NCBI GenBank assembly: GCA_021787985.1
Contig: JAJYLG010000021.1
Coordinates: 1 to 43,262, forward strand
Length of the DNA: 43,262 bases
Source of the DNA: Chloroflexota bacterium
Lineage (GTDB): Bacteria > Chloroflexota > Dehalococcoidia > DSGV01
Direction: 5' to 3'
Both the position numbers and the translations under genes were made by a program. The notes under the pieces were generated by a model, which did not search any database, was not told where the DNA came from, and saw nothing but the letters and a program-made list of their open reading frames with translations. Below are positions 1-43,262 of the stretch, piece by piece; position 1 is the first letter of the stretch; every line of letters starts with the position of its first letter.

Positions 1-1
1 G

Positions 2-145
2 GTGGCCGTGGCGTACCCGCTCACGACGGCACAGGTCATCGGCCAGGTCAACGTCGCGCTGGCGACCCTCGACCGAGGCACGATCCTTGCTCTGGCGTCG
101 ACCCTCGACGGCTACAACAACCTGCCCTGCCCGCTCGGCAAGTAA
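2..145 (+). CDS. C-terminal end of a secreted PGYWKNH-type surface protein (partial)
   Basis: The gene enters from beyond the window, and only the last 47 codons before TAA at 143-145 are visible. They match the C-terminus of the next gene closely: 36 of 47 residues are identical by eye, including [11 protein letters not shown] and GYNNLPCP. It is therefore the tail of a paralogue of the protein at 561-1634, and the two stand in tandem. From the complete paralogue the missing part should hold a signal peptide, an adhesion-like domain and a Thr-Pro linker, but that is inference. The function is unknown. A strong hairpin terminator follows 68 bases after the stop. Confidence 0.85.
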   Translation: MAVAYPLTTAQVIGQVNVALATLDRGTILALASTLDGYNNLPCPLGK

Positions 146-213
146 CGACAGCCCGACCGGAAGAGATGCGGAGGCAGGAAGGAAAGCAGAGAACCAGCTC
201 ATAGAAACCAGCG

Positions 214-239
214 GCGGGCGGCCTTTCGAGGCCGCCCGC
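214..239 (+). terminator. Hairpin terminator after the first surface-protein gene
   Basis: A perfect 10-bp stem (GCGGGCGGCC / GGCCGCCCGC) encloses the loop TTTCGA. It is followed by TCCTCGTCTCG rather than a clean T run. A near-copy lies at the same distance behind the next paralogue, at 1702-1731, which supports a real terminator function. Confidence 0.75.
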
Positions 240-560
240 TCCTCGTCTCGGACCAACGGCGGCGCGGGCGCGGCCTGCCCCCGCGGAGGCGGGGTCCCGA
301 GACGCGCGGTCGCCAGTGCCCCGTCCTGAGGGATGCGGCTCGATGCTCCGGAACGGGCGGCACGACCGGTGACAGACTTATCACCAAGGTGACAGTTTCG
401 TCACCGCTCCCTTGTTCGCTCTTCGCGGGATTCTAACCGGAACATCCCCTTGCCGCCATTGAAGTGTCACCGGCCGACGGCCCAGCATGGCGCTACGGAG
501 GCGGGGAGCGCGCGCCCCGCGGAGAGACTTGATGGCCGCATCGGCCAGGGAGGCGCGAAC
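240..560. other. Intergenic region between tandem surface-protein genes
   Basis: About 320 bases without a convincing gene; ORFs here are Arg/Ala-rich shadows. The region contains two tandem dyads at 368-405, described separately, and the Shine-Dalgarno sequence GGGAGG at 548-553 for the gene starting at 561. I found no well-spaced -35/-10 pair. Confidence 0.6.
368..405. promoter_or_regulatory. Two tandem 18-bp dyads, candidate operator
   Basis: GGTGACAGACTTATCACC (368-385) and GGTGACAGTTTCGTCACC (388-405) are each imperfect palindromes with GGTGA..TCACC ends. They repeat with a 20-bp period, about two helical turns. This arrangement suggests cooperative binding of a dimeric regulator upstream of the secreted-protein gene at 561. 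The regulator is unknown, and a structural role in the leader RNA is also possible. Confidence 0.5.
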
Positions 561-1634
561 GTGACCGGTCGCCGCTGGCGGCACGCACTGACGGCGGCCG
601 CGCTCGTGCTCACGGCGGCGTGGCTCGGCGCGGCGGTCCTCAGCGCGCGCGCGCCTTCTGTGTCCGCGGACCCTTCCGGCGCCGTGCTGGATATCACCAA
701 GCGGGCGAGCCCCGTCTACATCAGCAACGGTGACTCGGTGACGTTCACCATCGTCGTGTCCAACACGGGCGATGCGGACGCCGGCGGCCTGACCGTTTCC
801 GATGTTCTCCCCGATCCCCCGTTCGCGGTCACGAGCTCGGATGACAACGGGAGCGCGCCGGGCGGCAGCTCCTGGTGCGGGCCGTCGGGCAGCGGCCTGT
901 GGTTCTGCGTCAGGACCTTCGACCTGCCCGCCGGTCAGTCCCGCGAGTTGACCGTGACAGTGACGGTCACGGAGAGCCCGGGCACGCCGGGATGCAGCGA
1001 CCCGTTCAACACGGCGTCCCTGGGCGGGCCGCCGGACAACACGTACAACTTCCTGCACAGCTACGCGACGGCCAACCTGTGGGTGGACTGTGCGACCCCG
1101 ACCCCAACGCCGACCCCAACGCCGACCCCGACCCCCACGGAGACGCCCACCGCAACGCCGACCGCCACGCCGACGGAGACGCCGACCGCCACGCCCACGG
1201 GCACGCCCACGCTCACGCCGACGCCCACGGAGACTCCGACCGCAACGCCGACCTCCACGCCGACGGGCGGCCAGGGCTGCACGCCGGGCTACTGGAAGAA
1301 CCACACGGACCACTGGCCATCGGCTTCCGCGCCCGCCACGCCGCTCGGCAACGTCTTCACCATCTCATCGCAACTCTCGACGCTGGGCAGCTTCACGCTG
1401 CTGCAGGCGCTGAGCTTCAAGGGCGGGAACACGCTGCAAGGCGCTGCCCAGACCCTGCTGCGGGCTGCCGCGGCCGCCGTGCTGAACTCAGAGGCCCTGG
1501 CGTACCCGCTCGCGACGTGGCAGGTCATCGACCAGGTCAACGCCGCGCTGGGGAGCCTCGACCGAGGCACGATCCTTGCCCTGGCGTCGACCCTCAACGG
1601 CTACAACAACCTGCCATGCCCGTTCGGCAGGTGA
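561..1634 (+). CDS. Secreted protein with DUF11-like domain, Thr-Pro linker and PGYWKNH domain
   Basis: A 357-residue exported protein of unknown function, probably attached to or released at the cell surface. The start is GTG 561, chosen for GGGAGG seven bases upstream; an in-frame ATG at 450 has no such site. Residues 1-36 form a signal peptide (RRWRH, then an Ala/Leu core). Residues about 40-165 resemble the DUF11/CARDB-like repeat domain ([30 protein letters not shown]). Residues about 179-235 are a Thr-Pro linker with Glu, Ala and Ser insertions. The C-terminal 120 residues begin [15 protein letters not shown], a domain found in many bacterial exported proteins, and end [11 protein letters not shown]. 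The C-terminus matches the preceding partial gene, so this is the second copy of a tandem pair. It converges on hemB across a shared hairpin. Confidence 0.85.
1092..1266 (+). repeat. Low-complexity Thr-Pro codon repeat
   Basis: About 175 bases of ACG/ACC-CCG/CCC codons, interspersed with GAG, GCC and TCC codons, encode the Thr-Pro linker. Period-6 and period-12 direct repeats make the stretch prone to length change. It is an in-gene linker, not a CRISPR array. Confidence 0.85.
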
Positions 1635-1701
1635 CGGCAGCCTATCCGGAGGAGACCGGTAGAGGCAGGAAGCGGAGCCGAGAACAACGTATCGACACCA
1701 C

Positions 1702-1731
1702 AAGCGGGCGGCCCTGCGGGGTCGCCCGCTT
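1702..1731. terminator. Bidirectional hairpin between surface-protein gene and hemB
   Basis: AAGCGGGCGGCCC pairs with GGGTCGCCCGCTT around the loop TGCG: 13 pairs including one G-T wobble. The stem ends in AA/TT on both sides and is followed by TCTCGTCTCG. It lies 68 bases after the stop at 1634 and about 53 bases beyond the hemB stop on the other strand, so it can serve both converging transcripts. It resembles the hairpin at 214-239. Confidence 0.8.
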
Positions 1732-1784
1732 CTCGTCTCGGACCAGCGGCGAATCGCGGCAGCCAGGCGCGCGGGAAGCCTCCG

Positions 1785-2771
1785 CTACCGCAGCCACGCC
1801 GCCGCTTCGAGCGCGCAGTACGTGATGATCACGTCCGCGCCCGCGCGTCGGATGGAGGTCAGCGTTTCGAGGGTGGCCCGGCGCTCGTCCAGCCATCCGT
1901 TGGCGACGGCGGCCTTGAGCATCGCGTACTCGCCGCTCACGTGGTAGGCCGCCAGCGGATGGCGGAACTCCTCGCGCGCGCGGGCGAGCACGTCGAGGTA
2001 AGGCAGCGCCGGCTTCACCATCACGATGTCGGCGCCCTCCTCGATATCGGCGGCGATCTCGCGCAGCGCCTCGCGCCCGTTGCCCGGATCCATCTGGTAG
2101 CCACGCCGGTCGCCGAACTGTGGCGTCGAGCCGGCCGCCTCGCGGAACGGGCCGTAGAAGGCGCTCGCGAACTTGGCCGCGTAGGCCATGACCGGCACGT
2201 GCTGATAGCCCGCCAGGTCCAACGCCTGGCGGATCGCCTGGACGCGTCCGTCCATCATGTCGCTCGGCGCCACCAGGTCGGCGCCCGCCTCGACGTGCGA
2301 GACCGCCGTGCGCGCGAGCAGGTCGAGCGTCGGGTCGTTCTCGACCTGGTCGCCGGCGAGGACGCCGCAATGCCCGTGCGAGGTGTACTCGCAGAGGCAG
2401 ATGTCCGTCACCACCAGCAGGTCGGGCACGGCCCGCTTCAGCTCCCGAACGGCCTGCTGCACGATGCCGTGTTCCGCCCAGGCCTCGCTGCCGAGCTCGT
2501 CCTTGTGCTCCGGGATGCCGAAGAGGAGGACGGCCGGCACGCCGGCGGCGGCGACGCGTTCGGCGAGCGCCGGCAGCCGGTCGACCGAGTACTGGCACTG
2601 GCCGGGCATGGCCGAGATCGGCGTCTCCTGCCCGCGGCCGGGCTGGACGAAGATCGGGTAGATGAAGTCGCCCGGGTCGAGCGTCGTCTCGCGCACCAGC
2701 GCGCGCAACGGCTCCTTGCGCCGCAGCCGGCGGAACCGCGTGAACCCCGTCCGTGTCGCCGTCGCGATCAT
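1785..2771 (-). CDS. hemB: Porphobilinogen synthase (delta-aminolevulinic acid dehydratase)
   Basis: Condenses two 5-aminolevulinate molecules to porphobilinogen, the second step of tetrapyrrole synthesis, in the cytoplasm. The protein has 328 residues, the usual length. The two Schiff-base lysines are K200 (in [16 protein letters not shown]) and K253 (in [13 protein letters not shown]). The cysteine-rich metal site is present as C125, C127 and C135 ([14 protein letters not shown]), so this is the zinc-dependent form. The ATG at 2771 overlaps the stop of cobA-hemD by four bases (ATGA), which points to translational coupling. It is the last gene of the operon; hemL, often the next gene, is absent from the window. 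Confidence 0.97.
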
Positions 2772-4294
2772 CGCCGCACCTCCTCCGTGAAATGTCCTCG
2801 TAGCGCCGCCACCAGGCCGGGCACGGTGTGCTCCCGTGCCACCACGTGCACGGGTAGGCCCAGCTCGCGCGCCGTGTCAGCCGTTACCGGACCGATGCAT
2901 GCGACCACGGCGTCACCCAGCTCGCGCAGCCCGTCGCCCGCCATCCGCGCGAAGTTGCGCACCGTGCTCGAGCTGGTGAACGTGAGCACGTCCAGTCCCC
3001 CGCGTCGCAGCAGCTCGCTCACCGAGCCGCCATCCTGCGGCAGCGCGGCCTCATACAGCACCACCTCGTCGACGCGCGCGCCCGCGCCGCGCAGGCCCTC
3101 GACCAGCACGTCGCGCCCGCCCGCCGCCCGCGGCACCAAGACCCAGCGGTCACGCACACCCTGGAACAGCAGGTCCTCGACGACCGCCTCCGCCACGTAG
3201 CGCTCCGGCACGAGGTCGGCGATGATGCCGCGCTCGCGCAGCCGGCCAGCCGTCCCCGGGCCGATTGCGCAGATGCGTGTCCGCCCGAAGAGCCGCGCAT
3301 CGTAATAGCGCTCCTGCATGTGGCGGAACCAACAGTCGACGCCGTTCTCGCTGGTGAAGACGGCCCACGCGTACGTGCCCTCGTGCAGCCGCTTCATCGC
3401 CTCCTCGAGCACGGTGCGGTCCACGCACTCGACGATCTCGATCGTCGGCAGCTCGACCGGCTCGGCGCCCTCGGCGCGCAGCAGCTCGGCCAGCGCGCTC
3501 GCCTGCTGGCGGGTCCGCGTGACCAGCACGCGCTTGCCGAATAGCGGCCGGTTGTCGAACCAGCGCAGCCGCTCGCGGAGCCCCACCACCTCACCAACAA
3601 CGGTCACGGCGGGCGACTCCAGCCCGGCCTCGCGCGCGCGGGCGGCGATATCGCCCAGCGTCCCGCTGACAGTCCGCTGTCGCGGCGTCGTGCCCCACTG
3701 GACCACCGCCGCCGGCGTCCCCGCGGCGCGGCCGTTCTCCATCAGCTTGCGCGCCGTCTCCTCCAACGTCGCCACGCCCATCAGGAGCACGAGCGTGTCG
3801 GTTGCGCGAGCGAGCGCCGCCCAGTCGATGCGCGACGTCGCGCGCCCCGGCTCCTCGTGGCCCGTGACCACGGCGAACGACGACGCGACCTCGCGATGCG
3901 TCAACGGGATGCCGGCGTAGGCCGGGACGGCGACGGCCGACGTCACGCCGGGCACGACGGCGAACGGGATGCCTACCGCCGCGAGCGCCTCGGCCTCCTC
4001 GCCGCCGCGACCGAACACGAACGGGTCGCCGCCCTTCAACCGGACCACCCGCTTGCCCTCGCGTCCCAGGCGCACGAGCAGCTCGTTAATCTCGTCCTGC
4101 GATGCGGCGTGCCGTCCGGGCCCCTTGCCCACGTCGTGCCGCTCGGCCACGTCGGGAACGAAGGTCAGCAGCTCTGGCGGCGCCAGCCGGTCATAGACGA
4201 CGGCGTCCGCCTCGGCCAGCACCGCGCGCGCCGCCGCGGTCGCCAGCGCCGGATCGCCCGGGCCGGCGCCTACCAGCCAGACCATCCCGGTCAC
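2768..4294 (-). CDS. cobA-hemD: Fused uroporphyrinogen-III C-methyltransferase / uroporphyrinogen-III synthase
   Basis: A bifunctional cytoplasmic enzyme of 508 residues. The N-terminal half is the SAM-dependent methyltransferase that makes precorrin-2 from uroporphyrinogen III ([13 protein letters not shown], then [16 protein letters not shown] and [14 protein letters not shown]). The C-terminal half, from about residue 245 ([15 protein letters not shown]), is uroporphyrinogen-III synthase (HemD), with [11 protein letters not shown] and [11 protein letters not shown]. The reading frame stays open further upstream into hemC, but the start is GTG 4294, which overlaps the hemC stop as GTGA; ATG 4285 is an alternative. 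The fusion links the cyclization step directly to the siroheme/B12 branch. Its stop overlaps the hemB ATG. Confidence 0.95.
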
Positions 4295-5229
4295 GTGTGG
4301 GCCTCCGCGAGCAGGGCATCTGCGCCGTCGAGCAGCATCCGCCGCGCCAGCGCGAGGCCGAGGTCGGCTGGGTCCTCGCCGGCGGAGCCGACGAGGGAGG
4401 CACGCATGGTCCGGCCCGCCGGATCGCCCACCAGCCCCGTCACGACCAGCAGGTCGTCCTCGAACCGCGCCAGGCAGCCCACCGGCGCGTGACATCCGGC
4501 GCCCAGCGTTGCCAGGAACGTGCGCTCCGCCGTCACCGCGGCCCACGTTCGGCCGTCGCCGGCGGCGCCGCACCACGCGCGCGTCGCCTCGTCATCCGCA
4601 CGCACCTCGAGCGCGATCGCCGCCTGGCCGGGCGCGGGCAGCACCTCGTCCTCGGTGAATACCTGAGCGGCTTCCGACCGGCGCCCCAGCCGGTCCAGGC
4701 CCGCCCATGCGAGCACCACGGCGCCATATGCTCCCTCGCGCACCTTGCGGATGCGCGTGTCCACGTTGCCGCGGATCTCGGCGTACTCCAGGTCGGGGCG
4801 CAGCGCGCGGAGCTGCACGGAGCGGCGCAGCGAGGCCGTTCCGACCCGGGAGCCAGCGGGCAGCAGGGCCAGCGGGACGCCGTCGCGCGAGACGAGCGCA
4901 TCGCGGACGTCGCCCCGCGGCAAGGTCGCGGCAAGCGCGCAGCCTTCGAGCAGCGCGGTCGGCACATCCTTCAGGGAGTGCACGGCAACGTCCACCCGGC
5001 CGTCGAGCAGGGCGCCCTCCAGCTCGCGGACGAAGACGCCGCGGCCGCCCAGCAACGACAGTGGAGTGTGGGCGTCGCGGTCGCCCTGGGCGTGCACGAC
5101 CACGACCTCCGTCTCGACGTCCCCGTCGTGGGGCGGAAGGACCGCGCGCAGAGCGGCGACAGCGAGCCGTGCCTGCGCCAGCGCCAGCGCGCTGCCACGG
5201 GTCCCCACCCGCAGGCGACGGGACGCCAC
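4291..5229 (-). CDS. hemC: Hydroxymethylbilane synthase (porphobilinogen deaminase)
   Basis: Polymerizes four porphobilinogens into the linear tetrapyrrole hydroxymethylbilane. It has 312 residues, typical for the family. Visible landmarks are RVGTRGSALALAQ at the N-terminus, VDVAVHSLKDVP with the catalytic aspartate D80, TASLRRSVQL, and C246 in LGAGCHAPVG, the cysteine that carries the dipyrromethane cofactor. The start is GTG 5229, one base after the hemA stop. The stop overlaps the cobA-hemD GTG. Confidence 0.97.
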   Translation of the reverse strand: MASRRLRVGTRGSALALAQARLAVAALRAVLPPHDGDVETEVVVVHAQGDRDAHTPLSLLGGRGVFVRELEGALLDGRVDVAVHSLKDVPTALLEGCALAATLPRGDVRDALVSRDGVPLALLPAGSRVGTASLRRSVQLRALRPDLEYAEIRGNVDTRIRKVREGAYGAVVLAWAGLDRLGRRSEAAQVFTEDEVLPAPGQAAIALEVRADDEATRAWCGAAGDGRTWAAVTAERTFLATLGAGCHAPVGCLARFEDDLLVVTGLVGDPAGRTMRASLVGSAGEDPADLGLALARRMLLDGADALLAEAHT

Positions 5230-5230
5230 G

Positions 5231-6487
5231 TCAGGCTCCTTCCACCGGCGGCAGGTCGAACAGCGTGTGAACGGAAGAGACGAGCTGGCGGCCGCGCTCC
5301 TGGTCCTTGAGCCGCACGATCGGCAGGTGGAGCATCTTCTTGACGATGGCCGTGGTCAGGGCCTCGATCCGCTGGCGGTCCTCCTCGGACAGCCCCGAGA
5401 TGCGGGCCAGCGTCTGCTCCAACTCGGCGCGCCGGATCGCCTCGGCGCGCTGCCGCAAGGCGGCGATCGTCGGCACCACCTCGCGCGCGTGCAGCCAGCC
5501 GGCGTAGCGCGCCGCCTCACGCTCGACGATCGCCTCGACCCGGGCGACCTCGCGCTCGCGCAACTGCACGTTGGCTTCGCTGACGCGGTTCAGGTCGTCG
5601 ATATCGAAGAGCCGCACGCCCGGCAGCCGATGGACGCCCACTTCGACGTCACGCGGCACGGCGATATCGACCAGGACGAGCCGCCGGCCCCCCCGTCCAG
5701 CGAGCGCGGCGCGCACCAGCGGCGCGGTGAGCGGCGGGTCGGCCGCTCCGGTGGCGCAGACCGCGCCGTCCGCTGCCGTCAGCGCTGCCGGCAGCTCCTC
5801 CCACGGAACGACAACGCCACCGACGGAACCCGCGAGCGCCTCCGCCCGGTCCATCGTGCGGCTCACGATCGTCAGCCGCGCGCCCGTAGCCCGCAACGCA
5901 CGGGCCGCCAGCTTCCCCGCCTGACCCGCGCTGACGATCAGCACCGAGCGGCCCTCGAGGCCTCCCAGCTCCTTGCGCAGCAGGTCGACGGCCGCCGTAC
6001 TGATGCTGACCGCGTAGCGGCCGATGCTCGTCTGCGCGCGCGCGCGGCGGCCGGTGGTGATCGCGGCATGAAAGAGCCGGCTGATGACGGGGTCGATCGC
6101 CTGCACCTCGGTGGCGACGGTGAAGGCCTCGCGCACCTGGCCGAGGATCTGGGCCTCGCCCAGGATCATCGAGTCGACGCCGCAGGCCACGCGCAGCAGG
6201 TGACGGACTGCCTCGCCCTCCACCAGCGCGAACATCGGATGCTCGCCGCCGGCGAGCTGGAAGCCCTTGCGTGCGACGAAGTGGTGCGCTATCGCGCCGG
6301 GGCCGTCATCCGACCGCTGGCAGTGGACATAGATCTCGGTCCGGTTGCAGGTGGAAAGGACGACTGCCGCGCCGAAGCGGTCCGCCAGGTCACGGTCGGT
6401 GGCTTCCAGCTCGTCGGCAGTGACAGCGAGCTGCTCGCGAACCGCCACGGGCGCCGTGCGGTGCGAGACCCCGACGACGACGATCAC
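5231..6487 (-). CDS. hemA: Glutamyl-tRNA reductase
   Basis: Reduces glutamyl-tRNA(Glu) to glutamate-1-semialdehyde with NADPH, the committed step of the C5 pathway. It has 418 residues. The catalytic cysteine is C47 in LSTCNRTEIYVH, and the tRNA/hinge signature GVDSMILGEAQILGQVREAF is intact. A Rossmann domain (SVLIVSAGQAGKLAARALR) and a C-terminal dimerization helix follow. The start is GTG 6487 (VIVVVGVSHRTAPV), which overlaps the stop of the upstream dehydrogenase as GTGA; the longer open frame upstream is a shadow. The aminotransferase HemL that should follow in the pathway is not in the window. Confidence 0.96.
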   Translation of the reverse strand: MIVVVGVSHRTAPVAVREQLAVTADELEATDRDLADRFGAAVVLSTCNRTEIYVHCQRSDDGPGAIAHHFVARKGFQLAGGEHPMFALVEGEAVRHLLRVACGVDSMILGEAQILGQVREAFTVATEVQAIDPVISRLFHAAITTGRRARAQTSIGRYAVSISTAAVDLLRKELGGLEGRSVLIVSAGQAGKLAARALRATGARLTIVSRTMDRAEALAGSVGGVVVPWEELPAALTAADGAVCATGAADPPLTAPLVRAALAGRGGRRLVLVDIAVPRDVEVGVHRLPGVRLFDIDDLNRVSEANVQLREREVARVEAIVEREAARYAGWLHAREVVPTIAALRQRAEAIRRAELEQTLARISGLSEEDRQRIEALTTAIVKKMLHLPIVRLKDQERGRQLVSSVHTLFDLPPVEGA

Positions 6488-7143
6488 CTGCCGCCTCGCC
6501 CGTCCCCTGCCGCCTCGGCTGCGAGGCCGAGGCCGCGCAGCAGGTGCTCGCGCGCTTCCTCGAGGCGGCGCTGCGCTACCAGCGCGCGAAACCGCGCATC
6601 GATGGCATGCTGCCAGGTCTCCTGGTCCACCTGCACGCCACGGGCGCGCAGCAACAGACGCACCTCGCTCAGCAGCTCGGCCAGCGGGCCGTAGTCCTCG
6701 GCGAAGAACGCGTTCAGATCCTCGCGGATGCGCCGTGCCAGCGCTGGGCTGGCGCCCCCGGTCGACGCGGCGACGACGACCTCCCCCTTGCGAATGACGG
6801 ATGGGAGGATGAAGTCGCAATTCGGCGGGTCGTCGGACGCGTTCACCCAGATGCCCGCACGGCGAGCGTCTTGGGCCACCAGCGCGTTCACGGCGCCGTC
6901 GTCGGTCGCGACCATGACCAGGCTGAACCCCGTGACATCGCCCGTTCGATACTCGCGCGCCACATGGCGGATCTCACGCTGGGCGAGCCGCTGCTGGAGC
7001 CGCGGGGCGAGCTCGGGGCTCACGACGGTCACATCCGCGTCAGCGGCGAGCAGGCCGCGCACCTTCTGCTCGGCGACACTGCCGCCGCCCACCACCAGGC
7101 AGCGCCGCCCGCGCAACTCGAGGAAGATCGGGTAGTAGCCCAA
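6484..7143 (-). CDS. Precorrin-2 dehydrogenase (siroheme synthase N-terminal type)
   Basis: Oxidizes precorrin-2 to sirohydrochlorin with NAD, and may also chelate iron, as in yeast Met8 and the N-terminal part of CysG. It has 219 residues. The N-terminus is a Rossmann fold (CLVVGGGSVAEQKV). Further marks are NASDDPPNCDF, where the family carries its catalytic Asp, and FILPSVIRKGEVVVAASTGG. The start is TTG 7143, three bases after the regulator stop, with a GGAGGGGG run upstream inside the regulator gene. With cobA in the same operon, the output includes sirohydrochlorin for siroheme or cobalamin. Confidence 0.92.
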   Translation of the reverse strand: MGYYPIFLELRGRRCLVVGGGSVAEQKVRGLLAADADVTVVSPELAPRLQQRLAQREIRHVAREYRTGDVTGFSLVMVATDDGAVNALVAQDARRAGIWVNASDDPPNCDFILPSVIRKGEVVVAASTGGASPALARRIREDLNAFFAEDYGPLAELLSEVRLLLRARGVQVDQETWQHAIDARFRALVAQRRLEEAREHLLRGLGLAAEAAGDGRGGR

Positions 7144-7146
7144 CGC

Positions 7147-7785
7147 CTACAAGCCCCCTCCCCTCGTCTGCTTGCGCATACGCTCGTAGGACTCAGTCGC
7201 CCCCACCAGCACCGCATCGGCGAAATAGGCGATGTGGGAGAGCAGCTCGGCTGCCCGTGCATCGTCGCCGGCCACGCGCTGCGCCGCTTCATCGAGCTGC
7301 CGCCGGAAGAAGGTGAAGGCGTGCACGCCATCCGCGAGCAGGAGCGAGCCCTGCGCGAGGCTGCGGCCGTACTCCTGGCCGATCTCGCGCGCCTCTTCCA
7401 CGGCCCGCGCCCGCCGGGAGCGCCCCGATGCAACGTCAGCGACGAGCTGGACCAGCCGCCGCCCCAGCGGCCGCATGCGCATGCGGTATTCCTCGGAGAG
7501 GGAGCGGTACCAGTCGCGCTCCTGGCCCTCGCGCTGGAGCCCGCGCCGGATACGGCTCAGCGCCACGTCCTCGAGGCGGTCGAGCGGGTCGAGGGCGCTC
7601 GGCTGACCCCGGACCATCGCGTCGAGGTCGGCGCGGCGGAAGCGTCGATGGCCGCCAGGGGTGCGGAAGGAGCGGACCCGGCCGCTATCCGCCCAGCGTC
7701 GCAGCGTGGATTCGTTGACGCCGAGGATCCGACAGGCGACGCGAAGCGGGACCCAGTCCGCCGAACTTGCGGCGACGTTGGTCAT
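7147..7785 (-). CDS. MerR/excisionase-type regulator with helical C-terminal domain
   Basis: A 212-residue DNA-binding protein. Residues about 12-62 form a winged helix-turn-helix of the MerR/excisionase kind (VPLRVACRILGVNESTLRRW, then SFRTPGGHRRFRRADLDAM). The remaining 145 residues look all-helical, with REIGQEYGRSLAQG, HAFTFFRRQLDEAA and SHIAYFADAVL. I cannot assign them; a resemblance to RsbR N-terminal-like helical domains is only an impression. It is not the B12-binding domain of CarH-type regulators, because no DxHxxG motif is visible. It is the first gene of the heme operon, with ATG 7785 and AGG-rich ribosome-binding sequence, so it probably controls that operon and itself. Confidence 0.85.
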   Translation of the reverse strand: MTNVAASSADWVPLRVACRILGVNESTLRRWADSGRVRSFRTPGGHRRFRRADLDAMVRGQPSALDPLDRLEDVALSRIRRGLQREGQERDWYRSLSEEYRMRMRPLGRRLVQLVADVASGRSRRARAVEEAREIGQEYGRSLAQGSLLLADGVHAFTFFRRQLDEAAQRVAGDDARAAELLSHIAYFADAVLVGATESYERMRKQTRGGGL

Positions 7786-7832
7786 GCCTTAACCTCACCA
7801 AAGCTTGCTAAACTCCTGCTCCCGCTGCGGCA

Positions 7833-7861
7833 ATCCTAGAACGGAGCGCCGGTTGCGTCAA
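7833..7861 (-). promoter_or_regulatory. Sigma-70-type promoter of the heme/siroheme operon
   Basis: On the minus strand, TTGACG (7861-7856) stands 17 bases from TAGGAT (7838-7833), matching the consensus at 5 of 6 and 4 of 6 positions. The transcript would start near 7826, giving a leader of about 40 bases before the regulator ATG at 7785. That leader contains the palindrome AAGCTT. Confidence 0.65.
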
Positions 7862-8052
7862 GATTCACAAGCGGCCAGTTGTTTCAGTCCTCGCCCGCTC
7901 CGCAGACCCAACGCGACAGACTCCCCCGGGTCTCGGGGCGCCGATCGTCGCCGGCACCGCTTCCCGCCGCGGGCTGCCACGCGCCTTCATATTCCTTCCA
8001 GATCCGGCCGCGATCAAGCGTACCGGCGGCGGCTCGCGGCCGCACCCCAGCC

Positions 8053-8526
8053 TCAATCTCCACGCAGGCGACGGCGCAGCGTCGCCAGCTCGATCGCGGC
8101 CGCGGCGGCCTGCGCACCCTTGTTCCCATCCTTGCCGCCCGCGCGCTGCAGCGCCTGGTCGAGCGTCTCGACGGTCAGCACGCCGAAGGTGACCGGCAGC
8201 CCGGTGTCCACCGCCACCCGCTCGATGCCGGCCGCGGCCTGTCCGGCGACGTACTCGAAGTGCGGCGTCTCGCCGCGGATCACGCACCCCACGCACACCA
8301 GCGCGTCATACCGCCCGGCCTCGGCCAGCCAGCGCGCCACCTGTGGCAGCTCGAACGCGCCCGGCACCCAGATCACGTCCACCGCGTCGCGCGAGACGCC
8401 GTTCTCTTCCAGCGCCCGCTCTGCGCCGGCCACCAGCCGCTCGACGATCAGCTCATTGAAACGCGCCGCCGCCACCGCGATGCGCAGTCCCCGGCCGTCC
8501 AGGCTGCCTTCGATCACCGCCGCCAT
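8053..8526 (-). CDS. ribH: 6,7-dimethyl-8-ribityllumazine synthase
   Basis: Condenses 3,4-dihydroxy-2-butanone 4-phosphate with the ribitylamino-pyrimidine to give the lumazine precursor of riboflavin. It has 157 residues, normal for the family, and probably assembles as a multimer. Recognizable elements are ARFNELIVERLVAGA, VPGAFELPQVARWL, CVGCVIRGETPHFEYVAG and FGVLTVETLDQALQRAGG. ATG 8526 shares a base with the ribBA stop (TGATG). It is the last gene of the riboflavin operon. Confidence 0.97.
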   Translation of the reverse strand: MAAVIEGSLDGRGLRIAVAAARFNELIVERLVAGAERALEENGVSRDAVDVIWVPGAFELPQVARWLAEAGRYDALVCVGCVIRGETPHFEYVAGQAAAGIERVAVDTGLPVTFGVLTVETLDQALQRAGGKDGNKGAQAAAAAIELATLRRRLRGD

Positions 8527-9782
8527 CAGGCGCCGACCTTGCGGCGCCGAGCGCCGTCCGCCAGCATGTGGCCGAGCTTGGCGCGCTTCGTCTCCAGGTA
8601 GCGCTCGTTGTACTTGTTCGGCTCGACGACCAGCGGCACCCGCTCCACCACGGACAGGCCGTAGCCCTCCAGGCCCGCGCGCTTTGCCGGGTTGTTCGTC
8701 ATCAGCCGCATCTCGCGCACGCCCAAGTCCACCAGGATCTGCATGCCGATGCCGTAGTCCCGCCGGTCGGCGGGGAAGCCGAGCGCCTCGTTCGCCTCGA
8801 CAGTGTCCAGCCCCTGGTCCTGCAGGTTGTAGGCGCGGATCTTGTTGTGCAGCCCGATGCCACGGCCTTCCTGTCGCATGTACAGCACCACGCCTCGTCC
8901 CTCGCGCGCGATCCGTTGCATCGCCGCCGCGAGCTGCTCGCCGCAGTCGCAGCGCAGCGAGCCGAAGACGTCGCCGGTGACGCACTGCGAATGGACCCGC
9001 ACCAGCGCCGGACCCCCCTTGGAGAGATCGCCCATGACGAGCGCCATGTGCTCGTCCGGGTCGGTCATCGCGCGGTACGCGATCATGCGCCACTCGCCCT
9101 CAGGCGTGGGCAGCTTCGCCTCGGCCACGCGCTCCACCAGCCGCTCGCGTTGCATACGGTATGCGATCAGGTCTTTGACAGAGACGATCTTGAGGCCGTG
9201 CCGGCCCGCGAAGCGCTTGAGCTGCGGCACCCGGGCCATCGTGCCGTCGGCGTTCATGATCTCGCAGAGAACGGCCGCCGGCCTCAGACCGGCCAGCCGG
9301 GCCAGGTCGACCGACGCCTCGGTCTGCCCCGCGCGCACGAGCACGCCGCCATCGCGCGCCCGCAGGGGAAACATGTGGCCGGGCATCACCAGGTCGCCAG
9401 GCCGCGTCGCCGGGTCGGTGATCACCTCGACCGTGCGGGCGCGGTCCGCCGCCGAGATGCCGGTGGTGACGCCGTGGCGCGCCTCGACGCTGATGGTGAA
9501 CGGCGTGCCGAAGTGGCTGGTGTTGACGCGCGGGTCGACCATCATCGGGAGCTGCAGCTCGTCGCAGCGCTGACCCGGCAGTGAGATGCAGACGAGCCCC
9601 CGGCCGTGGCGCGCCATGAAGTTGATCGCCTCGGGCGAGCAGAACTGCGCCGGCAGCGTCAGGTCGCCCTCGTTCTCACGGTCCTCATCGTCGACGATGA
9701 TGACGAAGCGGCCCTTGCGGTACTCCTCGATGGCCTCTTCGATCGTCGCCAGGGTGCGGTGCGTGCGCGACACGGTCGTCAT
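8526..9782 (-). CDS. ribBA: Bifunctional DHBP synthase / GTP cyclohydrolase II
   Basis: Supplies both branches of riboflavin synthesis. Residues 1 to about 205 are 3,4-dihydroxy-2-butanone-4-phosphate synthase ([31 protein letters not shown]). Residues about 206-405 are GTP cyclohydrolase II, with the zinc cysteines in [15 protein letters not shown] and the active-site stretch [20 protein letters not shown]. It has 418 residues, the usual fusion length. ATG 9782 overlaps the ribE stop as ATGA. Confidence 0.97.
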
Positions 9783-10390
9783 CTCCGCTGGTCCGCGGCC
9801 GTCGGCGGGACATCGTCCCGACCGAACAACCGCTCGACATATTTCGCCAGGACGTCCGTTTCCAAGTTTACCCGATCACCGCGGTGCTTCGACCCCAGCA
9901 CGGTGTGGGCGGCGCTGAACGGGATCAACGTGAACGTGAACCAGTCCGGCCCGCGGTCGACCACGGTCAGGCTCGTCCCATCCACGGCCACGAAGCCCTT
10001 CTTCACGATGTAGCGCGCCAGGTCCGCGGACGCCCGCACGCGAACCACCGTCGCTTCGCCGTCGGGCTCGACCAAGTCAATCGTGCCCACTCCCTCGACG
10101 TGCCCCTGCACGATGTGCCCTCCGAAGCGGCCGTCGGCCCGCAGCGCCCGCTCCAGGTTCACCTGCGATTCGGGCCGCAGCTCGCCCAGGTTGCTACGAC
10201 GCAGCGTCTCCGGCACCGTGTCCACCTCGAACGCGTCGCCCTCCACCGCGACGGCCGTCAGGCAGACGCCGTTGACCGAGACCGAGTCGCCGATCCGCAG
10301 GTCGGCGCACACGAGCGGCGCCGCGATACGCAGCCCGCCCTCGCGGACCGCCGCGACCGCCCCGACCTCCTCCACGATGCCCGTGAACAC
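9779..10390 (-). CDS. ribE: Riboflavin synthase alpha chain
   Basis: Dismutates two 6,7-dimethyl-8-ribityllumazine molecules to riboflavin. It has 203 residues and two lumazine-binding repeats: the first begins [12 protein letters not shown] with [13 protein letters not shown], the second [16 protein letters not shown] with [13 protein letters not shown] chose GTG 10390 because AGGGGG lies a few bases upstream and the protein then begins with the family's standard FTGIVEE. An upstream in-frame GTG at 10438 would overlap ribD. Confidence 0.95.
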
Positions 10391-10421
10391 CCGCGCACCC
10401 CCTGTCCGGCGGCCGTCCGCT

Positions 10422-11534
10422 CTACTCGCCGCCCGCACCCTCAGGGTAGCGGGGCCGGCCGCGCACGAGCAGGTCCCGCCCCAGCCGCCGCACGCGCACG
10501 TCGCGCAGCCGCACGACGTCGGCCATGCGCCACGCGCCGCGGCCCCGCACGGCCGTCTGCGCCGCGCCGCCGATGATGATCGGCGCGACGATGACCGTCA
10601 CCTCGTCCACCAGCCGCGCATCGAAGAACGACCCCAGCACCTCCCCGCCGCCTTCGACCAGCAGTCGCAGCACTCCCCGCTCCCCCAGCAGCTTCAGAGC
10701 GGCGGGAAGGCTCACGTGTCCGTCCGTGTCCGCCGGCAGGTCGACGATCTCCGCGCCCCGCGCCTGTAGCGCATCGCGCCAGCCTGCCGGCGCGCAGGCC
10801 GTCGTCAGCACGAGGGTCGACGCGCCCGGCGCCAGCACCCGGGCCGCCGCCGGGACGCGCCCGCGCGCGTCGAGCACCACGCGCAGCGGCTGGCGCTCGG
10901 CAGGTACGCCTCCGGGGCGCGCCGTCAGCTCGGGGTCGTCCACCACCACCGTCTCCGAGCCGACGAGGATGGCGTCGATGCGCGTGCGCTCGTGGTGCGC
11001 CCAGACCAGCGTCTCCGGTCCGGAGACCCAGCGGGAGTCGCCCGAGACGGCGGCGATGCGACCGTCGAGCGAGGCGGCGAACTTGGCGATGACCCAGGGC
11101 GTGCCCGTGCGGCGGTGTTTCAAGAACCCGGCCAGCACGCGGCGAGCCGCGACCGCGCCGTCGCCGCGCTCGACCGCGATGCCGGAGGCACGCAGCCGGC
11201 CAGCTCCGCCACGGGCGATCGGGTCGGGGTCGGCCACGGCGTAAACGACGCGGGCGATTCCGGTGGCGAGCACGGCCTCGGCGCACGGCGGCGTGCGCCC
11301 CCAGTGGTTGCATGGCTCGAGCGTTACGTAGAGCGTGCCGCCGCGGGCGCGGTCGCCCGCCTGTTGCAACGCCATCGCCTCGGCGTGCGAGCCGCCCGGC
11401 GGCTGCGTCGCGCCTTCACCTCGCACCGTGCCGTCGGGCGCGACCACCACCGCCCCGACCGGGGGGTTCGGCGACGTTGCACCCACGACCGACTCCGCCA
11501 GCTCAAGGGCACGGCGCATGTGAGGAGACGGCAT
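10422..11534 (-). CDS. ribD: Bifunctional diaminohydroxyphosphoribosylaminopyrimidine deaminase / uracil reductase
   Basis: Carries out the second and third steps of the GTP branch of riboflavin synthesis. It has 370 residues. The N-terminal zinc deaminase shows H50-A-E52 and the cysteines C75 and C84 in PCNHWGRTPPC. The C-terminal NADPH reductase domain begins about residue 148 (PWVIAKFAASLDGRIA) and ends with LLVEGGGEVLGSF and APIIIGG. The start is ATG 11534 or ATG 11519; neither has a clear Shine-Dalgarno sequence. It lies 13 bases after dcd. Confidence 0.96.
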   Translation of the reverse strand: MPSPHMRRALELAESVVGATSPNPPVGAVVVAPDGTVRGEGATQPPGGSHAEAMALQQAGDRARGGTLYVTLEPCNHWGRTPPCAEAVLATGIARVVYAVADPDPIARGGAGRLRASGIAVERGDGAVAARRVLAGFLKHRRTGTPWVIAKFAASLDGRIAAVSGDSRWVSGPETLVWAHHERTRIDAILVGSETVVVDDPELTARPGGVPAERQPLRVVLDARGRVPAAARVLAPGASTLVLTTACAPAGWRDALQARGAEIVDLPADTDGHVSLPAALKLLGERGVLRLLVEGGGEVLGSFFDARLVDEVTVIVAPIIIGGAAQTAVRGRGAWRMADVVRLRDVRVRRLGRDLLVRGRPRYPEGAGGE

Positions 11535-11547
11535 GATCAGCCCGGCG

Positions 11548-12132
11548 CTACCGTTCTTCGAAGGCCGGCACCTGGTAGTCCTGCCAGCTCCGGCTGGCGG
11601 TCGGCTCCGCCTGGTCCTGGTAGCGGCTACCCAGCCCGGGCGAGCCGTACGGCCGCTCGGCCGGCGTGCTGAGCTGCTCGAACGAAAGCTGGGCGATGCG
11701 CATGAGGTAGTAGAGCGTCACCGGCAGGTTGGCGGCGTTGGACAGCTCGAGCGTGAGGTGGCCACGGAAGCCCGGGTCCACATAGCCGGCCGTTGCGTGC
11801 ACCAGCAAACCCAGCCGGCCGAGCGACGACTTCCCCTCCACGCGCGCCACCAGGTCGTCGGGCAGCGACACGCGCTCCAGCGTGCTGCCCAGCACGAACT
11901 CGCCCGGATGAAGGATGAAACGCTCGTCGTCACCGATCTCGACCAGCTCGGTCAGATCGTCCATCGGCTGCCGGACGTCGATATACGGGCGGCGCGAGTT
12001 GCGGAACACTCGGAACACCCGGTCGAGCCGCAAGTCGACGCTGGCCGGCTGCAGCGCCGCCGGGTCCCATGGCTCGACCAGCAACCGACCACGGTCGATC
12101 TGCTCGCGGATCGAGCGGTCTGACAGGACCAC
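11548..12132 (-). CDS. dcd: dCTP deaminase
   Basis: Deaminates dCTP to dUTP for thymidylate synthesis. Some members also hydrolyse dUTP, which I cannot decide from the sequence. It has 194 residues. The signature regions are [38 protein letters not shown] and [18 protein letters not shown], the last holding the catalytic glutamate. The start is GTG 12132, with GGGGAGG seven bases upstream; the open frame continues further upstream without such a site. It heads the riboflavin gene cluster, a pyrimidine-nucleotide gene placed beside flavin synthesis. Confidence 0.94.
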
Positions 12133-12181
12133 GGCGGCGCCTCCCCGGGGTTTCTGCCCGCAGGGTAGCCGGAGCACGGCT

Positions 12182-12197
12182 CGCCGCGCCAGCGGCG
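12182..12197 (-). terminator. Weak hairpin behind the SIMPL gene
   Basis: CGCCGC and GCGGCG pair around GCCA just beyond the stop of the SIMPL-domain gene. There is no T tract. It may end or slow transcription before dcd, or simply reflect high G+C. Confidence 0.35.
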
Positions 12198-12200
12198 CGC

Positions 12201-12956
12201 CTAGCCGACCGAGTAGGTCACCGTCACGTCGATCTTCACCTCGAGCTCACCCGGTGGCGTGCTGATGGTGGCCGCGGGAGCCGCCTTCTCGGCGTTGAGG
12301 TACGGGATGGGAGTCGTTCCGCCCGACTCGACCACGTTCACCGGCTTGCCCAGCGTGATGCCACCCGCCCGGGCCAGCGTCTGCGCGCGCTGCAGCGCGT
12401 CCTGCATCGCCAGCTCGCGCGCCTGCGAGCGAAGCTGCTCGATCTTCGATGAGGTGAACGATATCCCCTGCAGCGTGGCGTCATCGCCGACCGCCTTGAC
12501 CGCCGCGTCGATCACCGGGCCGGCGTCCGTGGTGTTCCGCACCGTCACCTGCAAGAGCTCCGTCAGCCGGTAGCCGTCCGGCGCGCCGCCGTTCGGGCCG
12601 CGCGTGTACTCGGGGTTGAGGTACAGGCTCACCGTCTTCACGTCCTTCTCCGTGTCGACGCCCTTCGCCTTCAACGCTTGCAAGAGCTGCTGCATGTCCT
12701 GCGCCGCGCGCGACCGCGCCGCCTCGACGGTGGTCGCCCGCACGTTCACCCCCAGCGTCACCACCGTCGTATCGGGGACGACCTTCACCGTGCCCTCGCC
12801 TTGCACCGTCACGCCGGATGTCGCCGTGCCGCTGTTGACCACCGCCGTGGTGTGCACCTCCCGGTTGGCCCGCGTCGCCAGCATCGTCAGCATCGTCAGC
12901 AGCGCGAGCGCCGCCACCAGCCCCGCTCCCAGCACCCACCGTTCCCATCGCTTCAT
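12201..12956 (-). CDS. SIMPL (DUF541) domain protein, membrane-anchored or secreted
   Basis: A 251-residue protein with an N-terminal hydrophobic segment (residues about 8-27, [20 protein letters not shown]) and a SIMPL domain outside the membrane ([20 protein letters not shown], then [35 protein letters not shown] and [12 protein letters not shown]). The family includes oxidative-stress and periplasmic proteins; the molecular activity is unknown. ATG 12956 overlaps the anti-sigma stop as ATGA, so it is co-translated with the sigma/anti-sigma pair and is probably part of the same envelope response. Confidence 0.9.
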
Positions 12957-13651
12957 GTCCGGTTGCGCCTCCGCTTTCGCCAGCGTGACGACGCGACTAC
13001 CCCCCCGCCCCCCACGACCGCCAGCGCAGCGGCGGCGGCCAGCGCCACCGCCCGCCAGCCCGGTCCGCCACGCCCCGCCGTCTCGGCCACGTACAGCGCG
13101 GACGGCGTCTGAGCGCTCAGATCGCCCGGCGTGGCAACGGCTGCCGGCGAAGCGGACTCCGGCATGACGAAGTGCGCCTCGGGCGTACCGGTTGCCTCCG
13201 GCGCGCGCTTCTGCGCGCTGGCGCCGGCCGGGCTGGTCTCCACGGCGGCACTCCGATCCGCCTGGCGCGCCAGTCCCGCCGCCGGAGCGGCCCGCTTGGC
13301 GGCCCCGCCACCTGGCAGCCCGCCCGTGAGCAGCACTGCCGCGACCAGCACGGCCGCGGCGGCGAGCGCCCCGGCGCCGCCACCCTGCGCCCACCGCACC
13401 CATGCCGGCGCACGATCCGTTGCCGGTGTCCGGTGCGCCTGCTCGGCGGTCAGCGCGAAGGAGCGCGGGGCCCGCCGCGCCGGCAGGTCGTGCAGCGCAG
13501 CCCGCAGCGCCCGCTCTTCGCTGACCGCGCGGCTGCAGGCCGCGCAGCCCGCGACATGCGCTTCCACTCGCCGCGTCTCGGCCGAGGGGAGCTCGCCGCG
13601 AACGTACAGCGCCAGTGTGCGCGGGTGTCGGGGTCCGAAGGGGGTTCGCAT
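12953..13651 (-). CDS. Zinc-containing anti-sigma factor, transmembrane
   Basis: A 232-residue membrane protein that probably holds the adjacent ECF sigma factor inactive. The cytoplasmic N-terminus has the HX3CX2C zinc anti-sigma motif (H32, C36, C39 in EAHVAGCAACS). Two hydrophobic segments follow at about residues 90-112 and 200-220, separated by an Ala/Pro/Ser-rich stretch with low similarity to anything I know. The C-terminus is basic ([10 protein letters not shown]). It starts at ATG 13651, 18 bases after the sigma-factor stop, and its stop overlaps the SIMPL gene start. Confidence 0.88.
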   Translation of the reverse strand: MRTPFGPRHPRTLALYVRGELPSAETRRVEAHVAGCAACSRAVSEERALRAALHDLPARRAPRSFALTAEQAHRTPATDRAPAWVRWAQGGGAGALAAAAVLVAAVLLTGGLPGGGAAKRAAPAAGLARQADRSAAVETSPAGASAQKRAPEATGTPEAHFVMPESASPAAVATPGDLSAQTPSALYVAETAGRGGPGWRAVALAAAAALAVVGGGGVVASSRWRKRRRNRT

Positions 13652-13669
13652 CGTCCTGCTCCCGAAACG

Positions 13670-14242
13670 TCAGGCGCCCCGCAGGGGTTCCAGGTGGACC
13701 GAGCGCCGCAGGCGCTCGTGCGCCCGGTGCAGGCGCGATTTCAGGGTGCCCTCAGGGACGCCGAGCGCGCCGGCGGCTTCGGCCAGCGGCCAGCCCTGCA
13801 GGTCGCAGAGCAGCACCGCCGCCCGGTGCTCGGCTGTCAGCTCGGCCAGCGCGCGTTCGAGGGCGGCGCGCAACTGTGCCTGCTCGGCGCGCGACTCGGG
13901 TCCCGGCGCCGAGTCGGGCAGCTCGGCGATCGGCGCGTCTCCGTCGCCCGCGATGCGCAACGATGCCGGTCGCCGCCGCTCGCGGCGCAGCAGGTCGAGG
14001 CAGACGTTGCTCGCGATCCGGTAGAGCCAGGCGCGTGGGAACCCCGGGCGGTACCGTCCGACGGCTCGCCACGCGCGCACGAACGCCTCCTGCGTGGCGT
14101 CCTCACAGCGGTCGGGCCCGACCATGCGGGCGCAGAAGCCATAGAGCGCGTCCTGGTGCCGCAGCACGAACGCGTTGAACGCGTCCAGTGACCCCGCGGC
14201 CGCGGCGGCGAGCAGGGCATCATCAGACCTCGGCTCATTCAT
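13670..14242 (-). CDS. ECF-family RNA polymerase sigma factor
   Basis: A 190-residue alternative sigma factor. Region 2 runs from about residue 20 to 85 (FVLRHQDALYGFCARMVG, CEDATQEAFVRAWRA, AWLYRIASNVCLDLLRRE). Region 4 occupies about residues 130-185 (LTAEHRAAVLLCDLQGWPL, then GVPEGTLKSRLHRAHERLRR). A spacer rich in Asp, Pro and Ala joins them. ATG 14242 is preferred; ATG 14263 in frame is the alternative. It is followed by its anti-sigma factor and a SIMPL protein, and is divergent from the aldolase gene across 58 bases. Confidence 0.94.
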   Translation of the reverse strand: MNEPRSDDALLAAAAAGSLDAFNAFVLRHQDALYGFCARMVGPDRCEDATQEAFVRAWRAVGRYRPGFPRAWLYRIASNVCLDLLRRERRRPASLRIAGDGDAPIAELPDSAPGPESRAEQAQLRAALERALAELTAEHRAAVLLCDLQGWPLAEAAGALGVPEGTLKSRLHRAHERLRRSVHLEPLRGA

Positions 14243-14271
14243 TGACGGTGGCGTCGCTCCCATCGAGGATC

Positions 14272-14288
14272 GCGGAGGACATCTCCGC
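14272..14288. promoter_or_regulatory. Dyad in the sigma factor/aldolase divergent region
   Basis: GCGGAG and CTCCGC are separated by five bases in the 58-base gap between the divergent sigma-factor and aldolase genes. It may be an operator or a short hairpin in either leader. GGAG for the aldolase start lies just after it. Confidence 0.35.
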
Positions 14289-14300
14289 TGGAGTGTAGCC

Positions 14301-15143
14301 ATGCCGCTGGCGCCACTGCGACCCCTGCTCGGCCGTGCGCGGGCCGAGGGCTGGGCACTGCCCGCCTTCAACGTCGCAAACCTCGAGGTCTGCGCCGCCG
14401 TGCTCGACGCGGCCGAGCCCGGCGGGGGCAGCCGGGCGCCGATCGTGCTGCAGGCGAACCCCGGCGCCATCCGCCACGCCGGCTTCGCGCGGCTGGCGGC
14501 CCTGCTGGTCGCCGCCGCCCGCGACGCCGCCGTTCCCGTCGTGGTGATGCTGGACCACTGCGCCGACCCGGCGCTTCACGAGGCGGCGATCGCCGCGGGC
14601 TTCTCCGCGCTGATGGCCGACGGCAGCCGACTTCCGTTCGACGAGAACGTGACCTTCACGCGGCGAATCGCCGAGCGCGGCCACCGCGCCGGGCTGGCGG
14701 TCGAGGGAGAGCTGACGGCCATCGGCGGCCGCGAGGAGGGCGTCGCCGCATCCGACGAGCGCACCGACCCGGACACCGCCGCCCGCTTCGTGGAGGCCAC
14801 CGGCGTGGACGCCCTTGCCGTGGCGGTCGGCAACGCCCACGGCGACGCGCCGTCAGGCGGCAGGCTCGACCTCGAGCTGCTCGCCCGGATCGCCGCCGCG
14901 GTCCCGGTGCCCCTGGTGCTGCATGGGACCAGCGGCGTGCCGGAGAACCAGCTCCGTGCCGCCATCGCCGCGGGTGTGGCCAAGTGCAACGTCTCGTCCG
15001 TGCTTTACCGCGCCTTCGCCTCCGCGATCGCCGCCGGCGATGCGGGAACCGACCCGCGGCCGCTCCTGCGCGGGGGGCGCGCGGCGGTCGCGGACGTTGC
15101 CGCGGAGGTCATCGGCTGGTGCGGCGCCCGCGGCCGGGGATGA
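14301..15143 (+). CDS. fba: Class II (zinc) fructose-bisphosphate aldolase family protein
   Basis: A 280-residue member of the class II aldolase family, which includes fructose-1,6-bisphosphate and tagatose-bisphosphate aldolases. Visible features are AFNVANLE at the N-terminus, the catalytic D85 and zinc ligand H86 (VVMLDHCAD), E136 (VEGELTAIGG), H180 (VGNAHGDAPSGG) and H208 (LHGTSGVPENQL). The usual HGGSG is HGTSG here, and the usual GNVHG is GNAHG; these substitutions at the phosphate/metal loops make the exact substrate uncertain. The start is ATG 14301 after GGAG; an earlier ATG at 14175 is not used. Its stop overlaps the signal-peptidase ATG. Confidence 0.85.
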   Translation: MPLAPLRPLLGRARAEGWALPAFNVANLEVCAAVLDAAEPGGGSRAPIVLQANPGAIRHAGFARLAALLVAAARDAAVPVVVMLDHCADPALHEAAIAAGFSALMADGSRLPFDENVTFTRRIAERGHRAGLAVEGELTAIGGREEGVAASDERTDPDTAARFVEATGVDALAVAVGNAHGDAPSGGRLDLELLARIAAAVPVPLVLHGTSGVPENQLRAAIAAGVAKCNVSSVLYRAFASAIAAGDAGTDPRPLLRGGRAAVADVAAEVIGWCGARGRG

Positions 15144-15904
15144 GCCCACAGCGGGTTGCTATCCTGGGATCGATGTGCCCTCCGGAAGACCCGGGATACG
15201 CGGAGCCGCCGATCGACTCCGTCGAGGCGGAACCGCTTCCCAGCGGCGGCAACGCGGCCGCGCCGCGCCCGGCCCAGCGGGCCTTCGCGACGCTCCTCGA
15301 GGTTGCCGAGGTCCTGCTCCTCATGGCAGTGATCTTCCTCTCGATCCGCACGGCCGCGCAGAACTTCCGCGTCGAGGGGCTCTCGATGGAGCCGTCATTC
15401 TACAACGGCGACTACGTGCTGGTTGACAAGGTCGCCTACGCGCGCATCGATCTGCGCACGGTGCACCGCGTCCTGCCGTTCGTCTCGCCCGGCAGCGACC
15501 CGACGCGCTACATCTTCGGCGGGCCGCAACGCGGCGACGTCATCGTCTTCCATCCGCCCACGGCCGACTCAGCCAAGGACTACATCAAGCGCGTGATCGG
15601 GCTGCCGGGAGACACCGTGGCGGTGCGCAACGGCGCGGTCTACGTCAATGGCGTGGCGTTGCAAGAGCGCTACATCCGCGAGCGGCCGCTGTACACCGCG
15701 CCGCCGACGGTCGTGCCGCCGGGGACGGTCTACGTGCTGGGCGACAACCGCAACGAGAGCCAGGACTCGCACGATTTCGGGCCGGTGCCGCTGCAGAACA
15801 TCGTGGGGAGGGCCGAGCTGGTCTTCCTGCCGTTCAGCCATATCGGGCTTGCGCCGAACCACCACCTCGCGGCGCCCGCGCCCGCCACGGCGGCGGCCCG
15901 TTGA
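15140..15904 (+). CDS. lepB: Signal peptidase I
   Basis: Cleaves signal peptides from exported proteins at the outer face of the membrane. It has 254 residues with a cytoplasmic N-terminus, one membrane helix (about 52-72) and an external catalytic domain. The catalytic serine is S82 (VEGLSMEPSFYNGDYVLV) and the general-base lysine is K150 (DYIKRVIGLPGDTV). The later signature VLGDNRNESQDSHDFG is intact. ATG 15140 overlaps the aldolase stop (ATGA); ATG 15173 is an alternative start. Its substrates should include the secreted proteins at 561, 17830 and 34925. Confidence 0.95.
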   Translation: MSPQRVAILGSMCPPEDPGYAEPPIDSVEAEPLPSGGNAAAPRPAQRAFATLLEVAEVLLLMAVIFLSIRTAAQNFRVEGLSMEPSFYNGDYVLVDKVAYARIDLRTVHRVLPFVSPGSDPTRYIFGGPQRGDVIVFHPPTADSAKDYIKRVIGLPGDTVAVRNGAVYVNGVALQERYIRERPLYTAPPTVVPPGTVYVLGDNRNESQDSHDFGPVPLQNIVGRAELVFLPFSHIGLAPNHHLAAPAPATAAAR

Positions 15905-15968
15905 CCGAACACCTGCCCGCAGCGAGCAGGCCGCCAGCGCACCAGGGGAGCCGCCGCTACCGGCCACC

Positions 15969-15974
15969 TATACT
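15969..15974 (+). promoter_or_regulatory. Possible -10 box of tRNA-Lys
   Basis: TATACT lies seven bases before the first tRNA base, the spacing expected of a -10 hexamer. No TTGACA-like -35 sequence is found 17 bases upstream, so the assignment is weak. Confidence 0.35.
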
Positions 15975-15980
15975 GAGACC

Positions 15981-16055
15981 GGCCCGGTAGCTCAGCGGTA
16001 GAGCAGCGGACTTTTAATCCGTCGGCCGTGGGTTCGAATCCCACCCGGGCTACCA
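15981..16055 (+). tRNA. tRNA-Lys (anticodon UUU)
   Basis: A 75-base cloverleaf. The acceptor GGCCCGG pairs with CCGGGCT (one G-U closing pair), the D stem is GCTC/GAGC, the anticodon stem GCGGA/TCCGT carries loop CTTTTAA with anticodon TTT, and the T arm is GTGGG TTCGAAT CCCAC. The discriminator is A, and CCA is encoded at 16053-16055. No copy of its 3' end suggesting an integration site was noticed elsewhere in the window. Confidence 0.97.
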
Positions 16056-16103
16056 TGACCGCCCACCGAAGCTGACACGCACAACGGACCGGGAGCGTGC
16101 CGC

Positions 16104-16259
16104 ATGACCCGTCGCCGTCCGTCACATCTTGGACATCGGATCCCCGACGCTTCGGCGGACGCAAACACCGCCTGGCTCTACGCCCTCGCCAGCTTCGAGG
16201 CCGACTTGCGCACGCGTCGCTCCTCGCCGCGGCAGCGCCGCGAGCGCGGGACCGTGTAG
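16104..16259 (+). CDS. Small hypothetical protein, 51 residues
   Basis: An ORF from ATG 16104 to TAG 16257-16259, with GGGAG at 16091-16095 eight bases upstream. The translation runs MTRRRPSHLGHRIPD, then ASADANTAWLYALASFEAD, and ends in the basic tail RRSSPRQRRERGTV. Codon third positions are almost all G or C from codon 12 onward, as in neighbouring genes. I recognise no family. It lies between tRNA-Lys and the radical SAM maturase, 45 bases before the latter's start, so the two may share a transcript. Being a substrate peptide of that enzyme is possible but unsupported, since it has no cysteine. Confidence 0.5.
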   Translation: MTRRRPSHLGHRIPDASADANTAWLYALASFEADLRTRRSSPRQRRERGTV

Positions 16260-16304
16260 CCTTCGAGGTCGCCAGGTGAGCCGCCGAGCAGGGACGACCG
16301 CAGC

Positions 16305-17621
16305 GTGAACGATGGAGCACCGCCCAGCGCGCGTCGGGAGCAGGCCCCCGGCATGGTATCGGCTGCCGAGCGGGAGCCTTTCCTCGTGATGGCGAAGCCG
16401 GTCGGCCCGATCTGTAACCTCGCCTGCACCTACTGCTACTACCTGGACACGGCCCGGCTCTACGAGCGACCGCACCGGTTCCGGATGAGCGACGAGCTCC
16501 TCGATGCCTACGTTCGGCAGTACATCGAGGCCAGTCCCGGGCCGCTTGTCCACTTCGTCTGGCACGGCGGGGAGCCCACGCTCGCCGGCCTTGGTTTCTT
16601 CCGCCGCGCCGTCGGGCTGCAGCGCCGCTACCTCCCCCAGGGGTGGTCGTGCTGGAACAACCTGCAGACCAACGGCACGCTGCTCGACGAGCAGTGGTGC
16701 GCGTTCCTGGCCGAGGAGCGTTTCGAGGTGGGCCTGAGCGTCGATGGCACGGAGCTGCTCCACGACGCCTATCGCCGAGACCGGAACGGCCGGGGCACCT
16801 ACCAGCGGGTCGCCGCGGCCACGCAGCGGCTGCAGCGGCACGGCGTTCGGCCCGACCTGCTCTGCACGGTGACGCCCGCGGTGGCTCAGGACCCGCTCGG
16901 CGTCTATCGGGCGCTGCGGGCGCTCGGTGGCACGTTCCTCCAGTTCCTGCCCATCGTGCGGCGCGGCCCGGACGGCCAGCCAACCCCCGAGTCCGTCTCT
17001 CCCGACGACTACGGGCGCTTTCTCTGCGCTGTGTTCGACGAGTGGGTGCGGCACGACCTCGGGAAGCTGCAGGTGCAGCTCTTCTTCGAGAGCCTGCGCG
17101 CCTGGGGCGGGGAGACCCCGACGCTCTGCGTCATGGCCCCGACCTGCGGACGCGCGCTCGTGGTCGAGCACGATGGCGCTGTCTACACCTGTGACCATTA
17201 CGTGAACCCTGAGCACCGCCTTGGCGACATCCAGAGCACCCACTTGGGCGCGCTCGCCGATGCGCCCGCCCTGCTTCGGTTCGGAGCGGACAAGCGCGAC
17301 CGTTTGCCCGCTCAGTGCCGGGAGTGTCCTTGGCTGGCCGCGTGTAACGGCGGCTGTCCGAAGGACCGCTTCGCACGAGCGGCGGATGGAGAGCCGGGGC
17401 TGCATTACCTGTGCGCGGGTCTGCGGCGCTTCTTCGCCCACGCGGACGCCCCCTTGCGCCGCCTCGTGGAGCTGGGTCGTCAGAACGCGAGCCCGGCCGC
17501 GGCCATGGCCGCCCTGCGGGAGGAGTCGGCCGCCCCCTGGCGCGCCGTGGGGCGCAATGACCTCTGCCCGTGCGGCAGCGGCCGCAAGGCCAAGCGCTGC
17601 TGCTGGCCCCAGCGGCCGTGA
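16305..17621 (+). CDS. Anaerobic sulfatase-maturase-type radical SAM/SPASM protein with SEC-C tail
   Basis: A 438-residue cytoplasmic radical SAM enzyme. The SAM-binding cluster cysteines are C37, C41 and C44 (GPICNLACTYCYY). VWHGGEPTLAG, NNLQTNGTLL and VGLSVDGTELLHD follow, as in enzymes that oxidize an active-site Cys or Ser of sulfatases to formylglycine. A SPASM domain supplies cysteines for auxiliary clusters (APTCGRALV, YTCDHYV, CRECPWLAACNGGCPKDRF). The last 20 residues are a SEC-C zinc motif (GRNDLCPCGSGRKAKRCCW). GTG 16305 and ATG 16353 are both possible starts. No sulfatase gene is in the window, so its substrate must be elsewhere. Confidence 0.88.
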   Translation: MNDGAPPSARREQAPGMVSAAEREPFLVMAKPVGPICNLACTYCYYLDTARLYERPHRFRMSDELLDAYVRQYIEASPGPLVHFVWHGGEPTLAGLGFFRRAVGLQRRYLPQGWSCWNNLQTNGTLLDEQWCAFLAEERFEVGLSVDGTELLHDAYRRDRNGRGTYQRVAAATQRLQRHGVRPDLLCTVTPAVAQDPLGVYRALRALGGTFLQFLPIVRRGPDGQPTPESVSPDDYGRFLCAVFDEWVRHDLGKLQVQLFFESLRAWGGETPTLCVMAPTCGRALVVEHDGAVYTCDHYVNPEHRLGDIQSTHLGALADAPALLRFGADKRDRLPAQCRECPWLAACNGGCPKDRFARAADGEPGLHYLCAGLRRFFAHADAPLRRLVELGRQNASPAAAMAALREESAAPWRAVGRNDLCPCGSGRKAKRCCWPQRP

Positions 17622-17777
17622 CCACGTGTCACCGCCCTACCGAAGAAGCGGCGACGCGCACGACACGCCGGCGGCTTCCGATGGGGCCGGTACGGGAAGC
17701 GTCCTTGTCTCTCCCCTCTCGTGCCGCTCCGCAAGGCGTCGCAGGTCGCGCTCCGCCACGGTGCGCTCGGCGGGCGA

Positions 17778-17814
17778 CGGCGGAGCGCAAGGCCTGCTGC
17801 CCGGCGCTCCGCCG
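17778..17814. terminator. Long hairpin between converging genes
   Basis: CGGCGGAGCGC pairs perfectly with GCGCTCCGCCG, an 11-bp stem around a 15-base loop that can itself form GGC/GCC pairs. It stands between the stop of the radical SAM gene (17621) and the stop of the beta-helix gene (17830). There is no T tract, so it may act by structure or assist Rho. Confidence 0.5.
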
Positions 17815-17829
17815 ATAGGTGTGCCCGTT

Positions 17830-18936
17830 CTACTGACCCGGAGGCGCGGAACCTCCGCTGCTCGGCGTGGGGTTGCCGCCAACCGGTGTGGTGACGTTGC
17901 TACCGCCGACGGTATAGATGAACCACCCCGCCGTGTTCTTCAGCCAGACCCCGTACGTCTCGTTGCTTATCCGGTTGAGCAACACCGCGGTGCCGGTCAC
18001 AGGCTCGACCTCGCCCATGACCAGGACCCCGGCCGTGCCGTCCGATGGACCTACCGCCTTGCCCCAGCCCGTGTTGCTAATCGTGTTCTCGAGGACTGAC
18101 GTTCCAGAGACGACATCGCCCGGCGTGTTGCTATGGACGATGACCCCGGACAAGAAGGTGCCGTTGATCGTGTTGAAGGCCACGATGTTGTCCGTGGCGG
18201 ACGTGTGGGGTGAGTCGGCTGCCACCACGATGCCACCCACCGCCGGCGGGAAGACCCCAACCTGCCCGGTGACGGTATTGTGCTCGATCACATTCTGCGA
18301 GACCCCGCCGCCCGGATTGTAGGCAGCCACGACGATGCCGCAACCATTGAGGTTGCCGAACACCGTGTTATCCACGACCTGGTTGCCAACGCTCGCCACG
18401 GGGGTCGAGCTGGTCGGCTGCAGCGCGCCAACCGGGATCGGACCGTCGTCGAAGACGCCGATGCCGCCGTCAGCGGTATTCTGGGTGACCCAGTTGTGCT
18501 TCACCACCACGTTGCTGGTCCCCACGAGCTGCAATGCCTTGTCCTCGTTGATGCAGTCCGTCATGACCTTCGGCGGCTCACAGCCGGTGTGGTGATTCGC
18601 TCCGTTCGCGGTGACGATGCTGTCCTCGACCGTGATGCCGGACGTGTCCTGGATCATGATGCCGTGGTCGTGGGCGCCGCTGACGATCGCACCCGCGATG
18701 CTCACATCTGTCACTCCCGGGCCCACGTAGACACCGATGTCGCAGCCGGTGGCGTCCACCATGCCGGTGACGGACTGCCCATTCGTGGCGACCACGCGGG
18801 CTGTCAGCCCGGTGCTGCCGGCCGGCAGACACGAAGCGGCCGAGACCATCGCCGCTCTTCCAAGCATGGCTGACCCGACCGCGAAGGCCATCGCCGCGAC
18901 TGCCAGCGCGGCGAGCCCGAACCTCCCCGATATCAT
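17830..18936 (-). CDS. Secreted right-handed parallel beta-helix protein
   Basis: A 368-residue exported protein. Residues 1-34 form a signal peptide (FGLAALAVAAMAFAVGSAML...VSA). The rest consists of short Asn/Val/Gly-rich rungs: SGITVEDSIVTANGA, SNVVVKHNWVTQNTADGG, GNQVVDNTVFGNLNG, QNVIEHNTVTGQ, TDNIVAFNTINGT and GTSVLENTISNTG. Such rungs are typical of NosD/pectate-lyase-like beta-helices. The C-terminus is a Gly/Pro/Ser tail. The family includes polysaccharide-active enzymes and surface structural proteins; no catalytic motif tells which this is. It stands alone, converging on the radical SAM gene. Confidence 0.85.
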   Translation of the reverse strand: MISGRFGLAALAVAAMAFAVGSAMLGRAAMVSAASCLPAGSTGLTARVVATNGQSVTGMVDATGCDIGVYVGPGVTDVSIAGAIVSGAHDHGIMIQDTSGITVEDSIVTANGANHHTGCEPPKVMTDCINEDKALQLVGTSNVVVKHNWVTQNTADGGIGVFDDGPIPVGALQPTSSTPVASVGNQVVDNTVFGNLNGCGIVVAAYNPGGGVSQNVIEHNTVTGQVGVFPPAVGGIVVAADSPHTSATDNIVAFNTINGTFLSGVIVHSNTPGDVVSGTSVLENTISNTGWGKAVGPSDGTAGVLVMGEVEPVTGTAVLLNRISNETYGVWLKNTAGWFIYTVGGSNVTTPVGGNPTPSSGGSAPPGQ

Positions 18937-19422
18937 TGGATCTTCCTCTCCTCAGCGTGCTCTGTTGCAGCTTGGGGCGAGAACCCGGCACCAGGACCAA
19001 GGACCGCACGCCGGTTACCTCCCATCGCCTGACACGCGAACACCCCCGAGGCGAACCGTGCTGGTCTGCCACCAGCCGCCCAGGCCGCCGCCCGCTGTGC
19101 GTCACCTCCTCTCAGCAAGAGAACCGTGGGCTGGCCCGGCGTCGTGCGCCCCGGTCAGAAGTCTCCGGCGGCTCGCCGCTCCTGACAATGAGAAACGCCC
19201 GAATGGTACGACAACTTGACAGTTGTTAACCGGGGAGGCACGAGACCACCGGCACAAAGAGGGTCCTGCTCGGGTCGCGTCTACCTCGCTACGCCCGGCC
19301 CCGTCCCGGCCATCGGTCGCCGCTCTGCACCTTGCGCCGCACTGCCACACATGCGCCCGGCCTGCCTCGGAGTGCGCCGGCGGCGATCCCGTGAAGGAGC
19401 ACGCACCCGGACGGGGACGCGC
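18937..19422. other. Intergenic region of 486 bases
   Basis: This is the upstream region of the beta-helix gene and the downstream region of the SDR gene. No ORF here has a convincing start or composition. It contains a perfect 6-bp-arm palindrome at 19210-19225, listed separately, and otherwise nothing I can name. Confidence 0.5.
19210..19225. promoter_or_regulatory. Perfect palindrome, possible operator
   Basis: ACAACTTGACAGTTGT: arms ACAACT/AGTTGT around TGAC, in a locally AT-richer patch about 275 bases upstream of the beta-helix gene. TTGACA on the plus strand lacks a matching -10. Its role is unknown. Confidence 0.3.
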
Positions 19423-20178
19423 CTACCAGATGAACTCACCACCGTCCACGAAGAGCTCGGCTCCCGTGAGGTATCCGCACTCATCAGAGGCCAGGAATAT
19501 GGCCGCGCCGACCAGGTCTCCGGGTTCGCCCAACCGCCCCAGCGGTATGCGGTTCAAGCGTTTCTGTCGGTATTCCGCGTCAGACAGGGCGTCGCGGTTC
19601 ATGTCGGTCTGGATCACGCCCGGGCAAATGGAGTTCACACGGATCCCGTCGCGTCCGAGCTCGAGGGCCATCTGCTTGGTGAGCATTGCGACGGCCCCTT
19701 TTGAGACACAGTACGCGGTCTGCCCCGGGGCGGCCACACGCTGATACGCCGAAGAGACGTTGATGATGCTGCCATTCCGCCCTGAGGCCAACATGCGCCG
19801 GACCACGGCCTGACTCGTCAGGAGGTAACCTACCACGTTGACCTTGAAGACCCGCTCCAGGTCCTCCGGGCGCAGTTCGAGAAGCGGTGCGCGCAGAATG
19901 ATGCTCGCGTTGTTCACGAGGCAATCGATGCGCCCAAACGCGGTCCATGCGCTGTCGACCAGCCGCTCCACCGCATGCCGGTCTGCCGCGTCGGCCTGCA
20001 CAGCGATCGCTCTTCTGCCCAGCCGCCTGGCCTCGTCCACAACCTGCGCGGCAGCCGCGGCGGATGCGGTGTAGCTGATGGCGACATCCGCTCCCGCGCC
20101 GGCCAGGCCGACGGCAATCGCCCGTCCGATCCCGCGGCTGCCGCCCGTAACCAGCGCGGTCTTGCCCTCGAGTCTCAT
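19423..20178 (-). CDS. SDR-family NAD(P)-dependent oxidoreductase
   Basis: A 251-residue classical short-chain dehydrogenase/reductase. The cofactor-binding motif is TGGSRGIG (residues 11-18). NN-A at 89-91 and the catalytic S143, Y156 and K160 (in VSSAYQ and TAYCVSK) are all present. PCs after the fold include GVIQTDMN and AELFVDGGEFIW at the C-terminus. It resembles 3-oxoacyl-ACP reductase and glucose-dehydrogenase-like SDRs; the substrate cannot be fixed. The start is ATG 20178 with GGAGGAGA four bases upstream. It is the last gene of the minus-strand transport/catabolic locus and may act on the CoA thioester or alcohol made there. Confidence 0.92.
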   Translation of the reverse strand: MRLEGKTALVTGGSRGIGRAIAVGLAGAGADVAISYTASAAAAAQVVDEARRLGRRAIAVQADAADRHAVERLVDSAWTAFGRIDCLVNNASIILRAPLLELRPEDLERVFKVNVVGYLLTSQAVVRRMLASGRNGSIINVSSAYQRVAAPGQTAYCVSKGAVAMLTKQMALELGRDGIRVNSICPGVIQTDMNRDALSDAEYRQKRLNRIPLGRLGEPGDLVGAAIFLASDECGYLTGAELFVDGGEFIW

Positions 20179-20484
20179 CGTCTCTCCTCCGGTCAGAGAA
20201 GTGAGAAGTGGTGCGTCCGGTCTCCGGGACTCCGGATCCCGATAACATGTTTGGCACGAACGAGTCATGCGCCGCATCTGCCGCCAGCGTAGCCCCCGGA
20301 GCATCCCCCAAGTAATGGACACCCCTGGAAGGGCGGCACACCCCGCCCGCGCCGGCCCTCGCGATGCTCCGCGAGGCACCCATGAGGGTATTGCCAGGAA
20401 GCCGGTCAGCTTCCTCGGCGGAATCTACGGCGCCCCCAGGTAACGAAGCGCGCGCGAGCCGATGTCGGCACACACGCCGGCCGG
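20179..20484. other. Intergenic region of 306 bases
   Basis: Separates the LLM gene from the SDR gene, both on the minus strand. No gene, strong hairpin or clear promoter is seen. Because of the gap, the SDR gene may have its own promoter. Confidence 0.5.
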
Positions 20485-21408
20485 CTACGCCAGGCGGCGG
20501 TTCACGGCTTCAGCGACGAACTCGGTCGTTTCCAGGTATCGCGGTCCGCAGTAGGCGAAGATGAAGCCAGTAGCGCCCGCTTCCAGGTACTCGTCGAGGC
20601 GTCGCTCGATCGTTTCCTTCGGTCCGAAAGCTGAGTAAGGCGCGAGCCGAGAGGCGGGTATGCGGTACTGGCGCCTAACGTATCCGTCGGCGGTGCTTAC
20701 CGCCGTCTGTTCGTCCGGTCCGCGCTCGACGTAGACGATGACCAGTACCTCAAGCTCGCCGGAGTCGCGCCCCGCCCGTTGACACTCCTCCCTCAGGATG
20801 ACGAGCTGCTCTCGCAGCCGAGAAGGTGGTGTGAATGCCGCGATCCAGCCCTGACCGGAGTTGGCAACCCTTCGCAAGGCGGCCACGGAGTGGCCCCCGA
20901 AGAGCAGGGGGATCGCTTCCTGCACCGGGCTGGGGGACAGCACGGTCTGGGACAGCTTCCAGGCCGCGCTTTCATGGTCCACAACCTCGCCCCGCAGCAG
21001 CGGCTGCAGCACCCGCAGAGAATCGTCCATACGCTTGCCGCGGGTCCTCGGCTCGATCCCGGTGGCCGAGTAGTCTCCCCCAGCGTCGGTGCCCAGGCCC
21101 AGCCCGAGAACAAGCCTGCCGCCGCACAAGTGATCAATGGTCGCTGCCGCTTTGGCTACAAGCACTGGATGGCGCAGTGGAAGCAACAGGACAGAAGTAC
21201 CCAGTCTCGCGGTACGAGTGGCGACTGCCAGCGCTGAGAGCACACAAAGGGAGTCCAGCGTCGCCTGATGCCACTGTATATGGTCCCCGACCCACAGACT
21301 GTCGAAGCCCAGGTCTTCGGCTCGCGTGGCAAGCTCCAACACGGCTGCCGTGGAGAGCGCATCCGGCGCCTCCATAGTAGGTAGTAGGATCCCGAAACTT
21401 CGCTTCAT
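20485..21408 (-). CDS. LLM-class (luciferase-like) flavin-dependent oxidoreductase
   Basis: A 307-residue TIM-barrel protein of the bacterial-luciferase-like superfamily, which uses FMN or F420. Family features are GILLPTME near the N-terminus, AEDLGFDSLWVGDHI, TRTARLGTSVLLLPLRHPV, GGRLVLGLGLG and IPLLFGGHSVAALRRVA. These match the F420-dependent subgroup slightly better than FMN monooxygenases, but that is an impression. ATG 21408 has no obvious Shine-Dalgarno sequence. It lies 86 bases after the CoA-ligase-like gene and is presumably part of the same pathway. Confidence 0.88.
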   Translation of the reverse strand: MKRSFGILLPTMEAPDALSTAAVLELATRAEDLGFDSLWVGDHIQWHQATLDSLCVLSALAVATRTARLGTSVLLLPLRHPVLVAKAAATIDHLCGGRLVLGLGLGTDAGGDYSATGIEPRTRGKRMDDSLRVLQPLLRGEVVDHESAAWKLSQTVLSPSPVQEAIPLLFGGHSVAALRRVANSGQGWIAAFTPPSRLREQLVILREECQRAGRDSGELEVLVIVYVERGPDEQTAVSTADGYVRRQYRIPASRLAPYSAFGPKETIERRLDEYLEAGATGFIFAYCGPRYLETTEFVAEAVNRRLA

Positions 21409-21494
21409 TCTACGTTGATGTCTCCGGCATTGCCGAAGGCGCGGCCGTCAACCTTTTCGTATTTGATATCTCGGGCCTTCAAACCGTCCTCCTG

Positions 21495-22943
21495 CTAGTA
21501 GTGGCGCTCGTAGCCGGGCCGGCGGTCGAGCAGACGCCGCACTTTCCCCTCACGGCCGTAGTTTGTCAGGTCGGCAAGGGTGCCGGGCGGCACAGGTTCG
21601 ACTGTTACCCGTGCTCCGAGGTCTACCTTGAGTCGCTCTTCCAGGTCTCTCCGCATTGCCGCCGCATCCACGGACTCTTCGCGGTACTCGACGCGGACCG
21701 TCATCTCGTCGCGGACGTCTCCACCCTCGCCCACACGGTCGACCACGCATAGCCACTGACCCGTGCTGCGCTGATCCGACTGGACGGCGTTGAGGCAGGC
21801 CATAGGGTATATGTTGATGCCTCTCAGCTTCACCATGTCATCACTGCGGCCCATGAAGTGGTCCATACGTAGGAAGTAGCTCCCGCAGGCGCACCGCTCC
21901 CGAGGGAAGAACCGCACCAGGTCCATGAGATTGTAGCGGATGAGCGGCGGATGCTGACGGTACAACGACGTGGCGACGAGGTTGCCGGTCTGACCGTGGG
22001 GCAGAATCTCGCCAGTGTCTATGTCAGCCACTTCCAAGAAGAGCGTGTCCTCGTTGACGTGCAGGCCGGCCTGGGCCGGGCACTCGAAGGAAGCGACGCC
22101 AATCTCGTGGGTGCCGTAGTTGTCGAAGACGTCACAGCCCCAAGCCGCTTCCAGCTCCCGCCTCAGCGATCCCTCCGTGTCCGGTCCGAGGTAGGTGCTC
22201 AGGAGCTTGGTCTTCATGCTCCTTGGGTCGATGCCCATCTCTGTGGCGGTCTGGGCCAGGTGAAGCAGGTACTCCGGAAAGGCGCCCCAGATGTTCGTCC
22301 CCCAGGCGACGGCTTCCTCAACTTGTCGACGGCTGGCCGTCACCACGCCGCTGCCTGTGGTGATGGGCACGATGCCCAGGTAGTAGTGGCAGGCTTGGTA
22401 GTACACCCAGCCCAGGTTGGCGGTAGACAGCGTCGCCGGGATCTGCATCACATCGCCCGGCCGCGCTCCCTGGATGAAGAGGGCCCTGGCCGTCTGGATC
22501 GCCTGCACCTCCCACTCCAAAGGCCCGAAGAAGGTAGGCCGAGGCCGGCCGGTGGTGCCGCCGCTGCTCTGCAGCTTCAGCGGCTTCGTGGCCGCGTCCC
22601 TGGCGGTCACGCCCTGGTGGAGTCCAAAGGGAGGGTCCTTCTCGATGGCGTCCTTGAAGTCATAGACAGTGACAACCGGAAGCTTCGGGAGGTCGTCCAG
22701 GCTCTTGATGTCCTCCGGCTTGACGCCAGCTCCCTGCCACTTCTGCCTGTAGAAAGGGTTCCGCCAGGCCGTCTCCATGACCTCCGAGAATAGCTTGTTC
22801 TGGTAGTCGCGGATCCGTTCCGGCGGCCACAGGTACATCTGCTCGACAAACGCATCGGGGGGCGGGTGCCGCCGATAAATGGCCTCGAAATCGGTGGTCC
22901 GGTAGTAGTTCGGAAGGGTGACACGCGGTGCTCGCGTCGTCAT
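21495..22943 (-). CDS. Phenylacetate-CoA ligase family (PaaK-like) adenylate-forming enzyme
   Basis: A 482-residue member of the ANL superfamily, PaaK branch. It probably activates an aromatic or other organic acid with ATP and coenzyme A. The ATP-binding loop is QSSGGTTGRP (residues 125-134). The adenylate motif YGTHEIG lies at 276-282, and the hinge motif GRSDDMVKLRG at 365-375. A CACG pair of cysteines at 351-354 may bind metal, as in some relatives. ATG 22943 has AGGAGG six bases upstream and overlaps the livF stop as ATGA. Tight coupling to an ABC importer suggests that it activates the imported compound. The exact substrate is unknown. Confidence 0.88.
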   Translation of the reverse strand: MTTRAPRVTLPNYYRTTDFEAIYRRHPPPDAFVEQMYLWPPERIRDYQNKLFSEVMETAWRNPFYRQKWQGAGVKPEDIKSLDDLPKLPVVTVYDFKDAIEKDPPFGLHQGVTARDAATKPLKLQSSGGTTGRPRPTFFGPLEWEVQAIQTARALFIQGARPGDVMQIPATLSTANLGWVYYQACHYYLGIVPITTGSGVVTASRRQVEEAVAWGTNIWGAFPEYLLHLAQTATEMGIDPRSMKTKLLSTYLGPDTEGSLRRELEAAWGCDVFDNYGTHEIGVASFECPAQAGLHVNEDTLFLEVADIDTGEILPHGQTGNLVATSLYRQHPPLIRYNLMDLVRFFPRERCACGSYFLRMDHFMGRSDDMVKLRGINIYPMACLNAVQSDQRSTGQWLCVVDRVGEGGDVRDEMTVRVEYREESVDAAAMRRDLEERLKVDLGARVTVEPVPPGTLADLTNYGREGKVRRLLDRRPGYERHY

Positions 22944-23677
22944 GGCGCGCCTCCTGGATCGTCTGTTATGCCCAGATACGCCGCTGTGATTGACTCTCGT
23001 TGGAGAAGCTCGTCCCGGCTCCCTCTGTCCACGATCTCTCCGGCCTCGATGACGTAAGCTCGCGACGCAAGATCCAGTGCCATGGGCACGTTCTGCTCCA
23101 CCAGGAGGACGGACGTGCCGTCCTGGCTGATCTCCTGGATGATCTCCGCAACCTCCTCGACGATCTTCGGCGCCAGGCCCAGCGAGGGCTCATCAAGGAT
23201 CAGGACCTCAGGACGGGCCATCAGGGTGCGGGCGATGGTAAGCATTTGCTGCTCGCCACCGCTGAGCTGCCCGGCACGCTGACGCAGCCGCTCGCGCAGT
23301 CTGGGGAAGCGGTCCAGCATTTTCTGCAACATCGAGTCGCGGCCGGGGCGAGCGCGTCTGCTGTAGCCGCCGAGGAGCAGGTTGTCGGCCACGGAGAGGT
23401 CGGGGAAGAGCTGGCGTCCCTGAGGGATGAGGCCCAGCCCCAGCTCCAGCACCCGGTACGCCGGCATCCCCGTGATGTCTCTGCCGCGGAATCGTATCGT
23501 GCCGGAGATGGGCCTGAGCAGGCCCGCGATGGCCGAGACCAGTGTGGTCTTGCCGGCCCCGTTGGGGCCGATCAGGGCCACTACCTCTCCCTGGCGGATC
23601 GCAAGGGAGGCATCCCTTACCGCCGTGAGCCGCCCGTATCCTACCGTTACCGCGTCCAGCTCGAGAACGGACGTCAT
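22940..23677 (-). CDS. livF: Branched-chain-type ABC importer, ATP-binding protein LivF
   Basis: A 245-residue cytoplasmic ATPase of the HAAT (LivF) family. Walker A is GPNGAGKTT (37-45), followed by the family's IPQGRQLFPDLSV, signature QLSGGEQQML, Walker B VLILDEPSLGLAP and the switch histidine region replaced by LLVEQNVPMAL, as usual for LivF. It pairs with LivG to drive LivH/LivM. ATG 23677 overlaps the livG stop (ATGA), and its own stop overlaps the ligase gene. The substrate of this importer class may be an amino acid, amide, urea or aromatic acid. Confidence 0.95.
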   Translation of the reverse strand: MTSVLELDAVTVGYGRLTAVRDASLAIRQGEVVALIGPNGAGKTTLVSAIAGLLRPISGTIRFRGRDITGMPAYRVLELGLGLIPQGRQLFPDLSVADNLLLGGYSRRARPGRDSMLQKMLDRFPRLRERLRQRAGQLSGGEQQMLTIARTLMARPEVLILDEPSLGLAPKIVEEVAEIIQEISQDGTSVLLVEQNVPMALDLASRAYVIEAGEIVDRGSRDELLQRESITAAYLGITDDPGGAP

Positions 23678-24456
23678 GGCGAAGCCGCCTTCTCCCTCTT
23701 GGTGCCGAGGTAGACTTCGCGTACGCGCTGGTCACTTGCGACCTGCGCCGGGGACCCTTCTGCGATCGTCCTGCCCTGGTTCAAGACTACGATACGGCCG
23801 CACGCGGACATCACGGCTCTCATGTTGTGCTCAACCAGGAGAACACCGAGTCCCTTGCCAACGAGGCCACGGATGACATTGAGCACTTCTTCCTGGTCGC
23901 CGCGGGCGAGACCTGCCAACGGTTCGTCCAGGAGCAGCATCTTGGGCTCCGCCGCCAAAGCGATGGCGAGGCTCAACAGCCTTTGATGCCCCAGAGAAAG
24001 AGCTTGCGCCTCCGCTGGGGCTTGTTCCCGAAGGCCACACTCTTCGAGGATGGCAAGGGCACGGTCCCGAATCTCTCGCTCCTGCCGCCGGTTTGAGTTC
24101 AGCGGTAAGAGCGAGCGGAGAAACCCGGCCCTGAACCTCAGGTGGCTGCCCAGCATCACGTTGTCGAGGGCGGACAGCCGTCCAAATAAGTTGACAGCCT
24201 GGAAAGTGCGGACCAGGCCCGCGGCCGCGACCACGTGCGGTGGCTTGCCGGTAAGATCGGTGTCGCCAAGCTTCACGCGGCCGTGGGTGGGCTTCATGAC
24301 ACCGGCCACCACGTTGAGAAGGGTCGACTTGCCGGCGCCGTTTGGTCCGATGAGTCCCACGATCTCGCCTGGATTCAACCGAAGGCTTACCTGCTGAAGC
24401 GCCACGAGGCCCCCGAAGCGCCGCGTAACACTCTCGGCCACGAGGGGAGAGCTCAC
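23674..24456 (-). CDS. livG: Branched-chain-type ABC importer, ATP-binding protein LivG
   Basis: A 260-residue ATPase. Walker A GPNGAGKST lies at 37-45. GLVRTFQAVNLFGRLSALDN is the LivG Q-loop region. The signature is LSLGHQRLLSLA and Walker B is MLLLDEPLAGL. The GLGVLLVEHNM switch is present. The start is GTG 24456, which overlaps the livM stop as GTGA and has GGAG nine bases upstream; the open frame continues upstream, but only as a shadow of livM. Confidence 0.95.
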   Translation of the reverse strand: MSSPLVAESVTRRFGGLVALQQVSLRLNPGEIVGLIGPNGAGKSTLLNVVAGVMKPTHGRVKLGDTDLTGKPPHVVAAAGLVRTFQAVNLFGRLSALDNVMLGSHLRFRAGFLRSLLPLNSNRRQEREIRDRALAILEECGLREQAPAEAQALSLGHQRLLSLAIALAAEPKMLLLDEPLAGLARGDQEEVLNVIRGLVGKGLGVLLVEHNMRAVMSACGRIVVLNQGRTIAEGSPAQVASDQRVREVYLGTKREKAASP

Positions 24457-25547
24457 TCCTCCCTTCTCCTCCGCCAAGCTGCGCTCGACATCGCCTGCAG
24501 CCGGACCTTCCAAGCCGTGCGAGCGACTGACCGGGGCAGGCGCCCGGATCCCTTGGTGATCCGTCCAGGAACCGACACCAGACCTCCCTGGACGAAGAGC
24601 ATCACCACGACCAGCACCAGGCCGTAAGCCAACTGCTCCAGGGTCCCGAAGCGCCGGAGCCACTCACCCAGCACGGTTATGACACTCGCCCCCAGCATCG
24701 GTCCCAGTATGTGTCCGACTCCGCCGACGACCGTGTACACCACGACCAGCACCGCGCGTGTGAGCCCGAAGTCGGTGGGGAAGACCACGAGGTTCATGTA
24801 CGCGTAGATGCTCCCGGCCAGCCCCGCTAGACCCGTGCTGGTGAGAAAAATCAGCATCCGGTATCGGAAGGAACTGATCCCCACTGATTCCGCCAGGGAA
24901 TCGGACTGGCTCAGGGCCCGCAGGACGAGACCGTTGCGGGAGGACACAATCCGCCAGATCAGGGTCACCGTCAGGAGCATGAGGCCGAGGGTCAGGTAGT
25001 AGTAGCCGCTCGGGGAAGCCAGGTTCACGGAGGCGCCGAGCACCGGCAGCACGGGGGGGCGAGGAACGCCGGTGAGGCCGTTCGTACCGCCGAACTGATC
25101 CTTGAAGAAGCTGGTGAAAAACAGCCTCGTCACTTCCAGGAAGGCGAACGATACCAGGAAGAAGTAGCTGCCCCGCAGCCGCAGGGTGGCGTAGCCGATG
25201 ACAACGCCGACCACCAGCGCCGCCACGACGGACGCCGGGACGGCAGCCCACATGCTCCAATGCCCGTGGATCGCCAGGGCCGCCGTCGTGTACGCGCCGA
25301 TCCCGACAAAAGCGATCTGCGTCATGTTCAGCAAGCCGGTAAGGTACACAGCCCAGAAGCCTACCGCCAGGGCGACGTTGAAGAACAGCGTGGAAGCCAC
25401 CCGTAGCTGGTAGTTGTTGCCGCCAAGGGACGGGAACGACAGCAAGGCAACGCAGATGACAGCCGCGACGGTTATCCCAAGCGCCGATAGCGGCAAGGAT
25501 CCAGCCGTGAGCTTCCCGGGCGGTGTCGCTTCGACACCCTCACACAT
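24453..25547 (-). CDS. livM: Branched-chain-type ABC importer permease LivM
   Basis: A 364-residue inner-membrane permease with about ten hydrophobic helices. LivM features are VGFWAVYLTGLLNMTQIAFVG (given in part: YLTGLLNMTQIAF), the EAA-like loop LRALSQSDSLAESVGISSF, and VYTVVGGVGHILGPMLGA. The C-terminus has a 40-residue basic tail (ITKGSGRLPRSVARTAWK) absent from most relatives. It starts at ATG 25547, 16 bases after livH, and its stop overlaps livG. Confidence 0.94.
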   Translation of the reverse strand: MCEGVEATPPGKLTAGSLPLSALGITVAAVICVALLSFPSLGGNNYQLRVASTLFFNVALAVGFWAVYLTGLLNMTQIAFVGIGAYTTAALAIHGHWSMWAAVPASVVAALVVGVVIGYATLRLRGSYFFLVSFAFLEVTRLFFTSFFKDQFGGTNGLTGVPRPPVLPVLGASVNLASPSGYYYLTLGLMLLTVTLIWRIVSSRNGLVLRALSQSDSLAESVGISSFRYRMLIFLTSTGLAGLAGSIYAYMNLVVFPTDFGLTRAVLVVVYTVVGGVGHILGPMLGASVITVLGEWLRRFGTLEQLAYGLVLVVVMLFVQGGLVSVPGRITKGSGRLPRSVARTAWKVRLQAMSSAAWRRRREE

Positions 25548-25563
25548 GGCGGGTTTCCACGGA

Positions 25564-26430
25564 CTACGCCTCCGCCGACCCCATGATCCCCTTGGGACGC
25601 AGTATCAGGAACAGTATGATCACCAGAAACTCCAGCACGGCCAACTGGGCATTGTCCACGTATATTCCTCCCACCCCCTCAAAGAGGCCGAGGAGGATCC
25701 CTGCCAGGACCGCGCCGGGAATGCTTCCCATTCCACCAATGATAACGATGACGAAAGCCTTGATTGTGAGGCCCACTCCCATCTGGGGATCGACACTGAA
25801 GATCGGACTCACCAGCGCGCCAGCGAGAGTGGCCAATGCCGTCCCCAGGACAAACCCGATCGTGCCGACGAACACCGGGTTGATCCCCAGCAGTGCAGCG
25901 GCATCCTTATTCTGCGCGACCGCGCGCATGGCTCGGCCTACCTGGCTCTTCGTGACATAGAGAGAGATAGCGGCGACAATCAACGAGCCCACCACGATCA
26001 CCATGATGCGATCGTTGGAGATGGCGACCTGGCCGAACCTCGATACCCCAGCGACCACCGGCGGCAACCCCTTCGGATAGGCGCCGAACTTGCCGACGAC
26101 CGCCATCTCGAGCACCCACGCCAACCCGAGCGAGAGGACGAACGCGCCCAAGAGGTCCTCGTGGAACCGGCGGAACAGCGTCCGCTCCGCGAGGAAACCG
26201 AGAATGACGCCGCCCACCGCGGCAACTACCACCACCAAGGGGAAGGGCAGGGCAACCTCGGCAAACAAGTAGTAGGCCGCCACAGCCCCAAGCATGTAGA
26301 AGTCACCGTGGGCGAAATTGATGATCCTCAGAAGGCTGAACTCGATGGTCAGTCCCAGGGCGACGAGGACGTACAACGATGCCAGCAACGCGCCGCTGGC
26401 CCCTCCCTGGACTAGACTCGTGAGATCCAC
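25564..26430 (-). CDS. livH: Branched-chain-type ABC importer permease LivH
   Basis: A 288-residue membrane permease with about eight helices. Typical LivH sequences are ALGLTIEFSLLRIINFAHGD, the EAA-like loop VGRAMRAVAQNKDAAALLGI, and VIVIIGGMGSIPGAVLAG. The start is GTG 26430, with GGAGAGG just upstream. It lies 89 bases after livK on the same strand and 16 bases before livM. Confidence 0.95.
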   Translation of the reverse strand: MDLTSLVQGGASGALLASLYVLVALGLTIEFSLLRIINFAHGDFYMLGAVAAYYLFAEVALPFPLVVVVAAVGGVILGFLAERTLFRRFHEDLLGAFVLSLGLAWVLEMAVVGKFGAYPKGLPPVVAGVSRFGQVAISNDRIMVIVVGSLIVAAISLYVTKSQVGRAMRAVAQNKDAAALLGINPVFVGTIGFVLGTALATLAGALVSPIFSVDPQMGVGLTIKAFVIVIIGGMGSIPGAVLAGILLGLFEGVGGIYVDNAQLAVLEFLVIILFLILRPKGIMGSAEA

Positions 26431-26519
26431 GACCTCTCCGCTCCCTCTCCCTGCGAGCTCGAACGCCGCCTGGTGACGGCACGCTCAGTCGAGCACACGC
26501 GATTACCCGGGCACTTGGA

Positions 26520-27767
26520 TCACTGAGGCTCCACCCGCGCCAGCGGCACCGACTTGCCGTTCTGGATCTCGGACACCACCATCGGGTAGATGAACTGGCG
26601 ATCGATCCCGTACGTGTCCTTGCCGCCGATCGTCACCTGACCGAGCACCGTCTTGAACGTCCCGATCTTTGCGATGGCGTTGGCGACCGCGGTTGGGTCG
26701 GTCGACCCAGTCTGCGCCATGGCCTGGGTAATCACCTCGTACGCGGCATACTCTGCCGCGGCCGCTATTGTTGCCGGCTCGCCGAAACGCTGCTCGTACC
26801 GCGTTGCGAAATCGCGCAGCGGTTGCGGCGAAAGGTCACTCTTCGGATCCCATCCCTGGATACCGATCAGGCCCTGCGTCGCGTCGGTGCCAGCCGTCTT
26901 TACAACAGGCACCGGGTCAAGCATCGAAAGCCAAGCCAACTTGCCCTTGTAGCCTAGTTGGTGAAGCTGCTTCAGGATAAGGGCCCCGTCCCCGGTGGCC
27001 GAACCGGAGAGGTCAATCATGTCCGGCTTCTTCTCCAGAATGCGCGTCAGCAAGGAGGTGTACTCCTGCGTTCCGCGCTGATATCCCTCATCGGCAACCA
27101 CCCTCAGGCCGAACTGGGGAGCGGCCTTCTTGATAGCTGCACTGGTGTCCACGCCGCTCTGATCATTGGGAGACACAAGGGCGACGGTCTTAACGTTAGG
27201 ATATTGCTGGGAGACCCACTTGTAGAACATGGGTGCCGCTTCGTCGGGGCCGATGAGACTGCGGAACGAATGAGGCTTCTTGGGACCCAGGTTGGTCTTG
27301 CCCCAGCAAATGAATGTGAAGAGGACGTTGTTCGGCTCGGTTATCGCCTCCGCCGCGTCGCACGTGGCCCCGATGGCGTTTCCGATGATGTACTTCACGC
27401 CGTCCTGGAATACCAGCCGGTTCGTTACAGTCGCCGTCTCCCCGACATCGCCCTTCGTGTCATAGAAGACGTGTTTGAAGAGGTACTTCTTGTCGCCGAT
27501 GGCGACCCCTCCCGCCTTCTGGGTGTCCTCTTCAAACAAGGTCGCCGCCCGGTTGATGGCGATCCCCCAGGGAGCAGCACCTCCGGATGCCGGCCCTATG
27601 GCTCCCACGGTCATGGTCTGCGTCCCGGCGCCCGCGGTCTGCGTTCCCCCGCCGACGGTGCCTGTGCCGCCCGGTGTGGCGGCGCCGCCTTTCTGTCCAC
27701 CACCGCCGCACGCCGCCGCCAAGACCAGCAGGAACGCCAGCGCAAGAGGGAATCGAAGTCTCTTCAC
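26520..27767 (-). CDS. livK: Branched-chain-type ABC importer, substrate-binding lipoprotein LivK
   Basis: A 415-residue extracytoplasmic receptor. Residues 1-19 are a lipoprotein signal (FPLALAFLLVLAAAC), with the lipobox cysteine followed by a Gly/Thr linker. The periplasmic-binding-protein type 1 fold starts at about residue 50 (MTVGAIGPASGG) and contains YDTKGDVGETATVTNRLV, VKTVALVSPNDQSGVDTS and EYAAYEVITQAMAQTG. GTG 27767 is chosen because GGGGAGG stands six bases upstream; earlier in-frame ATGs at 27791 and 27830 lack one and would put a basic extension before the signal. It is the first gene of the locus. Its C-terminal domain does not reveal the ligand. Confidence 0.93.
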   Translation of the reverse strand: MKRLRFPLALAFLLVLAAACGGGGQKGGAATPGGTGTVGGGTQTAGAGTQTMTVGAIGPASGGAAPWGIAINRAATLFEEDTQKAGGVAIGDKKYLFKHVFYDTKGDVGETATVTNRLVFQDGVKYIIGNAIGATCDAAEAITEPNNVLFTFICWGKTNLGPKKPHSFRSLIGPDEAAPMFYKWVSQQYPNVKTVALVSPNDQSGVDTSAAIKKAAPQFGLRVVADEGYQRGTQEYTSLLTRILEKKPDMIDLSGSATGDGALILKQLHQLGYKGKLAWLSMLDPVPVVKTAGTDATQGLIGIQGWDPKSDLSPQPLRDFATRYEQRFGEPATIAAAAEYAAYEVITQAMAQTGSTDPTAVANAIAKIGTFKTVLGQVTIGGKDTYGIDRQFIYPMVVSEIQNGKSVPLARVEPQ

Positions 27768-28095
27768 AGTCCGCCTCCCCAGACGTTTCATGCGGAGTTT
27801 CCCAACGAGCCGCCGTGAGCAGGGTCGCATGGGTCACTACGTACGTCAAACACGAACGACAAACCCGTGATCACCTGCCCGCCGGTCTCATCCGCACGAG
27901 GCAACCAGATGGGAGCGGTGGCATGCCGAGCGCCTCGGTCCGGCGACCCAAGCGTAATGCGCTCAGGTCACGCCAAAGAAGGTAACGGGGATCATCGTTG
28001 GCCGCTGCGCGAGGCGCTGAACGGCCCCGCGCCGGCCGACCAGCCGCGCGTCGCGCGCCCGCGCCGGCGGTAGCATGCGCACGTGAGGTGAAGCG
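27768..28095. other. Divergent intergenic region between livK and an LLM gene
   Basis: 328 bases that should hold promoters for both directions. I found only weak candidates. The palindrome ACGTACGT at 27839-27846 is the one distinct element. The plus-strand gene has AGGTGA four bases before its ATG. Confidence 0.5.
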
Positions 28096-29094
28096 ATGAC
28101 GGTGCGGTTCGGCCTTGTCTACGACTTCCGTAACCCGGAGCGCTGGCGGCAGCCGTGGCCCGAGGTCTTCCGCGCGCTCCTCGAGCAGATCGAGTACGCC
28201 GACCAACTCGGCTTCGACTCGATCTGGATCACCGAGCACCACTTCGCCGCGGACGGCTACACCCCCTCCCCCATCCCGCTGCTCGCCGCCGTCGCAGCGC
28301 GTACCCGCCGCGTGAAGCTCGGCACGGACATCCTCCTTGCCCCCCTCTACCACGCCCTGCGGCTCGCCGAGGACGCCGCCACCGTCGACATCCTGTCCAA
28401 CGGCCGGCTGATGCTCGGCCTCGGGATGGGCTACCGGGACGAGGAGTTCGAGGCGTTTGGGCAGTCGCGGCGCGAGCGGGCGCGCCGCACCGAGGAGACC
28501 ATCGATGTCCTGCGCGGCGCCTGGGGCGACGAGCCTTTCACCTACGAAGGACGATACTACCGCGTGCGCGATTTGGTCGTCACGCCGAAACCGGTGCAGC
28601 GGCCCGGGCCGCCGCTCTGGCTTGCCGCCGCGTCCGAGCCGTCGGCGCGTCGCGCGGCTCGCCACGGGCTGCACCTCCTGCCGCAGGGCGACCGCACCAA
28701 CACCTACGATGCCTGGCTCGATGAACTGGCGCGCCTCGGCCGCCACCCCGCCGAGTACCGTATCGGCTTGATCAAGCCGTGGTTCGCCGCCGACAGCCGC
28801 GACGACCCGGTCTGGAAGGAGGTGGCCGAGCACGAACGCTACCGCTGGAGTGTCTACCAGCCGTGGATCGCCGCCGGAGCGTACGCGGGAACGGTGGCCG
28901 GCGAGTCGCGGCCGATCGACCAGACCTACCTCATCGGCCCGCCCGCCCGACTGGTCGAGGAGTTCCACCGCTTCCGCGAGTTCCTCCCCGTGACGGACTT
29001 CATCGGCTGGGGTACGCCCGCCGGAATGGAACCAGCCAAGGTGACGCCCTACCTGGAGCGGTTCGCCGCCGAGGTGATGCCGCACTTCCGCTGA
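28096..29094 (+). CDS. LLM-class flavin-dependent oxidoreductase
   Basis: A 332-residue luciferase-like TIM-barrel enzyme, of a different subgroup from the one at 20485. Markers are GLVYDFRNPERW, YADQLGFDSIWITEHHF, ARTRRVKLGTDILLAPLYHA, SNGRLMLGLGMGYRDEEFEAFG and YEGRYYRVRDLVVTPKPVQ, close to alkanal-monooxygenase-like and F420-dependent N5,N10-methylene-H4MPT-reductase-like proteins. The substrate is not determinable. ATG 28096 has a good AGGTGA. It is a single-gene unit, divergent from livK. Confidence 0.9.
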   Translation: MTVRFGLVYDFRNPERWRQPWPEVFRALLEQIEYADQLGFDSIWITEHHFAADGYTPSPIPLLAAVAARTRRVKLGTDILLAPLYHALRLAEDAATVDILSNGRLMLGLGMGYRDEEFEAFGQSRRERARRTEETIDVLRGAWGDEPFTYEGRYYRVRDLVVTPKPVQRPGPPLWLAAASEPSARRAARHGLHLLPQGDRTNTYDAWLDELARLGRHPAEYRIGLIKPWFAADSRDDPVWKEVAEHERYRWSVYQPWIAAGAYAGTVAGESRPIDQTYLIGPPARLVEEFHRFREFLPVTDFIGWGTPAGMEPAKVTPYLERFAAEVMPHFR

Positions 29095-29176
29095 CGTGCC
29101 CAGGGCCGCCAACGATCGGGCACCTACGCTCGCGCCGACTCGGCAGCTCCGACGCGGGCGAGACGATTTGCTGCCC

Positions 29177-29191
29177 GCTCACGCCGTGAGC
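29177..29191. promoter_or_regulatory. Short palindrome after the LLM gene
   Basis: GCTCACG and CGTGAGC are separated by one base. It may be a weak terminator of the LLM gene or a protein-binding site upstream of wtpA. Confidence 0.3.
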
Positions 29192-29221
29192 AACGCCCGG
29201 CTGGCGCCCTCGATCGCCGCT

Positions 29222-29244
29222 GTTATGCTGTCCGCAGCATATCG
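29222..29244 (+). promoter_or_regulatory. ModE-box-like palindrome upstream of wtpA
   Basis: The core TATGCTGTCCGCAGCATA (29224-29241) is a perfect palindrome with seven-base arms. From memory of the E. coli modA operator, GTTAT, TGTC, CATA and CG fall at the same positions in the 23-base stretch. It also overlaps a -10-like TATGCT, so binding would block transcription. The gene behind it codes for a tungstate/molybdate-binding protein, as expected for a molybdate- or tungstate-sensing ModE-type repressor. Confidence 0.55.
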
Positions 29245-29256
29245 CCCACGGGCGAT
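29241..29256 (+). promoter_or_regulatory. Hairpin next to the wtpA start
   Basis: ATCGCCC and GGGCGAT pair almost without a loop, immediately after the ModE-like palindrome and 14 bases before the wtpA ATG. TTCTT follows, so it could attenuate transcription or mask the ribosome-binding site. Confidence 0.35.
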
Positions 29257-29270
29257 TCTTGGGACGGCAG

Positions 29271-30278
29271 ATGAAAGACTCCGCACTGCGCCTGATCCTG
29301 GCGTTCGCCTTCGGCGGCGCCCTCCTCGCCTCCGGCTGCGGGAGCTCCGGCAAGTCCGGCTCCACTCCAACGACGGGCACGGCGGCCCCGAAGGTCACGC
29401 TGACCATCTTCGGCGCCGGCACCCTGGCCAACCCGTTCAACCAGATCGACAAGGCCTTCATGGCGAAGTACCCGAATGTGACGATCCACGCCCAATTCGG
29501 GGGAAGCGTCAAGGAAGTGAAGCAGGTCACAGAGCTGGGCCAGCAGGCCGACGTGGTGGCGGTCGCCGACTACTCGGTGATCCCGCACTACATGTTCGGC
29601 GCGGGTGGCAAACAGGCGTTCGCCAAGTGGTACGTGGGGTTCGTCTCGAACGCGATCACGTTCGTCTATACGCCGCAGAGCAAGTACGCCAACGAGATCA
29701 CGCCTCAGAATTGGTACACGATTCTTTCCCGGCCCGGAGTGCAGATCGGTCGCTCCAACCCGGACACGGACCCCTCGGGCTACCAGACGTTGCAGATGCT
29801 GCGGCTCGCACAAACGTACTACCACCAGCCGGGCCTGTACGACGCGATCCTCAAGAACGCGCCGCAGACGAACATGCGCGATACCGAGACGGAGCTGCTC
29901 GGCGCGCTGCAGTCCGGGCAGATCGACTACCTGGCCATCTACAAGTCGGACGCGCTCCAGCACAAGCTCAAGTACCTGGACCTCCCGTCCGACATCAACC
30001 TGTCTGACGCGAGCAAGGCGAATGAGTACAGCCAGGCGAAGGTGCAAACCAAGAACGGCGAGCTGACCGCGAGGCCGATTATCTACGCGCTCACTATCCC
30101 CACGAACGCGCCGCACTCGGACTGGGCAGAGAAGCTCGCGCAGTTCATTCTCGGACCCGACGGCCAGAAGGCCATGGCCAACGCCGGGTTCACCGTGCTG
30201 TCGCCCGACCTGGCGAGCGACCCCGGCCTCCTGCCGCGGGCGCTGCAGGCGTCGGTGAAGCCGTGGCCGAGCCCATAG
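29271..30278 (+). CDS. wtpA: Tungstate/molybdate ABC transporter, substrate-binding lipoprotein
   Basis: A 335-residue extracytoplasmic receptor of the WtpA/ModA family. The lipoprotein signal ends at LLASGC. The mature part shows GAGTLANPFNQIDKAF, GGSVKEVKQVTELGQQADVV and VADYSVIPHY, then GRSNPDTDPSGYQTLQM, the order and wording of archaeal-type WtpA. It delivers oxyanions to WtpB. The start is ATG 29271; an upstream TTG at 29259 is less likely. It begins a three-gene transporter operon preceded by a ModE-box-like palindrome. Confidence 0.88.
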   Translation: MKDSALRLILAFAFGGALLASGCGSSGKSGSTPTTGTAAPKVTLTIFGAGTLANPFNQIDKAFMAKYPNVTIHAQFGGSVKEVKQVTELGQQADVVAVADYSVIPHYMFGAGGKQAFAKWYVGFVSNAITFVYTPQSKYANEITPQNWYTILSRPGVQIGRSNPDTDPSGYQTLQMLRLAQTYYHQPGLYDAILKNAPQTNMRDTETELLGALQSGQIDYLAIYKSDALQHKLKYLDLPSDINLSDASKANEYSQAKVQTKNGELTARPIIYALTIPTNAPHSDWAEKLAQFILGPDGQKAMANAGFTVLSPDLASDPGLLPRALQASVKPWPSP

Positions 30279-31141
30279 ACGCTACCATGGCGAGCGCGCC
30301 ATCCCTCGGCGGCGCGCTGCCCCCCGCGGCGGCGGCGCCCCGCCTCGGCCGCGCGGCTTTCTATGCCGGCGCGTGGCTGCTCGGCGGGCTGCTCATACTC
30401 TTCATCGTCTTGCCGCTCGTCCGGCTCTTCGTGGCGACCTCGCCCGCCACGCTCTCCTCCGCGCTCCACGACCCCGGCATCGTCGACTCGATCCGTCTCA
30501 GCCTGCAGGACGCGGCGATCACCGCCGTGGTGGCGGCCATCCTGGGGGTGCCGCTCGCCTACGTACTGGCGCGCCAGCGCGTGCCGGGCGGCAGTCTCAT
30601 CCAGGGAATCGTGGACCTGCCGCTGGCCGTGCCACACTCGGTGGTCGGCATCGCCCTGCTGTTCGTGTTCGGCCGGCGTGGCTGGGTTGGCGGGCCCGCA
30701 TCACATGTCGGCGTCTCGTTCTTCGGCACGCAGTGGGGCATCGTCGCCGGGATGCTCTTCGTGAGCGTACCGTTCATGGTCGACAGCGTGCGCATCGCCA
30801 TCGAAGGGATCGACCCGCGGATCGAGCAGGTGGCCCGCAGCCTGGGTGCGAGCCCCTGGCACGCGTTCCGCCGCGTCACCTTGCCGCTGGCGGCGCGCGG
30901 CGTGCTGACCGGGCTGGTGCTCACCTACGCGCGCTCGATCAGCGAATTCGGCGCGGTCGCCATCCTCGCCTACTTCCCGATGACGGCGCCCGTGAAGGTC
31001 TACGACATCTACCTGCAGTCCGGCCTCCACAGCTCCGCCGCGGCAGCCGTTCTGCTGCTCATCGTCACGCTTTCCACCTTCGTTGTCTTCCGTGCCGTTG
31101 CCTCCGGCCGCCTGGCGCGGCGGCCGGGCGGAGCGCTGTGA
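30263..31141 (+). CDS. wtpB: Tungstate/molybdate ABC transporter permease
   Basis: A 292-residue inner-membrane protein with about six helices. The EAA loop that contacts the ATPase is IDPRIEQVARSLGASPWHAF, and YARSISEFGAVAILAYFP is typical of WtpB/ModB/CysT-type permeases. GTG 30263 would overlap wtpA by 16 bases; ATG 30287, eight bases after the wtpA stop, is also possible. Its stop shares a base with the wtpC start. Confidence 0.9.
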   Translation: MAEPIDATMASAPSLGGALPPAAAAPRLGRAAFYAGAWLLGGLLILFIVLPLVRLFVATSPATLSSALHDPGIVDSIRLSLQDAAITAVVAAILGVPLAYVLARQRVPGGSLIQGIVDLPLAVPHSVVGIALLFVFGRRGWVGGPASHVGVSFFGTQWGIVAGMLFVSVPFMVDSVRIAIEGIDPRIEQVARSLGASPWHAFRRVTLPLAARGVLTGLVLTYARSISEFGAVAILAYFPMTAPVKVYDIYLQSGLHSSAAAAVLLLIVTLSTFVVFRAVASGRLARRPGGAL

Positions 31142-32286
31142 TGCACGACACCGCTCTGCGTGTCTGCGGCCTGACCGTCGCCGCGGGCGCCTTCCGGCTG
31201 CGCGACATCGACCTCGACGTGCGCGGCGGCCGCATTCTCGTCGTACTCGGGCCGTCGGGCGCGGGCAAGACGCTGCTGATCGAGACGATCGCTGGCTTCC
31301 GCGCCGCACAGCGCGGGCGGATCGTCTTGGCCGGCCAGGACGTGACTCGCCTCGCGCCGGAGGAGCGGCGAGTGGGGCTGATGTTCCAGGACTACGCGCT
31401 CTTCCCCCACCTGAGCGTGTTGGAGAACGTGCGCTTCGGCCTGCGGGCTCGCGGACAGCGTGACCCGGCTCCCGCGCATGCGATCCTGGAACGGCTCGGC
31501 GTGGCTCACCTGGCGGAGCGGCGCCCGAGAACACTTTCCGGCGGCGAGCGCCAGCGGGTGGCGCTGGCGCGGGCGCTCGTGGTGGAACCGCGCCTGATGA
31601 TGCTCGACGAGCCGCTCTCGGCGCTGGACGCGCCGACCCGAGAGGAGGTGCGCCAAGTCGTCCGGCGGGTCCTGCGGGAAGCAGGGGGGCCGGCGATCTA
31701 CGTGACGCACGACCAATCGGAGGCGATGGGCCTCGCGGACGACATCGCGGTGTTGATGGACGGGCGGGTGCGGCAGGTCGGGCCGACAGCGGCCGTGTTC
31801 AGCCGGCCGGCAGACGCGGCCGTGGCCCGGTTCCTGGGGCTGCAGGTCCTCGCCGCGGCGACGGTCGCAGGGCCGGGGGCGGTCGTGGTCGCTGGCCAGC
31901 GACTGCAGGTGGACGGGCGAACCGAGGACACGGACGAGTTGCTGGCCATGTACCGCCCCGAGGACGTGCAAGTCTTCGCCGGCGACCGGCACGGCCACGA
32001 GAACTGGTTTCCCGCCCACGTGGCGGCCGTTGACCCGGCCGGTCCGCTGGTGCGCCTACGGTTGGATGGGCGGTTCCCGCTTTGCGCGCTCGTGCTGCGG
32101 CGCACGGTGCTGGAGCACGGCCTCGCTGTCGGCTCGCGGGTCGAGGCCGGTCTCGCGCCAGCGGACGTGCGACTCGTGCCGACGGATGCCGCGTCGCGCC
32201 GGACAGCTCTCCTGGCGACCCGGGACGACGCGCGCGCGCCACAGCCGTCCGCCGACGTCACCGTGACGTCATTGGGACGCGGCTAG
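31141..32286 (+). CDS. wtpC: Tungstate/molybdate ABC transporter, ATP-binding protein
   Basis: A 381-residue ATPase. Walker A is GPSGAGKT (37-44), the Q-loop VGLMFQDYALFPHLSV, the signature TLSGGERQRVALARAL, and Walker B LMMLDEPLSALD; YVTHDQSEAM holds the switch histidine. The C-terminal 130 residues resemble a TOBE/MOBE-like regulatory domain (MYRPEDVQVF, RVEAGLAPADVRLVP), which in this family can bind the oxyanion. The start is ATG 31141, one base overlapping the wtpB stop. The longer open frame from 30373 is a shadow of wtpB. Confidence 0.93.
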   Translation: MHDTALRVCGLTVAAGAFRLRDIDLDVRGGRILVVLGPSGAGKTLLIETIAGFRAAQRGRIVLAGQDVTRLAPEERRVGLMFQDYALFPHLSVLENVRFGLRARGQRDPAPAHAILERLGVAHLAERRPRTLSGGERQRVALARALVVEPRLMMLDEPLSALDAPTREEVRQVVRRVLREAGGPAIYVTHDQSEAMGLADDIAVLMDGRVRQVGPTAAVFSRPADAAVARFLGLQVLAAATVAGPGAVVVAGQRLQVDGRTEDTDELLAMYRPEDVQVFAGDRHGHENWFPAHVAAVDPAGPLVRLRLDGRFPLCALVLRRTVLEHGLAVGSRVEAGLAPADVRLVPTDAASRRTALLATRDDARAPQPSADVTVTSLGRG

Positions 32287-32405
32287 GCCGGCGGCCGCGC
32301 TCGGTCGAGCGCCGCTCAGAACCACACCTCTCTTGGACACCACCAGGGGGCCGCACGGCGCTCGTCCGCCGGGCTGTCGGCCCAGGCGCACGCAAAGCGT
32401 TCAAG

Positions 32406-32555
32406 CTACGCCGGCGTGGCAGCCAGGAAGCGATCCCACCAGCGACGATACGCCCAGTCGTGGAGCTTGCACGCGTACCGCCGGCCGCATTTCGGGCAGC
32501 ACGTGTCATCGCTGAACCACCGCGGCCGATGTCCCCATGGTGCGCGTCGGCCCAT
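32406..32555 (-). CDS. Small Cys-rich hypothetical protein, 49 residues
   Basis: Starts at ATG 32555 with GGAGG ten bases upstream. The translation is MGRRAPWGHRPRWFSDD, then TCCPKCGRRYACKLHDWAYR and RWWDRFLAATPA. The CCPKCG...C spacing looks like a partial zinc ribbon or zinc knuckle, and the third codon positions are mostly G or C. It shares its reading frame and stop with the upstream antitoxin remnant, so it might instead be the C-terminal end of that gene. I do not recognise a family. Confidence 0.45.
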   Translation of the reverse strand: MGRRAPWGHRPRWFSDDTCCPKCGRRYACKLHDWAYRRWWDRFLAATPA

Positions 32556-32748
32556 CTTGGCAGACCCTCCGTGCCCGGCGCCGATAGGCGCTTCCTCCAG
32601 CACGTGACGGTTGACGAGCATGCGGACGTAGGTGGTGTAGCCGACGCCCAGGCGAGCGGAGCGTCGCTTCACCGTCCAGATTCTTGAACTCGGGCACCTC
32701 CGTTGCGGGAAGCAACGCACCCGTCGGCTCCCGCTTGGTCTCAGTCAC
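32556..32748 (-). pseudogene. Frameshifted, internally deleted CopG-like antitoxin
   Basis: From GTG 32748 (overlapping the toxin stop) the frame reads VTETKREPTGALLPATEVPEF and on to KNLDGE, the usual N-terminal part of antitoxins that accompany BrnT-like toxins. The next recognisable piece, RLGVGYTTYVRMLVNRHVL, is in another frame starting at about 32654. The middle (normally about 40 residues with EEEAEFWDTHD-like sequence) is missing. The gene is therefore broken by a deletion with frameshift near 32654-32668, if the assembly is right. Confidence 0.6.
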
Positions 32749-32977
32749 GGTATCGTTTCCTCTCCGTCGCGCTGGCATCGCGTGCCGTCACGAGGCCGGC
32801 CACCCGGGCTCCTTCATCCTCAGGCACCAGTACCAGCCGGCGACCCGCCCGGCTGCGGTGGAGCTGGGCGCGCTCATCGTGCAATGCCTCGTCTGCCTCC
32901 TCCGGCATCACTCCGTGCCGCGCGATGTGTCGTACTCGGTCCGGCGTCCAGCGGATCAGATCGAACTTCCACTGCAC
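32741..32977 (-). CDS. BrnT-like (DUF4258-type) toxin
   Basis: A 78-residue protein starting at GTG 32977, with GAGGAGG seven bases upstream. It shows the small RNase-like toxin pattern: FDLIRWTPDRVRHIARHGVM, then PEEADEALHD, RRLVLVPEDE and the C-terminal TARDASATERKRYRD, comparable to the HGVxxEEA and ARxxTxxERRxY motifs of BrnT. It is somewhat shorter than usual. The following antitoxin gene is damaged, so either the toxin is inactive or its antidote lies elsewhere. Family assignment is by motif only. Confidence 0.6.
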   Translation of the reverse strand: MQWKFDLIRWTPDRVRHIARHGVMPEEADEALHDERAQLHRSRAGRRLVLVPEDEGARVAGLVTARDASATERKRYRD

Positions 32978-33202
32978 GCGCGTACCTCCTCGGTGCGGCC
33001 AGCGCAGCACCGTGCGTATGACAATTGCAACTCGCGGTCGGGGAGGGAGGCCCGTGTGAGGGGCGAAGCGGAGCGAGAAACATCCGCGGGAGGCCACTCT
33101 CCCTCGTGCCAAGCCAGATCTCCCGCCCGTCCGCATGCGGCCGCTGACGAGAGATGGAGCTTCCCGCCGAATCGCTGCTCCCCCGCGGAGTGCTGACCCG
33201 CG

Positions 33203-34633
33203 CTAGATGCGGGCGGGGCGCCGTGTCTCCGCGATGCCCGCCTCCTCCCTCGCCAGCTCCTTCGCCGCCTCCAGGTCGTACTCCCGCAGCACCACGATCC
33301 GCTGCGCCGCCAGCCCGCCCCCGGCCTGCACCGTTGTCACCAGCTCCCAGCCGCCGTACGTGTCCGCGCTGAAGTCGCGGATCAGGTTGTAGAGCTTCAT
33401 GCGGTCCTCCACCTTGACCTCGGGTCGCGTGTGCAGGTACTTCTCCAGGTACGCGGTCAGCTCCGGGTTGCGGAAGTCCGCCTCGGTCGGCAACGTCACC
33501 ACCAGCCCTCCCGAGATGTCATGCAGATGCCGCACCATCAGGTGGAAGTTGGCCGCCCCGAAGTACTTCCCCACGTTCACCGCCATCGGGTCCGGGTACA
33601 CCATCCCCGTCGCCGTCGTCTTGTACGACCGCACCGCCGTCTCCAGCGCCATCCGCAGCCCCTCGGCGTAGAAGATCAGCTCCCCGATCTTCTCCTGGAT
33701 GTGTCCGGCCTTGGCGATCCCGTTGTACTCGGCCAGCAGCTCCGCGACCCCCACCATCATCCGCGAGCGCCGCACCATCCCGATCAGACCCCCGATCCGC
33801 TCCCACAGCCCCAGCGAGTGCGCCAGCACCCCCGCGAGCTGGTGCTCCCCCGCCAGGAACACCCGCTCCCACGGCACGAAGACGTCGTCGAAGATCACGA
33901 ACCCCTCCGGCGCGTTGTGCCGCGCGCTCAGCGGGTAGTCCATCCGGCTCCGCCCCGGTCTCGCGTACCCCCGGTTGATGATCTTTACCCCGGGCGTCGC
34001 CACCGGCACCGAGAACGACACGCTGTACTGCTCTTCCCCCGCACCCATCGCCTTCGTCGGCATCACCGTCAGCTCGTGCACCAGGCTCGCCGCCGTGATG
34101 TGCAGCTTCGCCCCGCGCACCACGATCCCGTCCTTGCTCCGCTCCACGATCCGCATGTACAGGTCCGGGTCGTCCTGCTCCACCGGACGCCGCGACCGGT
34201 CGCCCTTGGCGTCCGTGATCACCTGCGCCGCCCGCAAATCGTTGTCGCGGCAATGCCGGTACACCCGCTCGATGTTCTCCGCGTACTGCCCGTTGACCTG
34301 CGCCACCTGGTCCTTGATGTTGTACAGCGCCATCAGCACCGCGCTGACCGCGGTGGTGATGCTGGTCACCTCGGTAAGCTTGACGCGCTTCTCCAGGTCC
34401 TCCGGCGTCCGCGGCACCTGGAAGACGCGGTGCGCCGCAGCGCCACTCTCCGTCTCGTAGGTGCGGACCGCCCGCACCTCCGGGTCTTCGTACTCGTAGT
34501 CCTCCATCGCGTTCGCGATCGCCGTCTCGAACCACGGGTGGCGCGTGACGTCCGCCACTCGCTCCCCCACGATGTACGTCACCCGCCCATCCCGCAGGCT
34601 CTCCCGGTACTCCTCCGGCGTCTTCAGTCCCAT
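33203..34633 (-). CDS. 4-hydroxyphenylacetate 3-hydroxylase (HpaB) family protein
   Basis: A 476-residue enzyme of the HpaB/4-hydroxybutyryl-CoA dehydratase superfamily, acyl-CoA-dehydrogenase fold, expected to use reduced FAD to hydroxylate an aromatic ring. Family landmarks are MGLKTPEEYRESLRDGR, YNIKDQVAQVNGQYAENIER, GAKLHITAASLVHE, EGFVIFDDVFVPWERVF and NVGKYFGAANFHLMVRHLHD. The cluster-binding Cys/His set of the dehydratase branch is not seen, which favours the monooxygenase branch. ATG 34633 has AAGGAGG upstream. The flavin reductase partner (HpaC) is not in the window. A 20-bp palindrome lies 72 bases upstream. Confidence 0.85.
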   Translation of the reverse strand: MGLKTPEEYRESLRDGRVTYIVGERVADVTRHPWFETAIANAMEDYEYEDPEVRAVRTYETESGAAAHRVFQVPRTPEDLEKRVKLTEVTSITTAVSAVLMALYNIKDQVAQVNGQYAENIERVYRHCRDNDLRAAQVITDAKGDRSRRPVEQDDPDLYMRIVERSKDGIVVRGAKLHITAASLVHELTVMPTKAMGAGEEQYSVSFSVPVATPGVKIINRGYARPGRSRMDYPLSARHNAPEGFVIFDDVFVPWERVFLAGEHQLAGVLAHSLGLWERIGGLIGMVRRSRMMVGVAELLAEYNGIAKAGHIQEKIGELIFYAEGLRMALETAVRSYKTTATGMVYPDPMAVNVGKYFGAANFHLMVRHLHDISGGLVVTLPTEADFRNPELTAYLEKYLHTRPEVKVEDRMKLYNLIRDFSADTYGGWELVTTVQAGGGLAAQRIVVLREYDLEAAKELAREEAGIAETRRPARI

Positions 34634-34704
34634 CGCTGCTTCAGACCTCCTTCCAGGCCCCGCGCGGCCGCGCCGTGCGAGCGTCTTACCCCCGCCCCAC
34701 CCGC

Positions 34705-34732
34705 GGCTGACGCATGCGTCAGCCTCAGTCAA
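34705..34732 (-). promoter_or_regulatory. Perfect 20-bp palindrome and -35 box upstream of the HpaB-family gene
   Basis: GGCTGACGCATGCGTCAGCC at 34705-34724 is a perfect palindrome. TTGACT (34732-34727, minus strand) sits directly upstream and resembles a -35 element, so the palindrome would cover the spacer and -10 region. That is the layout of a repressor operator, for example of a GntR-, MarR- or TetR-type regulator of aromatic degradation. No regulator gene is adjacent. Confidence 0.65.
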
Positions 34733-34924
34733 GGCGCCCGCGCGCCCGGCGTCAAGCCGCTGCGGCGTCAACTCGTCCGCGGCCGCTCCGCGGACGTCAT
34801 GAGCTGTCGTGTGCCTATGTCACATGGATCTTGTAGCGAACGTTGGTAACGGTGAGCACCGGACGCCACGCACGGATGGTCCGCCGCCGCGAAGACGCCC
34901 GCGCATCACGCCGGAGGGTCACGC

Positions 34925-36508
34925 ATGTTCCGTCACGTCCACGCCGTCCTCCACTACACCCGACCGGCCCTCATGGGGGCGGGCCTGGGGCTGATCGTCG
35001 TCGCCGCCATGGCCGGGGGGTTCGCGCTCACGCGCGGCGCTGGCCACCAACCCGCCGCCGCTTCCTCGCCGCGACTGACCGCGGCAGCCTCCCCGGCCGC
35101 TGCCGCCGCGAACGTCGCCACCTGGCGAGGACACGGCACCGCCCCGAACCAGACGTCGGACCCGGACCTCCGCTCACCATCGCCCAGCCCGTTCGCCGGC
35201 GTCCAGGTCGTGGCCACGCCCACGCCGACGGCCACTCCGACCGATGGCGCATGGGTGCCGTCCTGCAGCCCGGTCGGCGGCTCCGTCACGCTGGGTAGCG
35301 TCGTCACCTGCACCGGGCCAAGCGCGGGCGTAACGTGGGGGCCGGTCTGGTCGTCCGACGACGGCTTCCTCAACCAGGGCGCCATGGCTGGCACATGGAC
35401 CTTCCTGGCGCAGTGGCCGACCTTCGCCTCAGCAGACGCACGCATCTCCGTGACCTGGATCGACGGCGCCGGCTATCACGAGCAGACCTTCCTCTACGGC
35501 ATCGTCGGCACGCTCGCCTTCGCGGACTGTCGGCCCTACGCCGTCGAGCTGTCGCCAGGCACGCAGGTGCGGTGCACCTTCACCCCCGGCACCGCGAGCA
35601 CCTTCGGCGGCTGGACGGCGACCGGGCTCGACACGACCTCCGCTGCCGCGAACAGCGCGACTTTCGTGGCGGCGAAGCCGGGCTTCGTTACGATCACCGC
35701 GCGCTGGCGCGAGCCGGGCAGGCCGCAATCGCTCAGCTTCTCGTACGTGGTTCGCCCGGCGGACGGCCAATGGTACACGACCGACCGCGCCGGCTACGTG
35801 CTCGATGGCCGCTCGTCCGGTGGTCAGTTCACCCAGATCGGGGCGACGTGGACCGTCCCGTCGGTGCGGATGCCGCCCGGTGCTGACCAGCGGTACGGGG
35901 CGGTGGCGCAGCAGTCGATCGGCATCGACGGCCACGCCGGCCAGGCGGGGATCCGGCTCGCCACCATCGAGACGGTGGACGATTACGGCACGCACCTCTC
36001 CGCCTGGTACACGCTGCTGCCCTCCGAAGCGGTCGCGGTGCCCCTCGTGATCTCGGCGGGAGACACCATCACCGCCTCGCTCCGGGCAACCAAGCTCGGG
36101 GTGCCGACGCAAACGTGGCTGCTCGAGATGGTTGACGGGACGACCGGCCAGCGCTGGAGCGCGACCGTCCAGTACGGCGCCTCGCTCGACCTCGCCTCTT
36201 GGCTCGTGAAGGCTTCCGGCACCCCGTTCTGGATATCGTCGCTCGCAGACTTCGGCCAGACGACGTTCCGCGGCCTCACGGCCAACGGCGCGCCGCCGTC
36301 CCTCGCGCGGGACAGTGCCGCCGTGATGATGGACCCGAACGGTCAGGTTGCCGCGCCGTCCGTGCCCGGCCCAGCCGGCAGCGCGTTCAACGTCTGCTTC
36401 GGGACGGAGCTGCCGCCCTCCTCGTGCGCACCGCCATCGAGCTTGACGCCGCGGCCCACGCCGACGCCGACAGCCACCCCCACGGCAGCCGGAGCGGGGC
36501 GGCCGTGA
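34925..36508 (+). CDS. Secreted protein with C-terminal eqolisin (peptidase G1)-like domain, probably inactive
   Basis: A 527-residue exported protein. Residues about 15-37 form a signal anchor (PALMGAGLGLIVVAAMAGG). Residues 40-110 are Ala/Ser/Pro/Thr-rich. Residues about 110-275 are beta-rich, with two cysteine-containing segments. Residues about 298-475 follow the peptidase G1/A4 pattern: GQFTQIGATWTVPSV, SIGIDGHAGQAGIRLAT, SAWYTLLPSEAVAVPLVISA and LDLASWLVKASG. The catalytic Gln and Glu of scytalidoglutamic peptidase would fall at A346 and S425, so both appear replaced. The C-terminus is a Thr-Pro tail. ATG 34925 has GGAGGG six bases upstream. The stop overlaps the next gene. The role may be binding rather than proteolysis. 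Confidence 0.75.
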   Translation: MFRHVHAVLHYTRPALMGAGLGLIVVAAMAGGFALTRGAGHQPAAASSPRLTAAASPAAAAANVATWRGHGTAPNQTSDPDLRSPSPSPFAGVQVVATPTPTATPTDGAWVPSCSPVGGSVTLGSVVTCTGPSAGVTWGPVWSSDDGFLNQGAMAGTWTFLAQWPTFASADARISVTWIDGAGYHEQTFLYGIVGTLAFADCRPYAVELSPGTQVRCTFTPGTASTFGGWTATGLDTTSAAANSATFVAAKPGFVTITARWREPGRPQSLSFSYVVRPADGQWYTTDRAGYVLDGRSSGGQFTQIGATWTVPSVRMPPGADQRYGAVAQQSIGIDGHAGQAGIRLATIETVDDYGTHLSAWYTLLPSEAVAVPLVISAGDTITASLRATKLGVPTQTWLLEMVDGTTGQRWSATVQYGASLDLASWLVKASGTPFWISSLADFGQTTFRGLTANGAPPSLARDSAAVMMDPNGQVAAPSVPGPAGSAFNVCFGTELPPSSCAPPSSLTPRPTPTPTATPTAAGAGRP

Positions 36509-37050
36509 GCGCGACTCTGCACGCGGCCTCCTTCCTGCTCCGTGCGCCGTGGTGGGCGCCGGTGGCCGGCCTGCTCGGGCTGGGCGCTCTGGCGCTCCTG
36601 GCCGCCCTACGGGCGACGAGAGTCGACGGCCAGAGAGACCCTTCTTCGTTGGCGCCGGCCTCGGCGGCCGAGACGCTGCCGGCGGAGGCCCAGCCGACCG
36701 GCTCCGGCTCGTTCGCGCGCCCCATGTTCCGTTTCGACCCGCGGACTACCTGGCTGATGGCCTGGTCCGCCGCCGTGCTGCTGTCCGTCCTGGCGGTGAT
36801 CGACGCCGGCGCCCTCACGCTCTCGCTCGCCTCGGCGCTCTTCGCTGGATTCGGCGCCGGCGTGGAGCTGACGCTGACGGTGGAACGCCACCAGCGTCAT
36901 CCGGCGACCGGGACGCCGGCCTCGCCAGCGATGGTCGGAGCGCCGCTGGAGCCGGCGGCCCTGCAGCGTTGCCCCGCGGAACGACTCGTCCCACCGCCCG
37001 AGACCGCGACCCGGCGGGTCGGGCGGCCCGCTCACCCACGGCTCCGCTGA
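36505..37050 (+). CDS. Membrane protein of unknown function
   Basis: A 181-residue protein beginning at GTG 36505, which overlaps the upstream stop as GTGA. It has a hydrophobic segment at about residues 15-37 (WWAPVAGLLGLGALALLAAL), a Pro/Ala/Ser stretch, two more hydrophobic segments at about 80-120 (TWLMAWSAAVLLSVLAVI and LASALFAGFGAGVEL), and a basic, proline-rich C-terminus. No family is recognised. Coupling to the eqolisin-like secreted protein suggests that they work together at the cell surface. Confidence 0.7.
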   Translation: MSATLHAASFLLRAPWWAPVAGLLGLGALALLAALRATRVDGQRDPSSLAPASAAETLPAEAQPTGSGSFARPMFRFDPRTTWLMAWSAAVLLSVLAVIDAGALTLSLASALFAGFGAGVELTLTVERHQRHPATGTPASPAMVGAPLEPAALQRCPAERLVPPPETATRRVGRPAHPRLR

Positions 37051-37140
37051 GGGCGCGGCACCCGCGGCCGGCTCCGCATCGCCTTGCAGCGCCCGCGGCA
37101 CTAACCTGCAGGAGCGAGATTCGCGGGCGGAGGGGCAGGA

Positions 37141-38406
37141 GTGGCAGGCACGGCAGGGGGAGAGACGCGGCCGGGACTCTTCTATGGCTGGGTGGTCGTC
37201 GGCGCCACCTTCGCCGTGCTCTTCATCAGCTTCGGCGCCGCCTACACGTTCGGCTCGTTCTTCAGCTCGCTGCGCGACCAGTTCGGCGCGACGCGCGAGG
37301 AGGTCGCGCTCGTCTTCTCGCTGACCGGGTTCATCTACTTCGGGCTCGGCGCGATCAGCGGGCGGCTGGCCGATCGTTTCGGTCCGAGACGGTTGATCGC
37401 GGCCGGCGGGCTGCTGCTCGGCACCGGCCTCCTCCTGGCGGCGGTAACGCGGTCGCTGTGGCAGGTGTACCTCACGTACAGCCTGGGCGTAGGGCTGGGG
37501 ATCGGGCTCGCCTACGTGCCGGCGGTGGGCGCAGTCCAGCGCTGGTTCATCCGCCGGCGCGGGATGGCGTCCGGGCTGGCGGTGACGGGCATCGGCCTGG
37601 GGAACCTGGCGCTACCGCCGGCCGCCGCGGTCCTCATCGCGGCCGTCGGCTGGCGTTGGACGTATGCGTTGATCGGCATCGCGGGGCTGGTCATCGTCGT
37701 CGGCGCGGCGCTGCTGGTCGAGCGGTCGCCCGAGACCCGCGGCCTGCGCCCGGACGGCGACCCACAACCCACGAGCAGCGTCGCACCGGCGGCGGGCATG
37801 TCGCCGAGCGAGGCGTTGCGCTCCAGCCGCTTCTGGTTGCTCTACACGGCCTGCGCGGCGACCTCGCTCGGTTTGTTCGTCCCCTTTGTGCACCTGGTCC
37901 CGTACGCCACCGATCACGGCATCTCCAACGTCGCGGCGTCCGTCATCCTGGGCGGCATCGGCGCCGGCAGCGCGGCCGGCCGGCTCGCCGTCGGAGGCTC
38001 CGCCGACCGGCTCGGGCGGCGCCAGGCGCTGGCCGCGTCGTTCGCGCTCATGGCCCTCACGCAGATCTGGTGGCTGTTCGCCGTGCAGGTCTGGTCACTG
38101 CTGCTCTTCGCGTTCCTCTTTGGCGCGGGCTACGGCGGGTTCGTCGCCCTCATTCCCGCGCTGGCCGCCGACTACTTCGGCGTCCGGCAGGCGGGTGCGA
38201 TCATCGGCCTGCTCTACACCTCGGCCAGCATCGGCAGCCTCGTAGGGCCGACGCTGGCGGGTGTGGCCTTCGACGTGCGCCACGCCTACACCCTGCCGAT
38301 CCTCATCAGCGCGCTCGCCAACGTTGTGGCGGTCGGCTGCATGCTGGTGCTCGGTCGCATCGCCACGCGCGGGCAATCGGGGTCGCCGGCCAGCGCGTCA
38401 TCGTAG
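37141..38406 (+). CDS. Major facilitator superfamily transporter, oxalate/formate antiporter-like
   Basis: A 421-residue membrane protein with twelve predicted helices. The N-terminus FYGWVVVGATFAVLFISFG and the loop GRLADRFGPRRLIAAGG after helix 2, together with SADRLGRRQALAASF in the second half, are typical of the oxalate/formate-antiporter and monocarboxylate-transporter group. It probably moves a small carboxylate; the substrate is uncertain. The start is GTG 37141, with GGAGGGG upstream. Confidence 0.9.
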   Translation: MAGTAGGETRPGLFYGWVVVGATFAVLFISFGAAYTFGSFFSSLRDQFGATREEVALVFSLTGFIYFGLGAISGRLADRFGPRRLIAAGGLLLGTGLLLAAVTRSLWQVYLTYSLGVGLGIGLAYVPAVGAVQRWFIRRRGMASGLAVTGIGLGNLALPPAAAVLIAAVGWRWTYALIGIAGLVIVVGAALLVERSPETRGLRPDGDPQPTSSVAPAAGMSPSEALRSSRFWLLYTACAATSLGLFVPFVHLVPYATDHGISNVAASVILGGIGAGSAAGRLAVGGSADRLGRRQALAASFALMALTQIWWLFAVQVWSLLLFAFLFGAGYGGFVALIPALAADYFGVRQAGAIIGLLYTSASIGSLVGPTLAGVAFDVRHAYTLPILISALANVVAVGCMLVLGRIATRGQSGSPASASS

Positions 38407-38419
38407 GTACGCGGGGTGC

Positions 38420-38536
38420 TACGATCTTGGGAGCCGGGCCGGGGATGGCGGTGGCCGGTTCCGGCCGTGCCTGGCGAACCGAAGGCCGGGCGGCCACCAA
38501 GGGCGCTGCCCGGCAAGGGGGTACGAACCGCCACCC
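38420..38536 (+). promoter_or_regulatory. Possible promoter and structured leader of the KimA-like gene
   Basis: A -10-like TACGAT (38420-38425) precedes about 105 GC-rich bases. They contain the hairpin GGCCGG-TT-CCGGCC (38453-38466). GGTGGC at 38450-38455 can pair with either GGCCACC (38492-38498) or GCCACC (38529-38534), the latter directly before the ATG, so the two folds would be exclusive. No good Shine-Dalgarno sequence lies near the ATG. KimA genes are often preceded by the c-di-AMP (ydaO) riboswitch, but I do not find its conserved CAGCTNACC core. Confidence 0.35.
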
Positions 38537-40744
38537 ATGGCCGATGAGCCACAGCAGCAAGGCGCTCGCAAACCGGAGGACCGCGACCTCGAGGCGTCCG
38601 CCGGGCTCGAGCGGCGCGAGATGGTTCGGGGCACGAGACCCGGAACGCGCTACATCCGCCGCCAGCTCGGCACCGAGCAGTTCACCCGCGAGAGCGAGGG
38701 GATGCTGCGCGCCCGGCCGCGCGCCACTGAGCCGCGCGGTCGCTGGGGACGCTTCGTCCGCGGCTTCAAGCGCGTCCTCATCGGTCGGCCGTTGCGCACC
38801 GAGGACTTGCCCCACGAGCGACTGAACAAGTTCAGAGCGCTGGCCGTCTTCTCCTCGGACGCGATCTCATCCGTCGCGTACGCGTCCGAGGAGATCCTCA
38901 TCGTCCTGGTGCTCGCGGGTGTGGCCGCCGTCCACCTCGTGATCCCGATCAGCATCGCGATCGTGATCCTGCTGTCCGTGGTCGCGCTCTCCTACCGCCA
39001 GACCATCCGCGCGTATCCCAACGGCGGCGGGTCGTACATCGTCGCGCACGAAAACCTGGGCAAGCTTCCCGGCCTCACCGCGGCCTCCGCCCTGATGACG
39101 GATTATGTCCTGACCGTTGCGGTGAGCATCTCGGCCGGCGTCGCCGCCATCACCTCGGCGTTCGCGCCGCTCCATCCGTACCGGGTCGAGCTCGCGCTGG
39201 CGGCGGCCGCGTTCATGGTCGTGGCGAACCTGCGCGGCGTTCGCGAGAGCGGGACCATCTTCTCGCTGCCAACCTACGCCTTCATCGTGGGGATGGCCGC
39301 GCTGATCGCCACCGGGATCGTCAAGACCCTGCTCCATGGCGAGATCCCCTTCCAGGGGGGCCAGCCCGAGCTGCCGCTCAAAGCGACGACCTCGCTCTCG
39401 CTCTTCTTCATCCTGCGCGCGTTCGCCGGCGGGTCGTCGGCGCTGACCGGCGTCGAGGCGATCTCCAACGGCGTGCCGGCGTTCAAGTCGCCCGAGTCGC
39501 GCAACGCCCGGACCACCCTGACCTGGATGGCGATCATCCTCGGCACCTCGCTGCTGGGCGTCAGCACGCTGGCATACCACTATGGCGTGGTCCCCAACGA
39601 GAGCCAGACCGTGGTCTCGCAGATCGCCCAGCATGTCTTCGGTCGGGGCTTCTTCTTCTACTACATCCAGTTCACCACCTTCATGATCCTCGTGCTGGCC
39701 GCCAACACCTCGTTCGCCGACTTCCCGCGGCTCTCATCGATCCTCGCGCACGACCGCTTCATGCCGCACCAGTTCGCGTTCCGCGGCGACCGGCTGGCGT
39801 TCTCGAACGGGATTCTGATGTTGGGCGGGCTGGCCATGGGGCTGATCTTCGCCTTCCAGGCCTCTGTCACCCGCCTGATCCCGCTCTACGCCATCGGTGT
39901 GTTCGTCGCCTTTACGCTCTCCCAGGCCGGCATGGTGATCCACTGGACGCGCAACAAGACCGAGCGCGGGTCACGGCACAGCCGCGTCATCAACGGGTTC
40001 GGCGCCTGCCTCACGGCGATCGTCGCCGCTGTGTTCGTGGTCACGAAGTTTCAGCACGGCGCCTGGTTCATCCTCATCCTCATCCCCGTCATCGTGGTCT
40101 TCTTCTGGTCGGTCGAGCGCCACTACCGCCACATCGAGTCCGAGCTGCACGTGAGCGAGGCCGAGCTCGAGGCGCTCTCGCGCGCCCCGGTGCCGCTGCA
40201 GCGGATCGTCGTGCCGGTGCCCGGCGTCAACCGCGCCGTGCTCAAGACGCTGCGCTACGCGCGCTCTCTCGTGAGCGACGAGACCAAGCGCATCACGGCC
40301 GTGCACGTGACCGACGACATCGAGGCTGGCGTGACGCTGCGCAAGGACTGGGTGAGGTTCCAGCCAGACATTCGGCTGGTGATCCTCCACTCGCCTTTCC
40401 GAGCCTTCACCCAGCCGCTGCTCGCCTACCTGGACGACCTCGAGCGGCTCGAACCGGGGACCACCGTTACCGTCATGCTGCCCGAGTTCGTCCCTGAGCA
40501 CTGGTACGGGCACATCCTCCACAACCAGACCGCCCTGCGCCTGAAGGGCTCGCTGCTCTTCCGGCCGAACACCGTGGTCATCGACGTCCCGTACCACATC
40601 GGGCGCGACACATGGGCGCAGCGCCGATCGCCGTTCTCTGCCGAGTCCACGGCCGACTTCGTTGCCGGACAAGGGACGGCGTCGGATGCCGAGCCCGGCA
40701 CGCCGCCGGCCCGACCGGCGGAGGAACCCTCGGGCGGGGGCTGA
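38537..40744 (+). CDS. APC-superfamily permease, KimA-like potassium transporter
   Basis: A 735-residue membrane protein with a basic N-terminal cytoplasmic region of about 95 residues, about twelve helices and a C-terminal cytoplasmic domain of about 200 residues. KimA-type sequences are RLNKFRALAVFSSDAISSVA, YPNGGGSYIVAHENLGKLPG, TDYVLTVAVSISAGVAAI, GVEAISNGVPAFKSPESRNA and LAANTSFADFPRLSSILAHD. B. subtilis KimA imports K+ and is inhibited by c-di-AMP; substrate transfer to this protein is inference. The C-terminal region (QRIVVPVPGVNRAVLKTLRY, ITAVHVTDD) resembles a UspA-like domain. ATG 38537 is the first in-frame ATG near the conserved region, but it lacks a clear ribosome-binding site, and ATG 38621 is an alternative. 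Confidence 0.85.
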   Translation: MADEPQQQGARKPEDRDLEASAGLERREMVRGTRPGTRYIRRQLGTEQFTRESEGMLRARPRATEPRGRWGRFVRGFKRVLIGRPLRTEDLPHERLNKFRALAVFSSDAISSVAYASEEILIVLVLAGVAAVHLVIPISIAIVILLSVVALSYRQTIRAYPNGGGSYIVAHENLGKLPGLTAASALMTDYVLTVAVSISAGVAAITSAFAPLHPYRVELALAAAAFMVVANLRGVRESGTIFSLPTYAFIVGMAALIATGIVKTLLHGEIPFQGGQPELPLKATTSLSLFFILRAFAGGSSALTGVEAISNGVPAFKSPESRNARTTLTWMAIILGTSLLGVSTLAYHYGVVPNESQTVVSQIAQHVFGRGFFFYYIQFTTFMILVLAANTSFADFPRLSSILAHDRFMPHQFAFRGDRLAFSNGILMLGGLAMGLIFAFQASVTRLIPLYAIGVFVAFTLSQAGMVIHWTRNKTERGSRHSRVINGFGACLTAIVAAVFVVTKFQHGAWFILILIPVIVVFFWSVERHYRHIESELHVSEAELEALSRAPVPLQRIVVPVPGVNRAVLKTLRYARSLVSDETKRITAVHVTDDIEAGVTLRKDWVRFQPDIRLVILHSPFRAFTQPLLAYLDDLERLEPGTTVTVMLPEFVPEHWYGHILHNQTALRLKGSLLFRPNTVVIDVPYHIGRDTWAQRRSPFSAESTADFVAGQGTASDAEPGTPPARPAEEPSGGG

Positions 40745-40745
40745 G

Positions 40746-41228
40746 GTGCCGCTCGAATTCGACGACCTCGACGAGCTGGCCCGCGCCTATCTGGCGGTGC
40801 TCGCCATCGGGCTCGCCCCCGCCGATGCGGCCGCCGACCCACGCCTGCGGCCCGACCACGCCACCGCCGTGACCTACGCGCTCTGGCGTGGCGAGCCACC
40901 CACCCGCTACCTCGCCCAGGACGAGCCGACGGCCGATCTCGCGCGCAGGCTCGAGCAGGCCGCGACGAGCCTGGAGCAGGCTGGCGTGCTCGACCTCGGC
41001 GGACCGTCGCCTTCGCTGCTTACCGGACTCGGCATCCCCGTTGGGCTCGGCCCGGCAGCGCCGCCGTTTGACGTGCGCCGGCCGCCCCTCGTCCTCGACA
41101 AGTGGCTCGCTCAGCGCTGCCTCGACCGCGCGCTCTCCGCCCGACCTGTCTACTCCTACCTGATGGAGCGCTACGCCGACAGCAGCGAGGTCTGGCAGCA
41201 GCTCGACCGCGAGGGCCACCTCGGCTGA
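40746..41228 (+). CDS. Hypothetical protein, 160 residues
   Basis: Starts at GTG 40746, one base after the permease stop, with GGGGG just upstream, so it is co-translated with the KimA-like gene. The sequence is acidic and helical at first (VPLEFDDLDELARAYLAVLA), Pro/Gly-rich in the middle (LLTGLGIPVGLGPAAPP), and ends LMERYADSSEVWQQLDREGH. No signal or membrane segment is seen, and I recognise no family. Its position suggests a partner or regulator of the permease. Confidence 0.7.
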   Translation: MPLEFDDLDELARAYLAVLAIGLAPADAAADPRLRPDHATAVTYALWRGEPPTRYLAQDEPTADLARRLEQAATSLEQAGVLDLGGPSPSLLTGLGIPVGLGPAAPPFDVRRPPLVLDKWLAQRCLDRALSARPVYSYLMERYADSSEVWQQLDREGHLG

Positions 41229-41240
41229 CGCCCGCTTCGG

Positions 41241-42530
41241 CTATGCGCCATCGAGCCTGTCGTCCGGGTCGACCGGCGGCGACCAGGCGAGCGGATCCTC
41301 GCGCACCATCTCCGCGTCCCGCTCGAACCGCCCGCGCAGATCCTCGATCGTGGCCCGCCGCTCGACGGCCCAGCGAAGGACGCCCGCGCGCGCCGAGTTG
41401 CAGGTGATCGCCGCGTCCACCCGCCCGCCCGCAAGATGCACACGCTCGTAGCCGGCCGCGGGCGCGTCTTCCAGCACGAGCCAGCCGTCGGCGCGCGTCG
41501 CGTCCGCCAGCCCGACGAACAGCAGCGACAGGTCGAACAGCCGGAACCCGTACTGCGGAGGCCGCGCCGCACGGGTCCCGAGGCCGAGCGCCGCCTGCGC
41601 GGCGATACGCCCTTGCTCCTCGGCCGTGCGCAGGTTGTACGCCCGCGGGCGCGCGGCGCCGTTCGTGCTGCGCGGCTCGGTCAGGTCGCCGGCCGCGTAG
41701 ACACCGGGCAGCGAGGTGCGCATCGCCTCGTCGACGAGCACGCCGTGGTGCACCGCGAGGCCAGCGCCGGCGAGCCACTCAACCTCGGGATCGACACCCA
41801 CCGCGCTCACCACAAAGTCGGCCGGGTGTCGGTCGCCCGCCGTCACCGCCGCCACGCCCGGGCCGTGAGGCTCGACCCGCAGGACCTCCTGGCCGGCGAG
41901 GAAACGAACACCGTATCGGGCGAAGGCGCGCTCGGCGCGGCCCGCGAGGACGGCGTCAACGAACGGCCAGCCCCAGCGCGACTCCCGTCCGCACAGCGTC
42001 ACGTCCAGCCCGCGGACGCGCAACGCTTCCGCCAGCTCGGCACCGATGAACCCGCCCCCGACCACGACCGCGCGGCGCGCCCCCGGCAGTCGCTCGATGA
42101 TGCGGCGCGCGTCCTCGAGCGTGCGCAAGGTGAGCACGCGGTCGGCAATCTGCGGCGGGTGCGGCACGGTGCGCGGCCGCGCGCCGCCGGCGAGCACGAG
42201 CGAGCCGTACGCCAGCTCGCGAGCGTCCTCGAGCGCCAGCCGCCGGCGGTCGCCGTCGAGCCGCACAGCGCGTACGCCCAGGAAAGGCTCGACGCGCGCA
42301 CGCCGCAGCCAGCCGCCAGCCGGGTCCGTCAGCGCGCTCGACTCATCGAGCTCGCCGGCGACCAGGCCGATGAGGCGCGGTCGGAAGTACGTGGGCCAGC
42401 GCTCCGCTCCCACGACGGCGACCGAGGCCGTGCGCGTGTAGCGGCGGATCGTCTCCACCGCCGCCTTGCCGGCCACGCCGAGGCCAACGACCACGTAGTC
42501 GAACGACCGGACACCCCACGAAGCGGACAC
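41241..42530 (-). CDS. FAD-dependent pyridine-nucleotide disulfide oxidoreductase family protein
   Basis: A 429-residue flavoprotein. The FAD-binding motif VVVGLGVAGKAAVETI is at about residues 13-28 (GxGxxG with A at the last position), the NAD(P)H motif VVVGGGFIGAELAEAL at about 155-170, and the FAD signature LPGVYAAGDLTEP at about 275. No redox-active CxxxxC pair is visible, so it is not a thioredoxin or lipoamide reductase; it looks more like a ferredoxin/rubredoxin reductase or the NirB reductase part. GTG 42530 is the start. It lies 57 bases after the propeller gene and is convergent with the plus-strand gene ending at 41228. Confidence 0.87.
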   Translation of the reverse strand: MSASWGVRSFDYVVVGLGVAGKAAVETIRRYTRTASVAVVGAERWPTYFRPRLIGLVAGELDESSALTDPAGGWLRRARVEPFLGVRAVRLDGDRRRLALEDARELAYGSLVLAGGARPRTVPHPPQIADRVLTLRTLEDARRIIERLPGARRAVVVGGGFIGAELAEALRVRGLDVTLCGRESRWGWPFVDAVLAGRAERAFARYGVRFLAGQEVLRVEPHGPGVAAVTAGDRHPADFVVSAVGVDPEVEWLAGAGLAVHHGVLVDEAMRTSLPGVYAAGDLTEPRSTNGAARPRAYNLRTAEEQGRIAAQAALGLGTRAARPPQYGFRLFDLSLLFVGLADATRADGWLVLEDAPAAGYERVHLAGGRVDAAITCNSARAGVLRWAVERRATIEDLRGRFERDAEMVREDPLAWSPPVDPDDRLDGA

Positions 42531-42587
42531 GCACTCCCACCGTCCATCAGTGTAGGACTGCCCGCGGCGGGCGGACGGCGCCGGCGA

Positions 42588-43262
42588 TCAGGGCAGGACG
42601 ACGAGCCCGCTGGGACCTCTCCCCGCCGGGTAGCGCGGACCGAGCCGCAGGTCGCTTGGACGGAACGCGCGCACCGCGTCGTCGCCATTGAGCGCCACGA
42701 AGCACCAGTCGCCCGCGGGCCGGCAGTCGATGCCGTCCGGGCCGTCACCGACCTTCGCCGCGCCGACGACCCTGCGCGAGGTAACGTCGATGGCCACCAC
42801 CATCCCGGCGCGCTGCAGCGAGACCAATAACCGGCGGCCGCCAGGCGTGAAGCGCACGCGCACCGGCCACCCACCAACCGCCACCCGCGCGACCGCCCGC
42901 ATCGTGGCGGCATCGACCAACGTCACGGTCCCGCCCTCGGCGTCCGCCGTCGCGACCCAGGACCCGTCGGGACTCACCGCCACGGACTCGGGCACCGCGC
43001 CGACCGGGGTCGTCCGCCGCACGCTGGCCGATCCCACATCGACCTCGATCAGCCGCGAGCCGGCCGCGTCCGCCACGTAGGCCGTCTCGCCGTCCGGCGA
43101 TACCGCCAGCATGTGCGGTTCGCCGCCCACCTGCACCTCGGCGGCAAGCGTGCCCCCTGCGGTGAAGATCATCGCCAGCCGGCCGGTCGCTTCCTCCGTC
43201 ACCAACAGCACGCCGTACTTGCGGCTGTAGGCCAAACCGTGCGGCGATCCCGGCACCGCCAC
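42588..43262 (-). CDS. YVTN-type beta-propeller protein (N-terminus outside the window)
   Basis: The last 224 residues of a beta-propeller are visible; the start lies beyond 43262. Repeated blades include VSPDGETAYVAD, VSPDGSWVATAD and FTPGGRRLLVSLQ, each followed by a short strand ending in VD. They belong to the YVTN/lactonase-like seven-bladed family, which often functions outside the membrane, but no signal peptide can be checked. The final blades run to GRGPSGLVVLP. It precedes the FAD oxidoreductase gene on the same strand and may be co-transcribed. Confidence 0.85.
   Translation of the reverse strand: MAVPGSPHGLAYSRKYGVLLVTEEATGRLAMIFTAGGTLAAEVQVGGEPHMLAVSPDGETAYVADAAGSRLIEVDVGSASVRRTTPVGAVPESVAVSPDGSWVATADAEGGTVTLVDAATMRAVARVAVGGWPVRVRFTPGGRRLLVSLQRAGMVVAIDVTSRRVVGAAKVGDGPDGIDCRPAGDWCFVALNGDDAVRAFRPSDLRLGPRYPAGRGPSGLVVLP

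Follow-up and report, generated by a model that had tools for sequence, protein, structure and literature searches.

The window analysed here, a stretch of 43,262 nucleotides on a contig of a Chloroflexota bacterium, encodes a protein (the A4 protein) that holds neither of the eqolisin catalytic residues nor the supporting Glu69, the corresponding columns being occupied by R344, S425 and T363. We lean towards the view that it is a catalytically dead pseudo-peptidase displayed at the cell surface, whose cleft binds a ligand without cutting it. That the G1 fold was kept while the dyad and Glu69 were lost, and that this loss occurred from an enzyme-like ancestor, is well supported; a binding role is plausible. 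The features of the locus are collected in Table 1.

Table 1 Features of the A4 locus, in positions of the window
Feature	Position	Strand	Evidence
A4 protein, 527 aa, exported or membrane-anchored, Ig-like plus catalytically degenerate G1 (Peptidase_A4) domain	34925..36508	+	ORF; PF01828 E 1e-22
N-terminal hydrophobic segment (residues ~14-36) and Ala/Pro-rich linker of the A4 protein	34925..35110	+	Hydropathy; sequence
Two probable Ig-like domains of the A4 protein (residues ~105-193 and ~195-276)	35237..35755	+	Weak Pfam match; C178 module; all-beta model
G1/eqolisin-fold domain without catalytic dyad	35771..36412	+	Alignments; model pLDDT 91.5; Foldseek 2ifw
Arg344 codon, catalytic Gln53 column	35954..35956	+	Homologue alignments; scytalidopepsin B profile alignment
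Thr363 codon, conserved Glu69 column	36011..36013	+	Homologue alignments
Ser425 codon, catalytic Glu136 column	36197..36199	+	Homologue alignments
Pro/Thr-rich C-terminal tail of the A4 protein	36440..36505	+	Sequence
P0001, 181-aa orphan membrane protein with 2-3 hydrophobic helices	36505..37050	+	Hydropathy; no Pfam or NCBIfam family

The A4 gene is an intact open frame with a GC3 of 0.89. An assembly or sequencing error behind the changes described below was ruled out, given an uninterrupted frame and the joint alteration of several independent motif positions. No promoter signals, terminator signals or RNA families were found at the locus. Judged from its sequence, the N-terminal hydrophobic segment may be either a signal peptide or an uncleaved signal anchor, and the linker that follows it is rich in Ala, Pro and Thr.

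Upstream of the A4 domain there are probably two Ig-like domains, a call that we hold with moderate confidence. Both have a Cys-Cys spacing close to the domain start. When this region of ~170 aa was compared with Pfam, Flg_new_2 was the one match (E 4e-4; 20.8 bits, below the cut-off of 23.6). The module shares 35% identity with a module on another contig of the same genome (C178), where a surface protein (L035:3-1697, minus strand) that is cut by the contig end carries a TIG domain and repeated He_PIG domains, which are Ig-like. The AlphaFold model of the region is all-beta and of low confidence, so no claim is based on the full-length model.

The C-terminal domain matched Peptidase_A4 (PF01828) over residues 288-466 (E 1e-22; 81 bits against a cut-off of 22.3). 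Modelled by AlphaFold with 66 homologues aligned, it reached a mean pLDDT of 91.5 and a pTM of 0.88, and a Foldseek search with this model returned scytalidoglutamic peptidase 2ifw as the top PDB match (E 6.7e-12, TM 0.70/0.78), followed by aspergilloglutamic peptidase. The modelled fold fits 2ifw, 2ifr and 1y43 and is predicted to be a two-sheet antiparallel beta-sandwich of the scytalidoglutamic peptidase (SGP) kind. A preliminary description of this DNA, made from the letters alone, had recognised a G1 peptidase pattern here, and profile, model and structural search all bear it out. G1 peptidases are the only solved structures related by sequence to the domain. Weak Foldseek matches were to alginate lyases and glucanases, and the G1 fold has been described as similar to that of concanavalin A-like carbohydrate-binding proteins (PMC6154417).

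With scytalidoglutamic and aspergilloglutamic peptidases (MEROPS G1; PDB 2ifw, 1y43), the A4 protein has in common the beta-sandwich, the Trp67-x-x-x-x-Pro and Gly-Asp motifs and the Peptidase_A4 domain; it differs from them in the replacements Gln53->Arg, Glu136->Ser and Glu69->Thr, in its Ig-like fusion, and in that no acid-activated propeptide was recognised. Neprosin and bacterial fold relatives (PDB 7zvc, 4hfs, 8xai) share the same broad beta-sandwich at Foldseek E-values from 1e-7 to 1e-4. Neprosin uses a Glu188/Glu297 dyad, whereas the dyad columns of the A4 protein contain no acidic residue, and the identity is about 11%.

The active-site assignment was read from two sets of aligned homologues. 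One comprised 22 sequences, taken from the host genome and from further genomes of the same phylum; the other, of 66, covered Actinomycetota, Bacillota, Chloroflexota and others. Both place Arg344, Thr363 and Ser425 at the Gln53, Glu69 and Glu136 columns, and the register was set by an alignment to the scytalidopepsin B profile, in which Leu52-Gln53-Thr54-Gly55 corresponds to Ile343-Arg344-Leu345-Ala346. The preliminary description had already put Ser425 at the catalytic Glu position, in agreement with both alignments; its choice of Ala346 for the catalytic Gln has to be replaced by Arg344, Ala346 being the neighbouring conserved Gly55 column. The changes extend to the cleft motifs, where the Trp6, Trp39 and Glu140 columns are Arg288, Ser331 and Lys429, and the acidic residue of the Asp57 column is gone (Ile348, by alignment position). 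The Trp67 and Asp43 columns are retained.

Gln53 and Glu136 (Gln107 and Glu190 of the precursor) form the catalytic dyad in all active G1 members, as established with mutants and structures (PMC3009609), and the strictly conserved Glu69 helps to position Gln53 (PMC6154417). The Gln107Glu exchange in SCP-B abolished activity (PMC9343461). Given these published mutants and the replacement of the dyad and Glu69, hydrolysis by the G1 mechanism is very unlikely for the A4 protein. Among G1 homologues without one or both dyad residues, it is one in which both are gone.

The same columns were then read in 162 distinct homologous domains; most come from Chloroflexota, some from Actinomycetota and Bacillota. 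Gln, Glu69 and Glu136 were all present in 141 of them; the rest included a set that keeps Gln and has Asp at the Glu136 column, and a few with Glu69 alone changed. The A4 protein alone has a residue other than Gln at Gln53 or other than Glu or Asp at Glu136, a few gapped rows not being counted. Of 40 near-invariant columns it retains 26, against 37 or more (at least 92%) in each of the other rows of the 66-sequence set. All 14 altered positions fall within five stretches (residues 287-289, 331, 342-346, 354-363 and 423-431), where the dyad and the conserved motifs next to it are located. At the remaining near-invariant positions of the domain nothing has changed (12/12); the probability of this under random placement is ~0.002, for a grouping that was chosen post hoc. 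Because the contig scan demanded an AEW-x-x-E-x-P-like motif, its set overstates how conserved columns 423-431 are; nearly all loci found without this requirement retain the motif.

Searches of the GTDB species genomes, of the host's own order (represented by this genome only) and of viral contigs returned no full-length orthologue of the A4 protein, and a plasmid search with the A4 domain only gave none either, so that it is one sequence of its kind among the collections searched. Secreted bacterial proteins with a Peptidase_A4 domain also include PepG1 of Alicyclobacillus and other bacterial G1 peptidases. The bacterial G1 homologues tested can be aligned to the A4 protein over the full domain length, with identities of roughly 21-38%; they retain Gln and Glu (or Asp), whereas in the A4 protein both are gone. 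Non-peptidase G1 homologues are recorded in MEROPS, six of them in Ascomycota (PMC3009609). Those are fungal, while the A4 protein comes from Chloroflexota and has further changes in its active-site motifs and an Ig-like stalk.

In a FastTree phylogeny of 153 domains, the A4 protein clustered with 11 dyad-bearing homologues (95% local support), which come mostly from actinomycetotal metagenome bins and also from Bacillota and others. It resembles this group in motifs such as DPNGQ and the C-terminal FNxC region. As it nests with intact enzymes, the catalytic loss is well supported, by sequence comparison, as a derived state, and an enzyme of that clade was probably the source of the gene, whether by acquisition or by divergence. 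Its end branch measures 1.11 against a median of 0.25, and its exact sister is unsure since long branches can be misplaced.

The genome contains exactly one other A4 protein (C152:39300-39875; L001:1453-2514, minus strand), which keeps Gln and Glu69, has Asp at the Glu136 column and falls in a distant clade of the tree. It belongs to a Chloroflexota subgroup with Gln53 kept, Asp at Glu136 and the motif A-D-[FI]-I-V-E-D-P (L001, L159, L163, L170, L171, L175, L180, L181, L189 and L191; five of these form a supported clade). Going by their sequences, these domains could be glutamic peptidases with a Gln/Asp dyad, or inactive. An N-terminal domain of ~110 aa is also present in many Chloroflexota A4 peptidases, as at L017:1480-2763 (minus strand), L013, L018, L025, L031 and L034; it has weak matches to NTF2-like families (TcaA_5th, SnoaL_4) and is perhaps a propeptide or a binding module.

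Downstream, the GTG start of P0001 at 36505 overlaps the TGA stop of the A4 gene at 36506-36508, confirming the GTGA junction noted before, and the product is indeed a membrane protein: a hydrophobic 181-aa ORF, with hydrophobic windows around residues 16-34 and 82-122, that belongs to no family in Pfam or NCBIfam and has no recognisable signalling domain. Its codon-position GC (0.76/0.64/0.87) is coding-like. Searches for relatives returned chance-level matches in 400 genomes of the phylum (E of 0.001 or higher) and nothing significant elsewhere in its own genome, and no P0001-like ORF lies downstream of the other A4 genes among 80 A4 loci. The preliminary description had suggested looking for the pair in other genomes; it does not recur in these 400 genomes or 80 loci. 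With neither relatives of P0001 nor a second instance of the pair, the claim of a functional pair is unsupported.

Under the pseudo-peptidase reading, the A4 protein would be exported via its N-terminal signal or anchor helix, and the linker and two Ig-like domains would hold the A4 domain away from the cell. The C-terminal end would then present an eqolisin-fold beta-sandwich whose cleft no longer hydrolyses peptides; remodelled by Gln53->Arg, Trp6->Arg, Glu140->Lys, Glu69->Thr and Glu136->Ser, this cleft may instead have become a binding site, with an anionic polymer or a peptide as possible ligand, and the domain might function at the surface as an adhesin or a lectin-like module. Such a role is plausible in view of the retained fold core, the fused Ig-like stalk and the export or anchoring of the protein. 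P0001 might, speculatively, be co-translated with the A4 protein and help to anchor it. Through the active-site motif changes, three acids (Glu69, Glu136, Glu140) are lost and three bases (Arg288, Arg344, Lys429) gained, and an anionic ligand would therefore suit; by homology to SGP positions, the three bases would face the cleft. The net charge of the whole domain, -4 against a family median of -8, is a mild and not extreme shift, and it was dropped as a strong sign of a basic cleft. The fully specified version, in which a positively charged groove on an Ig-like stalk acts together with P0001 as a lectin-like surface receptor for anionic polymers, strikes us as a long shot.

The main rival to a surface pseudo-peptidase is a decaying gene that has lost catalysis without taking on a new role and whose ORF is still uninterrupted. 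We judge decay to be unlikely: a singleton on a long branch, lacking an orthologue in any collection searched, is what it would predict, but the 527-aa ORF has stayed open and has a GC3 of 0.89, AlphaFold still predicts the domain at a pLDDT of 91.5, and the structural near-invariants outside the motif stretches are all kept (12/12, ~0.002 with the groups set post hoc). Inactive homologues often act as decoys or regulators in peptidase families, and the A4 protein could in the same way compete for substrate with another peptidase or cap it. The single other A4 protein of the genome, C152, which retains Gln and Glu69 and has Asp at Glu136, is one candidate target; yet the two proteins belong to distant clades and lie on different contigs, which makes this quite improbable.

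The preliminary description had taken the A4 protein and P0001 for a binding or signalling pair derived from a peptidase. Descent from a peptidase with loss of catalysis stands, the dyad and Glu69 being gone as a derived change; the pairing with P0001 finds no support. A two-component surface sensor of this kind has a slim chance of being correct, for its case consists of the four-base GTGA overlap and the coding-like ORF, whereas four-base overlaps are common in compact operons, P0001 has neither relatives nor a recognisable signalling domain, and the pair has no second instance. That the A4 protein still cleaves peptides through non-canonical residues is scarcely credible. Its fold is retained, as are the Trp67 and Asp43 columns, and neprosin, of related fold, works with a Glu/Glu dyad (PMC9343461), but Glu, Gln and Asp are all absent from both dyad columns of the A4 protein, Glu69 and the acid of the Asp57 column are gone as well, and cross-mutation of the dyad, as in Gln107Glu and Glu188Gln, abolishes activity (PMC9343461).

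Inactive G1 relatives were already known, and the addition made here is a modest one: an example from a bacterium that is fused to Ig-like domains and altered further in its active-site motifs, limited in scope because it is a single instance. If the pseudo-peptidase reading is right, a bacterial glutamic peptidase has lost its whole catalytic apparatus, kept its fold and gained Ig-like display, and the eqolisin fold, similar to that of carbohydrate-binding lectins, has been reused for binding. A 'peptidase A4' annotation based on Pfam only would then be wrong for this protein.

Elsewhere in the window, positions 450-1634 (plus strand) encode an exported protein of 394 aa, likely located at the cell surface, in which a DUF11 domain is combined with a long linker of (Thr-Pro)n repeats. 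A radical SAM/SPASM-like protein at 16305-17621 (plus strand) resembles, by eye, an anaerobic sulfatase-maturating enzyme, and its C-terminal end shows, again by eye, a SEC-C-like motif (CPCGSGRKAKRCC). The sole Rfam match within the window is a tRNA gene at 15981-16052 (plus strand).
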